Source: Bacillota bacterium (GTDB lineage: Bacteria; Bacillota; Negativicutes; Sporomusales; Sporomusaceae). Taken from it: DNA of 64,000 nucleotides. Positions 1 to 64,000 of the stretch are shown piece after piece. Position 1 is the first letter of the stretch. The number at the start of each line of letters is the position of its first letter. A program made the position numbers and the translations under genes. The notes beneath the pieces are model-generated. The model ran no database searches and was not told the origin of the DNA. It saw only the letters and a program-made list of their open reading frames with translations. The stretch is taken from NCBI GenBank assembly GCA_017889705.1, contig JAGGAB010000003.1, positions 62,001-126,000 of the forward strand. Reading direction: 5' to 3'.

Positions 1-7
1 ATTTTGA

Positions 8-865
8 TTAGACATCTTTTACCCCCAGCTTTTCAATTAGAATCCGCCCTTTTTCAGAGGCTGCCGGAATAAAACCATGCTTCGCAAAAATCGCCTGTCC
101 TTCATCCGAACAAATAAAATTCACATAGTCATCAGCTAACGCACGATCCTTGGCATATTTCATCACACCGATAGTAAAAATCAGCGGCCCGGGTGGGAAA
201 AGTTCTTCGGGTATAGGAAACACTTCCACTTGTCCGGCAAATCTCTCCATACAGGTTAGCCGCCTTTCCACAATCGAAGCCGCCCCTTCGCCACTTATAA
301 TTTTGGACATCATCTTAACAACACAGCTTTCCTTCTCAATCATATTTTTGAGAACTGCGCCGTCAATGCCGGCTTTTTTGAGAATACCCATAACAGCATC
401 ACCACCCGGTGGCGATGCCCCTAATGGCAGGATAACACGAACTCCCGGACGTGCCAAATCCTGCACTGTTTGGATTCCCGCCGGATTGCCAAGAGGAGTG
501 ATTATTACATACTCGGTAAAACACAAAGGCTTAAAATACAGCATTTTTTCAGCAGTTCTCAAGCTTTTTGCCAGTTGCAGCACCCTTCCGGCAAAAACCT
601 CGGTTACGGCGCCGCCTAATAGTGATTTTCCCAGTGCAGCTGCAAAAGCTCCTGTGTAATTGATCTTGATACCATTTCGCTGTTCATACAAATTATTAAC
701 CTCGTTGAAAGCTTCCGACAATCCTCCGCAAGACCAAACTTGCAGTGAATCAGACTGGAAGCGCCCCGCATACAGAAGACCGGGTGTTAGCGCCGCAGCA
801 ACAACGGAAGCTATGCCCGCTTTAAGAAATGTCCTGCGCTTTACCCCATCTTTTTTATCTTCCAT
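8..865 (-). CDS. Molybdate/tungstate-type ABC substrate-binding protein (ModA-like), Tat-like signal
   Basis: N-terminal KRRTFLKAGIASVVAAALTPG signal; LQVWSCGGLSEAFNEV and periplasmic binding protein-like sequence. Confidence 0.65.
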   Translation of the reverse strand: MEDKKDGVKRRTFLKAGIASVVAAALTPGLLYAGRFQSDSLQVWSCGGLSEAFNEVNNLYEQRNGIKINYTGAFAAALGKSLLGGAVTEVFAGRVLQLAKSLRTAEKMLYFKPLCFTEYVIITPLGNPAGIQTVQDLARPGVRVILPLGASPPGGDAVMGILKKAGIDGAVLKNMIEKESCVVKMMSKIISGEGAASIVERRLTCMERFAGQVEVFPIPEELFPPGPLIFTIGVMKYAKDRALADDYVNFICSDEGQAIFAKHGFIPAASEKGRILIEKLGVKDV

Positions 866-1103
866 AATAATACTCCCTTCGCACAGCTATTTAGCAGATT
901 TTAAGTGACCTTTATATGTATGATCGCTTAGTATAAATTTAATATATATGCAAGTAAAATTTATTCTATAATCACTTATTAAATCCTGCTAAAAAGCAAC
1001 TATTTTGTGCTCTCAAGAGTCGAACCAGGATACAAGACGAAAAATTAAGTATCCCACAGCTTAGCTGCAGGATACTATATAGTACATTTAAGACAATTTC
1101 AAC

Positions 1104-1544
1104 TTATTCTAATACGATACTCATACAAGTACTACAAGCAGGACAAGCAGCATTTAACGCCGATTGTTTCAATAAATCTTCCGGTATTTCTTGTCGTTCA
1201 ATAGTTTTAAATCCAAATTCTTTTAGATAGTTTTCTGCCGTTTGCGTCATAAGATATAAGCATTTTATACCTTGCTTGCGCCCTTCAGCAAGTGCAACCT
1301 TAACAAGCTCAGTGGCAATCCCCCGCTGCCGAAACTCAGGGTCACAAGCCAGCGACCGCAACAAGCCCTTGTCCCCGAAACGCTCCATCCCAATTACCGC
1401 TAAGATCTCACTATTGTTACCTAGCACAACCAAGAAATAAATACCATTATCTTCAATGCCGGCAGTTGGCAACCCGACAGTAACAAGTAATTTCTTTATT
1501 CTGGCGAGGTCGTTAGCTGTCGCGTTTCGAATTTTGTAATCCAT
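1104..1544 (-). CDS. GNAT N-acetyltransferase, ArsN-like
   Basis: GNAT motif RSLACDPEFRQRGIATELVK; start trimmed to MDYKIRNATANDL; directly downstream of arsM. Confidence 0.75.
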   Translation of the reverse strand: MDYKIRNATANDLARIKKLLVTVGLPTAGIEDNGIYFLVVLGNNSEILAVIGMERFGDKGLLRSLACDPEFRQRGIATELVKVALAEGRKQGIKCLYLMTQTAENYLKEFGFKTIERQEIPEDLLKQSALNAACPACSTCMSIVLE

Positions 1545-1548
1545 TCCG

Positions 1549-2364
1549 TTAATTAGGCTTGCGTGCTCTGATAAAGGCACTGACAATCGCCCCCTCCAGT
1601 TGCACCAACTCTTCTTTCGATAAATGCGCAAACATATCGCCATCTACATCTGCAAACTCATAGACTCGGGTAACCTGGACTTCAATATTTTCGAAGCCGA
1701 CGTTCACCAACTTGCTCTGATATTCGCAGTCACTAAGTGCCCCGGCTATACAACCGGCCCAGGCAATCAAATCCTGCTGTACTGTAAGCGGCAATTCCTT
1801 TTTTAGTACAATGTCTGATACGGCGACCCGCCCACCCGGCTTCAAAACCCGGAAGCATTCTTTTAGCACTTGATCTTTATCAGCCGAAAGGCTAATAACA
1901 CAATTCGAGATAATAACATCTACCGAATTATCCGGGAGCGGAATATCTTCAATATGTCCCTTTAAAAACTCAACATTTGTAATCCCTGATTTTTTCTGGT
2001 TTTGCCTGGCCTCTGCCAGCATTTCATCAGTCATATCCAAACCATATGCCTTACCTGAAGGCCCAACGCGTTTAGCCGAAAGCAAAACATCCAGCCCAGC
2101 GCCACTACCTAAATCCAAAACTATCTCACCTGGGTAAAGCTCTGCCAGCGCGGTTGGATTGCCACACCCAAAAGAAGTGACAACCATATCTGCCGGTAAT
2201 CCCTGCACATCGCTCTCCGAGTATAGATTTCCGGTAATCTTCTGAGTATCCTTGCTCAGGCTAATATCACAGCAGGAACTTCCTGTTCCACTGCAGCAAC
2301 CGGTCCTGCTGCTAATAGCCTTGGCATATTTCTTTCTTACTACCTCTCTGATTGTTTCACTCAC
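1549..2364 (-). CDS. arsM: Arsenite S-adenosylmethyltransferase ArsM
   Basis: [35 protein letters not shown], conserved Cys residues, [16 protein letters not shown] start at 2364. Confidence 0.9.
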
Positions 2365-2860
2365 AATTACAGCCTCCTTCTTCTTGTATACTCCCTGAGC
2401 AGCATTGACTTTCACCAAAACTCATATCGGTATCATTTACTGCTGTAAGCAGATAGGGTAACGCACTCATTACGAGCTCCCGTTTTTCTTCAGGAATCGA
2501 ATGTAATATCCTCTCAAAATATCTTTCCATATTACTATTAATGCCTTGAACCATTTCAGATCCTTTGGCGGTTAACGTAATATTCATATAGCGCCTGTCT
2601 GTCTTATCGATTTGCCTTTCAACCAAGCCGGCATTAACAAGATTATCGACCGTACGGCTCATGGTACTTTTATCAAGATTAAGCAGCTCTGATAATTCAT
2701 TTAATGTTAAGCACTTAGACTTACTGATCTCTACTAAGGTATGGCACTGGGCGATTGTAATCCCGCAGCATGAGGCATCTGCCTTTTGTAGCAAACCTGT
2801 TTTCCGCACACAAAGTTTAACAATTTCCCGAAAAATTTCAGCATTATTTGTATCTGTCAC
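2357..2860 (-). CDS. MarR family regulator with Cys-rich C-terminus
   Basis: [42 protein letters not shown] wHTH; tail [17 protein letters not shown]. Confidence 0.85.
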
Positions 2861-3093
2861 TATAATTACCTCACTTACTCTTTTTGCATTAATTTGTATA
2901 TTATATCTAGATTGTAATACGAAACAGTTTCAATTCGCAACCATTTGTTTTGCATCTATATTAAATATTTACCAAAGATTGACACATAACAATATGCCCC
3001 CTACCTAATGCATTACATAAACTTAGGTCGAGGGCATTACTTTATTTTACTTGCAAAGAAAATAAAACTAAATCGATCTATGCTTCAAACAGA

Positions 3094-3327
3094 TTATCCT
3101 TGTATAAGTGCTTTAATTTCATCTTTACTTGGAACTTTACCTTTTATCTTAACTATGCCATCAATAACAAGTGCCGGTGTTGTCATAACTCCATATGCCA
3201 TAATGTCTTTCATGTTATCCACTTTAACAATGTCAGCAGAAATTCCTAGCTCAGCAGTTGCTTCCATCACGCGTTCTGTAAGCGTATTGCATTTTGCGCA
3301 GCCCATTCCTAATATTTCAATCTTCAT
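3094..3327 (-). CDS. Small thioredoxin-fold protein (redox-active disulfide type)
   Basis: MKIEILGMGCAKCNTLTERV (CxxC), MTTPALVIDG cis-Pro motif. Confidence 0.85.
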   Translation of the reverse strand: MKIEILGMGCAKCNTLTERVMEATAELGISADIVKVDNMKDIMAYGVMTTPALVIDGIVKIKGKVPSKDEIKALIQG

Positions 3328-3377
3328 TCTTTCTCCTCCATAAACAGTTATTCTAGTCAACAGTAGATTTTAGAAGT

Positions 3378-3770
3378 TCATTTAGATGTATTCTTATTTA
3401 GGTCATCTTTGATCTTTTCACTGATTTCATTAATAACTTGTTGGGTTACTTCTGTTTTACCTTTTTCCAGGCCCATTTGGGTCAGCACATAGGAAACCGG
3501 AAATATTTCAACATGCTCAAGTACTTTTTTTGCACAAACAACAGGGCAGCCATCAATGACAACAACTTGCTCCGCCTTTTTTGCCACATCAATAAAAGGT
3601 TGCATATGGGCTGCTATTCCTGTAATACAGCTCATACTAGCTTGAGCAACCCCATCACGTCTCAATTTTCTACATGCCTGATCGGCAACTTCTCCAACAT
3701 CTGCACAACCGCCACAAGCATAGATTACCCGTGATACTTCCTGAACTCCGCCACAATTACACCCACTCAT
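3378..3770 (-). CDS. DGC-domain putative zinc-binding protein
   Basis: ACGGCADVGEVADQACRKL ... VVIDGCPVVCAKKVLE. Confidence 0.8.
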   Translation of the reverse strand: MSGCNCGGVQEVSRVIYACGGCADVGEVADQACRKLRRDGVAQASMSCITGIAAHMQPFIDVAKKAEQVVVIDGCPVVCAKKVLEHVEIFPVSYVLTQMGLEKGKTEVTQQVINEISEKIKDDLNKNTSK

Positions 3771-3865
3771 AGTAACCCTCCTTTTTGTTTATTATAATAT
3801 TATAAAATTATCATATTGTAATTATTTTAATATTAGTATTTTATTCCAAAATTGTCAATATTTTT

Positions 3866-4204
3866 TTACCTTAAAAACTTCAACAAGCTTTGACTTCGAC
3901 CAATCTGTTCGCTCAATGTTTGCTCTGCAGCTTTAAGCAAATTAATTATTGATGGATATGCAATCCAGTATATGACACGCTGGCCGTCTTTGCGTGAATC
4001 GATCATCCCTTGTTTTTTTAGAATACCTAAGTGTTGCGAAAGATTGGACTGCTCAATATCTATTTCCTCGATCATATTACACACGCACAGTTCTCCTTGG
4101 CTAAGCATATGCAAAATCTTAATCCGTACTGGATGACCTAATGTTTTTAGTAGTTCTGCTGTCAATTTAATTACAATATCTTCTGCCAAGCTAAAACCTC
4201 CCAT
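3866..4204 (-). CDS. ArsR family metalloregulator
   Basis: LLKTLGHPVRIKILHMLSQGELCVCNM ... QSNLSQHLGILKKQGMI. Confidence 0.92.
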   Translation of the reverse strand: MGGFSLAEDIVIKLTAELLKTLGHPVRIKILHMLSQGELCVCNMIEEIDIEQSNLSQHLGILKKQGMIDSRKDGQRVIYWIAYPSIINLLKAAEQTLSEQIGRSQSLLKFLR

Positions 4205-4255
4205 GTCTATTAGTATAGAAACACAATTTTACTATAAATTTCAATCCATTCATAA

Positions 4256-5203
4256 TCATATTATGCTATTAAAAAGATAACCTGTAAAGATAATCGCGAT
4301 TGCCATTATGGAGACAAAAATTCCAATAAGTTTTGGTTTTAGTACATTTCGCAGAATAATCATCTCCGGAAAGCTTAATGCAGTCACAGCCATCATGAAT
4401 GCTAACGCCGTTCCAAGACTCATACCTTTTTGAATCAACGCAGTAACTATGGGTATAACACCAGCCGCATTGGAGTATAGTGGAACTCCAATCACTACCG
4501 CCATGGGAACAGCCCAAATATTGTCTTTTCCTGCGTATTGGACTAAAAAGTCTTCTGGTGCATATCCATGGATAAACCCGCCAATACCAATTGCAATAAC
4601 GACATATAACCATACTTTTTTTAGAATTTCTTTGGTATATTCTCGAGCATAAGACAATCTGTCAGCAAAAGTTTGCTCTACAACTTCTGTTTCGCCAACC
4701 TTCATCTCATATACATACTCTTCAACTAAATGCTCTAATTTGGCTTTGCCTATTAGGTAACCAGCAATTATTGCAATAGTAACACCACTAAGAATATAAA
4801 TGGCAGCGACTTTCCAGCCCAACAGTCCCCATAATAATACAATGGCCACTTCATTCACCATCGGCGAAGAGATCAAGAACGAAAAAGTTATTCCAAGTGG
4901 TACTCCTGACTCAATAAACCCGATAAATACCGGAACTGCTGAACAAGAACAAAAAGGAGTGACAATACCAAGCAAAGAGGCTACTATATTTCCATACAAT
5001 TCCCGTTTATGGCTTAATATTTTTTTCGTGCGTTCCGGCGGAAAGTATGAACGTAAAATTGATACCCCAAATATGATGATGGATAACATGAGAAATATTT
5101 TTAAACTGTCATACACGAAGAAATTAAGAGCTTCTCCTAGTGTGGTTCCCGGTACTAAACCCAACCACTGATATACCAATAAATCGGCAATTGCTTTCAG
5201 CAC
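4256..5203 (-). CDS. Permease, ArsP/DUF318 family
   Basis: GIVTPFCSCSAVPVFIGFIESGVPLGITFSFLISSPMVNE characteristic motif; multiple TM segments. Confidence 0.88.
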   Translation of the reverse strand: MLKAIADLLVYQWLGLVPGTTLGEALNFFVYDSLKIFLMLSIIIFGVSILRSYFPPERTKKILSHKRELYGNIVASLLGIVTPFCSCSAVPVFIGFIESGVPLGITFSFLISSPMVNEVAIVLLWGLLGWKVAAIYILSGVTIAIIAGYLIGKAKLEHLVEEYVYEMKVGETEVVEQTFADRLSYAREYTKEILKKVWLYVVIAIGIGGFIHGYAPEDFLVQYAGKDNIWAVPMAVVIGVPLYSNAAGVIPIVTALIQKGMSLGTALAFMMAVTALSFPEMIILRNVLKPKLIGIFVSIMAIAIIFTGYLFNSII

Positions 5204-5393
5204 AAAATCACCTCCTATATATTGTATATTAGCTTTTTATAATATTATAAATCGCGCAATAATAATCTGCAAGACTTTTTTCTCTTATTAGACAAAATAA
5301 CGATCATCGTGCTGCCCTCCCATATTAATAACATATTCTGTTACTATTAAATATTCCCCTTACCTTATAGTAATTGCGAAAAATATCTTGACA

Positions 5394-5420
5394 TAAAAAA
5401 ACTCGCCAAACGGCGAGTTC
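5394..5420 (-). terminator. Intrinsic terminator after the DGC-Grx gene
   Basis: actcgcc-aaac-ggcgagt stem with A-run on + strand (U-run in minus transcript). Confidence 0.75.
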
Positions 5421-5484
5421 TTTATCTTTGCTTATTTCTTTATCAGTCCTTATTGGTTGACACACGGTCAACTGCTTAGACTTG

Positions 5485-6261
5485 TCAGCCTTTGCCTTCG
5501 TTGTCACCAATTTGTATGACAACCCCGTCTTTGACAACAACAGGTACCTTATCTGAACCATATTTGTCATGACATAGCTTCTTGGCCCACACATTTATGC
5601 TTGTGTTGACTTCCTGAAATTGAATACCTTTGTCCTTGTATTCTTGTAACACCTTAGCACAGAACGGACAGCCATTTTTCGTGTAAATCACAATTCCATC
5701 TACATGGTGCTCACCACTAATATGCAAAGCATCGTCATGTACCATGTCACGACTACCACTCTCACACCCACATTCACAACTGCTGCCACTACAACCGCAA
5801 TCGCAGGTTCCCTGATCACAACTATGATTCTGAGCCATCTTGGCTTTCTCATACATGGCCGCCAAGGAATCCACCACATGGGTCACAATACCAGACACTT
5901 TTTCAAGTTCAGCCAAATATTGCGGAGTTGAAAACGCGTTTGGCTCAGTAGTGACAAGAGCTTCTTGCTCGCCAATAAGCTCACCTATATTTACTCCAAC
6001 AATAGGTTTAAAGCAATATTTTTCGACAGCTTTTCTGGCACAAGCTTTTGTACAGCCGTCAATAGTAATCGTAGGATGATTTAAGGAAAATTTCTTTTCA
6101 CTAGCAGTACCGATAAGCAGACGCGGCAAGCTAATTGTAGCTACCTGCCCGGCTCGCTGTTGGTGTACAATACTTGCAGCAACAGCACGCGAAATATAAC
6201 CGCCCAGACATTCGCTGCCACAGCAAGCAATAAGGCCAATCGGTTTCGGGTGCATTAACAT
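5485..6261 (-). CDS. DGC-domain protein fused through a Cys/Gly linker to a glutaredoxin-like domain
   Basis: IACCGSECLGGYISRAV + ITIDGCTKACARK; linker CDQGTCDCGCSGSSCECGCESG; C-terminal VIYTKNGCPFCAKVLQEYKDKGI. Confidence 0.85.
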   Translation of the reverse strand: MLMHPKPIGLIACCGSECLGGYISRAVAASIVHQQRAGQVATISLPRLLIGTASEKKFSLNHPTITIDGCTKACARKAVEKYCFKPIVGVNIGELIGEQEALVTTEPNAFSTPQYLAELEKVSGIVTHVVDSLAAMYEKAKMAQNHSCDQGTCDCGCSGSSCECGCESGSRDMVHDDALHISGEHHVDGIVIYTKNGCPFCAKVLQEYKDKGIQFQEVNTSINVWAKKLCHDKYGSDKVPVVVKDGVVIQIGDNEGKG

Positions 6262-6668
6262 TTTTGTGCCCCCTTTATCGCATTGTTTACATCAGCTATA
6301 AGACTGCAGGCGATTTCACCAACTTGGCTTTCACCAGTTTGGGTTAAGTTAACTGCATCACCCAAACTTGCCATGTCAAAGCCTGCCACCAGAGTATCTA
6401 CCGCATATTCTGCAGCAATATCACCTCCGATTATTTCGACAACATTGGAAGCACATTCTTTGAAGCAACCATTGATGATAATACATGGCGTATCTGTTAT
6501 TCTTTGTACTGCCTCAATTTCCCCATTTACTAAATAAGATAACCCAAGTATTTCTGTATTCTTGCCTGCCGTTGTGGCTACCTGTAAAGCTATTTTCTGC
6601 GTCATTAGGCCATAAACCGAATCAATGCCACAACACGGAATAATAACAGGTGCTTTCTTATCCAACAT
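6255..6668 (-). CDS. DGC-domain putative zinc-binding protein
   Basis: VIIPCCGIDSVYGLMTQKIA ... CIIINGCFKECASNVVE. Confidence 0.75.
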   Translation of the reverse strand: MLDKKAPVIIPCCGIDSVYGLMTQKIALQVATTAGKNTEILGLSYLVNGEIEAVQRITDTPCIIINGCFKECASNVVEIIGGDIAAEYAVDTLVAGFDMASLGDAVNLTQTGESQVGEIACSLIADVNNAIKGAQKC

Positions 6669-6735
6669 ACATCCTCCCCCAACATATTCAATTATAAAAA
6701 AAACGGTAATAGCAGGTTGTACTTATGCCAAAAAT

Positions 6736-6966
6736 TTAACTAAACTTCTCTGGCCCACGCATCCGCCTTGAAGCCAAATCACACTCTTTGATCATTAAAG
6801 TTTGTTCTGCAGTCAAAGGCTTTCCCTCTTCGATTTGGGGTTCAATATAATAATAGCAGTCAGACTTATCGATAGTTACGTCTATCTCAAACTTATACTT
6901 AAAACACCATAACGAACCATCACTTGATAGATTAGCAATCCCGCAAGAAAAACACTGTGCCGACAC
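6736..6966 (-). CDS. Small Cys-containing hypothetical protein
   Basis: MSAQCFSCGIANLSSDGSLWCFKYKFEIDV...; same strand and spacing as neighbouring cluster. Confidence 0.55.
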   Translation of the reverse strand: MSAQCFSCGIANLSSDGSLWCFKYKFEIDVTIDKSDCYYYIEPQIEEGKPLTAEQTLMIKECDLASRRMRGPEKFS

Positions 6967-7158
6967 ATTAATCCCCGCCTTTCTTATTTCAATCCACTAG
7001 GCTTGGCAGTGCACGCAGTAATATATATATTTACATTAATTCCAATTATAGGTATAATTAAATTATATCATCAACTGTTTACATGGTCAACAGTATATAA
7101 TTCCAACCTGTATATAATTCCAACCACATTACATTCCACATGAAAGCTGGTCGATAAA

Positions 7159-7611
7159 ATGTCAACAGAACCTGCAAACATTTCAATCATTAGAAATACT
7201 ATAAAAGTTTTCATAAGAAGTTTAGGCGTATTAGAAGGCAAAAAAACTTTTTGCTATGATTGCACTTATGCTCAGTGCCACGTAATATGGGAAACCGCAC
7301 AGGAAACTAAAATTTCGGTAAATGAACTTGCCACACGGCTAAATATAAGTAAGAGCGCCGTAAGCAGAACAGTGGATGATTTGGTAAACAAAGGCCACCT
7401 TGTGCGTAATCCCAATCCTTCTGACCGCCGCTATGTAGATATTGAACTCACGGAGAAGGGGCGTCAGGCGTATCAAGAAATAGAGCGAAACTCACGCCAC
7501 TATTTCGAAGCTATTTTAGAAAGCATTCCAAAAAGCAAACGTGATACAACACTAGAGGGAATCCAAATCTTTAGTTCTGCTCTATATCAAGTCTTAAAAA
7601 GATTGAAATAA
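7159..7611 (+). CDS. MarR family regulator (paralogue of 2357..2860)
   Basis: LATRLNISKSAVSRTVDDLVNKGHLVRNPNPSDRRYVDIELTEKG. Confidence 0.88.
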   Translation: MSTEPANISIIRNTIKVFIRSLGVLEGKKTFCYDCTYAQCHVIWETAQETKISVNELATRLNISKSAVSRTVDDLVNKGHLVRNPNPSDRRYVDIELTEKGRQAYQEIERNSRHYFEAILESIPKSKRDTTLEGIQIFSSALYQVLKRLK

Positions 7612-7654
7612 AATAACCGCAAGATGAGACGCAACTCATCTTACGGTTATTTTT
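7611..7654. terminator. Bidirectional terminator between marR and ynfA-like gene
   Basis: aaataaccgcaagatgag/ctcatcttacggttattt inverted repeat between convergent genes. Confidence 0.8.
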
Positions 7655-7663
7655 GTTATTTCA

Positions 7664-7993
7664 TCACCTAGGCCAGTACATAATTACCAGCACACCCACT
7701 AACGATATTACTCCGCCAATTATATCGAACTTATCTGGCACAACCTTATCTATGCCCCATCCCCATAATATAGACAAAGCAATAAACACACCGCCATATG
7801 CAGCATAAACTCTTCCAAAGTTTGCAGGTTGCAATGTCGGTATTATCCCATACAAGGTAAGAATAATTGCGCCTGCGATTGCATAGGAAATACTTTTCCC
7901 TTCTCGCAGCCATAGCCAAATCAAGTACCCTCCACCAATTTCGAATAAACCTGCAAGAATAAAATACCCCATAGATTTTACAAATTCCATCAC
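7664..7993 (-). CDS. YnfA/UPF0060 family membrane protein
   Basis: [24 protein letters not shown] ... [21 protein letters not shown]. Confidence 0.9.
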
Positions 7994-8128
7994 GGCCTCC
8001 GTTACTGATAATCATTTTCATTTAATTTTATCATAACTGGGCGATTTTAGCCATCCATGTTATTTTTCATAGAAAAACACTTTGCAAATCGCCTTAGCAA
8101 TCTGCAAAGTGTCTATTGAAACAAATAA

Positions 8129-8452
8129 TCATTTCCGGACAAAATTATATTTATTCCCTTGGTTTTTTGAATAAAAGCCTAGAGCCAACCGGTATGGCCC
8201 CGGACAACCTGGCGGCACGAAAGCAATCCTATCTCCTGGTTGAATAGGAAAGTCCATAGATTGTGCAAAACCATTTACGAAAACGATTTCAATTTCATCT
8301 AAGGCAAGCTCTAACCGTTCTGCCAGTTTAGCCCCGGTAGTAGGCTCTTCAAGTGCAAGAATTAGTGGCGTAGGCCAGTTCTTATCCTTAAAAACCTTAT
8401 TTAAATGGAGAAATCCCCGTATCTCAATGGTTTTCCCCTCTTGCTCCGGCAT
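8129..8452 (-). CDS. MoaD/ThiS-like beta-grasp protein with non-canonical C-terminus
   Basis: GAKLAERLELALDEIEIVFVNGFAQSMDFPIQPGDRIAFVPPGCPGP; extended beyond the usual terminal GG. Confidence 0.65.
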   Translation of the reverse strand: MPEQEGKTIEIRGFLHLNKVFKDKNWPTPLILALEEPTTGAKLAERLELALDEIEIVFVNGFAQSMDFPIQPGDRIAFVPPGCPGPYRLALGFYSKNQGNKYNFVRK

Positions 8453-8544
8453 TCATATTCCTCCTTGCAAGACAAACTATCGATTCCACTACCATTATTA
8501 TACTACTTAAACAATTAGCGAATCTACTCACATATCCTAACTCG

Positions 8545-8781
8545 TTATCCCCCACCTACCGGCGGAAACAAACCAATTCTATCACCACTGTTTATTATCT
8601 TCTCAAGCTCACACCCTGTCCCATTTACCATCATCAAATGAATCTCTGCGGGATCAATTCCGATTTTTTTCACTAGGTCAAGTATCGTAACTCCCTCAGG
8701 CACCTCTAAAGATATCACTCCATCTGGACTTGCAGGCGTATAACGCCGCAATGTTGCATATAAACGTACTTCTACCACCAT
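8545..8781 (-). CDS. MoaD/ThiS family sulfur-carrier-like protein
   Basis: VEVRLYATLRRYTPA...INSGDRIGLFPPVGGG, C-terminal GG; start trimmed to MVVEV at 8781. Confidence 0.88.
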   Translation of the reverse strand: MVVEVRLYATLRRYTPASPDGVISLEVPEGVTILDLVKKIGIDPAEIHLMMVNGTGCELEKIINSGDRIGLFPPVGGG

Positions 8782-8835
8782 ACAAATCCTCCTACTTATT
8801 GTACGATATAGTAAATGATTCGTAGTACAGTTACA

Positions 8836-8862
8836 AACGCCGGGCCTAAGCCCGGCGTCTTG
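8836..8862 (-). terminator. GC-rich hairpin after AOR gene
   Basis: acgccgggcctaagcccggcgt inverted repeat just after the AOR stop. Confidence 0.55.
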
Positions 8863-8866
8863 CAAT

Positions 8867-10605
8867 CTAGAAATTGAAGACTTCGTCGATTTCTTCTGGT
8901 GTGAAGTCCCAAACAGCATTATGTGGCGGACAAGGCTCATATTCAAAGAATTCAGGTAAGCGGTCATGGGCATTAGTAAACCCTGCTGCTTTATTGAACG
9001 CCCGCTCTGCTTTAAGGATTGATTTTCCAAGTTCAGTTACATCGTCACCAGTCAGCGAAAAATCATAGCGGGCATTAATCATATCGACAAGCGCATTAAA
9101 CCCTTCTGGAATATCCAGAATCGCAAAAGCGATAAAGAGGCACATGCCTGTGCTGTCAACGGCCGCAGTAGCAATTTGCAGATTGCGGGAAAGCTCTACT
9201 TGGCCTTCTTTCTTAAGTGGATCTACATAACCGCCAACTTTCAAGATATTTGTAGCAACACTGTAACCGGACGTATGATCGGCACCCATAGGGGTAGTGG
9301 CATAGGTCAGACCGACACCTTTGACAGTCCGCGGATCATAAGCCGGGATAGCCTGATCTTTAACCACAGGTGTACGGAATAGTCCGCAAAGTTTACCAAC
9401 AATGGCTGTACCGCCGCCAAGGATTCGGCCAAGCGGAGTAGGAACAGCGATTTGCTTAACTGCATCCAATGCAGCTTTGCCATCACCCCAAGGCAATAGG
9501 CCACCTTCGATGGCAGTAGCAATAGCAACAGAAACATCAATCGAATCTACACCGACATCGTCCATTGCGCGGTCAAGATAAGCAATATCGTCCAAATCTT
9601 GAATACCGGCATCAGCACCTAGCGCCCATACAGTTTCATACTCAAAACCGCTTGTAATGTATTTGCCATTCTTGTCAGGATACCATTGCGAACAACGAAT
9701 AATACAGCCAGCATGACAGCCGTGAGAAACTTTACCGTCGCCGCCGCGTTCGCTGATATTATCATTCATGGTTTCCCCTGATATCTTATCATTCCAGTCT
9801 ATACGGCCAGCAGTAAAGTTCTTGGCAGGCAAGCCACCCGCTTCATTCAGAATATTAATCAGTACATCTGTGCCATAAGCAGGCAATGCCTGACTGGTAA
9901 CCGGATGGGTTGTCAAAGCCTTAGCAAATACTTTAGCAGCAGCCTTAAACTCTTCTGGCTTAGCAATAGTAACACCCGGTGCACCTGTATCATCAATGAT
10001 TAGAGCTTTTACCTTCTTTGATCCCAAAACTGCCCCCAAACCTCCCCGTCCAGCACTTCGGATATTGCTTTCCGGATCTTTAAATGAAATGTTGGCAGTA
10101 GGCATTCTATACTCTCCAGCCGGACCAGCCAGAGCAATACCCACTTTAGGACCATATTTTTCATTTAATATCTTAATTGCTTCATAGTTGCCACAGCCAC
10201 CGAGGATTTGAGTTGGAGCATCTTCAATTATGACACCATCCATATTAATTTTAATTATATAAAACTTATCTTCCTCGGGCATTCCTTCGATAACAAGAGC
10301 TTTAATCCCTAGTTTAGCCATTTTCTGGGAAAATTACCGCCGCTGTTGCTTTCTTTAATGGTGCCAGTCAGCGGACTCTTAGAACCTACTGAAATACGTC
10401 CTGACTGAGCAGCATTAGTTCCGGTGAGGTAACCTGGCGCAAAAATTATTTTGTTGTTTTTCCCCAGTGCATGACAAGTTGGCTTAACCTCGTCATTAAC
10501 GAAGTTCGAAGTAAGTCCACGTCCTGCTAAACCAGCGTATTTTTCCGGAACCGCACTTGTAGTAATCTCTTTGGTTGTCATGTTAACACGGATAAACTTA
10601 TTCAT
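8867..10605 (-). pseudogene. Tungsten-type aldehyde:ferredoxin oxidoreductase, one frameshift (ORFs 10309..10605 and 8867..10321)
   Basis: SPLTGTIKESNSGG in the first ORF continues as MAKLGIKALVIEG in the -1 frame; GRGGLGAVLGSKKVKALII and CHAGCIIRC, GFEYETVWALGADAGIQDLD in the second. Confidence 0.85.
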
Positions 10606-10631
10606 GAAATTACCTCCTTAAAATTGATTTT

Positions 10632-10760
10632 AAAAAATAAAAAAAGAGGCGCTAAAAAAACTTTTAGTACCTCTTCCTTTGCGCAATGGCGGGCACGATG
10701 ATTGCTCTTCGCACCTAATGTTTATTATCTCCCGGTGGGAAATAATAAATCGGAAGCACT
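10632..10760 (-). promoter_or_regulatory. Candidate Moco/Tuco-type riboswitch (copy C, divergent) with terminator at 10632..10677, upstream of AOR
   Basis: RNA-sense GGUGCGAAGAGCAAUCAUCGUGCCCGCCAUUGCGCAAAGGAAG, then GAGGUACUAAAAGUUUUUUUAGCGCCUC-U7 hairpin. Confidence 0.65.
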
Positions 10761-10810
10761 TATTCAACTTTCTCTCACTTAACATAGACATCAGCAAGCT
10801 GGAAATAAAC

Positions 10811-10924
10811 AAAAGGAAGCCCGTAATGAACGGACTTCCTTTGCGCAATGGCTGGCGCGAAAATTCCTCTTCGCACCCACGTTTACCATCACCTGACTGG
10901 CGACAGTAACTCGGAACTCTTATT
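10811..10924 (-). promoter_or_regulatory. Candidate Moco/Tuco-type riboswitch (copy B) with overlapping terminator
   Basis: RNA-sense GAGUUCCGAGUU...CGUGGGUGCGAAGAGGAAUUUUCGCGCCAGCCAUUGCGCAAAGGAAGUCCGUUCAUUACGGGCUUCCUUUU. Confidence 0.72.
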
Positions 10925-11009
10925 AATATATATTCGCTCTTTATTTCAATATTCCTGTAACAATTGCAACAACTTTTTAAATTTTCAATCCTTATATTTA
11001 AATCTCCAT

Positions 11010-12209
11010 TTATGGGCAGGCAATAATCTGCCTGCCCCAGAGGCAATCAGCACATGATGGGCTATTGGCCCAGCAATCCATCTCATTGTTGTCCGTATAA
11101 TTGCACCCATCCAATAGTTTGCAGTCTGTGCAGGAAGGAAAGCGTGTTTCGCCAACCGTGTTTCTAAAATTTACATATTCTAAATCCATCCATATGTCTT
11201 GAAGTCTTTTATTATCGACATTACCCAAATAATACGGGTACATTTGCTTTTTTCTGCCATAAGTATAACATTGATACGTATGCATAAAAGCATAACAGGG
11301 GCTGACATTTCCTTTATGGTTGATACACAGCGATTTATCCTGGATAAATTTACAATTGCGTTCTGTCCTCAGTTTCATATTTGACATTTGCGCCCGAACA
11401 GAAGTCAGTAAGGATTCCATCCCAAACAGGCAGCCGGTATCGTCAATATCATAAACTATTTCATCTTTCATCGATTCATGATAAGGCAGCAGGTTAGAGA
11501 CAATCACTTTGGCAGCATTAAGCTTCCAGGCCAGTTGAATCAGCTTAGGTAATCTTGCATAGTTCTTTTTCATAGCTACAAACTCTATGCCCAGCTCCGG
11601 TTTTTTAACCTTTTGCTGCAACTTCATCGCCTGCAGATTTTTTACATTTTGGAAAACGTCCTGAAAATCTCCACCCGGCCGGATTTGGTTATATTCCTCC
11701 TCCTCGGGGCTATCTAATGAAGTAAATATAATATCAAGTTCTATATCAATCAATTTTTGGATGGTTTCGTCACTTAAATAGGAACCGTTCGTTATCATTT
11801 CAACCTTGAGGCCGAGAGCTTTCACTTCCTTCAGCATATCAAATATCTTAGGATGCATTAAAGGCTCGCCAAATCCCCCAAAATGAACTGACTCCAGATT
11901 AGGCAATTCTTTAAGATTTTTAACGATGGTTTCGAAAGTCTCCCATTCCATGTGAGATAACTCGTCTTGCCAGGAGCTTCGAATACAAGTAATACAAGAA
12001 AAATTACATTTTGTGGTGACCTCAATATATACTCTTTTTACATCTGGAAGCAGGGGAATCAGGCGATAGCCCTCTTCAGCTCGGATAAATAGTACTTCTT
12101 GATCCTCTGCCAAAGAAAGCGGCAGTTTTAGGCAGCCATCTTGGGTAATCCTAAGCTTCCTGTCCGCTAAAGAATTATCATTGCCAACATCATTGAAATT
12201 CTTGTTCAT
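11010..12209 (-). CDS. Radical SAM/SPASM-type protein, probable tungsten-cofactor oxidoreductase maturase
   Basis: TTKCNFSCITCIRS radical SAM motif; C-terminal CTDCKLLDGCNYT...CADCLWGRQIIACP; adjacent to AOR. Confidence 0.82.
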   Translation of the reverse strand: MNKNFNDVGNDNSLADRKLRITQDGCLKLPLSLAEDQEVLFIRAEEGYRLIPLLPDVKRVYIEVTTKCNFSCITCIRSSWQDELSHMEWETFETIVKNLKELPNLESVHFGGFGEPLMHPKIFDMLKEVKALGLKVEMITNGSYLSDETIQKLIDIELDIIFTSLDSPEEEEYNQIRPGGDFQDVFQNVKNLQAMKLQQKVKKPELGIEFVAMKKNYARLPKLIQLAWKLNAAKVIVSNLLPYHESMKDEIVYDIDDTGCLFGMESLLTSVRAQMSNMKLRTERNCKFIQDKSLCINHKGNVSPCYAFMHTYQCYTYGRKKQMYPYYLGNVDNKRLQDIWMDLEYVNFRNTVGETRFPSCTDCKLLDGCNYTDNNEMDCWANSPSCADCLWGRQIIACP

Positions 12210-12229
12210 ACTACTATGCCTCCCAAGCT

Positions 12230-13705
12230 CTAACTACAACGCAGCGTGCAGTCAGACAATGCGTTGCTCTTATTTGCCTTGTCTTCTTCATTCCTAGCAT
12301 CCTCACACTGAAATCCATATTCCTGAAGTTGATGTATAGCAGGATTGGTACCGCATAATGGACAGCCCGGATTTTTGTTCAGTTTTATGGTGACAAACTC
12401 AGAATACTTCCCGTCAAAAAAGAGCATGCTGTCACTTAACAGCTTTCCCTGACCTGTTACCCACTTTACAGCTTCGGCGGCTTGGATAAAGCCCATTATT
12501 CCCGGCACCGGCCCCAATACACCAGACTCCGCGCATGACGGTATCGTGCCGGCAGCAGGAATAGCCGCAAGCGTACAGCGGTAACAAGGACTTTTATGAG
12601 GTAAAATGGTTCTGGCAGTGCCATCAAATCTGATTACCCCGGCATCTATCATGGGCTTTCCCACAAAAAAGCACGCATCATTTAATAAAAAGCGGGTGGG
12701 GAAATTATCAACGGCAACAATTACTACATCATAGTCAGCAATAATATCAAAAATATTTTCTTTACTTAGACTGGTATTGTAGAGGATAACGCTAAGACCT
12801 GGATTGATATGTTTTAAAAAGACGGCCGCAGATTCAACCTTGGGAATTCCAATCCTTGATGTGGTGTGAAGTATTTGACGATTGAGGTTGCTTATTTCCA
12901 CAGTATCATAATCTACCAGCCCTAGCGTGTTAACACCTGCTAATGCGAGCGCATACGCGACTGGTGAACCCAGTCCGCCAGCCCCCACAATCAAAACTTT
13001 ACGGTCTTCCAATCCACTTTCGTAGACATCTGCCTGTCTCGGCGTGCATAACTCAATTAATGCATGTTTAAGGTCGGCTCTGCCACGCTTGAAAAAATCC
13101 ATGGACAGAAGATTAAAATAGCAAAAATCATCTGTCACTCCACCAATAGTAAGTGATAATTTTATAACCTCCAGCGCAGACAGCGCCGCTAAAACACAGC
13201 TCGAAAATATCTCTCCCGCTATATTCTCACCAGGAATTTCACAGCCCGTCTCTTGCTGCACCTCTGCAAGCGCAGCCATGAAGGAACATAAACACTCACT
13301 GTCTCTGAAAATCTGCTGACCACCTGTCCAGCTCCTAAAAAGAGAAATAACGGTAGGTACAAAAGCATTACAAATCATTTCTTGTTTTTGCAGGATAAAC
13401 TCTGGTCTACCTAAGAAAATCCGAAAATCACACTGGCTGCCGTCTGATACCCCAATAACAACATCGTCGTTTAAATCATGTATGCCGGCTAGAAGCTCCT
13501 CAACTCCCACGTTGTCATTAAACTGGCATTCTATACGACCTACACCGGCTGCAGCAAGATAGTCTATAGCAGCAGCCGTGTCTTTTACAGTCTCTCCGCA
13601 AATAAAAACCGACGATTCCAGCAGTTTTTTCTGGCCCGGGCCACTTACTTCAGGTATTAGAATATGGCGTAAATATCTGTTGATTTGTTCCCGTGCAAGT
13701 ATCAC
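12230..13705 (-). CDS. Tandem-domain E1-like (ThiF/MoeB/HesA) protein
   Basis: N-term REQINRYLRHILIPEVSGPGQKKLL without GxGGxG; C-term VLIVGAGGLGSPVAYALALAGV, SNLNRQ, CYRCTL, CPLC. Confidence 0.85.
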   Translation of the reverse strand: MILAREQINRYLRHILIPEVSGPGQKKLLESSVFICGETVKDTAAAIDYLAAAGVGRIECQFNDNVGVEELLAGIHDLNDDVVIGVSDGSQCDFRIFLGRPEFILQKQEMICNAFVPTVISLFRSWTGGQQIFRDSECLCSFMAALAEVQQETGCEIPGENIAGEIFSSCVLAALSALEVIKLSLTIGGVTDDFCYFNLLSMDFFKRGRADLKHALIELCTPRQADVYESGLEDRKVLIVGAGGLGSPVAYALALAGVNTLGLVDYDTVEISNLNRQILHTTSRIGIPKVESAAVFLKHINPGLSVILYNTSLSKENIFDIIADYDVVIVAVDNFPTRFLLNDACFFVGKPMIDAGVIRFDGTARTILPHKSPCYRCTLAAIPAAGTIPSCAESGVLGPVPGIMGFIQAAEAVKWVTGQGKLLSDSMLFFDGKYSEFVTIKLNKNPGCPLCGTNPAIHQLQEYGFQCEDARNEEDKANKSNALSDCTLRCS

Positions 13706-13723
13706 TTAAATCGCCCCTTTCTA

Positions 13724-13845
13724 TCAAAAACAAAAAGAAGCCCGCAGAAACGGACTTCCTTTGCACAATGGCCGGCACAAAAATTCCTTTTTGCACCCAC
13801 GGTTACTACCACCTTGCTGGCAATAGCAACTCGGAACTCTTGCTT
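13724..13845 (-). promoter_or_regulatory. Candidate Moco/Tuco-type riboswitch (copy A) with overlapping terminator, upstream of E1-like gene
   Basis: RNA-sense GAGUUCCGAGUUGC...CGUGGGUGCAAAAAGGAAUUUUUGUGCCGGCCAUUGUGCAAAGGAAGUCCGUUUCUGCGGGCUUCUUUUUG. Confidence 0.72.
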
Positions 13846-13933
13846 ATATATATTCACTAAACAGCCTTATATCCCTGCAACTTTTTATACTATTTAAAAT
13901 TTTCCACTTAGTTTCGGACTGTTATAGTCAAGC

Positions 13934-15622
13934 TTACACTTGAAACTTCCTAACAGCTGTCTGTAGATTTTCAGCCAGTTCAGCAAGGCTTTCACTGGAA
14001 GCAGCAATCTCTTCCATAGCGGCTGCTTGTTCTTCAGTAGCCGCCGAAACTGTTTGGGCTTGTCCTACGGCAGAATTACTGTGTTGATCGATTTCTTTCA
14101 CTGCTATTACAATTTGCTGACTACCGCTGGCCATTTGCTGCATAGCAGCAGAAATCTCTTTTACTTGTTCAGATACTTGGGTTACCAAATCCGCGATTTC
14201 CTTAAAGGCCTGACCTGCGGCACTAACTACTTCTGATCCGACTTTAACCTCTTGGGTACCTTCACTCATAGCCAAAACAGCCGCATCTGTATCCCCTTGA
14301 ATTTCGCCAATCAAAGCAGCGATTTGCTGTGAAGCTTCTTGGGATTGTTCTGCTAACTTACGTACTTCCTCGGCAACTACGGCGAATCCACGCCCCTGTT
14401 CACCTGCTCTGGCAGCTTCTATTGCAGCATTTAGAGCCAATAAATTTGTTTGACCGGCAATTCCTGAGATCGTGTCGACAATTTGACCAATTTCCTTTGA
14501 TCTTTCGCCTAACTTAGCAACAACATCGGAAGAGGTAGTAACAGTTTCTTCAATATGGAGCATCTGACTGACAGCTTTTTCGACTGACTTATTCCCGGCT
14601 CTTGCTCTTTCAGCAGCTTGCGCCGAGTTGCCAGCCACTTGATTGGCATTTGCAGCAGCTTGCTGGATACCTGCGGTTATCTGTTCTACTGCAATAGTTG
14701 TTTCATCTGCTGACTTTGATTGTTGTTCTGCACCCCGAGCCACATCACCAATCGCTTCAGCCACCTGATTGACCGCTTGCGCTGATTGTTCAGCACTAGC
14801 CGTTAGTTGCTGCGAAGATGTTGCCACAAGTTCAGAAGACTTAGCTACATGCTGGATGAGTTCTCTAAGATTGTCCTTCATAAGGTTGAACGAACTTGCC
14901 AATTGCCCCATTTCATCGGAGGATGTAACAATCAGTTTTTCCCGTGGTATTCTTCCTGCCGCAATTTCCGTGGCTTCCGCTACTATTAACTTAGCAGCCT
15001 TAGAAATATTCCGGCTTAAAATCAGACTTATACTAACAGCAATTACTAAAACAATGACATTAATGACTAACAGTATTTGTTGATTACTTTTTACTTGATT
15101 GCTAAGCGTAGCCTGTTCACCCTTAACAAATACTTTAATCATGTTAACCAGTTCAGTAGTACCATTTGATACATTCTCATACGGTTTCTCCCCCTGTTTT
15201 ATATAGAGGGCCAACTGTTCCTGGTTATTATTTTGTCTGGCCTGCATAGCCTTCTCTGCAAAATCTTCATAGGCTGCTTTCTCTTGGTTTAGCATTTTAA
15301 TAAGTTTTTTAGCATTTTCAGTAGTAAATAGCTTCTCCATTTCAGCAATCTTTTCACTAGATTTTGTTCTTAGTTTATTAAATTTATCTCTAGCCGCTAG
15401 ATCACCAGTAAGATTATATCGTCTAACTGTTCCGGCCTCTTCAGCAACATCGGTGGCCAACTCTTCTGCCAAAGACAGCTTAGCCATATTCGCATCCATA
15501 GCTAATTGATAATCGTCATTTATTTGCCCAATCTTCATATATGTATAACCACTCATAACTGCCACCACAGCTATAACCAAAAGGAAACTACCCATAATCT
15601 TCATACCAACTGTCATTTTCAT
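13934..15622 (-). CDS. Methyl-accepting chemotaxis protein (4HB-type sensor, HAMP)
   Basis: [41 protein letters not shown]-terminal TM and coiled-coil sensor. Confidence 0.95.
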
Positions 15623-15840
15623 CTTTACATCAATTCCTTTCTAAATTTATAGGGCGAAGTGAACACCCTATATACGCTGAATTATTTTACAAACTGCCTC
15701 CTTTTTTATGTAGTTTATATTTATTTTTCAAAGATCAAAGCGTGCTACTCCTTTCCTTTATATTTGCGCACAAGGTTATCGCCGCTTGACACATATAAGA
15801 AATTTTTCACGTATGATCTATAAAAAAATAAATTCGAATA

Positions 15841-15875
15841 AAAAAAAACAAGGCACTCCACAATTCGCCTTGTTT
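15841..15875 (-). terminator. Leader terminator upstream of MCP
   Basis: minus strand AAACAAGGC...GCCTTGTTTTTTTTT. Confidence 0.75.
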
Positions 15876-15975
15876 CAGTCAGCAACTGCCAACAGATAAA
15901 CACCATCATGGATTTCTGTCCTTAAACCCATAACTCTGCGTTTCTCCTAGTTGGACGTGCGTATGAAGATAGTTC
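15876..15975 (-). promoter_or_regulatory. Possible c-di-GMP-I (GEMM)-like leader upstream of MCP
   Basis: RNA-sense CAUACGCACGUCCAACUAGGAGAAACGCAGAGUUAUGGGUUUAAGGACAGAAAUCCAUGAUGG followed by a terminator; weak resemblance only. Confidence 0.35.
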
Positions 15976-16221
15976 CCTTTTTAGACAGATTTTGCATAAT
16001 AATTTATAAATAAGTATATAATGACACCAAAACACTGTCAATATTTTCCCAGGACTTAAGCCTCATTTATCATAGCCCTTAGACCCACTCAGCTATTTCA
16101 ACATTGCATTGGAGTTATAGTTACCTTGTGTATTTTTCTTGCAGCTTTCGCAGATACACATAATCAAATCACATTATATGGTAAGCTACTATAAATACGA
16201 TTACCAACAGCTCGTGCCAAG

Positions 16222-16255
16222 TAACAAAAAATAACCGCATGGTTATTCCATGCGG
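16222..16255 (-). terminator. Terminator at the end of sigE
   Basis: minus strand GCCGCATGG-aataa-CCATGCGG followed by T-rich tract. Confidence 0.7.
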
Positions 16256-16980
16256 CTGATCTCTTTGCGCAAGCGTTTTATTATCCTTTTTTCTAAACGA
16301 GATATATAGGATTGCGATATTCCAAGCATATCCGCAACTTCTTTTTGGGTTCGTTCATTACCGTCATCATTAAGACCAAACCGAAGCTCCATAATTTTTC
16401 GCTCCCGACCTGACAACTTACTCATAGCTGTGTATAACAGCGTTTTATCGACTTCTTCTTCTACCGACTTATAGATAATATCATTCTCTGTACCTAATAC
16501 ATCTGACAGCAATAATTCATTGCCGTCCCAATCGATATTTAGCGGTTCATCAAAAGATACCTCTGCCCGCGTTTTACTATTCCGGCGTAAATACATTAAT
16601 ATCTCATTTTCAATGCACCGAGAAGCATAGGTAGCTAATTTGATCCGTTTAACCGGATCAAATGTGTTTACCGCTTTAATGAGACCGATTGTTCCAATAC
16701 TTACTAAATCCTCGACACTAACACCTGTATTCTCAAATTTGCGGGCTATATAAACAACAAGCCGTAAATTGCGTTCAATAAAGACACTTCTAACCGATTT
16801 GTCACCTTTTTGTAACCGGTTAAGTAAAAACAATTCTTCATCACTGGACAAAGGTGGCGGTAGAATTTCCGCACTTCCTACATAAAATACCTCATCTGGC
16901 TCAAGCCAGCCAATCATTCGAAGCAAAGATATAATTCGCAACTTTATATATAATTTAACTATCGACCAGGTAATACGCAT
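16243..16980 (-). CDS. sigE: RNA polymerase sporulation sigma factor SigE
   Basis: [40 protein letters not shown]; pro-sequence; next to spoIIGA. Confidence 0.93.
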
Positions 16981-17915
16981 GTATTTGCCCCCTTGGTAAT
17001 ATTGACCTCTGTCATAAGTGCCGGATGCAGAAGAGCCTGACATTCGCGGTTATCGTCAAATACAGTATCACAAATTCCGATAAGTGCTTCGGCGGTATAT
17101 TCCGCTCCCTTCTCTCCTATTACCGTAATGCTGTCCGGCCTAAAGCCAAGTAACATATTATATCCGCCAACTGATTGACAAGGGATAATTTCTACCCTAG
17201 CCAACCACTTTGAATCTTGACATGTATCCAGATTACTCACCCAAGAATCCGGTCGATTCTTGATTAAGAAGTCTGATACTTGTGCTCCCAGTAATGAAGC
17301 AGCCACCTGGAGGTTTACAAGCACGACCGGTTTTCTACCCATCAGCGAGTAAAGGCCATTGCCGGTATCCATCATGCCCGTAATCTCCTGGGAGTTTCCG
17401 TCATACTCTATTCGGGCCTGATATAAAGTCTTATACCGGTACATTCTGCCCAGAAGTCGTTTGACAACTAGGATAATAAGGATAATGGCCAGACTGCTGC
17501 CGATTATTACATCGCTTAATGATAGGTTAATATTTTGGTTAGCTGCATATAAAATCTCGGTTTGAATAAAATACAGCCAACCTAACACGGCACCGCCTAA
17601 GATAAAAGACACAATAAAAAAAATACCGGTAAGTATTATTGTTATCTTTATCGACCGATAACCAAAAGCCGCTAAAACCAAAAGTACAGATACAATTAAT
17701 TTGGCAGGAATGCTATAAAATATCGACATTGCAGGAAATACACCAACTAATGTGTATATGCCGCCCATCGCCGCCGCCCCTGCTATGCGGTTCCAGCTAA
17801 AGGCGATACCTGCCCCATAGGCAGTCAACACTAAAATGGCGCTATTCATCAGAAAATTGAGTAATAACACTACATCAGCATATATGATCACTGCTCTTAC
17901 CTTCCTGGTAACCAT
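16959..17915 (-). CDS. spoIIGA: Sigma-E processing peptidase SpoIIGA
   Basis: [24 protein letters not shown] start; [20 protein letters not shown] Asp-protease-like motif; followed by sigE. Confidence 0.92.
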
Positions 17916-18080
17916 GATCGTATTTAAAGCGGGTTAGTCAGCAGATAAAACTATAATCTTCCGCGAACACCCATATTCAAATTATACTAAGTATTTTTTT
18001 AAAATAATGTAAATTTTTGCCATGTAAATTTATTCAAAAACAGACAAAACCCGGCTCACTATGAGCTTATAGCTCCGGCA

Positions 18081-18137
18081 AATAGCATAGCACAAGAACA
18101 AATGTTTGCAAAACATTTGTTCTTGTGCTATGCTATT
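18081..18137. repeat. Perfect 27-bp inverted repeat with 3-nt loop
   Basis: aatagcatagcacaagaacaaatgttt-gca-aaacatttgttcttgtgctatgctatt. Confidence 0.95.
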
Positions 18138-18165
18138 ATTGAAATTTTGCTTACAGCTAAATGGA

Positions 18166-18208
18166 GACTTAATTCAGACGGCGTTTTAACGGCGCCTGAA
18201 TTCTAGTC
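18166..18208. repeat. Imperfect palindrome with GACTTAA...AGTC termini
   Basis: gacttaattcagacggcgttttaacggcgcctgaattctagtc; shares gacttaattcagacggc with the reverse complement of 53310..53350. Confidence 0.8.
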
Positions 18209-18221
18209 GAAATTATCCAGG

Positions 18222-18276
18222 GACTTAACCGCTCTTACTCCCGCTCGTAGAGCAGGAGTCTTAGAGCGGGTTAGTC
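18222..18276. repeat. Imperfect palindrome with GACTTAACC...GGGTTAGTC termini
   Basis: gacttaaccgctcttactcccgctcgtagagcaggagtcttagagcgggttagtc. Confidence 0.8.
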
Positions 18277-18298
18277 ATCGGACAATAGGTAAGTAGGA

Positions 18299-19633
18299 GT
18301 GAAGCCAATGGATGTTTTCGATAAATTGAAAATCTTAACAGATGCGGCTAAATATGATGTAGCCTGCACCTCCAGCGGAGTAGATAAGAAGGCAGGCGCA
18401 GGCGGAATTGGCAGTGCGTCCGCCTGCGGTATCTGTCACAGTTTTTCTGCTGATGGGCGCTGCATTTCTCTGCTGAAAGTACTCTTGACCAATATTTGTT
18501 CTTATGACTGCAAATACTGTGTCAACCGCTCATCAAACGATACTCCTAGGGCTTTTTTTACACCTCGTGAACTTGCTGAACTCACTATGAATTTTTATCG
18601 CCGCAATTATATTGAAGGCCTTTTTTTAAGTTCAGGAGTGCTGAAGAATCCGGACTATACCACTGAACAGATGATTGAAGCATTACGCATCCTGCGTGAA
18701 GAATACCGGTTCTCCGGATATATCCATGCCAAAGCCATTCCCGGCGCAGACAGCTCACTTGTCGAGCGTCTGGGCATGCTTGCCGACCGAATGAGTGTCA
18801 ACATCGAGCTTCCCTCACAAAACAGTCTACAATTATTGGCGCCTGACAAATCAAAGCACTCTATTTTTACCCCGATGGGTTTTATTCAAAACCGCATCCA
18901 GGAAACTTCTCACGACATTGTGGCTTATCGAAATGCGCCCAAGTTTGTTCCTGCCGGGCAAAGTACGCAAATGATTATCGGCGCTACCCCAGATACAGAT
19001 TATCAAATTCTAAATTTAGCCGAAGGTCTGTACAGAAAATACAAATTAAAGCGCGTCTTTTTCTCAGCCTACATACCGGTAGCCGAAAATAGCCTGCTAC
19101 CAACCGTCGATACCAAACCGCCGCTTTGGCGTGAACACCGGCTATATCAGGCTGACTGGCTATTGCGTTTTTATGGTTTTGCCGCCAATGAGCTTCTCGA
19201 TCAGCAGCATCAAAGCTTTAATCCTTATTTAGATCCTAAATGCAACTGGGCACTTAATCATATGGATTTTTTCCCGGTAGATGTAAACCGCTCTCCCTAC
19301 CGTGACTTACTGCGCGTACCAGGTATCGGCGTAACAAGCGCCAAGAGAATTCTTGCGGCCCGCCGCGCGTCAACCCTTACGTTTAACGGTCTTAAAGCAC
19401 TGGGAGTTGTCCTTAAACGCGCCCAATATTTTATCACCGTTAGCGGCAAAACAGTACCTGACATTACACTTACCCCCAACACTATGGTTCGCTCGCTATT
19501 ATCTGAGAAAACACGGGAAATATACCATCTGGGTTTCTCATCACACCAGGAGCAGCTTTCCCTGTTTGAGCAGCCACCACTATTAGCACCACACCAGGAG
19601 GATTTTGGAAAATGCCTAGCTCTTCTGAATTGA
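18299..19633 (+). CDS. Putative DNA modification/repair radical SAM protein
   Basis: LLTNICSYDCKYCVNRSSND radical SAM motif; HhH-like LLRVPGIGVTSAKRIL; DUF4130 partner follows. Confidence 0.88.
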   Translation: MKPMDVFDKLKILTDAAKYDVACTSSGVDKKAGAGGIGSASACGICHSFSADGRCISLLKVLLTNICSYDCKYCVNRSSNDTPRAFFTPRELAELTMNFYRRNYIEGLFLSSGVLKNPDYTTEQMIEALRILREEYRFSGYIHAKAIPGADSSLVERLGMLADRMSVNIELPSQNSLQLLAPDKSKHSIFTPMGFIQNRIQETSHDIVAYRNAPKFVPAGQSTQMIIGATPDTDYQILNLAEGLYRKYKLKRVFFSAYIPVAENSLLPTVDTKPPLWREHRLYQADWLLRFYGFAANELLDQQHQSFNPYLDPKCNWALNHMDFFPVDVNRSPYRDLLRVPGIGVTSAKRILAARRASTLTFNGLKALGVVLKRAQYFITVSGKTVPDITLTPNTMVRSLLSEKTREIYHLGFSSHQEQLSLFEQPPLLAPHQEDFGKCLALLN

Positions 19634-20445
19634 TTTATTGCTATGATGGCAGTTTCGACGGACTCCTCTGCTGCGTTTTTGAAAGTTATGAAAGCAATGA
19701 AATTCCCATAGATATTCTGCTCCCGGACACCGCTCATTCTTTGCTTTTTGCGGCAAAAAGCATTCCGACCGACCCACAAAAAGCTAGTCGAGTGCTATCA
19801 TCTATCCCTAAAAAGCTGGGACCTTCAGCGCTTACTTTTATCCAGCAGGCCTTTTTAACTTGTCTTGCCCAAAAGGAACTCTATATCCTGCTATTTTTAC
19901 GGCTGGGGTTTCGCCACGGCCCATCGGTAATGAATATGCTGACCAATGAGGTAGTAAATACCCTTGCAAAGGCAGTTAAGCATTTGGAACGGGAAAGTCA
20001 TTTGTTTAAGGGGTTTGTGCGTTTTTCCATCATCAATAATGTACTTGTAGGTGAAATAGAGCCTAAAAATTTTGTATTACCACTGCTTGTACAGCATTTT
20101 TGCGAGCGATATCCGGAAGAACGCTATTTAATTCATGATAAAAAGCATAACATGGCACTTGTGTACCAGCCCTACCAGTCTGCCATAATTCCACTTGCTG
20201 AGCTTGAAGTGCCCAAAGCCGATGAAACCGAGCAAACCTTTCGCGACTTGTGGCAATTGTTTTATGATACTATCGCAATTCAGGGACGCTATAACCCTAA
20301 GTGCCGTATGACCCATATGCCTAAACGCTATTGGAAGCATATGACCGAGTTTAGCCCTCCACCCCAAAAGACTCTGCCCGAAATACCCGATTCCGGCGAC
20401 ACTTTGTTATGTATTCCCACACAAACTACTAGCGAAGACCCCTAA
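19612..20445 (+). CDS. DUF4130 / TIGR03915-type putative DNA metabolism protein
   Basis: MPSSSELIYCYDGSFDGLLCCVFESYE...; overlaps end of the radical SAM gene. Confidence 0.85.
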   Translation: MPSSSELIYCYDGSFDGLLCCVFESYESNEIPIDILLPDTAHSLLFAAKSIPTDPQKASRVLSSIPKKLGPSALTFIQQAFLTCLAQKELYILLFLRLGFRHGPSVMNMLTNEVVNTLAKAVKHLERESHLFKGFVRFSIINNVLVGEIEPKNFVLPLLVQHFCERYPEERYLIHDKKHNMALVYQPYQSAIIPLAELEVPKADETEQTFRDLWQLFYDTIAIQGRYNPKCRMTHMPKRYWKHMTEFSPPPQKTLPEIPDSGDTLLCIPTQTTSEDP

Positions 20446-20559
20446 CCCCTTGCCAGTTCCTGTCCTTTATGATCTGCAAAGAGGGAAAGACTGGATACAA
20501 ATAGAATAATAATCAATAGTTGGTAAATTGAATCTAACGTGATTGCGAGGGATTATGAA

Positions 20560-20994
20560 ATGATTTGGGTAGCAAAGTTGTCTTTCATTGTATGTATGTT
20601 ACTATCGGTCAGCGGTCTTATCGCACCCCCAACCGCCAATGCCAGTGAATTACTGAAAGTTACGGTAACCGTAAATATTGAAAATCCTGATTATTTCTGG
20701 CAATATCCGGTTTTGGGAAAACAACTTGACCGCATCAGTATTTCTAGTTTTGGCAAAACCTTTTATCTGCCGGCTTCGTCTGACGGTGAAAAATTGGAGA
20801 TAGATATTCCCAAAGCCTATCATCTACGGATGCACATTAATCTCCAAAGTGGTAACTCTACTGTCCAAAGCGTCACCTATGTTTCTAAAGAAGGCATTCA
20901 TCGCCCTAATCAAAACTTAAGCATTGTCTTAAAAGCTCCAGACCCGCAACCAGCAATTATTTCGTCTTCTGATTTTGAGACTGCCTCCCGTTAA
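20560..20994 (+). CDS. Hypothetical secreted protein
   Basis: signal peptide MIWVAKLSFIVCMLLSVSGLIAPPTANAS. Confidence 0.6.
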   Translation: MIWVAKLSFIVCMLLSVSGLIAPPTANASELLKVTVTVNIENPDYFWQYPVLGKQLDRISISSFGKTFYLPASSDGEKLEIDIPKAYHLRMHINLQSGNSTVQSVTYVSKEGIHRPNQNLSIVLKAPDPQPAIISSSDFETASR

Positions 20995-21009
20995 AACCAA
21001 AGATAAGAG

Positions 21010-21053
21010 CACCCCGCCATGAAGTAGAAACTACTTCCCGGCGGGGTGTTTTT
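21010..21053. terminator. Terminator between convergent genes
   Basis: caccccgc...gcggggtgtttttat. Confidence 0.8.
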
Positions 21054-21067
21054 ATATCTCCATTAAA

Positions 21068-22288
21068 TTAGAATAGCTGATTGGCATATACCAGCCGAAT
21101 ACCGGCATTATCAATCTCTTGAAGCATTTCTCTAACCGCAATAACCGTGTTGGGCCGGGCATGCCCGATAACTGTCACGCTCCCGTTTTTATGCGCCATA
21201 TCAATTGCTTTGCGCAATTGTGTTTTTATCAAATCAACATCAGAGCTGTTATCTAAAAACAGTTCATTTTCCCCTGTCCTTATCCCCATTTGACGGGAAA
21301 CCTCGGCTGCCACAGTTTTACCGATTGTCCGGCTGTCAATGAAAAATAGGTTCTGTGATTTAACCACACTCAGCACAGCCTTCATGACCCGTCGGTCAGC
21401 CGTCGCCCTTGAACCTTGATGGTTATTAATCCCCTGAATTCCCGGCAGTGAGGCGATGGCTTTCGAGGTGGTCTGGCGGATTTCCTCATCACTCATATTG
21501 GTGGTAATTACAGTAGGCTCGCTTGATGCTGAAGCATCCATCGGCTCCAGCGGCAAATGCAGTATAACCAGATGTCCGGCGCTCAATGCTCTGGAAGCCG
21601 CCTCATTGCTGTACTCACGGTAAGGCAACACCGCAAACGTAATCGGGCGTCCCAGATCGACAAAACCAGCAACAGGTGCAATCGTGTATCCGCAATCGTC
21701 GATCACAATCGCCATCTTCCCCGAACCGCCCTCTACTTTAGGTTTTGTTGTTGTTGCTGGCGGCAATGTTCCCTTATCTTTAATAATATATAAGCGATCA
21801 GTAATCAGTGTAAGTGGCTCATTATTAAGCACATCTTTAATGCCCACATCCAGCCGCAAGGCAGCAACCCCATTATATTTATCCGGTTCATTGCCAATAA
21901 TCTTGCCACCGGCTTTGCCGACAAGCTGATTTAGAGCCTGTTCCACACTTTCCAGCGACATGCTTTCCGGAATAACTACTAACATACTTCTTGCATGCCA
22001 GCGAATGGTTCCTTCCACACCGGTCCGCGCAACTTCCCGTTTCTCTTCTTTAATATCCTTAGGCGGGGTACCGGCATTAGCTAATCCTTTTTCAACCGCA
22101 GCATGAATCTTGGTGGCTGTTTCTGTAAAATCCAGCACCACACCTGAGCCTGTCTTTTCCACATTATAACGTGGACCAGGTACCGGCGACGGCTTAGGCT
22201 TCTCTTCCATTTGGTAATAGATAACAGCAGCTATGACAACTAATAGGATGGCCGCTATCCACTTCCAATTGCTCTTTTTCTTTGCCAT
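21068..22288 (-). CDS. Divergent polysaccharide deacetylase family protein (YibQ-like)
   Basis: KMAIVIDDCGYT, HLVILHLPLEPMD, INNHQGSRATADRRVM. Confidence 0.88.
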   Translation of the reverse strand: MAKKKSNWKWIAAILLVVIAAVIYYQMEEKPKPSPVPGPRYNVEKTGSGVVLDFTETATKIHAAVEKGLANAGTPPKDIKEEKREVARTGVEGTIRWHARSMLVVIPESMSLESVEQALNQLVGKAGGKIIGNEPDKYNGVAALRLDVGIKDVLNNEPLTLITDRLYIIKDKGTLPPATTTKPKVEGGSGKMAIVIDDCGYTIAPVAGFVDLGRPITFAVLPYREYSNEAASRALSAGHLVILHLPLEPMDASASSEPTVITTNMSDEEIRQTTSKAIASLPGIQGINNHQGSRATADRRVMKAVLSVVKSQNLFFIDSRTIGKTVAAEVSRQMGIRTGENELFLDNSSDVDLIKTQLRKAIDMAHKNGSVTVIGHARPNTVIAVREMLQEIDNAGIRLVYANQLF

Positions 22289-22527
22289 TACTATTTCTCC
22301 TCATCTGTCTACGTACTTTTCATGATAATATACCTCTCTCAATTATATATTTCGACCTCTGTCATGTCTACTTGATTCTCTCAATATAGTCCTTACCTAA
22401 TCTTAACATAGAGTTAACCATACCTTAAAAATTGCTTAGAGGATAATGCCCCGATAAAGACTAACATTTATTACATAAAGTAGACTTAGCTATGAATTGA
22501 AAAACGTTAAGCAAAGGGGTTTTATAC

Positions 22528-24390
22528 TTGAATTTCCTTAAAAAGCTTGTTGCTGTCAATAGTGAATTGATTTCTACTGCAAAGAACCATATCGCCGCAC
22601 TCAGACAGCCAGCAACTATAAAAACCTTTATCTCACAGGCACAGTTCCCCACAAAGATCAATTACCCGTTAAGTTTACGAACCAAATTGCTTATCGTTGT
22701 CGCTATCTTTTCGCTGTTATCAATTGGTATTGGCCTTGTAGGACTGCAAAGTATCAAAGCCTCTAATGACACTTTACGCAACATGTATACCAACCGCATC
22801 ATAACTCTCCAACAGCTTAAGCTTATGTCTGACGCCTTAACCGTCAATGTTATTGACACTTGTCATAAAGTAAGTGACAACCATATGGCCTGGGCATTAG
22901 GACGGAATAAACTTGCCGAGGGCGCTTCGACCATCAAAATAGAGTGGAACAACTACAAAAATCACGCTGCAACCGAAGAAGAGGAAAAATTGTCAGCTCA
23001 GATTGACGGCTTCTTAGGAATTGCCGACGGAGCACTTACAAAAGCTGTCGATATTATGGGCAAAGCCGACAAAAAAGCGTTGAGTGCTTTTATGATTGAA
23101 GAGCTGTATTCCAGCCTTGAGCCAGTTTCCACCAAACTATCTGAGCTCATGGATCTCCAGTTAGAACTAGCTAAACGGGAATATCAAGCTGCCGATGCCA
23201 GATACCAGCAACTTATTCTATTGTTTACCCTTTTGATTGTCGCCGGTTTAAGTATCGCTATAACTCTTGTTCTCTTCATCCTGCAGCGGATGCTCCGCGA
23301 TATCCGCGATATGGTTACTTGCGTCGAACAAGTCGCTAACGGCAACTTAGAACTGTCTGAGATCCCAATTTCATCCAATGACGAAATTGCCCGTTTGGCT
23401 ACCGCCATCAATTCCATGGTAACCAAACTGCGTTCATTAGTAAAAACTGTTTCATCCTCGGCCGATCAAGTTGTATCGTCCTCACAGCAAACAACAACCT
23501 CAGTTGAGCAAGTATGTGCTGCAGCCGCCTCGGTAGCCAGCAGCAGCACACACTTGGCAAGTGATGCCGCTGTTGGCACAGTATCGGTTATTGAAGTTTC
23601 GAAATCACTGTTAGAGCTCTCTTCACTTATTGAAATTGCCAAAAGAGAAGCCACCACAGCAGTTGCCAACTCCCAAACCACATTAAATACTGTTGTTGAA
23701 AGCCGCGGGACAGTAGCCAATACCGTAGCTAGCATGGACAATATCCGCAAAAAGACCTTGGAGACTGAAGAATTAATTGCCACACTTAATGGTTATATTG
23801 CCAAAATCGGTGCAATTACCGATACCATCACCGGTATCGCTGCCCAAACCAATTTGCTTGCCCTGAACGCTGCCATTGAAGCGGCTCGCGCCGGTGAAGC
23901 TGGCCGCGGCTTCGCAGTTGTTGCCCAGGAGGTTAGAAAACTTGCCGAACAGTCGACCCAAGGAGCCGCCGAAGTTGTAACTCTTATCCAGCGCGTTAAG
24001 GCCAGCACCGCTGTTGCGGTTCAGGCTATGCAAGGCAGCCGTTCCGAGGTAGAGGCTGGTGTTGCCAGTGCTACGCAGGCCCATCAGTCATTAGATGATA
24101 TTTTTTCCGCAGTAACTCACACGGTAAGCGGCATTGAAGGCGTACTGTCCATCACTGATGAAGAGGTCACCCAATCAGACAAAATTATTGATTTAATTGA
24201 CTCCCTAGCCACAGTAATTGATAATACTGCCGCGCAAGCTGATACGGTTTCAGCAACCAGCAAACAAACCTCAAGTGTCATGAATTCTTTGGCGGAAAAT
24301 TCTACAGCCACCAACCAATTAGCGGCAAAACTTAAAACTGCCATTGGATTTTTTAAAGTAAATCGTAATTCAAATTATCTGGAGGTATGA
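22528..24390 (+). CDS. Methyl-accepting chemotaxis protein with HAMP
   Basis: [44 protein letters not shown]. Confidence 0.94.
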
Positions 24391-24394
24391 AAAG

Positions 24395-24721
24395 ATGAAA
24401 AACCAGGAATTTTTTGTTGAAAACAATCAAGTTACCGCTAATTTGTCAGGTAATCTGCAAGGCGAGCTTGCCGCTAAAATTCGCGAAACGTTATTAACTT
24501 ATATTGATAATGGCCACGCTAGCCTGAAGGTTGACTTTTCTAACGTAACCAACATTGATTCCACAGGCCTCGGAATTCTGGTCACAATTCAAAAACGATC
24601 CCTTCAGAATGGTGGCAACATGGTGCTACAAGGCCTGCAAGGAAATGTTAAAGCTGCCTTTGATCGAACTCGTCTTAGTAAAGCCTTCTCTATTACAGAC
24701 GTCAATTCATCAGTAGCATAA
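24395..24721 (+). CDS. STAS-domain anti-sigma factor antagonist-like protein
   Basis: SLKVDFSNVTNIDSTGLGILVTIQKR. Confidence 0.9.
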   Translation: MKNQEFFVENNQVTANLSGNLQGELAAKIRETLLTYIDNGHASLKVDFSNVTNIDSTGLGILVTIQKRSLQNGGNMVLQGLQGNVKAAFDRTRLSKAFSITDVNSSVA

Positions 24722-24840
24722 GTCTTTTTTGTCCATATTTTGAATTATTGAGTTATGTCACAGAAAAATTCAAGGGTTTTTTCAACTTAAAATAGAATAT
24801 AAACTTTAAGATGATTTGTTATGGAAGGAGTTTATATACT

Positions 24841-25206
24841 ATGGAAGCACCAAACCACTCTGTATTGATCTGTGATGACTCAATGCTTGTCAGAAAAAAA
24901 CTCCGCGACATACTTGAAGAAATGCATTGCCGCGTTTTTGAAGCCAAAAATGGCCTTGAGTGTGTTGAATTATTTAAACAACATACACCCCAGACCGTTT
25001 TTCTTGACATTGTCATGCCTGAACTTGATGGCCTAAATGCCTTAAAACAACTTAGAGCGTGTGACCAAAAATCACGTATTATTATGCTGTCATCAACCGG
25101 GACTTCCGCCAAATTGCTGGAAGCCCTTAAAAGCGGTGCCACTGACTTTATCCAGAAGCCCTACACCAAGGAGCAAATCGCCAAAGCCATTGGGCATACT
25201 GAATAA
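24841..25206 (+). CDS. CheY-like response regulator receiver
   Basis: VLICDDSMLVRKKLRDIL, VFLDIVMPELDGL, MLSSTG, QKPYTKEQI. Confidence 0.93.
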   Translation: MEAPNHSVLICDDSMLVRKKLRDILEEMHCRVFEAKNGLECVELFKQHTPQTVFLDIVMPELDGLNALKQLRACDQKSRIIMLSSTGTSAKLLEALKSGATDFIQKPYTKEQIAKAIGHTE

Positions 25207-25218
25207 AAGGAGTTAACG

Positions 25219-26103
25219 ATGTATACACAATATTTAGGTCAATACCTCTTAAATAAAAAGCTCATTTCTGCAGATCAGCTTTGCGAATTACTGGCACAAG
25301 AAGATGCAGCCCGTGTAAAACTTGGGGTTTTGGCAATTAACAGCGGTTTTATGACCGCAAAACAAGTGGAAGAAATTCATGAACTGCAGCGTACTATGGA
25401 TCGCCGGTTTGGCGAGATTGCTACTGGCAAAGGCTATCTTACCATTCAGCAGCTTAATGATCTACTGTCTCTGCAAGACAGCCGCCATCTCGGCTTAAGC
25501 CAGGCAATTGTTGACAAAGGCTATCTTACCTTAGCACAATTAGAAACTGCACTTAAGCAATTTAAAGAAGACACACAGTTAACAGACGCTGAGCTTAAGA
25601 TTATTCAGTCTGGCGATGTGGATAGAATTGTCCCGTTATTCCTCGATTTCCCGGAGAATGACTGTCCTCAATTTTACTCTGATTATGTTGCTCTGCTGCT
25701 AAAAAATATCGTTCGTTTCCTCAATGAGCGCCCGGTGTTATCACGGCCGGAGCCACTGCTTAGTAAGCCGGCCAACGGTTGGCTTATCTCTCAGCAAGCA
25801 GTTGGACTGTACACAATTTCAACAGGATTAATTCTTAGCGACCTTGTGCTTCTTGATATTGCCAACCGCTTTAGTCAAGAGTCATTAAGCCATGTTAACG
25901 ATTTGGCCAAAGACAGCATCTGTGAGTTTTTAAATTTGAATAATGGTCTTTTCCTGATTAATTTGTCAGACAAGGGTTTTGAATTTGATTTACAACCCCA
26001 GACACTATCACAAACTTACGACATTCCGGTTACCGGATACCGTATTCCTATTGACCTTTCCTGTGGCCGCATTGAGCTTGTTTTTTCCATTGATGATAAC
26101 TAG
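25219..26103 (+). CDS. Repeat-containing (GspE/MshE N-domain-like) protein with CheX-like C-terminal domain
   Basis: repeats LGQYLLNKKLISADQLCELLAQ / LGVLAINSGFMTAKQVEEI / FGEIATGKGYLTIQQLNDLL; C-term VNDLAKDSICEFLNLNNGLFLINLSDKGFEFDLQPQ. Confidence 0.6.
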   Translation: MYTQYLGQYLLNKKLISADQLCELLAQEDAARVKLGVLAINSGFMTAKQVEEIHELQRTMDRRFGEIATGKGYLTIQQLNDLLSLQDSRHLGLSQAIVDKGYLTLAQLETALKQFKEDTQLTDAELKIIQSGDVDRIVPLFLDFPENDCPQFYSDYVALLLKNIVRFLNERPVLSRPEPLLSKPANGWLISQQAVGLYTISTGLILSDLVLLDIANRFSQESLSHVNDLAKDSICEFLNLNNGLFLINLSDKGFEFDLQPQTLSQTYDIPVTGYRIPIDLSCGRIELVFSIDDN

Positions 26104-26123
26104 TTTTTTTGCGCACGAAAAGC

Positions 26124-26160
26124 AAGGCTCTCCCAGAAATCTGCTGGGAGAGCCTTTTTA
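26124..26160 (+). terminator. Intrinsic terminator
   Basis: aaggctctcccag-aaatctg-ctgggagagccttttta. Confidence 0.85.
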
Positions 26161-26191
26161 TTTACTCTAGCAAACTATTACCAGACGATGA

Positions 26192-26686
26192 TTATGAACG
26201 GAAATTAATAAACTGCAATTCAATCCCAAAATCTTTTTCTCTTAATTTTTGAATTACAGCCTGCAAATCATCCTTTTTCGCACCGACAACCCGCACCTGA
26301 TCATCCATAATCTGCGCCTGGACTTTAAGCTTTTGCTCTTTAATATAAGCAACCACCGCTTTGCCTTTATCCTTGCTGATACCCTTTTGAATCGTGACGG
26401 TTTGCTTTACTGTACCGCTAAAGGCCGACTCAATTTTGCCAACATCCAAACACTTTAAGGGCACATTGCGTTTAACCATTTTGCTTCTGAGAATGTCCAG
26501 CATAGCTCCCAGTTTATAGTCATCCTCAGCCGACAGTTTTAAGGACTCCTTATCAAGAACCATTTCAGCCTTGCTGCCTTTGAAATCATAGCGCTGTCCA
26601 ATTTCCTTAGTTGTCTGATTAACAGCATTATCCATTTCCTGCATATCCACCTCTGAAACAATATCGAAAGAACAATCTTTTGCCAT
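26192..26686 (-). CDS. YajQ family nucleotide-binding protein
   Basis: [38 protein letters not shown]. Confidence 0.95.
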
Positions 26687-26785
26687 ATCCGGTACTCCTT
26701 TCACACAGTAACATTAATCAAAAACATATTACCATATTTCTCTATTTTGTCCAAAAAAACCTCCTGCACTCAGGTTTATTCTCTG

Positions 26786-27433
26786 TCAGCCCACAAACCA
26801 AACTACAAACACCGGCGCCAACAGAGAAGTAAATATTCCTGCCAATCCCATAGCCAAGCCTGACATTGAGCCTTGCTGTTCACCTTCCAGCAGTGCCATT
26901 GCAGTCCCTTGTCCGTGCGAGACTGTTCCCATGGCTAGGCCCCTGCCTACAGGATCATAAATTTTAAACCTGGTAAGTAATATTAAACCTATTACCGAAC
27001 CAAAGGTTCCGGTAGCTACCACAAAAGCAACCGCCAAAGCAGGATTGCCCCCTGCCATTGTTGCCACATCAACCGCAAACGGAATGGTTGATGATTTCGG
27101 GATAATTGATACGACGATTTCTCTTGATAGCCCTCCCGCCTTAGTAATCAACAACACAGTCGCCATAGACACGGCGGTTCCCAGGCCAACACTCCAGAAA
27201 ATAGCAACTCCATATTGTTTTAACAACTGCCGGTTTCGTTAAAGCGGCACTGCCAATGCTACCGTTGCCGGCCCCAACAAAGAAGTCATAATATCTTTTG
27301 CCGGGGTATAGGCCGCATAGGGTATCTTGCAAACAATAAGAATGGCAATAATTATGGCAGCGCTTATTAGCACAATATTAATGAGCGGGTTGGTATAGCG
27401 AAAAGTGTAACAATGCCTGATAGCAGCAGGCAA
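26786..27433 (-). pseudogene. LrgB/CidB-like membrane protein, in-frame TAA and truncated N-terminus
   Basis: ORFs 27239..27433 and 26786..27226 are in the same frame, joined as LLGPATVALAVPL-TAA-RNRQLLKQYGVAIFW. Confidence 0.85.
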
Positions 27434-27627
27434 AACAGCAAGATCATCTCAAAGACAGTCCCCGGAATAGGCAAGCCAGTAATATCGGTAATTTGATTGC
27501 CAAGCCAGAAAATAATCCCTAATATCACGATTTGCCCCATCATGCGCAGCAGTTTCAGTAGCATGCAAAACTCTCCTTGTGTGATTATATAGTACAAATC
27601 GTATACGAGCAGGGGGTAGCTTGTCAA
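27367..27627 (-). pseudogene. LrgA/CidA-like protein, truncated
   Basis: ITGLPIPGTVFEMILLFCLLLSGI then unrelated FAIPTRSLILC read out of frame over lrgB sequence. Confidence 0.75.
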
Positions 27628-27641
27628 ATTAATGTGTTAAA

Positions 27642-27689
27642 TAAAAAGCACGCTGCTTCCTTTCATCTGGATGCTGCGTGCTATTTTTG
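27642..27689 (-). terminator. Terminator after RACE gene / lrgAB leader hairpin
   Basis: agcacgc...gcgtgct with A/T tracts on both sides. Confidence 0.6.
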
Positions 27690-27698
27690 TTTAATGCA

Positions 27699-29537
27699 TT
27701 ACTGAGGAAAATTTAAGTTTTTTAAAAAGCGGTTTTGAAACTCAGACTGAACTGCCAATTCCAAATAAACAACATTAGATGCGATTTGCATACAGCGTTG
27801 CATCTTATCCGCAGATATTAGTGCCTGAACGGCTCCTATCCCGGCAGCATTGCCGACAGAAACAACTTGCTCGCGCTTTATTCCCGGCAGCATTCCAATT
27901 GTTATCGCACTATCAATATCAATATAATTGCCAAAAGCACCTGCCAAACACACCTGTATCGGCTCACAGCCATTATATTTTTCTAGTAAGAATTGAATAC
28001 CTGTGCAAATAGACGATTTCACCAGCTGGAGTTGACGCACATCAGCCTGCGTAATAGCAATATCGGTACCACTATCACTCTGCGCTCCGCTACTCAGAAC
28101 GAATTCCCATTGACCATCCCGCTGCTTCAAGCGTTCCCGCAGCAAGCCAGAAATATCCGCCCTGTCAGGATTGTTAAATCGCCCGCTTTTATGCAATATA
28201 CCGGCATTTAACAGCTCAGCAACCGCCTTCACAAGGCCTGAGCCACAAATGCCAGTCGGTTTGCCGTTGCCAATGACCTGAGTCCGAACATTCTGCCCAC
28301 TTATAACCACATCACAGATGGCTCCTTCTGTAGCCCGCATGCCATCGCGGATATGGGCTCCTTCAAAGGCAGGACCGGCAGCAGTGGAACAAGCATACAA
28401 GCTATTACCACTGCCAACAACCATCTCTCCGTTTGTTCCCAAGTCTACCAACAGCAGCGGCGTTGTGGCAACATCCTGGTCAACAGCCAAAACAGCAGCC
28501 GTCGTATCTGAACCGACAAAGCTTGCCATATTGGGCAATATAATCATTTTCCCCTGCGGATGCATGTCCAGATCCAACTCCAGCGAATCAAGCGGTGCCA
28601 TATATTTAAATAGAGCGGCATAGGGCTTGCGCACTAAGGTTGACGGCGGAATCTCCGCAACTAAGTGAGTCATAGTGGCATTCCCGGCAATGGTTCCGGC
28701 GTAAATATGGGTTTTCTCCACCCTGGCCATATCGCATAATTCAACAATAATCTGATTTAGACACTGTCTAATAAGTTGTGACAGCCGTTCGAGACCGCCC
28801 TCCAACTCATGGGTAGCCTGAATCCGTGAAATGACATCAGCCCCCATCGAGGCCTGGGGATTATTTTTTGAGCACACGGCTACTATTTGCTTGGCATTAA
28901 TATCTACCAGCATGCCGACAACAGTTGTTGTGCCAATATCAAAGGCCACACCATATAACCGTTCTGAGGTATCTCCAGCTTCAACAGCTATCACTTTATT
29001 ATCAAGTATAGTAATGGATATGCACTCCGGTTTTGTTTCTACCACAGCATTTAACTGCCTGAGCAGCACTGCATTATCTAGACTGCTCAGACTATTTATT
29101 GCCTGCCTGTCTCCAGCCACCGCTTGATAAATCATTTCCTGCAAAGAATAATGGTTATCTATTGTGGGATAAGCCGGTCTTAGTAACACCTTCTTAACTA
29201 GTGGACACTCATCACCAATAGTAATTTCAGTAGCCTGTCCCTTATGACTTGCTTCACTGCTTTTCAGAAATATCGTCACATCACTTGCCGGATAAACCTG
29301 ACAAGCCTGATACCAGTTTTCTTTTTCGGGCTGTACTGCTCTCCCGTCTTTACCGGTAACTTCCCCCTGCAGAACCTGTATCTTACATTTGCCGCAGTTA
29401 CCTCTGCCGCCGCAATTAGCTTCCAGAAATATTCCGCCCTCAATGAGAGAATGTAAAATGGTTTTTCCCGCTATACATGGTATGCACTCTTCTCGACCTT
29501 CCATATGCAATATATATTTTGTCGCAGCTTTATTCAT
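27699..29537 (-). CDS. Reductive activator of corrinoid enzymes (RACE): 2Fe-2S ferredoxin plus ASKHA domain
   Basis: EANCGGRGNCGKCKIQVLQGEV; GVAFDIGTTTVVGMLVD; LLVDLGTNGEMVVG; AGAFGNYIDIDSAITIGMLP. Confidence 0.92.
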   Translation of the reverse strand: MNKAATKYILHMEGREECIPCIAGKTILHSLIEGGIFLEANCGGRGNCGKCKIQVLQGEVTGKDGRAVQPEKENWYQACQVYPASDVTIFLKSSEASHKGQATEITIGDECPLVKKVLLRPAYPTIDNHYSLQEMIYQAVAGDRQAINSLSSLDNAVLLRQLNAVVETKPECISITILDNKVIAVEAGDTSERLYGVAFDIGTTTVVGMLVDINAKQIVAVCSKNNPQASMGADVISRIQATHELEGGLERLSQLIRQCLNQIIVELCDMARVEKTHIYAGTIAGNATMTHLVAEIPPSTLVRKPYAALFKYMAPLDSLELDLDMHPQGKMIILPNMASFVGSDTTAAVLAVDQDVATTPLLLVDLGTNGEMVVGSGNSLYACSTAAGPAFEGAHIRDGMRATEGAICDVVISGQNVRTQVIGNGKPTGICGSGLVKAVAELLNAGILHKSGRFNNPDRADISGLLRERLKQRDGQWEFVLSSGAQSDSGTDIAITQADVRQLQLVKSSICTGIQFLLEKYNGCEPIQVCLAGAFGNYIDIDSAITIGMLPGIKREQVVSVGNAAGIGAVQALISADKMQRCMQIASNVVYLELAVQSEFQNRFLKNLNFPQ

Positions 29538-29674
29538 ATATATAACTCCCCTCTCCCGTCAAGCGTAAACCAAAAAGAAGAACCATTATTCTATACAGAG
29601 ACAGTTCTTCTTTGGTGAAATGTATGTAACACACCTATCTGAAAGGAGGATAGGTGCTACAACAGCAAGTTGTA

Positions 29675-30118
29675 TCATTGGTAAAATTCCCGCATACTGC
29701 CCTGGTGAAACACAGCAAATGAGGCATTCACTACTTCTTCAATAACTGTTTTACTATACCCAAAGACTAATACATTGACATCCAAAATGATACTATTAAT
29801 CTCATTAGATAGCCCATTTATCCATTGAACCGACGGCTTTATATCCACCTGTTCCAGTTTTGTAAGTGATAAAAACACGAACTCCTCTTCTGATAATTTG
29901 CCAAGTATTTTAATATGGCCAAGGATAATACCATTATAGGCTAGCGGTCTGCCAATAGCTTGTATCAGACGCTCTACATATTTTTCAAATGACGCCTTGG
30001 CAACAGGTTGTTCAAAAATAATGTGATATGTTTTACTAAAAATCGACGCATCAGTTAGGCTTGTATCTGCCGGCGTTGGTTTGCGTGTGATTTTATGCGT
30101 AAGTTTATGCAAAATCAA
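29675..30118 (-). CDS. Hypothetical protein coupled to CobW-like GTPase
   Basis: overlaps the 3' end of 30105..30698; no recognised motif. Confidence 0.6.
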   Translation of the reverse strand: MILHKLTHKITRKPTPADTSLTDASIFSKTYHIIFEQPVAKASFEKYVERLIQAIGRPLAYNGIILGHIKILGKLSEEEFVFLSLTKLEQVDIKPSVQWINGLSNEINSIILDVNVLVFGYSKTVIEEVVNASFAVFHQGSMREFYQ

Positions 30119-30698
30119 TTACCTCCTCAATAACAGCTAGGGGTAATTGATTTGCAGCACTAGCAACTTTAATCGGAACATCACTGACAAATCCCTTAAT
30201 ATCGTTAATAATTTCTTCCCTGTCAGCACCTGCAATATCAACCTTGTTAATGATGACAAAGTCAGTTTTCTCCAGTTGACTGGTAACTAGCGGCTCCAGC
30301 ATTTCTTTTAGCTCAGGCCAGCGTGCCATATCCACAATTGTTATTGTCTTTAATCCGGTATAAAAGTTACAATACTCATTAATCAATTTCGCTATGTTCC
30401 CGGGAATAGCCACACCGGTCATCTCAATAATCAGCCAATCTGGTTTAATGGTTTCGTTTATTTCTCTTACCGCAGTTATTAAGTCACTGGTAATCTGGCA
30501 GCATACGCAACCACCGAACAGCGGCTTTACCTGTAAACCGCTATCAGCTAACAGCTTATCATCAATGCCAGCTTCCCCAATTTCATTTTCAATGAGCGCT
30601 ACGGTCTCATGTTTATTCTCTGTAATATATTTGGCAATTTGCAATATCGTAGTTGTTTTACCAGAACCTAAAAATCCGCCAAACAGCAAAATACGCAT
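30105..30698 (-). CDS. CobW/HypB/UreG (G3E) family GTPase
   Basis: MRILLFGGFLGSGKTTTILQIAKYI, FGGCVCCQI, INKVDIAGA. Confidence 0.92.
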   Translation of the reverse strand: MRILLFGGFLGSGKTTTILQIAKYITENKHETVALIENEIGEAGIDDKLLADSGLQVKPLFGGCVCCQITSDLITAVREINETIKPDWLIIEMTGVAIPGNIAKLINEYCNFYTGLKTITIVDMARWPELKEMLEPLVTSQLEKTDFVIINKVDIAGADREEIINDIKGFVSDVPIKVASAANQLPLAVIEEVIDFA

Positions 30699-30886
30699 AA
30701 TTGCTTCCCACCCTTTTACCTAATACGCAAGTATCTACTAGAGACATTCCGCAAGTTTTTGCGGAAAAGGTTGTTATTTAAAATCAGCAGTTACTCCTAT
30801 CCGGTTTACTTTCTCTCTACCTGAAAACTCCGGATTGCCCTGCAACCCGGAGTTTTCCAAGATAGCTTAATGCAGCTTTCGCTATT

Positions 30887-31153
30887 TCATAATCGGGTAA
30901 CTATACGCGAGACTGAACTGATGTTATCATTTTCTACCGGAGCTTTACGTTCCGAAAGCCAACTGATTTCTCTTGCAATACTTAGTATTCTATTAATAAT
31001 CTGCGATATATCTTCCTGTACGTTATTAGTAGAATGATACTGATTGTCAGGCAGGGAATCCTGCCTGCTCATTACACTGTCCTGCTTCTTAGAATTTTGG
31101 ACATCCATTTCACCGACAACGCAACTGCTAGTATTTATTCTTTCTTGTTCCAC
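30887..31153 (-). CDS. Small hypothetical protein
   Basis: ORF only; same strand as neighbours. Confidence 0.4.
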   Translation of the reverse strand: MEQERINTSSCVVGEMDVQNSKKQDSVMSRQDSLPDNQYHSTNNVQEDISQIINRILSIAREISWLSERKAPVENDNISSVSRIVTRL

Positions 31154-31220
31154 GGCGGAAACCCTCCTTTTTATCAGATTTTCTACGAAGTAGACTGCCT
31201 AATACCGGAAAGACAGGCAG

Positions 31221-31850
31221 TTAGTTAGCGCCGGAAGCCTTTTTAGACATTTCTACAGCATCATAGGCGTTCTTACAATAGCCATCAGCATTACACCATT
31301 TAGCAACATTTTCATCAACCGGGCCACCGCCGACAAGTACAGTTGCTTTGGTTCCAGTAGCTTTAACTGCCGCAACCGTCTCTTTCATTACATCAAAAGC
31401 AGTGGTCAACAGACAGAACATGCCAACTACATCCGGGTTATGGGTCTTGATAGCGTCAATAAAGGTTTCAATCGGAGCATCCACACCAATATCCACTACT
31501 TTGAAACCATTGCAGTTTAAAATGGTTGAAACAATATTTTTGCCAATATCGTGAATATCATCTTTTACAGTTCCCAAGATAACTGTACCAATGGCTTTCT
31601 TATCCCCACCGGTAGCAAGCGCTGAACCTAGAAGTGCGGCTGCATTGGAAAAAACTTCTGCAGACATAATAAGTTCAGACAAGTAGTAATCACCGGCCTC
31701 ATAAAGTTTGCCTACCCCCTCCATGCCCGCCTGCAATTGAGCAAGAATTTCCACTGCTGCTACGCTATTTGCCAATTGATCTTTTACGGCTTCAATTACT
31801 AAATCTTCCTCTAAATCAGTTACCGCTTTTACTAAATCAATCTTTGCCAT
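31221..31850 (-). CDS. Corrinoid (B12-binding) methyltransfer protein
   Basis: VILGTVKDDIHDIGKNIVSTILNCNGFKVVDIGVDAPIETFIDAIK (DxHxxG). Confidence 0.95.
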   Translation of the reverse strand: MAKIDLVKAVTDLEEDLVIEAVKDQLANSVAAVEILAQLQAGMEGVGKLYEAGDYYLSELIMSAEVFSNAAALLGSALATGGDKKAIGTVILGTVKDDIHDIGKNIVSTILNCNGFKVVDIGVDAPIETFIDAIKTHNPDVVGMFCLLTTAFDVMKETVAAVKATGTKATVLVGGGPVDENVAKWCNADGYCKNAYDAVEMSKKASGAN

Positions 31851-31905
31851 TGCCTATTCCCCCACATTCATATTTTATATACGCACCCTACCTTAGTAAG
31901 GTCAA

Positions 31906-32709
31906 TTATTCGTAAAGCCCTTTTCGGTGTGCCTTAAGATAGTTTTTACAATATCTATCATTCCCCAGCAATGCTTGCCCTGCATATACTACACCCATCA
32001 TTGCTTTGTCTGTCGGGTTTAATATATAGCCATCCATTCCCACGGTCATTGTTTGAACTACAAACAAACGGTTAAGCACGGCTCTATTGGGAAAACCATA
32101 CGAGATATTACTCAAACCACAGGTAAGATGCACTTCAGGATATTTTTTCTTAATAGCATAAATGGCGTCCAACACGGATTTGCCATATTTATCATTGGTA
32201 CTTAACGGCTTAATTAATGGATCAATATAGATATCATCTTGCTCGATACCTTCTTTTGCCATATCGTCAATCAGCTTGCTGGCAATACGCAAGCGATCTT
32301 CGGCAGTTTCTGGCATTCCGGCATCTTCAATGCAAAGCGCCACAATTTTTGCGTTAAACTCTTTTACTAAAGAAATAACTGCCTTGTAGCGTTTTTCCTC
32401 AGCAGTTGTCGAGTTAATCATCCGCTTACCATTACCTGTCTTTGCCAACGCTAAACCTGCTCTAAGTGCATTTTCATCTGGACTGTCAATGCAAAGCGGC
32501 AAATCCGTAACTTCCTGAATAGTATTTACCAACCACTCCATGCACTCAATTTCCTGACCTACCATAGTGCCGCAGTTTACATCAAGATAGTTGGCTCCGG
32601 CTTCTTCCTGTTGCTTTGCCACCTCTTGAATATAGGCTGCATTTCTTGTTTCAACCGCTTCGCGGATGGCCTTGCGGCTGGTATTAATGAGTTCTCCGAT
32701 TATTAACAT
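31906..32709 (-). CDS. Methyltetrahydrofolate:corrinoid methyltransferase (pterin-binding)
   Basis: MLIIGELINTSRKAI, QEEAGANYLDVNCGT, TCGLSNISYGFPNRAVLNRLF. Confidence 0.93.
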   Translation of the reverse strand: MLIIGELINTSRKAIREAVETRNAAYIQEVAKQQEEAGANYLDVNCGTMVGQEIECMEWLVNTIQEVTDLPLCIDSPDENALRAGLALAKTGNGKRMINSTTAEEKRYKAVISLVKEFNAKIVALCIEDAGMPETAEDRLRIASKLIDDMAKEGIEQDDIYIDPLIKPLSTNDKYGKSVLDAIYAIKKKYPEVHLTCGLSNISYGFPNRAVLNRLFVVQTMTVGMDGYILNPTDKAMMGVVYAGQALLGNDRYCKNYLKAHRKGLYE

Positions 32710-32738
32710 TAGAACGTATTCCTCCAATCTGCAATTGC

Positions 32739-32765
32739 TGTATATACATCTATATAAATGGTAGC
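32739..32765. promoter_or_regulatory. Candidate operator copy 1
   Basis: tgtatatacatctatataaatggtagc, upstream of the methyltransferase gene. Confidence 0.75.
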
Positions 32766-32834
32766 GCACTTACATCTATTTGTCAATATATTCTTTGATT
32801 TCAGAATCTATTTTTTATTTCTACTTATGCTAAG

Positions 32835-34139
32835 TTATACTTTGCGAATCCAAAGCATAATCATTGCCACTGCACCAATAGAGCAAAAAGCTACTAAGCA
32901 CATAAGGCCGCCGACATAACTACCGGTCGCATTAATAAAATAACCAACAACTACAGGAGTAATTGCACCGCCGAGACTTCCCAGGCAGCTTTCAAAGCCA
33001 CTGCCCGCGCCCAAGGCCTTGGCCGGTACGACTTTTTGGATTATAGACCAATGGCCAGGAAGTCCAATTAGCAGTGCCGATACTGCCATTACAAGATATA
33101 GCGCCGCTTCCACCTGCCCAGACGCATGTGCCGCGAAATAAATTCCCACTGCGCCGCCAGCCATATGCAGAACGCCCAATGTTGATTTCCGTTCGATCTT
33201 ATCTGTCAAGTAACCGGCTGCTATCAGCGCAACAATTCCTGCAGCATATGGAGCATTAGCCCAAAAACCCATACTGCTCCAGGTAAAACCCATCGCCTCT
33301 TTTAGATAGGAAGGTATCCAGGTGGCAAGCCCCCACCACGCCGAAGAACTGAATACATAGAAAATGACACATAGCCAGTAGTCAAAATTAAATAAAAAAC
33401 CTTTCCAATTTTCCCAGGTTGATTGAGACTCACTTGCCTGTTGTTTTAAGCTCTCTGCTTCGCTTTTTAAACCGGCTTCAATGTATTCCAGTTCACATGT
33501 GCTAATTTTTTTACTCTCACGAGGATTGTCAGCAGTTAAAAACCAGATCAGAAATAAAGGGATAACACCGATACCCGCTAATGCAAAAAAACTGACTCTC
33601 CATCCCCACTCTCCGATGATCCATACCATAAACGGCATTGCCAACGCCGGCCCTGCCGTCAGACCGATAAGCCATGTTGAATTTGCTCTGGCCCGCTCTT
33701 GAGGTGGAAACCAGTTCTTTACAAATTTCATTTGCATGGGCCAATGCATGCCTTCACCCAAACCCAAAATACACCGTGCTGCAATCATACCGGCAAAACT
33801 GGATACCAGCCCTCCATATATGCAGGAAACTATCCAAAACACAATGGCCAGAGCCATAACTTTACGCGGACCCCACAAATCACCTAACGGACTTAGTATA
33901 GCATTAGTGATGGCATACGTGAATAAAAACATCGACATTAGCGAACCAATCGCCACAGCGTCACCTTTAATACCCATCTCCCGAAGAAAAGTCTCATCGG
34001 CAACCAATACCGATATATTAACTCTGTCAAGATATGCGATCAATAATGTCACTAAAAGAACCAATATCAATATTACCCGCTGTTTTATCGGACTATTAGC
34101 TGTAGTCGCCTGCTGAACAACTACTCTTTCAGTGTCCAC
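32835..34139 (-). CDS. MFS transporter
   Basis: 12-TM pattern; LLIAYLDRVNISVLVA, SPLGDLWGPRKVM, ILGLGEGMHWPMQM. Confidence 0.92.
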   Translation of the reverse strand: MDTERVVVQQATTANSPIKQRVILILVLLVTLLIAYLDRVNISVLVADETFLREMGIKGDAVAIGSLMSMFLFTYAITNAILSPLGDLWGPRKVMALAIVFWIVSCIYGGLVSSFAGMIAARCILGLGEGMHWPMQMKFVKNWFPPQERARANSTWLIGLTAGPALAMPFMVWIIGEWGWRVSFFALAGIGVIPLFLIWFLTADNPRESKKISTCELEYIEAGLKSEAESLKQQASESQSTWENWKGFLFNFDYWLCVIFYVFSSSAWWGLATWIPSYLKEAMGFTWSSMGFWANAPYAAGIVALIAAGYLTDKIERKSTLGVLHMAGGAVGIYFAAHASGQVEAALYLVMAVSALLIGLPGHWSIIQKVVPAKALGAGSGFESCLGSLGGAITPVVVGYFINATGSYVGGLMCLVAFCSIGAVAMIMLWIRKV

Positions 34140-34240
34140 TTTTATTACCTCCTTGACCTAAATCAGTTCATACAATAGGCAAAGGACGACCCCGAACAAG
34201 TCGGGGTCCCTAAAAATCAAATGGTTAGTTTAATAATATC

Positions 34241-35689
34241 TTAATAGAAGAACTCAAGCTTTGTCATATAGGTTGTGCCAATATCACTGGAGGTTAAGTC
34301 TGTTGCCAATTTCCGGTTCTTAATTTTGAGGTCTTGTCCCTCAATAGTCCAGATTACATTCTTAGCAACAGTGCTTTGGAAGGCAACAAAGAAACCCTTG
34401 ATATTGTCAGTACCTCTAGTATACGTGTTATATCTGTCTCTCACATCGGCCATAGCTTGTGCATCAAAACCACCGGCTCCGCTCGGGATTGCGCCAGCGT
34501 CAACGCTGCGATACGCGATCGACCAGCCAAAATCACCTTTTTTCTTGTAGTCTACAAGATTTTTGGCTGAATAGAATACAGGCGGTGCGTTAACGGCGCT
34601 GGTAAGTTCAACAGCCCAGCCTTTAGGTGAAGTAGGTAAGTTTTGTGCTTCCTTAAGATCTGTTGACACATAATCAGCAATCAACTTAACTTTTCCTAGA
34701 TTGACATCAAAGCCTGCCGCCCAACCCGCAGATTTATTAAAAGAACCAACATTGGTATTCAGGGTGCTGCCTGTAAGCGTATTATTGATACCAGGAACAT
34801 CAGACCAGTAATAACCGCCTCGCCACCCAATCTTATCATTTATTTTTCCAGAAAGTTGAGCGGTTGTAAGTGTATTAGCATCACCGCTATAGCTGTCTGG
34901 AGCGTTCTTGATATTATTCACAGAACCAGTAAACAATACTTTGCCTATGTTCTCATCAAAGCGTATCCCATCAACGCCAACGGCTTTACCAAACAGTCCG
35001 TGTGTAAAGTTATCATAAGGGAAACGGCCAATGCGTACTTTATCTATGCCCATCACATCTTTTGCCGTTATTACAAACATATCAAAGTAAGCATCACTTC
35101 CCTTACCGACAGTATCATAATCACCGAAATTACTGGTAGCTTGCGCACGAGCCATCCAAGAAATATCTTCATTAATAGTTCCATTGAATTTAATACGCTG
35201 GCGGAAATCAAATTTCTTTGAACCATTCAATTTTGTATTGCCAGTAGCCTTCGTATCATTTCCGAAAACACGGAAACGAGTCTCACCGCTTACCCAGGTA
35301 TTAGTCTTAGCTTCAACCTTAGCAATCCTTGCCCCCAAACGGTTAAGTTCAGCGGCAAACTCAGAAGAAAGCTTGTCAATAAGCTGCTTATTGTCCTCAT
35401 CGGCTTTTTCATACTTGTCCATGGCTTTAGCAACAACGAAGGCAACTTCATACCGGCTCATAGCCTTATCGCCTTTAAAGGTTTTGTCGGTATAGCCGTC
35501 AACAATACCAGCCTTAGCTAACTTCGCTATCGCATCATAAGCCCAGTGTCCAGCGGGAACATCGCTAAAAGACGGCGTTACAGCAGCATAAACGGGATTA
35601 TCGAGCACTGGGATTCCAGCCATAGTGATGGACATAAGTGCCAATGGTACGATAGTCATCCATTTTTTTAGTGATTTTGTTTTCTTCAT
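34241..35689 (-). CDS. SLH-domain outer-membrane porin (OmpM-like)
   Basis: signal peptide; SLH FSDVPAGHWAYDAIAKLAKAGIVDGYTDKTFKGDKAMSRYEVA; coiled coil; porin-like C-terminus ending MTKLEFFY. Confidence 0.88.
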   Translation of the reverse strand: MKKTKSLKKWMTIVPLALMSITMAGIPVLDNPVYAAVTPSFSDVPAGHWAYDAIAKLAKAGIVDGYTDKTFKGDKAMSRYEVAFVVAKAMDKYEKADEDNKQLIDKLSSEFAAELNRLGARIAKVEAKTNTWVSGETRFRVFGNDTKATGNTKLNGSKKFDFRQRIKFNGTINEDISWMARAQATSNFGDYDTVGKGSDAYFDMFVITAKDVMGIDKVRIGRFPYDNFTHGLFGKAVGVDGIRFDENIGKVLFTGSVNNIKNAPDSYSGDANTLTTAQLSGKINDKIGWRGGYYWSDVPGINNTLTGSTLNTNVGSFNKSAGWAAGFDVNLGKVKLIADYVSTDLKEAQNLPTSPKGWAVELTSAVNAPPVFYSAKNLVDYKKKGDFGWSIAYRSVDAGAIPSGAGGFDAQAMADVRDRYNTYTRGTDNIKGFFVAFQSTVAKNVIWTIEGQDLKIKNRKLATDLTSSDIGTTYMTKLEFFY

Positions 35690-35759
35690 GAAATTCTCCC
35701 CCAAATTTTCATTTTTGTCACTAATGCTTGACCTTTATCTGAAGTGTAAAGCAGCGCAC

Positions 35760-37079
35760 TTATACACTTTCAGAACATTTAGCACTGGAAGGCGGCTTAG
35801 GCATGGTTGCAAAAACTACAAAGATAATGCCTGCAAAAACGATAGCCGCATTAAGCTCAAAGGCCGGAGTATAACTACGGAACATATCAAACAATTTCCC
35901 GCCAGCTACGCCAGCACCAGAAACAATGACTGCAGTGATTGCCTGCAATGAACCATTGATTTTTGGAAATGCGGCAGGTCCGAAGAAATTGCCCAACATA
36001 GTGTTTTGCGCTACGAAAGTCCAGCCAAAACCGGCGCCATATAATATAGCTGCTATATAGGCTGCCATCATCGCTTCAGGAGCAGCTTGCACGGCAAGAT
36101 ATGACCCGACAAGATAACAGCACATACCTAACATAAAGACATAGCGGGCAGCTATTCTATCCATTAGCCAGCCACTGATCAACCGTCCGAATATCCCGCC
36201 CATGGTAAACATGCCCATGGCAAAGGCTGCATCTGCCGGCGTAATTCCTTTGCCTTTCAAATGCATAATCCAGTGGGCGGTAAAGAAGAAAAACGGCCAT
36301 TGGCTGGCAGCCGCAGCTAATACAGTCAGCCAGTAAGTAAGAGATTTATATACCTCGGCCGGAGTCCAAGCATACTTTGTAACTAGTGCACTGTTTGCAG
36401 CCACTGCGGTTGCAGCTTCCGTCACTTCTTTTCCATCAGGAATCTGCCCGAGATCTTGCGGCCGTTCTTTTACAAAGAGCCACGCAATAATTGCACTGAC
36501 AACAGCAATTCCAGCTACTACCATCCAGGCTAAACGCCAGTTGCCTCCTGACGAAGCAATAAGTTTGTTCATAGCCGGCGCCCCGATAAAACCGGCAAAA
36601 CCTGAGGCAGTCATGGCTAACGCCATTGCTCTTCCCCTGAATTTAACAAACCAGCGTGTAATTGTTGTCGACAAAGCAACAATGCAACCAAAACCAAGAC
36701 CACAACCAACCAAAAATCCAAAACCTACTAAATAATGCCAGGGTTGGGAAGCAACCTGCGCCATCCACAATGAACCAATAGCAATTAAAACCGAACCAAT
36801 TATAAAGGTTTTACGAACTCCCCACTTAGTAATTGACATTCCGACAAGAATGGCCGACGTACCAACAAATAAATTTAGAAGGGAAAAACCTAATCCAAAA
36901 GTAGTTCGATCCATAACGATTTCTTTCATCATATAGGAGTTAATTACAGCGCCCCCATATAGCGGAAATCCCATGTTTAACAGATACAGAACCCATAGTA
37001 CACCTACCAGTTTCCAACCATAAAACTTTTGCTCATTCCCCACAATTAACCCTCCCATAATAAGATTTTCAGCGCGCAA
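35760..37079 (-). CDS. MFS transporter, OFA (oxalate/formate antiporter-like) type
   Basis: FYGWKLVGVLWVLYLLNMGFPLYGGAVINSYM; SGFAGFIGAPAMNKLI. Confidence 0.88.
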   Translation of the reverse strand: MRAENLIMGGLIVGNEQKFYGWKLVGVLWVLYLLNMGFPLYGGAVINSYMMKEIVMDRTTFGLGFSLLNLFVGTSAILVGMSITKWGVRKTFIIGSVLIAIGSLWMAQVASQPWHYLVGFGFLVGCGLGFGCIVALSTTITRWFVKFRGRAMALAMTASGFAGFIGAPAMNKLIASSGGNWRLAWMVVAGIAVVSAIIAWLFVKERPQDLGQIPDGKEVTEAATAVAANSALVTKYAWTPAEVYKSLTYWLTVLAAAASQWPFFFFTAHWIMHLKGKGITPADAAFAMGMFTMGGIFGRLISGWLMDRIAARYVFMLGMCCYLVGSYLAVQAAPEAMMAAYIAAILYGAGFGWTFVAQNTMLGNFFGPAAFPKINGSLQAITAVIVSGAGVAGGKLFDMFRSYTPAFELNAAIVFAGIIFVVFATMPKPPSSAKCSESV

Positions 37080-37143
37080 CTATCTTATTGCCAACGAATA
37101 AATAATTACCAAATTCCGATTTCGATACCATTATTTGTCTTAA

Positions 37144-37170
37144 TGTATATACATCTATATAGATAGTAAC
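37144..37170. promoter_or_regulatory. Candidate operator copy 2
   Basis: tgtatatacatctatatagatagtaac; two adjacent perfect 10-bp palindromes TGTATATACA and TCTATATAGA. Confidence 0.78.
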
Positions 37171-37248
37171 TGATTGAGAAAATTTTGTCAATTATTTTCT
37201 CTGACATTTCAGAAAAATTTGTGTTTTGTAATAAATGCCTGTCCTGCA

Positions 37249-38745
37249 CTAGAGCAAACATTTTTTCAGTATCTTACCTGATGCGTTGCGCGGCAGCACC
37301 GAAGCAAATTCAACAACCTTTGGCATCTTGTAGCGTGCCAATTTACCTTCACAGAAAGCTTTAATACCCGCAATGTTAATTTGCTGTTTGGGATCTTTTA
37401 AAACAATAACCGCTTTTATGACTTCCCCCCATTTCTCATCAGATACGCCAACTACGGCAGCTTCTTTTATGTTGGGATGTCGGTATAGAACTTGTTCAAC
37501 TTCAACTGGGTAAACATTCTCTCCGCCGGTGATAATGACATCTTTTTTCCTGCCTGCAACATATAGATAGCCTTCAGCATCTTTCCACAGGCAGTCTCCG
37601 GTAGAAAACCATCCTTTTTGCATAACTGCCTGGGTTTCCTGCGGCTTTTCCCAATATCCTTGCATAAGGTTTGGCGCCCGCACCAATAACTCCCCTATTT
37701 CTTCACTCAAGGCATCCTGGCCGTATTCATTTACAATCCGTATATCAACATAAAAAGCAGGTTTACCGACAGAGCCACTTTTGCGGTCAGCATCCTGGAT
37801 ATTTAAAATAGCAACAGGTGCCACCTCAGATAAACCAAACGCCTGGATTAACGCAACTCCTTTTTGCCGGAGTAATTTAATCACTGTTGTAGGACATGGA
37901 GCCGCTGCCGAGATACTAATGCGCAATGACCGCAATGTATATTTAGCAAAATCAGGAACCTGAGTAACAGCAAGCCACATAGCCGGCACCATAAACATAC
38001 AGGTTATTTTTTCCCGCTCGATAGTTTGCAGTACCTGAACCGGATCGAACTTATTGGCAATAATTACTGTACCGCCTTTATACAATAACGTTAATGTCAA
38101 TATGGTCATTGCCCCGCTATGAAACATCGGTGCGACTGTAAAGGTAGTATCTGTATCCACAATGGGCTGCGCAATTAAAATCTGAACAATATTCCAGAAG
38201 GTATTTGCATGCGTAAGCATTGCCCCCTTGGGGCATCCGGTAGTTCCCGAAGTATACATGATCATCTGTACTTCGTCCCCGTCTACATCACTTGTCGGCT
38301 CAGAGTCACCGTGCTTTGCCAAAAAATCCTCATAAGCAAATGCCTCCGCTAATTCATCGCCAACACTAAGGCTATGTTTTATGGCAGCTCGTTTACAGAC
38401 TTCAGCCGCCAACAATGCATACTCTTGGTGATAAATAAATACGGACGCACCAGAATCCTTCAGAATATATTCAACTTCCTCAACACTCAAACGAAAATTA
38501 ACGGGAACAAATATAGCGCCGATTTTGGCACAAGCAAACATTACTTCCAAAATTTCCGTGCCATTTGTTAAGAATACCGCTACCCGAGTTCCCTTTTGAA
38601 CGCCAAGCTGCATTAACCCATTTGCCAGACGGTTGATGCGGCTGTTTAGCTGGCTGTAAGTAAGCTCACGGTCTTTGCAGATCAAAGCAGTTTTACTGCC
38701 GCTCAATTGAGATCTCTTGATCACCCACTGTCCGATTCCCCTCAC
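37249..38745 (-). CDS. Acyl-CoA synthetase (AMP-forming)
   Basis: MYTSGTTGCPKGAMLTH; GWFSTGDCLWKDAEGYLYVAGRKKDVIITGGENVYP; proposed GTG start at 38745. Confidence 0.92.
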   Translation of the reverse strand: MRGIGQWVIKRSQLSGSKTALICKDRELTYSQLNSRINRLANGLMQLGVQKGTRVAVFLTNGTEILEVMFACAKIGAIFVPVNFRLSVEEVEYILKDSGASVFIYHQEYALLAAEVCKRAAIKHSLSVGDELAEAFAYEDFLAKHGDSEPTSDVDGDEVQMIMYTSGTTGCPKGAMLTHANTFWNIVQILIAQPIVDTDTTFTVAPMFHSGAMTILTLTLLYKGGTVIIANKFDPVQVLQTIEREKITCMFMVPAMWLAVTQVPDFAKYTLRSLRISISAAAPCPTTVIKLLRQKGVALIQAFGLSEVAPVAILNIQDADRKSGSVGKPAFYVDIRIVNEYGQDALSEEIGELLVRAPNLMQGYWEKPQETQAVMQKGWFSTGDCLWKDAEGYLYVAGRKKDVIITGGENVYPVEVEQVLYRHPNIKEAAVVGVSDEKWGEVIKAVIVLKDPKQQINIAGIKAFCEGKLARYKMPKVVEFASVLPRNASGKILKKCLL

Positions 38746-38833
38746 GCATATCCACTCTTCTCTCGCTTCATAAAGATAAATATTATGCAATAGCCCTCTG
38801 TTGGTTTTACCGCGCCTTTCCTGCCGGATACTT

Positions 38834-39124
38834 TCATCCGTAGCGAAAGGTAACACCCATCGTACCGCGCGGATAAGCCCATTTGCTTATACCCTTGGTT
38901 TTGCAGACAATCCGGCAGGTGCCGCATTCCAGGCAGCCGGCATAATCAAAATTGACTTCGCCATCCTTTAAGGTGTATAGCACTGCCGGACATACAACCA
39001 GACAGGGCTTTTCCTTACAGTTGGCGCAGATCGCCTTATCAAGAACAATATGCGGTTCTTCTTCATCAACAGCGAATTTGTTTAACCCTAAAAGTTCGTC
39101 CGGCGAAAGTTTTTTTACCGTCAT
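38834..39124 (-). CDS. fixX: Ferredoxin-like protein, FixX family
   Basis: CANCKEKPCLVVCPAVLYTLKDGEVNFDYAGCLECGTCRIVC. Confidence 0.92.
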   Translation of the reverse strand: MTVKKLSPDELLGLNKFAVDEEEPHIVLDKAICANCKEKPCLVVCPAVLYTLKDGEVNFDYAGCLECGTCRIVCKTKGISKWAYPRGTMGVTFRYG

Positions 39125-40404
39125 ACCGCTTTAAACCCCCTCCAACCATCGGCAAGCAGTTGCCCGAAGGTAACATGTTTTTTCAATACCTTTAACATGG
39201 CCTTATCCATGCGTTCAGGCAGTTTGCCATCAACTGCAAACAACACTTTCATCATTTCATTGGCCATTTTGGGATATACAGTTACCATCCGCCGGTTGCT
39301 CATGAGTTCGTGGAAATTAGCGTACAGCTTCATGGTTGGTGTCAAATCAAGGTCTTCTAACTCTTTTACATATGCCGGGCCTACATTACTGACATTTTCA
39401 TTCTTCAATATGGCCTGCGCGGCAGCAACGCCGCTGACAATGGCAAGATCAATTCCGCGAATAATCGTGCCTGTATTAACTACCATACCGGCCGCATCTC
39501 CCACCATAATCAGCCCGTCCCGGTATAGGTCCTTGGGCATGGCATGATAACCGGTTTCCGGCACAAGATGAGCGCCGTATTCCACCGTTGTCCCATCCTT
39601 GATTAACGGATAAATGGCCGGGTGCATTTTTAGTTCCTGCATAATTTCATGAATGGATTTACCCTGGTCAGCCAGGTCTTCTGGATTCAAGACTACCCCC
39701 AAGGAAATGCTGCTCTTGTTGGTGTACAAAAAGCCGCCGCCAAGCACCCCGCCACTACAACCAACAAGTACTCGCGCCGCCCCTTCGCCGCCATTAAGGT
39801 TAAAGCGGTCTTCAATAACTTGTTCCGGCAATTCGATAATTTCTTTAGCCCCTACGCCGACACTATGGGCATCAATATCTTTCCGCAAACCAGCCTTCTG
39901 GGCGATAAAGGAGTTTACACCGTCAGCAGCTATAACAACTGTTGCATAAATTTCATCATCACCGGCCTTAATGCCGACAATTTTTCCATCAGCCTCCAAA
40001 AGTTCGTCGACAAGTATGCCGGGTGCCAGCATAGCACCCTGAGCTTCGGCCTGAGCGGCAAACCACTCATCAAAAGGCGCACGCAGTACGGAGTAGGACT
40101 GGGGAACTTCTTTCCCGAAATCGTAATCCACATAGTCCATAGTCATGGCGCTGCTATTTCCGAGCATCATAATCTGCTCTCTGACCACTTTTCGCTCCAG
40201 CGGTGCTTCCTGATACAGACCGGGTTCCACCAATTCCAGCGCATAGGTATAAAGCCGGCCACCAGTAACGTTTTTGCTGCCAGCGCTTGTACCCCGTTCT
40301 ACCAGCAGAACACTTTTGCCATTCTTGGCCAGTACATAGGCGCAGGCGGCGCCGGCCGGGCCGGCACCAATAATTATGGCATCAAATTTTTCTTCATCTG
40401 ACAT
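39121..40404 (-). CDS. fixC: ETF-quinone oxidoreductase-like flavoprotein, FixC family
   Basis: FDAIIIGAGPAGAACAYVLAKNGKSVLLVERG; GDAAGMVVNTGTIIRGIDLA. Confidence 0.93.
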   Translation of the reverse strand: MSDEEKFDAIIIGAGPAGAACAYVLAKNGKSVLLVERGTSAGSKNVTGGRLYTYALELVEPGLYQEAPLERKVVREQIMMLGNSSAMTMDYVDYDFGKEVPQSYSVLRAPFDEWFAAQAEAQGAMLAPGILVDELLEADGKIVGIKAGDDEIYATVVIAADGVNSFIAQKAGLRKDIDAHSVGVGAKEIIELPEQVIEDRFNLNGGEGAARVLVGCSGGVLGGGFLYTNKSSISLGVVLNPEDLADQGKSIHEIMQELKMHPAIYPLIKDGTTVEYGAHLVPETGYHAMPKDLYRDGLIMVGDAAGMVVNTGTIIRGIDLAIVSGVAAAQAILKNENVSNVGPAYVKELEDLDLTPTMKLYANFHELMSNRRMVTVYPKMANEMMKVLFAVDGKLPERMDKAMLKVLKKHVTFGQLLADGWRGFKAV

Positions 40405-40439
40405 AATAACTCCCCCATTTTACAACAACGCTTGACGCC

Positions 40440-41372
40440 TTATTTCTTCTGCAAAGCAGCCGTTAGTAACGGCACCACTTCATATAAATCGCCGACAATC
40501 CCGTAATCGGCCGCTTCAAATATTGGGGCTTTTTCATTGGTGTCAATGGCAACAATGATTTTGGCATCCCTGATACCGACAACATGCTGTACCTGACCGG
40601 AAATACCCATGCCAATATAGAGTTCTGGTTTTACTTTCTGGCCGGAAATGCCGATATAACGGTCATTAGGCAGCCAGTGATAATCTTCGGAAATGCCGCG
40701 TGTGCAAGCGATTTCTGCACCGCAAGCAGCTGCGAGTTCTTCCACAAGCTTCATGTCTTCCTGTTTGGAGAGGCCACGGCCAACACAGACAATGCGGTTG
40801 GCTGTCGCAATATCGGCACCTTCACGCACAATCGGGCATACATTACTAATCACAACCCGCGAATCTTCATTGGTCACTTCTACAGTAATAATTTCGCCCT
40901 GTCCGGCTGTCTCAGACGCTTCGGCAAAAGTCCGGGGCGGAATAGTTACCAGCGCCGGCAGTGACACCACTTCCGTGCATATAGCTAAGCCGCCATACAT
41001 TAATCTGGTGGTTTCAATGGCATCATTAACGAACTGAACTGTTAACGCATCGGTAACAAGGCCGGCTTGCAGCTTTGCCGCCACTTTGGCTGCAACATCT
41101 TTGCCGCGCAGGGTAGCGCCGATTAGCACAACACTTGCCTGTTCTTTTTTTAAAAGCTCGTCTATAACACCGGCATAGCTTTCCGGCCAAGCACTAATTC
41201 CTTTTAGCAAATATACTTTATCGGCACCGGCACCAGCTAAGCTTTGCGCCGCTTCGTCAGTAATGGCAATAACATTGACAGACTGATCGGTGGTTTTCTT
41301 AAGTTCCTGACCTGCCGTCAGCAGTTGTCTGGCAACAGTACTGTCTTCTGAATAAATCCAAATTCCTGGCAT
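40440..41372 (-). CDS. etfA: Electron transfer flavoprotein alpha subunit
   Basis: VCVGRGLSKQEDMKLVEELAAACGAEIACTR; GISGQVQHVVGIRDAKIIVAIDTNEKAPIF. Confidence 0.95.
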   Translation of the reverse strand: MPGIWIYSEDSTVARQLLTAGQELKKTTDQSVNVIAITDEAAQSLAGAGADKVYLLKGISAWPESYAGVIDELLKKEQASVVLIGATLRGKDVAAKVAAKLQAGLVTDALTVQFVNDAIETTRLMYGGLAICTEVVSLPALVTIPPRTFAEASETAGQGEIITVEVTNEDSRVVISNVCPIVREGADIATANRIVCVGRGLSKQEDMKLVEELAAACGAEIACTRGISEDYHWLPNDRYIGISGQKVKPELYIGMGISGQVQHVVGIRDAKIIVAIDTNEKAPIFEAADYGIVGDLYEVVPLLTAALQKK

Positions 41373-41375
41373 GTT

Positions 41376-42164
41376 TTAACTACCCCTTTCCTCTAGCACA
41401 TGTTGGGCAAGGCTGGCAACCAGCTTAGCGACATTATCAGCCTGAGCGGCTTCTTTGAAGACAACCTTTTTCCGGTCCATAACATACCCTTTGCGTGAGA
41501 CAGCGCGCACTTTGGCGGTGAGCGCTTCTGCCGCAATGCCAAGTTCGCTTACTTTTACTTCCTCTGATGGTTTCTTGGCAGCAGCCATAACCTGCTTTAA
41601 ACCCGGTATGCGCGGTTTGTTGATCTCCGGCAGAACACTGATAACGACAGGTCCAGTTACAGTTACCTCTTCAATGCAGTCACCCAGCTTACGGGTAGCA
41701 ATTACCTTACCATCAGCCACTGTAATCTTTTGTACAAAGGTAACTGCCGGAATGTCCAGCAGGGCTGCCAACCGTGGGGCGGTTTGCTGGCTGTAAGTGT
41801 CAGCACTGCCTTCACCGCACAAAATCAAGTCATATTGTCCGAGTTTTTTGATTGCGGCAGCCAGCACATTGGCAGTCACAAAAGCATCAGCCTGTTCACT
41901 TGCTGCATCGCCTATCCAGTATACTTTGTCCAGGCCTCGGGAGAGAGCGTCTTTTAAAGATTGCTTGACCGCATCAGTCCCAAAGGTAAGCGCCTCCACA
42001 CTGATGCCATGAAGCTCCGCTAAAAGCGCACCTTCTTCGATTGCATTTTTGTCATAATCACTGATTTTATATTTAGCCCGGCCAGTATCGAGAGACAAAT
42101 CTCCCGCTATTTTAATGTCTTGTTCGTCCAATACCCACTTGTAACAGACAAGAAGCTTTTGCAT
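41376..42164 (-). CDS. etfB: Electron transfer flavoprotein beta subunit
   Basis: KISDYDKNAIEEGALL; DLILCGEGSADTYSQQTAPRLAALLDIP. Confidence 0.95.
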   Translation of the reverse strand: MQKLLVCYKWVLDEQDIKIAGDLSLDTGRAKYKISDYDKNAIEEGALLAELHGISVEALTFGTDAVKQSLKDALSRGLDKVYWIGDAASEQADAFVTANVLAAAIKKLGQYDLILCGEGSADTYSQQTAPRLAALLDIPAVTFVQKITVADGKVIATRKLGDCIEEVTVTGPVVISVLPEINKPRIPGLKQVMAAAKKPSEEVKVSELGIAAEALTAKVRAVSRKGYVMDRKKVVFKEAAQADNVAKLVASLAQHVLEERGS

Positions 42165-42231
42165 GGTTTACCCCTTTCTTCTTTTGGGAGAGGAAAATGT
42201 TCCTCTCCCTGTTCAGTTCTTAATAATTTCT

Positions 42232-43371
42232 TTAAGCCAACAGATTTCCGGCAATAATTTTCTCAGGGAAATCAAGAGAGCTGTTTTTAATTACGGCCCC
42301 TTTGACGTCACGATAAAGACGGGAAGCCACCATTTCCTGGCTGTAACCATAACCGCCCTCAATCTGGATAACGTCAATTAATGCGCTTTGGCCAATGCGG
42401 GCAGCAAACAGCTTAATCATGGCCGCCTCAGCAACAAATGCCTGGCCATTTTCCAAGAGACTGGCGGCATCATACACCGCTAAGCGCAGCATGTGGATAT
42501 TTGCGGCCATCTCAGCCAGCATGGACTGAATGGCGGGGAATGTGGCAATCGGACGACGAAATTGGATTCTCTGCTTACCATATTTCACGGCATCCTCCAT
42601 GGCAGCCTGAGCAATCCCCACTACCATAGCACCTTCGGCAATACTAGCGGCAGCCAGCGCTTCAGCGGCAATAGCCAGGCCTGCGCCTTCGGCACCTAAT
42701 AGGTTTGCTGCCGGCACTTTCACCTGATCAAATACCAATTCGGCTGACTGGCAGCCGCGAAGCCCCATTTTGTCAATAAGCCTTGCAACCGACAAGCCAT
42801 CTGTCTTCGCGTCCACAAGGAAGGCGCTAATTCCTTTGGCACCGGCCTCCGGATCGGTCTGAGCAAATACGATGTACAGGCCGGCTGCGCCGCCATTGGC
42901 AACATAGCATTTTCGGCCGCTTAGCACATAAGAATCGCCGTCTTTGACTGCAGTTACCCTGTGCTCACCTGCACCTAAAGCTGCGCCAGGTTCATTTAGG
43001 GCAAAAGCTCCCAATTTTTCACCCTGGCATAAGCTTGGCAAATAGGCTTGTTTTTGTTCTGCTGAACCCCAGCGATTAATGCTATAGGCTGCCAGTGAAG
43101 CATGATTCAGAAGTACTGCGGCCACTGCGCCACTTGCTCTTGATAATTCCTCAATAATTAAGGTGTAACTTAGATAGCCGGCTTCCGCGCCGCCAAACTC
43201 GCCTGGCAGAAAAATCCCCAGGAAATCCTGTTCAATCATTTTTTTAACAATATCTGCCGGGTGCGCTGCGGTATGGTCAATTTCAGCGGCAGCCGGTTCA
43301 ACATATTCTGTGGCAAATTCTCTGGCATTCTGCTGAATAAGTTGTTGTTCCTCTGTTAATGCATAACTCAT
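42232..43371 (-). CDS. Acyl-CoA dehydrogenase
   Basis: YALTEEQQLIQQNAREFATEYV; GAFALNEPGAALGAGEH; IQIEGGYGYSQE. Confidence 0.94.
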   Translation of the reverse strand: MSYALTEEQQLIQQNAREFATEYVEPAAAEIDHTAAHPADIVKKMIEQDFLGIFLPGEFGGAEAGYLSYTLIIEELSRASGAVAAVLLNHASLAAYSINRWGSAEQKQAYLPSLCQGEKLGAFALNEPGAALGAGEHRVTAVKDGDSYVLSGRKCYVANGGAAGLYIVFAQTDPEAGAKGISAFLVDAKTDGLSVARLIDKMGLRGCQSAELVFDQVKVPAANLLGAEGAGLAIAAEALAAASIAEGAMVVGIAQAAMEDAVKYGKQRIQFRRPIATFPAIQSMLAEMAANIHMLRLAVYDAASLLENGQAFVAEAAMIKLFAARIGQSALIDVIQIEGGYGYSQEMVASRLYRDVKGAVIKNSSLDFPEKIIAGNLLA

Positions 43372-43402
43372 GCGTTACCCTCCTCTTCTTTAGCTGCTCA
43401 AC

Positions 43403-44545
43403 TTATGAGTTAAGCAATATTCCGGATATAACAATTCGTTGAACCTGATTGGTGCCTTCATATATCTGGGTAACCTTGGCATCACGCATAAGCTTTTCCA
43501 CAATGCTATCCTTTGAATAACCGTATTGTCCCATGATTTCCACAGCATCTGCCGTCACCCGCATGGCCGCATCTGTGGCAAAGGTTTTGGCCATAGCCGC
43601 TTCTTTGGTATAGGGAACTCCGGCATCTTTCAGCCTGAGAGCATTTCGTACCAACTGTCTGGCAGCCTCCACCTGGGTAGCCATATCAGCAAGTTTAAAG
43701 GCAATTGCCTGATGGCTGCCAAGGGGTTTGCCATTAACATCCAGATATTCTTTAGCAAACTTCACAGCCTCATCCAGCGCCCGCTGTCCAACACCAACCG
43801 CGATTGAGGCTACAATCGGCCGTGCCATATCGAGCGTCTTCATGGCCAGCTTCATGCCTTCGCCTTCTTTGCCCAGCAGGTGGGCTCTGGGAACTCTCAC
43901 ATTTTTCAAGATAAGCTCTACGGTGTTGGAACTGCGAATGCCCATTTTATGCTCAACAGCCCCGACAATAAGTCCCTCCCGTTCTTTCTCGACAATAAAC
44001 GCACTTAAGCCTTTCACGCCTTTGCTGGGATCAGTCGAGGCAAACACCACCATGATATCGGCATAGCCACAAGTGGTGGCAAAGCATTTGGTACCGTTAA
44101 TCACCCATTCTTCACCGTCAAGCTTAGCGATTGTCGAGCAGGCACCGGCGTCAGAACCGGCCCCCGGTTCAGTAAGGGCAAAACCGCCCATACCGCCGTT
44201 TACCAGGCGTCCATAATACATTTTTTTTTGTTCATCCGTACCGGCAATTGCCAATGGATAAGAACTGAGGCCATTACCGCCCAGCGTTGTGGCAAAAGCG
44301 GCGCAGCCATAACCCCATTCTTCCGCAACCAGCGACTGCGTAACAGACGGATAGCCGGGACCACCGTATTCCTCAGGAACTGCCATGCAGTTAAGACCGG
44401 CCTTTTTTACTTCTTCCAGGATAAATTCATGGAATTCCCCTTTTTCGTCCCATTCGCGATCTACAGGAATGATATATTTCGCTGTAAACTCCCGGGCTAT
44501 CTGTTGCACTTTCTGCTGTTCAGGGGTAAGCGACATATCAACCAT
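43403..44545 (-). CDS. Acyl-CoA dehydrogenase
   Basis: GGFALTEPGAGSDAGACSTIAKLDG; EIMGQYGYSKDSIVEKLMRDAKVTQIYEGTNQVQRIVI. Confidence 0.96.
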   Translation of the reverse strand: MVDMSLTPEQQKVQQIAREFTAKYIIPVDREWDEKGEFHEFILEEVKKAGLNCMAVPEEYGGPGYPSVTQSLVAEEWGYGCAAFATTLGGNGLSSYPLAIAGTDEQKKMYYGRLVNGGMGGFALTEPGAGSDAGACSTIAKLDGEEWVINGTKCFATTCGYADIMVVFASTDPSKGVKGLSAFIVEKEREGLIVGAVEHKMGIRSSNTVELILKNVRVPRAHLLGKEGEGMKLAMKTLDMARPIVASIAVGVGQRALDEAVKFAKEYLDVNGKPLGSHQAIAFKLADMATQVEAARQLVRNALRLKDAGVPYTKEAAMAKTFATDAAMRVTADAVEIMGQYGYSKDSIVEKLMRDAKVTQIYEGTNQVQRIVISGILLNS

Positions 44546-44551
44546 TTTTCA

Positions 44552-46126
44552 TCAACCTTTCATTTTGGCTTCAATAATCTGTTTGAGTTGTCCCCATTTG
44601 TTCTGGAAAATTTCTACAGGCATGGTTTTCAAGTTTGGAGAAATTACGGGTTTGAATTCCATCATTGCCAGCACATCTTTTTCCAAGTCAATCCCTGGTG
44701 CAATTTCTGTCAGGGTTACTTGTCCATTTTCCAAAACAAATACGGCACGCTCAGTAACATATACTACTGCTTGATTTTTTTTCGCAGCAAACTCGCCGCT
44801 AAAGGTTACCTGCTCAACCTGATCAATAAATTTCTTGCCTTTCCCTTCCTGGACAATGACCAGCTTGCCGTCTTCAACGGCTACTTCAAGACCACCAGCG
44901 GTAAAGCTTCCGCAATAAACAACCTTTTTCGCACCTTGGCTGACATTAATAAAGCCGCCTGGTCCCATGGCCCGCCCTTTGAATTTGCTGACATTTACGT
45001 TACCTGCCTTGTCTGCCTGCGCCAGCCCCAAAAATGCCACATCAAGACCGCCGCCGTCATAAAAATCAAACTGATTGGCATGACCAATTACGGCTTCGCC
45101 ATTATAGGACTGACCGAAATGCGGCAGACTTGCCGGCACACCGCCGATACCGCCGGCTTCGGTGGTAAAGGTCATCATATCGGAAACTCTTTCCTCTGCC
45201 CCGACAGCAGCAACATCGCTGGGAATTCCCACGCCCAGATTTACAATAGCGTCAGGTACCAGTTCCATGGCTGCCCGGCGGGCAATAATTTTGCGTTCAG
45301 TCAGTGGCAGTTCCGGAATACTATCCATCGATACCTTAATATCACCGCAAAATACCGGGTTGAAATACAAGCCTTCAGTCTGCCAGCAGCATCTTTGGTC
45401 TGTGGCTACAACAACATGGTCAACCAAAATGCCCGGTACCTTAACATCGCGCGGATGCAGCGAACCGGCTTTGGCCAGGTATTCCACCTGGGCAATGACC
45501 AAACCGCCGTTATTTTTTACAGCCTGTGCCAATTCCAGCATTTCCAGCATAACCGACTCTTTTTCGGTGGTAAGATTGCCTTTTTCATCAGCGGTGGTTG
45601 CCCGGATGATGGCGACATCAATCGGGAATGTTTTGTAGTAAAGCCACTGCTCACCGTCAAATTCCACTAATTTAACAATATCTTCGGTGGTCTTGGCATT
45701 CATTTTGCCACCGTCCAAACGCGGATCAACAAAAGTTCCCATTCCTACTTTTGTCAGAACTCCCGGCCGTTTTGCCGCGATTTCACGATATAGTTGAACA
45801 ATAACCCCTTGCGGCAGGCAATAGCCTTCAATCTTACTTTCCGATACCAGCTTTGACATAGTTGCCGATGATCCGATATGAGCACCAATCCAACGCTTGA
45901 TTAACCCTTCATAGCCGATCCGGACTGTTCCCCGGTCCTTCCAGTCGCCTGTTGCCGAAGCATGTACCAATGTCAGGTTGCGCGGCTGCCCGGTTCCAGT
46001 AAATCTTTTTTCAAGCGCCTCGGCGATCTCTTCGGCCCAACCAGCAAGACCAAAACCAGTAGTTGCCACTGTCATGTTGTCTTTTAAGAGGGCTGCCGCC
46101 TGATCAGCGGTTATCAATTTTGACAT
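44552..46126 (-). CDS. Acyl-CoA:acetate/3-ketoacid CoA-transferase (YdiF-like)
   Basis: MSKLITADQAAALLKDNMTVATTGFGLAGWAEEIAEALEKRF; IVNLGVGIPSDVAAVGAEE; start trimmed to 46126. Confidence 0.93.
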   Translation of the reverse strand: MSKLITADQAAALLKDNMTVATTGFGLAGWAEEIAEALEKRFTGTGQPRNLTLVHASATGDWKDRGTVRIGYEGLIKRWIGAHIGSSATMSKLVSESKIEGYCLPQGVIVQLYREIAAKRPGVLTKVGMGTFVDPRLDGGKMNAKTTEDIVKLVEFDGEQWLYYKTFPIDVAIIRATTADEKGNLTTEKESVMLEMLELAQAVKNNGGLVIAQVEYLAKAGSLHPRDVKVPGILVDHVVVATDQRCCWQTEGLYFNPVFCGDIKVSMDSIPELPLTERKIIARRAAMELVPDAIVNLGVGIPSDVAAVGAEERVSDMMTFTTEAGGIGGVPASLPHFGQSYNGEAVIGHANQFDFYDGGGLDVAFLGLAQADKAGNVNVSKFKGRAMGPGGFINVSQGAKKVVYCGSFTAGGLEVAVEDGKLVIVQEGKGKKFIDQVEQVTFSGEFAAKKNQAVVYVTERAVFVLENGQVTLTEIAPGIDLEKDVLAMMEFKPVISPNLKTMPVEIFQNKWGQLKQIIEAKMKG

Positions 46127-46175
46127 TTTGTTTGCACTCCTTTGTATGTGAAATGTTACTACATACACCATATAT

Positions 46176-46191
46176 AGCATGTTTTGTGCCA
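46176..46191 (-). promoter_or_regulatory. Sigma-54 (-24/-12) promoter upstream of the CoA-transferase operon
   Basis: minus strand TGGCACAAAACATGCT vs TGGCACN5TTGCW. Confidence 0.82.
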
Positions 46192-46266
46192 AAACCTTAT
46201 CCATTTATAAAATCCAGTAATTGCACGCCTTAGCAGCTTTTTTACATGCAGCCTCCCCATGTTGTA

Positions 46267-46326
46267 TGTACCTTTTTATTCAATCTTCAGTAAATTCAAA
46301 ACCGTCAGTATACCTTTTTAGGTACA
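46267..46326. promoter_or_regulatory. Paired candidate UAS for sigma-54 activator
   Basis: tgtacctttttattcaat at 46267 and tatacctttttaggtaca at 46309; starts 42 bp apart. Confidence 0.7.
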
Positions 46327-46370
46327 TTGACGGTTTGGTGAACTTATTTCAATAAAAAATGGATGTCTCA

Positions 46371-47816
46371 TTATGAGCATCCATTTTTAGACCTAGTATT
46401 TACAACATTCGGTTTTTGAAATTCTTTTAATTTCCGATAAAGAACAGTCCTGTAAATACCCAACTTTTGGGCAGTTTCTCCGATCTTTCCATCGTTTTCC
46501 TGCAATATATGGTTGATATATTTTTTTTCGACCGTTTTTAGTACATCCCGTAAAGTTCCGTTCAATCCCAGCAGTTTAAAAATATTGTACTGATAATCAT
46601 TCCCCTGGCCAATTGTATCAAAAGCCAAACTGTCGGTATGACTGTCCTGCAAACTGCTAATTACTTTTCGTTCGACAGCACTTTTTAACTCCCGTACATT
46701 TCCCGGCCATTTATAGCTTTGCAATTCTTCAAAAGTCTCAGAATCGAACTCAACTTCCAAACCATATTTTTTTTTAAAACTTTCCAGAAAGCGCAGCGCC
46801 AATACCACAATATCTTCCGGCCGTTCACGCAAAGGCGGTATCGAAAGCGGTATCACGTTGAGACGGTAATACAAATCACTCCGAAATGTCCCTTCCTCCA
46901 CCATCTTGTTTAAGTTTTTATTAGTTGCGGCAATTAGTCTAAAGTCCATTTTCCGGTCAATATTGCTCCCCAAGCGCCGGACTTCACAAGTTTCGAGCAC
47001 GCGCAAGAGTTTTGCCTGCAGCGCAAAGGGAAGTTCTGCAATTTCATCTAAGAATAGGGTTCCATTGTGGGCAGCTTCAAACAAGCCAACTTTTCCTTCG
47101 GTATTTGCTCCAGTAAAAGCGCCCTTTTCATAACCAAACAATTCTGATTCAACAAGATTCTCCGGTAAATTAGCGCAGTTTACTGCAATAAACGCCTCTT
47201 CCGACCTTTTGCTGTGCCTGTGTATATATTTAGCCAATATTTCTTTCCCAGTCCCCGATTCTCCAGTCAAAAGTACCGTACTGTCTACCTGCGCAACATT
47301 GTGCGCCCGCAATAATACTTGCTTCATATTCTTATTTTCAGCCACAATGGTTTCGGTATCCAGTACATAGCTTCTTAAATATTCCATTTCACGTTTACGC
47401 CGGCTGACTTGTTCTTTTTCCTCGCAGTTGACGTAGCTTTCCTGCGTGTTATGAGGCCTGCCGTAAGTTACAACTAAGATTACCTCACCATTATCATCTA
47501 GTATTGGCGTGCTACTTGAATACTGTATAAAATCCAGTTTGGTTTTTAATACTCCGCTTCTCACACACTTTTTTTCGGCTGCTTCTGCAGCAAAGGATTT
47601 ACTGTAAAAACCTTTTTTTACCAAATCTTTTATGTTCGATTTTAGCAATCGATCTAACGACATGTCCAACGTCAGCGCCGTCGTTGAGTTTGAAAGCAAT
47701 ACGTTACCATCTTTGTCAGTCACAAAAATTGCATGCGGCAGTTTATCAAATATTTGGCGCAAATTCTTCTGGGCCAGTTCATAGCTTCGTTCGACAGTTT
47801 TTGATTTACACTGCAT
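46371..47816 (-). CDS. PAS-AAA+ sigma-54-dependent transcriptional activator
   Basis: LLTGESGTGKEILAKYIH; ELFGYEKGAFTGANTEGKVG; C-terminal Fis-type HTH. Confidence 0.96.
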   Translation of the reverse strand: MQCKSKTVERSYELAQKNLRQIFDKLPHAIFVTDKDGNVLLSNSTTALTLDMSLDRLLKSNIKDLVKKGFYSKSFAAEAAEKKCVRSGVLKTKLDFIQYSSSTPILDDNGEVILVVTYGRPHNTQESYVNCEEKEQVSRRKREMEYLRSYVLDTETIVAENKNMKQVLLRAHNVAQVDSTVLLTGESGTGKEILAKYIHRHSKRSEEAFIAVNCANLPENLVESELFGYEKGAFTGANTEGKVGLFEAAHNGTLFLDEIAELPFALQAKLLRVLETCEVRRLGSNIDRKMDFRLIAATNKNLNKMVEEGTFRSDLYYRLNVIPLSIPPLRERPEDIVVLALRFLESFKKKYGLEVEFDSETFEELQSYKWPGNVRELKSAVERKVISSLQDSHTDSLAFDTIGQGNDYQYNIFKLLGLNGTLRDVLKTVEKKYINHILQENDGKIGETAQKLGIYRTVLYRKLKEFQKPNVVNTRSKNGCS

Positions 47817-47888
47817 TAAACAAGCACCTCCATTTTACACAACTTACAATTATTTCATTTCATAATTATAGTTCACTGTAAAATACAT

Positions 47889-47925
47889 TGCAAAAACAGT
47901 CCCACATTAATGTGAGACTGTTTTG
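47889..47925. terminator. Terminator hairpin
   Basis: aaaaacagtcccacattaatgtgagactgtttt. Confidence 0.7.
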
Positions 47926-48073
47926 CTGTGTTTAGCAATTAATTATAACGTCCGTATTTCTCTACTGCAGCAAAAATGCATCCACATCAAATGGATAATG
48001 ATAACTTTCTTTCAGAAGCACTTAAATGCAACCACTTATGTCAATACATCTATTTCTTACCTGCAAATTGAGG

Positions 48074-49180
48074 TTATTTACCGGAAGCGGCAGCAACCAT
48101 AGCCTTAACATTTTCAAATTTAGCATTTGGCGGTATAGTGCAACCGGAAGCAAGAATAAATCCTTTTCCCATATCCTTAATCAATTTGGTTGAATAGTTG
48201 TACACATCGTCAGGAGTGCCAAGCGCCAACATGGCAGCAGGAACATCTCCCTTAATACACATGTGATCGCCAAGAACCTCTCTTATCTTATAGATATTGG
48301 TAGCGCCATCGCACTCAAAAATGCATTTCTGCCTAGGTAAGGTTTTGAAAAATTCCAAATCGCGCTCCCAGTTACCGTCAATGTGCAGGTCTGCTATCGC
48401 ACCTTCTTCAATAATTGCCTCGGCAGCCGCCTTTAGATACTTCCAGACAAAACGCTGCCAGATCTTCGGAGAATAGAATTCACTAGCTCCCCGAGCTGGC
48501 GACATAAAGACAACCATAGGTTTAATGGCGCGTATTTGCTGACGTAATTCTGCTAGATTTTCCTCAAGAATGACATCTAAAACAGCCTCAACCTTGTCAG
48601 GCATTTTAAACATATCTCTCATGAATTTGGGAAATGACCGTCCTCCGCCCAAAAATTCATTTACGGTAGAAGATGCTTTGGGAGAATATACCACAATGCC
48701 GGCATCCTCAAAATCTTTGATGAATTGTGGGACCTCCTTCAATTGTTCACGGATCGCATCAAGATCAAAGCCAACTCGATTTTTTAAATAATCCTCACTA
48801 AAAGCTTTCCAGCCTTTATTCAGAATCGTATCATAATCTTCCACTGTCATCAGTTCCTGCTCATCAAGCTGCCACGGAGTATCATCAGGAAGCTCACGCC
48901 CAGGCAATTTAACTTTCGAATAAAAAATTAACGGAAAAATTGTGGCGGTTGCGTAAGTACTGCCTGTTCCATCAACATCGCCCAAATCTTTAAATGAAGA
49001 TAAAATTGCTTGATGGGAAGCTTTCATATTTGAAACAAATTCAGACAGCTTCATGCCTACATGTCTTGCAAAAACAGCATCTCCTGCGATTATAACAGGA
49101 GTACGGTCCGTTTCCTCAAAAGCAATGGTTTTTTTCAATCTTTCAGTACGTTCCTGAAGCAATTGTTGTGCTGTTTTCAT
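48074..49180 (-). CDS. Uroporphyrinogen decarboxylase family (UroD/MtaA/CmuA-like) methyltransferase
   Basis: LADLHIDGNWERDLEFFKTLPRQKCIFECDGATNIYKIREVLGDHMCIKGDVPAAML; GFILASGCTIPPNAKFENVKAMV. Confidence 0.88.
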   Translation of the reverse strand: MKTAQQLLQERTERLKKTIAFEETDRTPVIIAGDAVFARHVGMKLSEFVSNMKASHQAILSSFKDLGDVDGTGSTYATATIFPLIFYSKVKLPGRELPDDTPWQLDEQELMTVEDYDTILNKGWKAFSEDYLKNRVGFDLDAIREQLKEVPQFIKDFEDAGIVVYSPKASSTVNEFLGGGRSFPKFMRDMFKMPDKVEAVLDVILEENLAELRQQIRAIKPMVVFMSPARGASEFYSPKIWQRFVWKYLKAAAEAIIEEGAIADLHIDGNWERDLEFFKTLPRQKCIFECDGATNIYKIREVLGDHMCIKGDVPAAMLALGTPDDVYNYSTKLIKDMGKGFILASGCTIPPNAKFENVKAMVAAASGK

Positions 49181-49213
49181 TATAAATCCACTCCCTCAAA
49201 ATATTTAATTAAC

Positions 49214-50026
49214 TCATACAGAGTCTGCAACCTTCTGTATATCAGCCGCTGTTGCGGCTAGCTGCTGCATGGATGCCGAAATCTCACCTGTCGAAATAGC
49301 CTGAGTGCTACCAAGGTCTGCTGTTTTTACTAATACATCCACGACCTTTGATGTATCTTGCTGAATGGTTTTGAGAATGCTCTCAATATCTTTAACAGAG
49401 TTTCCACTGTTAACAGCCATTTTTCGAATTTCTTCTGCTACAACGGCAAATCCCCGTCCATGTTCACCAGCTCTAGCAGCTTCAATAGCGGCGTTAAGCC
49501 CTAGTAAATTGGAATTAGCCGCAATATCACTGACAAAGCGTAAAATATCAGTGGTTTTCTTAATATCGTTTAAAACTTTCTCGCCATCCTGGCGAACTTG
49601 TGCCAAATCATCAGAAAGTTTAGTGGCTGATACATTGAGCCCTTCAGCAGTTGCACTTAATTCCTGGGATGTTGCTGCTATAGTCTGGGCGGCATTTTGC
49701 AAAATTTCATGTGTTTGCATACTGACAGCCGCACCTACAATGCCGATAAATTGCTGATTTTCATCAAAAACAGGCCTAACAATGGCTTTGCAGGGAATAC
49801 CATATACCGATGTTGGTACTGTAGTTATTATTTTCTTTTTGGTTCTGATGCACTCTAACATGGCACCACCTTTGGCAATCTCGCCAATCTTTACATCAGC
49901 ATGAAATGTATCTGCCGGTGAATAATGAAGTATTCTTCCTTCTGGATCACATACCATTACTGAACAATCAAATGCATTCAACTCACGAAAAACATCAGCA
50001 CTATCAATAATCTCTTTTAAATTCAT
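49214..50026 (-). CDS. Soluble methyl-accepting chemotaxis-type protein
   Basis: [40 protein letters not shown]; no obvious TM segment. Confidence 0.9.
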
Positions 50027-50115
50027 GCTTGTCGCTCCTTATGTGTTGTATTACTATCATCATTAAATTGACGCAAGCATACATAACATTGTTGTTAAAC
50101 GTCCTTATAACGTAT

Positions 50116-50131
50116 CGCAATTTTTATGCCA
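50116..50131 (-). promoter_or_regulatory. Sigma-54 (-24/-12) promoter upstream of soluble MCP/UroD
   Basis: minus strand TGGCATAAAAATTGCG vs TGGCACN5TTGCW. Confidence 0.78.
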
Positions 50132-50194
50132 ATAATCTAAATTTACAGAAATTACAGCGCATACGTCTCTATCGGGTTTAATAATTCAGTTTTA

Positions 50195-50254
50195 TGTACC
50201 TAAACTGATACTTTTTTCAGTTACAGCACCACAGCATGTACCTTTTGAAGTACG
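50195..50254. promoter_or_regulatory. Paired candidate UAS for sigma-54 activator
   Basis: tgtacctaaactgatact at 50195 and tgtaccttttgaagtacg at 50237; starts 42 bp apart. Confidence 0.68.
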
Positions 50255-50262
50255 CAAATTTC

Positions 50263-50870
50263 CTAGTTAAATAAAATAAGGCCTACATACGAAACTGTAT
50301 TTTTTCCATTATAGTAGGGAATTCCGCAAGTTTTCTCCAGGTTTATTACATCAATACCAAAGGCTTCGACTGAGGGAAATGCTTCCTCTGGAAATCTGCA
50401 TGGTTCATTATCCAAAAAAGTGCAGCGGTTGCAAAATTCACAGGCTCCAGCATTTAACGCAAGTATCTCCTGCAGGTTATGTTTATTTTTAAGGTTGCTC
50501 AGCACTTCCCTAAACACTTTGTCATGGTCTTTCTTCGCCGACATCATTCCCTTCCAATCAAAGGAACTGGCTACTTGATGCACTGTCTGAAACAATAGTC
50601 CATACTGATATCGGCAAGCCTGCGTCTTGACCGCCTCAAACGAACCCACTCCAGGCGGACACATCCAGTTTGTAGCATACTTCCTACAGACATTTTGTTC
50701 ACAGGCTTTTCTAAAATCCTCAACAAATTTTATTTTCCCTACTTCAACAATTGCTGCATGGTTCGCTTTTGCAGTAATTGCTGCATTTACCAGTTCATTA
50801 AAACTATTCTCCAGCTCAGTTGCCCCCTTGAGCGCTTCTGCCGCAAAGATGTTAATAAGCAAACTTTTTG
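50263..50870 (-). CDS. DUF2284 putative metal-binding protein
   Basis: CRKYATNWMCPPGVGSFEAVKTQACRYQYGLLFQT; CEFCNRCTFLDNEPCRFPE; start approximate because the upstream ORF end covers an operator. Confidence 0.82.
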
Positions 50871-50882
50871 AGAACCGCCATT

Positions 50883-50910
50883 TGTATATACATCTATATA
50901 TAGAGTAGCC
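50883..50910. promoter_or_regulatory. Candidate operator copy 3
   Basis: tgtatatacatctatatatagagtagcc. Confidence 0.76.
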
Positions 50911-51023
50911 AAAATTGCCCAATTTGTCAATATTTTTTTATTTTTCTTTTAATTTAGTTTATTATTATAGCGCAAAACAACGTCCTGAAAGCTTTATCAG
51001 TATTCAGGACGTTATTGCCTTTA

Positions 51024-51749
51024 TTATTTTACTCTTTCTTCGCATAACTTCAGAGATGTATTCTGTCCAAGCTGAGTCTGATCAACCTCATTGCCACCAC
51101 AAATATCACTTATCGTAATAGCCTTTCCTGGTTCGAGTACCAAAAATTCATCATCCCATGCCCCTTTTAGCAGCTTATGAAATAAGCGCAGCGAACCTGG
51201 TGTAACAGCATGACACAGATTAAGCTTTTCCGCAACAGCCTGTGTTTTCACTAGCACGCTTTCTAACGCATAAGCGCCTGTATCTATCAGCATGAATCGT
51301 TTATAATGCCCTAACATAATCTTCATTATTTTTGAAGTTCTGGACTGTCCATAACGTTCAATGCAGCGTTCATATTCTTGAAGCAGGTTATTCTCGTAAT
51401 CTAACCAGCCTTTCGTCAGAAAATAAGTTCCCATCTCTTTTGATATATTTTTTCTGGCTTCACAAGAACCCAAAAGCAGCGGAATGCAGTCATCAACCTT
51501 GGGCAATACCAATGTTGCCTTATCTGATTTAACGCCAAGTAAACTATTCCCACAATATCCAAACAACAACAAGATTGTGTCAACATTATCTATCCGATTG
51601 ATTTCCTCCTGAATGCGTTTGTGTAATAGTTCAGGTGTGTTATGCAAACCGGATTCAATATATATAATGGGGAAATCCACCTTGGTTTCCTGTACTGCTA
51701 ATGTGAGTTCCGCCTGAAGTGTCTGACATGCAAGTATTGCAGTCCCCAT
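51024..51749 (-). CDS. DUF1638 family protein
   Basis: ILACQTLQAELTLAV; LLLFGYCGNSLLGVKSDKATLVLPKVDDCIPLLLGS; GHYKRFMLIDTGAY. Confidence 0.85.
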   Translation of the reverse strand: MGTAILACQTLQAELTLAVQETKVDFPIIYIESGLHNTPELLHKRIQEEINRIDNVDTILLLFGYCGNSLLGVKSDKATLVLPKVDDCIPLLLGSCEARKNISKEMGTYFLTKGWLDYENNLLQEYERCIERYGQSRTSKIMKIMLGHYKRFMLIDTGAYALESVLVKTQAVAEKLNLCHAVTPGSLRLFHKLLKGAWDDEFLVLEPGKAITISDICGGNEVDQTQLGQNTSLKLCEERVK

Positions 51750-51762
51750 CTGACCACTTCCT

Positions 51763-52428
51763 TTATGACGATTGAACTATTCGTCTATTGGACGCAAAAA
51801 TATCCCGGCACAATTCGATTACTCGGCCACAATCGGTAGCCCAATAATCTGCGCCAGTATATTTTCTTACACTTTCATTAACTAGACCTCCAATAATTAC
51901 CGTAGTCTCAGAACGAAGCCCGGCGTCGTCCAAGAGTGTAATCGTATTTTTCATAGAGTCAAACGCTTCCGTAATTAATCCGGTTAAACAAACAACCCGG
52001 CTATTATGCAATCCGACAGCTTCGATAAATTTCTCACCTGGAACGTTAACACCTAAATCGCAGATATCAAAGCCATTGTATCGCATAATACCTGTTGTTA
52101 TATTTTTGCCAATATCATGAATATCTTCTGCAACTGTGCCAAATACAACAGTAGGATAAGAAGCGATCGCGGTAACTACTCTGTCTTGATTTACTAAAGC
52201 CAGTACATCTTTAAAGATTTCAGACGCCATAATCAGGTCTGATAAAAAATATTCTCCTTTACTGTAAAGCTCACCTACCCGGTCGGTCCCTAACCGGATT
52301 TCCTCCAACAGAACATAGGGATTGATCCCCATCTCAAGACCTTGTTTAACGAGATTCATCACCGTAGCTTCATCCAGTCTAGCCATGGCACAGACTAACA
52401 TTTTCTGGATTTTTAGCATAAATCTCAC
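51763..52428 (-). CDS. Corrinoid (B12-binding) methyltransfer protein
   Basis: VVFGTVAEDIHDIGKNITTGIMRYNGFDICDLGVNVPGEKF. Confidence 0.94.
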   Translation of the reverse strand: MRFMLKIQKMLVCAMARLDEATVMNLVKQGLEMGINPYVLLEEIRLGTDRVGELYSKGEYFLSDLIMASEIFKDVLALVNQDRVVTAIASYPTVVFGTVAEDIHDIGKNITTGIMRYNGFDICDLGVNVPGEKFIEAVGLHNSRVVCLTGLITEAFDSMKNTITLLDDAGLRSETTVIIGGLVNESVRKYTGADYWATDCGRVIELCRDIFASNRRIVQSS

Positions 52429-53153
52429 AACCTTCCTGAAAGTGGATATGAGGTAGCTGTTAATTCAAATCTGTCTTTATGACAAACCATTACCGATACG
52501 CCCAATAGTTTGTCTTCGTTAGCGTAAATAACCTGTTTTACTACCAATGCCGGTAGCTCTTCCTCCGCTTCTAACAACTTAGCTTGTTCTACAGACAGTG
52601 CCGATACAGATATTACCATATCATTGCGTACAGGTACGCTATTTTGATGTTTAGCAACCAAGTCCGGGAAATCTGCATATTCTAGCTGAGTTTCTAGTAA
52701 TGGTTTTCCTTTTTGGTACAGCAGAAATTTTTCCTCAATTGCTACCGGTAAATTTTCCTTAATCAGCAAACGTTTTACCGCAATTACATTGGTGTCTCCG
52801 TCAAAGCCTAAATCACGGGCTAATTTCAGATTGTTACGAATTAAATTGACACCAATAAGCTTATAATGCAATTCGGCTTTTCCGCTCGCGCTATTTTTCA
52901 AATCAATAACCAATTGATTTAAGCGTGGGCGAGTAACAAAACTGCCTTTTCCCTTGACGGTTTCAATCAATCCAGCCTCGGCCAGCAGAGCAATTCCTTG
53001 CCTTACCGTCATACGACTTATACCATACTGCTCGCCTAGCTGCGCCTCTGTTGGGATTAGGTCTCCATCTTTTAATATACCGGTTTCAATTTGCTGCTTT
53101 ATATCATCAGCCAAGCGATAGTACACCGGTATCATATTCTCGCGATTTCGCAT
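52425..53153 (-). CDS. GntR/HutC family transcriptional regulator
   Basis: IPTEAQLGEQYGISRMTVRQGIALLAEAGLIETVKGKGSFV; UTRA-like effector domain. Confidence 0.95.
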   Translation of the reverse strand: MRNRENMIPVYYRLADDIKQQIETGILKDGDLIPTEAQLGEQYGISRMTVRQGIALLAEAGLIETVKGKGSFVTRPRLNQLVIDLKNSASGKAELHYKLIGVNLIRNNLKLARDLGFDGDTNVIAVKRLLIKENLPVAIEEKFLLYQKGKPLLETQLEYADFPDLVAKHQNSVPVRNDMVISVSALSVEQAKLLEAEEELPALVVKQVIYANEDKLLGVSVMVCHKDRFELTATSYPLSGRL

Positions 53154-53198
53154 AGTAACCTTCCTTTAAAAGCTCATATATGATACAAGCTTGCAAAT

Positions 53199-53217
53199 CT
53201 ATACATCTATATACAGT
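53199..53217. promoter_or_regulatory. Candidate operator copy 4 (gntR promoter)
   Basis: tctatacatctatatacag. Confidence 0.65.
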
Positions 53218-53309
53218 GTACATGAAGACTGATAATTATGTCAATTTTTACTTTTATAATATAATGAGAATTTTTTAGTATTTTTTTGCTTGATTTACAC
53301 ATAAAGAGA

Positions 53310-53350
53310 GACTTAATCTAGACAACGTTTGATGCCGTCTGAATTAAGTC
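53310..53350. repeat. Imperfect palindrome, GACTTAA...TTAAGTC
   Basis: gacttaatctagacaacgtttgatgccgtctgaattaagtc; reverse complement shares gacttaattcagacggc with 18166..18208. Confidence 0.8.
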
Positions 53351-53386
53351 TTCAAAAAAGGTCTAGAATATCATGTATTCTTTCTG

Positions 53387-53956
53387 TTAATTCATAATAA
53401 TATCCTGCAATTTTAACTTTGGCACATGATGAACCTGGTTATCATCCCGCCAATATTTAGTATCATCATCTGCTTCAATCTCATCAATTACAACACATTC
53501 TTGGGGTTTACCCAAAGCAATCACCAACACTATCTCCATGTTTTCCGGAATATCTAACGCCGCTCTTAAACCAGGCCGCTGCAAATTACCAATCATGCAG
53601 CCCCCTAGGCCCTGTTCAACCGCTCCCAACAAGATACTCTGAGCAGCAATACCATAAGCCGGACCACCAATTGCTTTTTGTTGTTCATCTTGAACAATTA
53701 CGATATAAGCAGTTGGCCTTTCGCCCGCTACCGGTCCTGTCCAATCTTTTAAATAACCAGCCCAGCCAATATGGGGAAATATTTTATCATTAGTTTCCTT
53801 AGCATTAGACAAGTAATATCGCAAAGTTTGGCGGTTGGCTCCTGAAGGACTCAATCTTGCTAAATCGATTAGCTGCAGTAAAGTCTCCCGGCTGATTTCC
53901 TGTTCTTCGTAGAATCGCCGGTAACTCCGGTTTCTTTTCACTAAATCGGCAAGCAC
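53387..53956 (-). CDS. Nitroreductase family protein
   Basis: VKRNRSYRRFYEEQEISRETLLQLIDLARLSPSGANRQTLRY. Confidence 0.93.
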   Translation of the reverse strand: MLADLVKRNRSYRRFYEEQEISRETLLQLIDLARLSPSGANRQTLRYYLSNAKETNDKIFPHIGWAGYLKDWTGPVAGERPTAYIVIVQDEQQKAIGGPAYGIAAQSILLGAVEQGLGGCMIGNLQRPGLRAALDIPENMEIVLVIALGKPQECVVIDEIEADDDTKYWRDDNQVHHVPKLKLQDIIMN

Positions 53957-53986
53957 TTAGAACCGCTCCATTCCTTTTGCCAAATA

Positions 53987-54640
53987 CTATTTCCGGCGTT
54001 TTTTCAATTCCTCAAACAACTCACTTGGCGCAATATTGTGGTTGGCTAACAGTACCAAGCAGTGATACCAGAGATCAGCCATTTCATACAATATCTCGGC
54101 TTTGTCGTTATTTTTAGAAGCGATAATAGTTTCTGCCGATTCTTCACCGACTTTTTTAAGAATTTTGTCCTGCCCTTTTTCAAATAGGTAGTTGGTATAG
54201 GAACCTTCCTTGGGATTGTGCTTACGGTCATTGATAACATTATACAGTTCATATAAAACACCGGCTAATGGTTCTTTGTATACTTTGTCTGGATCAACCA
54301 ATTTCTCTGCCTGCTCAGCTTCCGCATCCAGTCTGCGGCTAAAACAGGAGAATGTGCCTTCATGGCAAGCCACACCTTTCTGTTCCACCTTAACCAACAG
54401 GGTATCTGCGTCACAATCATAATACATTTCCTTTACTGTCTGCACATGACCGGAGGTTTCCCCCTTCTGCCAGAGCGCCTTGCGGCTGCGGCTGTAAAAC
54501 CAGGTTACACCGGTTGTTAGTGTCTTAGCTAATGATTCGGCATTCATATATGCCAGCATCAGTACTGTTCCGGAAGCCTCGTCCTGAATAATCGCCGGTA
54601 CCAAGCCGTTCTCGTCAAATTTTACTACCTCTATATTCAT
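53987..54640 (-). CDS. hisIE: Bifunctional phosphoribosyl-AMP cyclohydrolase/phosphoribosyl-ATP pyrophosphatase
   Basis: [39 protein letters not shown]. Confidence 0.97.
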
Positions 54641-55395
54641 AATCGCACCTCTACTCCCCGGGATTTTAGATATTCCTTAACTTGACCAACCGTAAACTGG
54701 CCGTAGTGAAATACCGATGCCGCCAGTACGGCATCAGCCTTACCGGCAGTTAATACTTCATAAAAATGTTCCATCTCGCCGGCGCCGCCAGAGGCAATAA
54801 CAGGTACATTGACGGCTTCTGATACCATCCTAGTCAGTGCAATATCATAGCCATCCTTGGTGCCGTCTTTGTCCATGCTTGTCAGCAAAATTTCCCCAGC
54901 GCCCAGCTCTGTGGCTCTTTTGACCCATTCCAGCACATCAATTCCTGTCGGTGTACGTCCACCGTTAATATATACTTCCCAGGCATCCTGACCGGACTGG
55001 CGGGCATCAACCGCCAGCACAATACACTGACGGCCAAAGCGTTTGGCACCTTCAGTCAAAAGTTCCGGATTCTTAACCGCTGCGGTATTTAGCGAAACCT
55101 TGTCAGCACCAGCATTAAGCATTGTTCTGATATCTTCGACTGTCCGTATACCACCGCCCACCGTAAAGGGAATAAACACCTGAGCAGCTACGTCACCAAC
55201 TACATCCACCATAGTTTTGCGTTCATCTGAGGAGGCAGTAATATCCAGGAAAACCAGTTCGTCAGCCAGTTTAATATCATAGACTTTAGCCAGTTCTACC
55301 GGATCGCCGGCATCGCGCAGGCCAACAAAATTAGTTCCCTTAACCACCCGCCCGTCTTTTACATCAAGGCAGGGAATAATGCGTTTCGTATACAT
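54637..55395 (-). CDS. hisF: Imidazole glycerol phosphate synthase subunit HisF
   Basis: [33 protein letters not shown]. Confidence 0.98.
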
Positions 55396-55401
55396 GATTT
55401 A

Positions 55402-56130
55402 TCACTCCTTGGCCAAACGAATGGCTGCCGCAACATCAACTGCACCGGTATAAATGGCCTTGCCGACAATAACGCCTTCAATACCGCCATCGGTGTTGGC
55501 TGCTTTCAGTGCCGTAATGTCATCAAGGCTTTTTACACCGCCGGAGGCAATCACCGGGATACCGGCTGCCTTAGCCAGCGAGGCCGTTGCCGCTACATTG
55601 ACACCCTGCAAAGTTCCGTCCCGGGAGATATCAGTATAAATAATGCGGGATACACCGGCCTCAGCCATTTTTTTCGCCAGCTCTTCTGCTCCCACACCAC
55701 CTGACACTTCCCAGCCGTCTACAGCTGCCTGCCCGTCACGGGCATCAATTCCCACAACAATCTTATTGCCAAATTTGCGGCAAGCCTCACGAACAAGTTC
55801 AGGATTGCGGACAGCAATAGATCCCAGTATTACCCGGCTAACACCGGCTGATAACACTTGTTCAATATTGTCAAGCGTGCGGATACCTCCGCCTAGTTGT
55901 ACCGGAATATTGACAGACTTCACAATTATGCTTACTACCTCAAGATTTACCGACTTGCCAGCCAGTGCGCCGTCCAAATCAACAACATGCAAATACTCAG
56001 CCCCCGCTGCCGCCCATTTAAGCGCCATATCGGCAGGATTGTCGGCAAACACAGTTTCTTTATCAAAACGCCCTTCGGTCAGACGGACACAGCGTCCGCC
56101 GCGAATGTCGATTGCCGGAAAAATAATCAT
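55402..56130 (-). CDS. hisA: ProFAR isomerase HisA
   Basis: IFPAIDIRGGRCVRLTEGRFDKETVFADNP. Confidence 0.98.
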   Translation of the reverse strand: MIIFPAIDIRGGRCVRLTEGRFDKETVFADNPADMALKWAAAGAEYLHVVDLDGALAGKSVNLEVVSIIVKSVNIPVQLGGGIRTLDNIEQVLSAGVSRVILGSIAVRNPELVREACRKFGNKIVVGIDARDGQAAVDGWEVSGGVGAEELAKKMAEAGVSRIIYTDISRDGTLQGVNVAATASLAKAAGIPVIASGGVKSLDDITALKAANTDGGIEGVIVGKAIYTGAVDVAAAIRLAKE

Positions 56131-56143
56131 GATTTCAACTCCT

Positions 56144-56275
56144 TAGAGACTGTCCCCAAACGCTCATCTGCGTTGTTGCTCCTGCAAGCGCTCGCTCAAC
56201 GTACCAGCCCAGTACGCTTTCGCTCACGTTCTCGTCGCGCCTAGCAGCTAAGCATTTTGGACCAGTCTCTTACAT
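56144..56275. repeat. ~130 bp imperfect palindromic element between hisH and hisA
   Basis: termini agagactgtcc / ggaccagtctct; internal cgtac-cagccca-gtacg. Confidence 0.7.
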
Positions 56276-56292
56276 TAAGGTAATGTGTTTTT

Positions 56293-56928
56293 CTAAACAC
56301 ATCTAACAAAGTTAGCTAAGATCGCTAACCCTGTCGCACTTGATTTTTCAGGGTGAAACTGAACTGCCTGCACATTGCCACAGCCCACAGCCGCCGTCAC
56401 TGCACCGCCATATTCAGTCACTGCCGTAACAACAGCCTGATTATCAGGCACAGCATGATAGCTATGGACAAAGTAAACATAGGGCATGACCTTCAATCCG
56501 GCAAACAGCTGGCTTTGTGTCCTAAATTCCAGGTTGTTCCATCCCATATGGGGAATTTTAAGCTCGGGAGCAACGATTTTCCGCACCATGCCTGGTATAA
56601 TTCCCAGCCCCGGCACACCGGGAGCTTCTTCGCTGCCGTCAAATAACAACTGCAACCCAAGACAAATCCCGAGAAAAGGTGTCCCCCGCCCAGCCACTTC
56701 TTGGATAACCTCAACAAGCCCGTAACTCTCCAGGTTCGCCATACAGTCACCAAATGCCCCCACTCCGGGAAGTACTACCTTGGCAGCACTTTTTATAACT
56801 GACGGATCACTGGTAATGATGATATCATACCGGCTTCCATTTTCGGTGTTTAACCTGGCTAATGCCTTGGACACACTATGCAAATTGCCCATACCATAAT
56901 CAATAATTGCTAAGGTTGCTAACGCCAT
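56293..56928 (-). CDS. hisH: Imidazole glycerol phosphate synthase subunit HisH
   Basis: IDYGMGNLHSVSKAL; GICLGLQLLF; VQFHPEKS. Confidence 0.97.
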   Translation of the reverse strand: MALATLAIIDYGMGNLHSVSKALARLNTENGSRYDIIITSDPSVIKSAAKVVLPGVGAFGDCMANLESYGLVEVIQEVAGRGTPFLGICLGLQLLFDGSEEAPGVPGLGIIPGMVRKIVAPELKIPHMGWNNLEFRTQSQLFAGLKVMPYVYFVHSYHAVPDNQAVVTAVTEYGGAVTAAVGCGNVQAVQFHPEKSSATGLAILANFVRCV

Positions 56929-56941
56929 CGCTGAATCTCCT

Positions 56942-57529
56942 TTATAACATGCCTTTGGTTGACATTACACCCTTGATCCGGTCATCCTGCCGTGTTGCTT
57001 CATCAAGCGCCCGGCCTAAAGCCTTAAAAATAGCTTCAATGCAATGATGAGTGTTCTTTCCTGATAACAGCCGCACATGCAGGGTAAGTCCGGCGTGCAC
57101 ACTAAGCGCCCGCAAAAACTCTTCTGTTAATTCGCTGTCAAACTGCCCTACCTGCTCACCTGGCAGCACTGCATCAAAAACCAGAAAAGGGCGGCCACTG
57201 ATATCCAACGATACCATGGCCAGCGCTTCATCCATAGGAACAAAAGCTGTGCCATAGCGTTTGATTCCGGCTTTATCCCCAAGTGCCTTGGCTAATGCCT
57301 GTCCCAGCGCGATGCCAGTATCCTCAACAGTATGATGCCCGTCAACATAGGTATCGCCTTTTGCAGTTACCGTCAGATCAAATAAGCCATGTTTGCTAAA
57401 TAGTGTTAACATATGATCAAAAAAACCAATGCCGGTAGTAATCTCAGACTGGCCGCCGCCGTCAAGCCGCAAAGCAACATTTATAGCTGTTTCTCCGGTA
57501 ATCCGTTCCAAACTCGCACTGCGGCTCAT
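56942..57529 (-). CDS. hisB: Imidazoleglycerol-phosphate dehydratase
   Basis: [34 protein letters not shown]. Confidence 0.98.
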
Positions 57530-58569
57530 AACGTAAGCGCCTCCAATACAGCATTATTTTCCGCTGGCGTACCTACGCCACTTCGGATGCAGTTTATCAA
57601 CCCAGGAACTTTGCTGAAATCGCGGATTCCAATGCCTTTGGCACTTAGCTTCTCAATAATTTCTGATATAGTATCACTTTTGATCAGCAGGAAATTGGTT
57701 TGGGACGGGTATACAGTTATACCGTCAAGTGCACTAAGAGCAGCTGCCATCCTTATCCGCTCGCGGCTATTTTCAGCAATACCGGCGGCATATTCCTGCC
57801 GCATGTTATAGACAATCTCGGCAGTTGCAAGCGTCAGGGCATTTACACAGTAAGGCAATATTACCTTCCCCAGTGTTTGGGCAATACTCTCGCTTGTCAA
57901 CAGAAAACCGATCCGGGCTGATGCCAGGCCATAGGCTTTCGAAAAGGTGCGGGCAATAGCTACATTCTGATATTTTCCCAGTAAGTCCACAGAGGTTTTT
58001 CCATAAAACTCATGATAAGCTTCATCAATAACCACCAGACTTTGAGTATTGGCAACAATATATTCAATCTGTTCCGGCGGCAATACCCCTCCAGTCGGAT
58101 TATTGGGATTACAGAGCAAAATCACACTGGCTTCAGCTTGCTTAGCAGCCTCCAGTAATGCATCGGCATCCAGTGTGTAATCCTCGTTAAGGGCCACGGG
58201 TACCGGCTTACTGTCAGCCAGCTTGGCATAAATCTTGTACATAGAAAATGACGGACTGGGATAAACAATACTGCGTCCGGCACCGCCAAAGGCATAACAC
58301 AATTTCTCCAAAATTTCACTGGAACCGTTGCCTACAAGCACATTAGCCGCTTTTAGGCCAAAGCCGGCGGCAATGGTTGTTTTTAGCGAATGAGCAGTCA
58401 GCTCAGGGTAGCGGTTAAACTGCAAGGAGGAAAGTGTTTCAACTACTTTGGCTTTGACTGCCGGCGGCATATCATAGGGACTTTCATTAGCATCAAGCCT
58501 GATCGGCCAGCTTATTTCTTCCACCGAATAGGTGGGTAACACTTCTAACCCGCTGCGGGGCTGAAACAT
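57526..58569 (-). CDS. hisC: Histidinol-phosphate aminotransferase
   Basis: [41 protein letters not shown]. Confidence 0.96.
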
Positions 58570-58570
58570 A

Positions 58571-59911
58571 TTAATTCCCCCTCAATCTTACCGCATTCGC
58601 ATGTGCTGTCAAGCCTTCGGCCTCAGCCAGTTTGATGATCTGGCCGCTGACAGCTGCCAAGGCTTCCTGCGTATAAGCAATAATACTACTCTTTTTCATA
58701 AAGGTTTCGACATTGAGCACTGAATAAAACCTGGCTGTACCGCCGGTCGGCAATACATGATTAGGACCGGCAAAATAATCGCCCAGCGGCTCCGGTGAAT
58801 ACGGCCCCATAAAGATAGCCCCGGCATGTCGCACATATGGCAGCAGTTTAAAAGGTTCAGTTGTCAGTAGTTCCAAATGCTCAGGTGCCGAAACATTGGC
58901 CCATTCAATTGCTTCATAAATGTCTTTGGTAATGAGGATAAAACTATTTTCTTCAATAGCTTGTGTGGCAATATCTTTACGGCTCAAAGCTGCCAACTGC
59001 CGTTCGACTTCTTTTTCTACCTGCACCGACAGTTCAGTGCTGTCGGTAATAAGAATGCTGGAAGCCAACACATCATGTTCTGCCTGGCTAAGCATATCTG
59101 CCGCCACATATTTAGGATCAGCCGTACTGTCGGCCACAATGAGAATCTCACTGGGGCCTGCCAGCATATCAATATCAACATGACCATAAACGGCTTTCTT
59201 GGCTAATGTAACAAAAATATTGCCAGGACCGGTAATCTTGTCGACTTTCGGGATAGTTTCCGTGCCGAAAGCCAGCGCTGCAACTGCCTGCGCACCACCG
59301 ACTTTAAATATTTTAGTAACACCGGCCAGTTTTGCTGCCGCAAGCACATAAGGGTTAACCTTACCTTCCCGACTTGGAGGCACAACCATGATAATCTCTT
59401 TTACTCCGGCCACAGATGCCGGTACTGCATTCATAATTACTGACGACGGATAAGCCGCCGTACCGCCTGGTACATAAATGCCAACCTTATCAATCGGCGT
59501 ACATTTCTGCCCTAAAATCGCGCCCTTTTCTCGCTCGGTAAACCAAGACTTAGGCAATTGCTCGGCATGAAAACGTTTGACGTTGGCTGCTGCGACTTCC
59601 AGTGCCGCAAGCACTTCCTTGTCTGCCCCTTCAATCGCAGCCTCGATCTCAGATGCCGTTACCTCCAGAGTTTCAGGCGTAAAATCAGCGCCATCAATCA
59701 GCTTCGTGTATTTTAACACAGCAGTATTGCCTTCACGCCGTACATCTTCGACAATACGATCAACTACCTGCTGGGCTGACAGCTCTTCACCAAAAGTTTC
59801 TTTTACTTTGGCACGTCCGCCGGCACTGAGTACCACTTTATCAAAAGATGGCTTCTCCAGTATTTCCGCTATTTCTTCTTTGCTAAAAAAACTGCTGTGA
59901 ATGCGTTTCAT
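58571..59911 (-). CDS. hisD: Histidinol dehydrogenase
   Basis: GIYVPGGTAAYPSSVIMNAVPA; GPSEILIVAD; GPNHVLPTGGTARF. Confidence 0.98.
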   Translation of the reverse strand: MKRIHSSFFSKEEIAEILEKPSFDKVVLSAGGRAKVKETFGEELSAQQVVDRIVEDVRREGNTAVLKYTKLIDGADFTPETLEVTASEIEAAIEGADKEVLAALEVAAANVKRFHAEQLPKSWFTEREKGAILGQKCTPIDKVGIYVPGGTAAYPSSVIMNAVPASVAGVKEIIMVVPPSREGKVNPYVLAAAKLAGVTKIFKVGGAQAVAALAFGTETIPKVDKITGPGNIFVTLAKKAVYGHVDIDMLAGPSEILIVADSTADPKYVAADMLSQAEHDVLASSILITDSTELSVQVEKEVERQLAALSRKDIATQAIEENSFILITKDIYEAIEWANVSAPEHLELLTTEPFKLLPYVRHAGAIFMGPYSPEPLGDYFAGPNHVLPTGGTARFYSVLNVETFMKKSSIIAYTQEALAAVSGQIIKLAEAEGLTAHANAVRLRGN

Positions 59912-60573
59912 GCCTTTCCCTCACATTCCACCAGGGCTTTTAGGCCTTCTACCATTTTATTGATACGGTCAAATTTCATTTTAAAACTCACCCGGTTAGC
60001 AATAAACCTGGCAGTCGCCGGATGGATCTGGGCAATCTCCACAAGGTTGTTCTCTTTCAGAGTACGTCCGGTTTCCACCAAATCGACAATGACCTCAGCC
60101 AACCCCACAATCGGTGCCAATTCAATCGAACCGTTAAGTTTAATAATCTCCATTTGAATACCGACACTATGAAAAAAGGTTTCAGCAATCCGCGGATACT
60201 TGGTAGCTACCCGCATATGTGCATAATCGCTTAATTTTTCTTGTTTAAGCGCCTGAGGAACAGCCACCATCATCCGGCAAAAACCGAATTTCAAATCAAG
60301 CAGTTCATAAACATCCTTGCTTTCTTCCAGCAACACATCCTTGCCAATTATGCCGATATCAGCCGCACCATATTCAACATAGGTAGGCAAATCCGCTGTT
60401 TTAGTAATAATAAAGCGGATTTTTTCAACTTCATTGGCAATGACAAGTTTGCGCGAATTTTCGCTAAGCCCTTCGGCGGTATAGCCGATTTTGGCCAGCA
60501 TGTTTGCCGAAAGGTCAAAAAGTTTGCCCTTCGGTAGGGCTATTGTTAAATACTCCATATCATTTGAGGTCAT
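59908..60573 (-). CDS. hisG: ATP phosphoribosyltransferase, short form
   Basis: LTIALPKGKLFDLSANMLAKIG; short HisG with HisZ present at 62228..63412. Confidence 0.96.
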   Translation of the reverse strand: MTSNDMEYLTIALPKGKLFDLSANMLAKIGYTAEGLSENSRKLVIANEVEKIRFIITKTADLPTYVEYGAADIGIIGKDVLLEESKDVYELLDLKFGFCRMMVAVPQALKQEKLSDYAHMRVATKYPRIAETFFHSVGIQMEIIKLNGSIELAPIVGLAEVIVDLVETGRTLKENNLVEIAQIHPATARFIANRVSFKMKFDRINKMVEGLKALVECEGKA

Positions 60574-60754
60574 GACATGCCTCCTATTATGCTTTAATTA
60601 ATTAAAGGATTAATATGATAATATATTAACACCATACATTGCCAACGTCAATATTTACTTTAAATATTTTCGTTCCTAAAAAGTCAAGTAGGAAAACCTC
60701 GTGTATATGTAGAAGTAACTGGCAAGATAATAACCTTAGACAAGGGGGTTTACT

Positions 60755-61711
60755 ATGGCTACTTTAAATATTGTCGTATTTAATCCACTGGCTGACCGGC
60801 ATATAGAGTTAATTAAAGCCGCTGAGCCTACTGTAAATATAATTGTTTGTGATGAAAAGACCATTCGTGAACATATGCCTGAGTGTCACATCCTGACCAC
60901 TTGGGGCTGGGCTGAAACCCGTCATCTCTATCAGGCAGCCCCTCATTTAGAATGGATTCATGCGCTGAGCGCCGGTGTTGAAAAACTGCTCTTCCCGGAA
61001 ATCCAGGGCGCCGACACTATCCTCACAAATTCCAAAGGTATTCATGGTATTCCGGTCTCTGAACATGTATTGGCCATGATGCTGGCTTTTAGCCGGGGAC
61101 TCAATTTGAGCATTCAGCAACAGCAGGCAAGAATTTGGAAACGAATCCCCACCAATGAACTCCATGAGCATACTCTTGCTATTATCGGGCTTGGTGCTAT
61201 TGGACGCGAGATTGCAAAAAAAGCCAAAGCCCTTGGCATGACTGTCCTTGCCAGTAAACAGGAAATGACTACCGAGTTATTTGTTGATAAACTGTATCCA
61301 TCTGATAATGACAGTATGCTGGAAATGTTGTCGCAGGCCGATTTTGTCGTTATTGCCCTGCCGCTGACAGAAGATACCGAAAATCTGATTGGTCTGAAGC
61401 AGCTTAGCGTTATGAAACCTTCGGCCTATCTCTTTAATATTGCCAGAGGCGCTATTATCAATGAGGCCGATTTGGTTACAGCCTTAGAGCAAAAACTAAT
61501 TCGCGGTGCCGGCCTGGATGTGTTCGCTCATGAACCCCTGCCGGAATCTAGCCCGCTTTGGGCTATGCCTAATGTCATTATTACGCCCCATGTTGCCGCC
61601 TTATCACCGGCATATCTTGACCGGGCCATCAAACTCTTTGCCGACAATCTCACCCGCTTTATCCAAGGCCGGGATATGATTAATCTTGTCGATAAGGTTA
61701 AAGGCTATTAA
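60755..61711 (+). CDS. D-2-hydroxyacid dehydrogenase
   Basis: TLAIIGLGAIGREIAKKAKALGM; FNIARGAIINEADLVTALEQ; DVFAHEPLPESSPLW. Confidence 0.93.
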   Translation: MATLNIVVFNPLADRHIELIKAAEPTVNIIVCDEKTIREHMPECHILTTWGWAETRHLYQAAPHLEWIHALSAGVEKLLFPEIQGADTILTNSKGIHGIPVSEHVLAMMLAFSRGLNLSIQQQQARIWKRIPTNELHEHTLAIIGLGAIGREIAKKAKALGMTVLASKQEMTTELFVDKLYPSDNDSMLEMLSQADFVVIALPLTEDTENLIGLKQLSVMKPSAYLFNIARGAIINEADLVTALEQKLIRGAGLDVFAHEPLPESSPLWAMPNVIITPHVAALSPAYLDRAIKLFADNLTRFIQGRDMINLVDKVKGY

Positions 61712-62235
61712 TTAAGATTATCAGCTGTTCTGAGTAGTGTAAGCTCCGGTGGTTCACCAACTGCCGGAGCTTCGTGATGTTTGGCGATAATTTCGGTTAC
61801 TTGAGGCGACATGCCGGCTGCGCTCAGCATCTCCGTCCCACGCGCGGCATGATGATAATAAATATAGACAGCATGGCGGAGATTAGACAATTTCCCGCCC
61901 CGTCCCGGGCGACCCCAGGACTTTGCCCACCCAGGTGCAGCTTTATCTAAGATTACGGTAATGATTTTATCTGCAGTGCTAACATCACCTTTTACCTTGC
62001 CAACATCATGCAGGAGCGCACATTTTATCAGCAACTCCTGATCGACTTGTTTCTGCCCACCGGCCAATTCCAGCGCCGTATAAGCAACATTTAGCGCATG
62101 TCGTTGGTCAGGCAAATTCATTTGGTAAAAGAATTTTGCCTCAGCTGTACTCAGATAGTTAGCAATAAAGTTTTGGTCACTTGCCTCAATCCGGGCGGTA
62201 ATTGCCGAAAAAAACTGTTTAACTCGTTTATTCAA
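61708..62235 (-). CDS. HD-domain phosphohydrolase
   Basis: LLIKCALLHDVGKVKGD; HHAARGTEML. Confidence 0.88.
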   Translation of the reverse strand: MNKRVKQFFSAITARIEASDQNFIANYLSTAEAKFFYQMNLPDQRHALNVAYTALELAGGQKQVDQELLIKCALLHDVGKVKGDVSTADKIITVILDKAAPGWAKSWGRPGRGGKLSNLRHAVYIYYHHAARGTEMLSAAGMSPQVTEIIAKHHEAPAVGEPPELTLLRTADNLN

Positions 62236-63412
62236 TATAGATCAGTTCTTCATAGCCTTGTTCCTTGGCTGCCGCTTGCGCAGCGCCTTTGGAACTGGCC
62301 TCCAAGGCCAGTTCGGCACGCCGGCCGGCTTTGCGATAGTCTTTAGCTGCTTTAATGGCGTCAGTTAGTTTTTCCTCGGCCCAGGCAATATAGACATCTT
62401 TACCTTGAACACTAACGCCAATTCCTTGGCGTTCGAGCGCCAGCAAGATTCTTTCAATACCCAGAGCAAAGCCTGTAGCCGGATTGGCAACTCCAAAAGA
62501 TTCCAGCATGGTATCATAGCGCCCCCCGCCGCATAGCGGGAAACCTAAGCCTGGCGTATATCCCTCAAAAACCATACCTGTATAATAATCCAAATCGCGA
62601 ATAATGCCTAAATCGAAATTAACATACTGTTCAACACCATAGTCTTTTAAGAGCTTATAGATATCAGCCAAATTGTCAAGTGCCGCCCGGCTGGTAGCAT
62701 TATTAACCAAGTGGTACGCTTCTTTAAGCATATCTTCCCGTCCGTGCAGCAGCGGAATCTGCCGAAGCAGTTCCTGTGCCGGCTGACTAAGGCCACTTTC
62801 TGCCAAAATCTCACCAAGTCCCACTAAATCACGATTAACCATCGCATACTTAACTTTTTGCTGCTCCAGCAAATTAAGGCCACTTTCTGCCATAATCCCA
62901 TTGATAAAAGCAACCTGGCCTAATCCGATTTGGAAATTGGTTAAGCCCGCCTCCAGCATAGCTTCCACTGCAATTGCAATAATTTCGGCATCAGCAGCCG
63001 GTCCCGGAGCTCCCAAAAGCTCGATCCCGGCTTGATAAAACTCACATTGCCGTCCGGCCTGCGCCTGTTCATGGCGGAATACATTGGTAAGATAAAACAG
63101 CCTAAGTGGCAGCGGCCGTTCTTTGAACCGTGTCGCAGCTACCCGGGCAATCGGCGTTGTCATATCAGGCCGCAGCGCTAAGGTACGGTTATTCTTATCA
63201 AAAAACTTAAATACATGCTCGTGAATAGCATTGCCGGTCCCTAATGTCATGGTTTCCATATATTCAAATGTTGGCGTAACTACTTCATCATAACCCCAAC
63301 ACGAAAACAACTCGGCAAGAGCGCCTTCCACAATACGCTTCTGCTTTGCTTCCCGTGGCAGCAAATCCTTTGTCCCGTAAGGAATTTGCGGCACAAAATT
63401 GCTTCTGTTCAT
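62228..63412 (-). CDS. hisZ: ATP phosphoribosyltransferase regulatory subunit HisZ
   Basis: IPYGTKDLLPREAKQKRIVEGALAELFSCWGYDEVVTPTFEY; class II tRNA synthetase-like fold. Confidence 0.94.
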   Translation of the reverse strand: MNRSNFVPQIPYGTKDLLPREAKQKRIVEGALAELFSCWGYDEVVTPTFEYMETMTLGTGNAIHEHVFKFFDKNNRTLALRPDMTTPIARVAATRFKERPLPLRLFYLTNVFRHEQAQAGRQCEFYQAGIELLGAPGPAADAEIIAIAVEAMLEAGLTNFQIGLGQVAFINGIMAESGLNLLEQQKVKYAMVNRDLVGLGEILAESGLSQPAQELLRQIPLLHGREDMLKEAYHLVNNATSRAALDNLADIYKLLKDYGVEQYVNFDLGIIRDLDYYTGMVFEGYTPGLGFPLCGGGRYDTMLESFGVANPATGFALGIERILLALERQGIGVSVQGKDVYIAWAEEKLTDAIKAAKDYRKAGRRAELALEASSKGAAQAAAKEQGYEELIYIE

Positions 63413-63427
63413 TGTGTACACTCCATT

Positions 63428-63727
63428 CTAGTCAGCGGGTTTCAGTCTTTCTAATACAGTCTTATAGCCATCGGCACCATAATACAAACAGCGTTTAACC
63501 CTGCTGATTGTTGCCGTACTGGCACCGGTTGCAGTGACAATATCATCATAAATGACTCCGGCTTTTAGCAGGCGGGCCACTTCCAAACGTTGTGCCATGG
63601 CTTTAAGTTCGCCAATTGTACATACGTCTTCAAAAAACTGATAACATTCCTCCTCAGTGGTAAGTGATAAAATTCCTTGAAACAGCTGATCGGTAAGATC
63701 ATCTTTTAACTTAGGATTTGCAGGCAT
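63428..63727 (-). CDS. YerC/YecD TrpR-related protein
   Basis: LTTEEECYQFFEDVCTIGELKAMAQRLEVARLLKAGVIYDDIVTATGASTATISRVKRCLYYG. Confidence 0.94.
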   Translation of the reverse strand: MPANPKLKDDLTDQLFQGILSLTTEEECYQFFEDVCTIGELKAMAQRLEVARLLKAGVIYDDIVTATGASTATISRVKRCLYYGADGYKTVLERLKPAD

Positions 63728-63915
63728 ACACTAGCCTCCCTGTAAATACTTGCTACTGTATCTTCATTCGCTGTCGGTTTTTGTTTTCCTTCTTTATTAC
63801 TTTATTTAATTAAAATATACTTTAGAATTCCCGTTTATACCAGATAAATGCAACTAGTTTTTTGTTGACAGCTATCATAAGGCATGTTAATATAAAATTC
63901 ATAAAATTAATATAG

Positions 63916-64000
63916 TTCATCAAGAGCTGGTTGAGGGAATGGCCCAATGACACCGCGGCAACCATCGCATTTGCGAACGGTGCTAATTCCACAGGATTAA
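63916..64000 (+). promoter_or_regulatory. SAM-I (S-box) riboswitch at window edge
   Basis: ttcatcaagagctggttgagggaatggcccaatgacaccgcggcaacc...acggtgctaattccacagga matches the S-box core. Confidence 0.93.

Follow-up and report, generated by a model that had tools for sequence, protein, structure and literature searches.

In the available text of a survey of Clostridiales sigma-54 regulons (Nie et al. 2019), inverted-repeat UAS of the form TGT-N10..12-ACA are attributed to 15 of 39 regulator groups, CrbR, XcgR-type and YcbP among them, with CrbR, XcgR and YctR assigned to crt/bcd-etfAB operons and YcbP to phyL-uroD-eamA (PMC6615313). In the window, that is, the whole stretch of 64,000 nucleotides that was analysed, a single EBP gene lies between a CoA-transferase operon and a chemoreceptor/UroD operon (Table 1). 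The arrangement points, with a probability of roughly 0.8, to a local sigma-54 regulon in which the EBP would act on both operons via site pairs, the distal operator often doubling as a terminator stem.

Table 1. Features of the locus. Scores of UAS are matches to TGTACC-N6-GGTACA (maximum 12).
Feature	Position	Strand	Sequence or remark
-24/-12 sigma-54 promoter, CoA-transferase operon	46177..46191	-	TGGCACAAAACATGC
-24/-12 sigma-54 promoter, chemoreceptor/UroD operon	50117..50131	-	TGGCATAAAAATTGC
Distal UAS, CoA-transferase promoter	46309..46326	-	TGTACC-TAAAAA-GGTATA, 11/12
Proximal UAS, CoA-transferase promoter	46267..46284	-	ATTGAA-TAAAAA-GGTACA, 7/12, one half-site
Distal UAS, chemoreceptor promoter	50237..50254	-	CGTACT-TCAAAA-GGTACA, 10/12
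Proximal UAS, chemoreceptor promoter	50195..50212	-	AGTATC-AGTTTA-GGTACA, 10/12
Terminator-like inverted repeat around distal UAS	46299..46337	-	AACCGTCA-A-TGTACC..GGTATA-C-TGACGGTT, then TTGAATTT
First hairpin at EBP stop codon, probable EBP terminator	46353..46389	-	AAAAATGGATG..CATCCATTTTTT; without UAS core in the window
EBP gene, 481 aa	46371..47816	-	PAS 18-89; AAA+ with GAFTGA 157-324; Fis-type HTH 426-466
Sigma-70-like promoter of EBP gene	47865..47894	-	TTTGCA-18-TATAAT (or TTGCAA-17)
Terminator-like hairpin between UroD and EBP	47885..47920	-	CAGTCTCACATTAATGTGGGACTGTTTTTGC; read from the sequence, absent from terminator-scan output
Scar, last 12 codons and stop of relatives' UroD	47939..47977	-	IFAAVEKYGRYN, then stop
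UroD-superfamily methyltransferase	48074..49180	-	different UroD at same place in relatives
Soluble methyl-accepting chemotaxis protein, 270 aa	49214..50026	-	
CoA-transferase operon	37249..46126	-	class I CoA-transferase, two acyl-CoA dehydrogenases, EtfB, EtfA, FixC, FixX (fixABCX), acyl-CoA ligase

Regulator, promoters and putative target operons

The EBP carries an AAA+ sigma-54 interaction domain (PF00158, E=4.5e-71; YEKGAFTGA in the translation) and a Fis-type HTH (PF02954, E=9e-10; LGIYRTVLYRKLK), and the genome encodes rpoN (PF04552, E=2.7e-61). The recognition helix is near-invariant among orthologs and differs in the 48-50% paralogs; no second HTH close to that of the EBP was found in the genome, the next best showing 48% identity. 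No named NCBIfam equivalog was reached at cut-off: the best match, PrdR (NF041552), has an equal domain order across residues 11-466, and was rejected at 382.9 bits against a curated cut-off of 795; in further difference from PrdR, the targets here are not proline reductase genes.

Both promoters fit TGGCAY-N5-TTGC at -24/-12, that of the CoA-transferase operon with ATGC at -12 (TTGC in the nearest relative, L033). The first-pass annotation had placed both promoters and both site pairs correctly, and the site-to-site distance is exactly 42 bp in either pair; the gaps to the -24 element, put there at about 76 and 64 bp, measure 75 bp (CoA-transferase) and 63 bp (chemoreceptor). Its description of the distal CoA-transferase site as the only near-palindrome, with half-sites elsewhere, stands for that site and for its proximal partner, but not for the chemoreceptor sites, both of which match at 10 of 12 positions. 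In the proposed regulon the distal palindrome of a pair is strong and the proximal partner is weak, keeping mainly the GGTAC half.

The CoA-transferase ORF start as listed (46204) lies upstream of the promoter, and the real start is probably the ATG at 46126, which has AAAGGAG in front. The methyltransferase gene is, to judge from the 12-codon scar left behind, a local replacement, which had previously been overlooked; its nearest relative in the PDB, CdmB of Acetobacterium, matches over the C-terminal half only, so that no substrate is claimed for it. The PDB relatives of the first acyl-CoA dehydrogenase include CarC (6fah). At the window end there is a SAM riboswitch, the sole Rfam match.

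Conservation of the site pairs

Orthologs of the EBP occur in about 16 related genomes (61-91% identity), and in nearly all of these TGTACC-N6-GGTACA is followed at 41-44 bp by a weaker promoter-proximal partner and then by -24/-12. Pairs at 40-44 bp before -24/-12 elements adjoin EBP orthologs at 20 non-window promoters, plus L080, L081 and L083, in 15 genomes, and the targets behind them comprise the CoA-transferase/fixABCX operon, the chemoreceptor, an enoate-reductase-like flavoenzyme, an MFS transporter and corrinoid methyltransferases; conservation at orthologous promoters, on which the first-pass proposal hung, is thus borne out (41-44 bp pairs in 15 other genomes). Exact palindromes number 32 against 4 for the reversed pattern in the 14 ortholog-bearing genomes, and about 7 against about 7 in 44 other genomes.

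A strict pattern (GGTAC-N36..38-GGTAC-N40..70-P54) found only 6 instances in 61 genomes because the letters of the proximal sites vary, and was dropped for a profile model, R1, built without the window sequences. Under R1 the CoA-transferase pair ranks first in its genome (E=3.1e-6), and the pair of the chemoreceptor, taken by itself, scores weakly (E=0.36 genome-wide); all R1 matches below 1e-4 lie in EBP-ortholog genomes, and with the nearest relative left out both window pairs stay within the top three of the window.

As regards the earlier claim that the EBP controls both operons, these comparisons make control of the CoA-transferase operon well supported and that of the chemoreceptor/UroD operon probable, the latter grade reflecting that the sites are degenerate here, kept as strong, syntenic pairs at the orthologous chemoreceptor promoters of G011, G006, G050 and G004, and missing in G003 and G005 from the region ahead of the syntenic chemoreceptor. 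It is rather improbable, though worth weighing, that the EBP controls the CoA-transferase operon alone in this genome and that the chemoreceptor pair either is a relic in decay or belongs to another regulator: the low site scores and E-value, the loss in two relatives and the replacement of the UroD behind the chemoreceptor would agree with this, whereas the pair keeps its exact 42 bp, an intact -24/-12 and both GGTACA halves, its proximal site is nearly identical to that of G004 (with a near-identical counterpart, AGTATCAAATTAGGTACA, in L080), and the genome is without another HTH close to that of the EBP.

A hairpin around the distal site

The core of the distal UAS sits inside a longer inverted repeat, the outer arms of which vary in sequence with their pairing kept. 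In the window, the predicted fold of 46285-46350 has -26.6 kcal/mol (z -8.1), and the folding z-scores obtained run from -4 to -14. The covariation score of the distal dyads is 0.466, against 0.155 +/- 0.022 when shuffled and at most 0.197 when slid, with 66 double-change cells against 25.5 shuffled; outer-arm pairing reaches 110/154 at distal sites (mean 54 and maximum 77 in 5000 shuffles) and is not seen at proximal sites (39 against 46 in shuffles). The extended dyads, often followed by T-runs, stand shortly past the upstream stop codon (10-30 nt); a U-run directly 3' of the stem is clear in L035, L037, L043, L045 and L046, weak in the window, where the T-run past the stem is short (TTTTGAATTT), and absent in L044, L047 and L049. 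The hairpin is not obligatory, since several distal dyads are unextended (L039 chemoreceptor, L040, L047 and L049), and no extension was found at the distal chemoreceptor site of the window.

The stable stem and covarying arms give the distal dyad the character of an intrinsic terminator; the hairpins of the window are absent from the output of a terminator scan, and a comparison with Rfam gave no known RNA family for the hairpin around the distal site. Distal operator and intrinsic terminator are probably one common dyad, with the stronger site usually within the hairpin, an aspect that the first-pass annotation had missed. That the distal palindromes serve solely as intrinsic terminators for the EBP gene, with no role as activator sites, and that the 42-bp half-site is coincidental, is very unlikely, although extended arms, T-runs and a location just past stop codons are what it would predict: a pure stem would drift while pairing, as the outer arms do, whereas the inner TGTACC/GGTACA is near-invariant, and the core is repeated in the unpaired proximal sites 41-44 bp away, in non-terminator contexts (divergent L047b and L049b) and before several unrelated targets.

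With up to two mismatches, TGTACC-N6-GGTACA occurs 187 times in the genome and its reversed control 217 times, and with up to three, the window has 25 copies where 16 are expected; the single-site motif, unenriched genome-wide, is therefore unusable alone. The genome scan proposed earlier gives a divided answer, the lone motif being as common as its control and the combination of pair and promoter rare, with GGTAC-N60..90-TGGCAYN5WTGC matching 4 times in 5.0 Mb, 2 of these being the window promoters. Despite the commonness of the lone motif, an origin of the pairs by chance or base composition can practically be dismissed, since 30 shuffled windows yielded 213 sigma-54-like sites, none with a comparable pair (exactly 2 in the real window), and retention in 15 genomes, palindrome concentration and the R1 ranking contradict it as well. 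The pair-to-promoter distances cluster at 69-70, 81-83 and 91-97 bp; 11-12 bp fits them better than 10.5 bp, and helical phasing is accordingly not pressed.

Proposed regulatory model

In the proposed regulon, the EBP would be expressed from its own sigma-70 promoter, and its dimers would bind a pair of operators upstream of each -24/-12, with a spacing of about four turns of the helix. A metabolite sensed by the PAS domain would lead the bound dimers to assemble the AAA+ ring, the DNA would loop over 69-97 bp, and GAFTGA would remodel the sigma-54 holoenzyme. The CoA-transferase/acyl-CoA dehydrogenase/fixABCX operon would thereby be switched on, as would, less surely here, that of the chemoreceptor and methyltransferase. 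If a gene of the same direction ends a short way upstream, the core of the distal operator would at the same time make up the inner part of the stem in an intrinsic terminator, its letters kept for the protein and the outer arms kept for complementarity alone, as an RNA hairpin. We infer binding, activation, termination and ligand sensing from what was observed of the sites, their spacing, conservation and covariation, and of RpoN. The targets across species (enoyl-CoA/enoate reduction, corrinoid demethylation and MFS uptake) suggest, speculatively, a methoxylated or unsaturated carboxylic acid as inducer. It is a rather improbable proposition that the core is selected in terminators, both that of the EBP and those of target-upstream genes, sometimes in tandem (L037, L039, L042, L044 and L047), and that EBP occupancy alters termination; if so, this activator would, besides firing a sigma-54 promoter, also close or open the terminator in front of that promoter, its own included.

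The locus adds a putative sigma-54 regulon with a clear operator for Sporomusa-like anaerobes, in which one sensor would link enoyl-CoA/FixABCX electron transfer, corrinoid methyl transfer and chemotaxis. One dyad would hold two codes, core letters for protein and outer arms as base pairs for RNA, and owing to this split, mutations could be made that affect one function but not the other; operators of this sort would escape motif searches from which terminators are removed.

Comparison with known systems

The regulons of Nie et al. share with this locus a local Fis-HTH EBP, multiple UAS before -24/-12, and acyl-CoA/Etf or UroD target operons adjoining the EBP gene; as far as their available text goes, they differ in that here one EBP would span both target kinds, and, those groups being from Clostridiales, the present EBP group is likened, not assigned, to them (PMC6615313). 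That text makes no mention of an overlap between UAS and terminator (PMC6615313). Paired TGT-N12-ACA UAS are already known; the new aspect, for which no earlier description was found, is the UAS core inside a covarying terminator-like hairpin. The CoA-transferase operon resembles caffeyl-CoA reductase-Etf (CarCDE) and Cai/FixABCX in its gene set (CoA activation, acyl-CoA dehydrogenase, Etf/FixABCX), and differs in its class I CoA-transferase and in that the top scores fall on other short-chain acyl-CoA dehydrogenases. With UAS of the NifA/FhlA type (TGT-N10-ACA, paired, looping to a sigma-54 promoter) the sites share the TGT/ACA half-site letters and the tandem upstream placement, whereas the core here is TGTACC-N6-GGTACA, with N12 between TGT and ACA, the order is strong-distal/weak-proximal and the distal site lies in a hairpin. 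DNA uptake sequences are likewise a sequence-specific DNA signal set as inverted pairs within terminator stems. Their use as terminators is described in the available text of an earlier study (PMC1852404). In difference from these, the signal here is a putative activator operator, confined to one regulon.

Paired activator sites and their conservation

Both -24/-12 elements and all four activator-like sites described in the first-pass annotation were found at the positions claimed, with each pair spaced by 42 bp. The background check proposed with them had a divided outcome: the palindrome by itself is frequent in the 5.0 Mb genome (187 copies at two or fewer mismatches, versus 217 for the reversed control), whereas the pair-plus-promoter arrangement is rare. 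GGTAC followed after 60-90 bp by TGGCAYN5WTGC occurs four times genome-wide, two of these being the window's promoters, and a pair scoring 18/24 at 40-44 bp accompanies 2 of 10 sigma-54-like sites in the real window and none of 213 in 30 shuffled windows. Comparison of orthologous loci bore out the arrangement, since paired sites and -24/-12 elements recur adjoining nearly every ortholog of the enhancer-binding protein (EBP): TGTACC-N6-GGTACA (distal site), a weaker proximal site 41-44 bp closer to the promoter (typically TGTYGC-N6-GGTAC[AT]), and TGGCAY-N5-TTGC at 69-97 bp from the start of the latter. Fourteen ortholog genomes contain exact palindromes, with 32 copies among them, versus 4 copies of the control pattern. 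No pair-bearing promoter scored above the cut at locus L042, though the distal site is present, or at L048, whose genome does carry the pair at its CoA-transferase promoter (L083).

A sequence model of 64 positions, whose training set left out the window but included L033, a 91% relative, ranked the CoA-transferase pair first in its genome (E=3.1e-6) and gave the chemoreceptor pair only E=0.36 genome-wide and 0.005 within the window. When L033 was also omitted, the two pairs still ranked first and third within the window, with second place taken by the first dyad read in reverse. Strong pairs stand at the chemoreceptor promoters of genomes G011, G006, G050 and G004; none was found at those of G003 and G005.

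Overlap of the distal site with a probable terminator

The distal palindromes sit within longer inverted repeats. Across 22 promoters, 110 of 154 positions are paired when seven outer positions per side are counted (shuffled mean 54, maximum 77 in 5000), and the same count at proximal sites is 39 versus 46 shuffled. In a 20-sequence alignment of the distal dyad, core pairs are nearly invariant and outer pairs vary on both sides, and the covariation score is 0.466 versus 0.155 +/- 0.022 for shuffles and at most 0.197 for slid partners; as the rows are related sequences, counts from shuffling should not be taken as exact probabilities, a point that the slid controls meet. The extension could possibly form a DNA cruciform; the simplest reading of these sequences is that one dyad would serve as operator in the DNA and as terminator in the RNA. 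T-runs follow many distal dyads, and in several genomes the first dyad, 10-30 nt past the EBP stop codon, likewise contains the operator core (57 of 63 arm positions paired, versus 34.5 shuffled). The tabulated core-bearing dyads past the EBP stop have no sigma-54 promoter of their own, and the divergent promoters of the second copies in L047 and L049, where an upstream terminator is unneeded, show no dyad extension. In the window, the first hairpin, right at the EBP stop, lacks the core, and the second has a predicted fold of -26.6 kcal/mol (z -8.1).

Features of the EBP locus and of compared loci
Feature	Sequence	Coordinates	Strand	Remarks
EBP gene	window	46371-47816	-	PAS, AAA+ with GAFTGA, Fis HTH
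Sigma-70-like promoter, TTTGCA-18-TATAAT	window	47894-47865		between UroD and EBP; among the region's best
Scar: final 12 codons of displaced UroD, IFAAVEKYGRYN and stop	window	47977-47939	-	left from the relatives'-type gene
UroD gene	window	48074-49180	-
G007 UroD gene	L128	5160-6269		adjoining MFS and porin gene
Relatives'-type UroD region	L127 (G000 contig C60)	699-3197		3.8 kb contig; behind OFA-type MFS transporter
Second core-bearing dyad directly past EBP stop	L037	10785		terminator-like; EBP-forward coordinates
Same	L039	10734		same
Same	L042	10407		same
Same	L044	10857		same
Same	L047	3207		same

Regulator and predicted targets

An NCBIfam search with the EBP gave PrdR (NF041552) as top match, far under the cut-off. 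Of 60 related genomes, about 16 encode an ortholog (61-91% identity); the next matches, past a gap, are paralogs at 50%. The recognition helix of the orthologs, LG[IV]YRT[VI]LYRK, hardly varies and is distinct from those of paralogs (LGIHRTLLYRK, LGICRTVLYRK). The window's genome encodes RpoN, and its next closest HTH is 48% identical. A 48% paralogous EBP lies beside another CoA-transferase (58%) at G000:C146:5223-6614 (L050, L129), where a search for the TGTACC pair found none. Since a terminator-like hairpin and one of the region's best sigma-70-like promoters lie between UroD and EBP, expression of the EBP probably does not depend on the chemoreceptor operon.

Gene names here are our own reading of translations, and the window's genome is taken as Sporomusa-like on the strength of its relatives and gene content. 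Sporomusa-like genomes and relatives have this architecture before the CoA-transferase/acyl-CoA dehydrogenase/fixABCX operon and before the chemoreceptor, G001, G008, G014 and G038 have it before an old-yellow-enzyme/enoate-reductase-like flavoprotein, and G012 and G013 before MFS transporters; in each of G013 and G020, a further copy of the EBP gene faces a set of methyltransferase genes. The common theme of these predicted targets is unsaturated-acid reduction plus corrinoid demethylation; the inducer itself is only inferred. Corrinoid protein, DUF1638 and DUF2284 genes lie behind a GntR regulator immediately upstream of the chemoreceptor promoter (window 51024-52428 and 50263-50922); DUF2284 is absent from the corresponding place in G003 and G005. 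Elsewhere, a SAM riboswitch (63914-64000, +) is cut off by the window end.

Mosaic history of the locus

The window's UroD-superfamily methyltransferase (UroD) is about 30% identical to that at the same place in relatives and 94% identical to a G007 gene, and the relatives' type is also present in this genome, as a copy (86% to L037) on another contig; judged from sequence, the window's gene replaced a different UroD here. In the EBP tree, the window's protein sits among the EBPs linked to the flavoenzyme in G001, G008 and G014, not among CoA-transferase-linked ones, in disagreement with the trees of the first acyl-CoA dehydrogenase and FixC, where the window's proteins group with Sporomusa-like loci; the EBP and its adjacent upstream sites may also have been exchanged.

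Comparison with known systems

In a limited search of open-licence literature, no description of activator-site cores within terminators was found, and this overlap is the part of the regulon that appears new. For Clostridiales, Nie et al. (2019, PMC6615313) report TGT-N10..12-ACA upstream sites for 15 of 39 EBP groups, multiple upstream sites for 32 of 39, and acyl-CoA/Etf operons among their targets; since the window's regulon shares this form of site and these types of target, it represents a further member of that kind.
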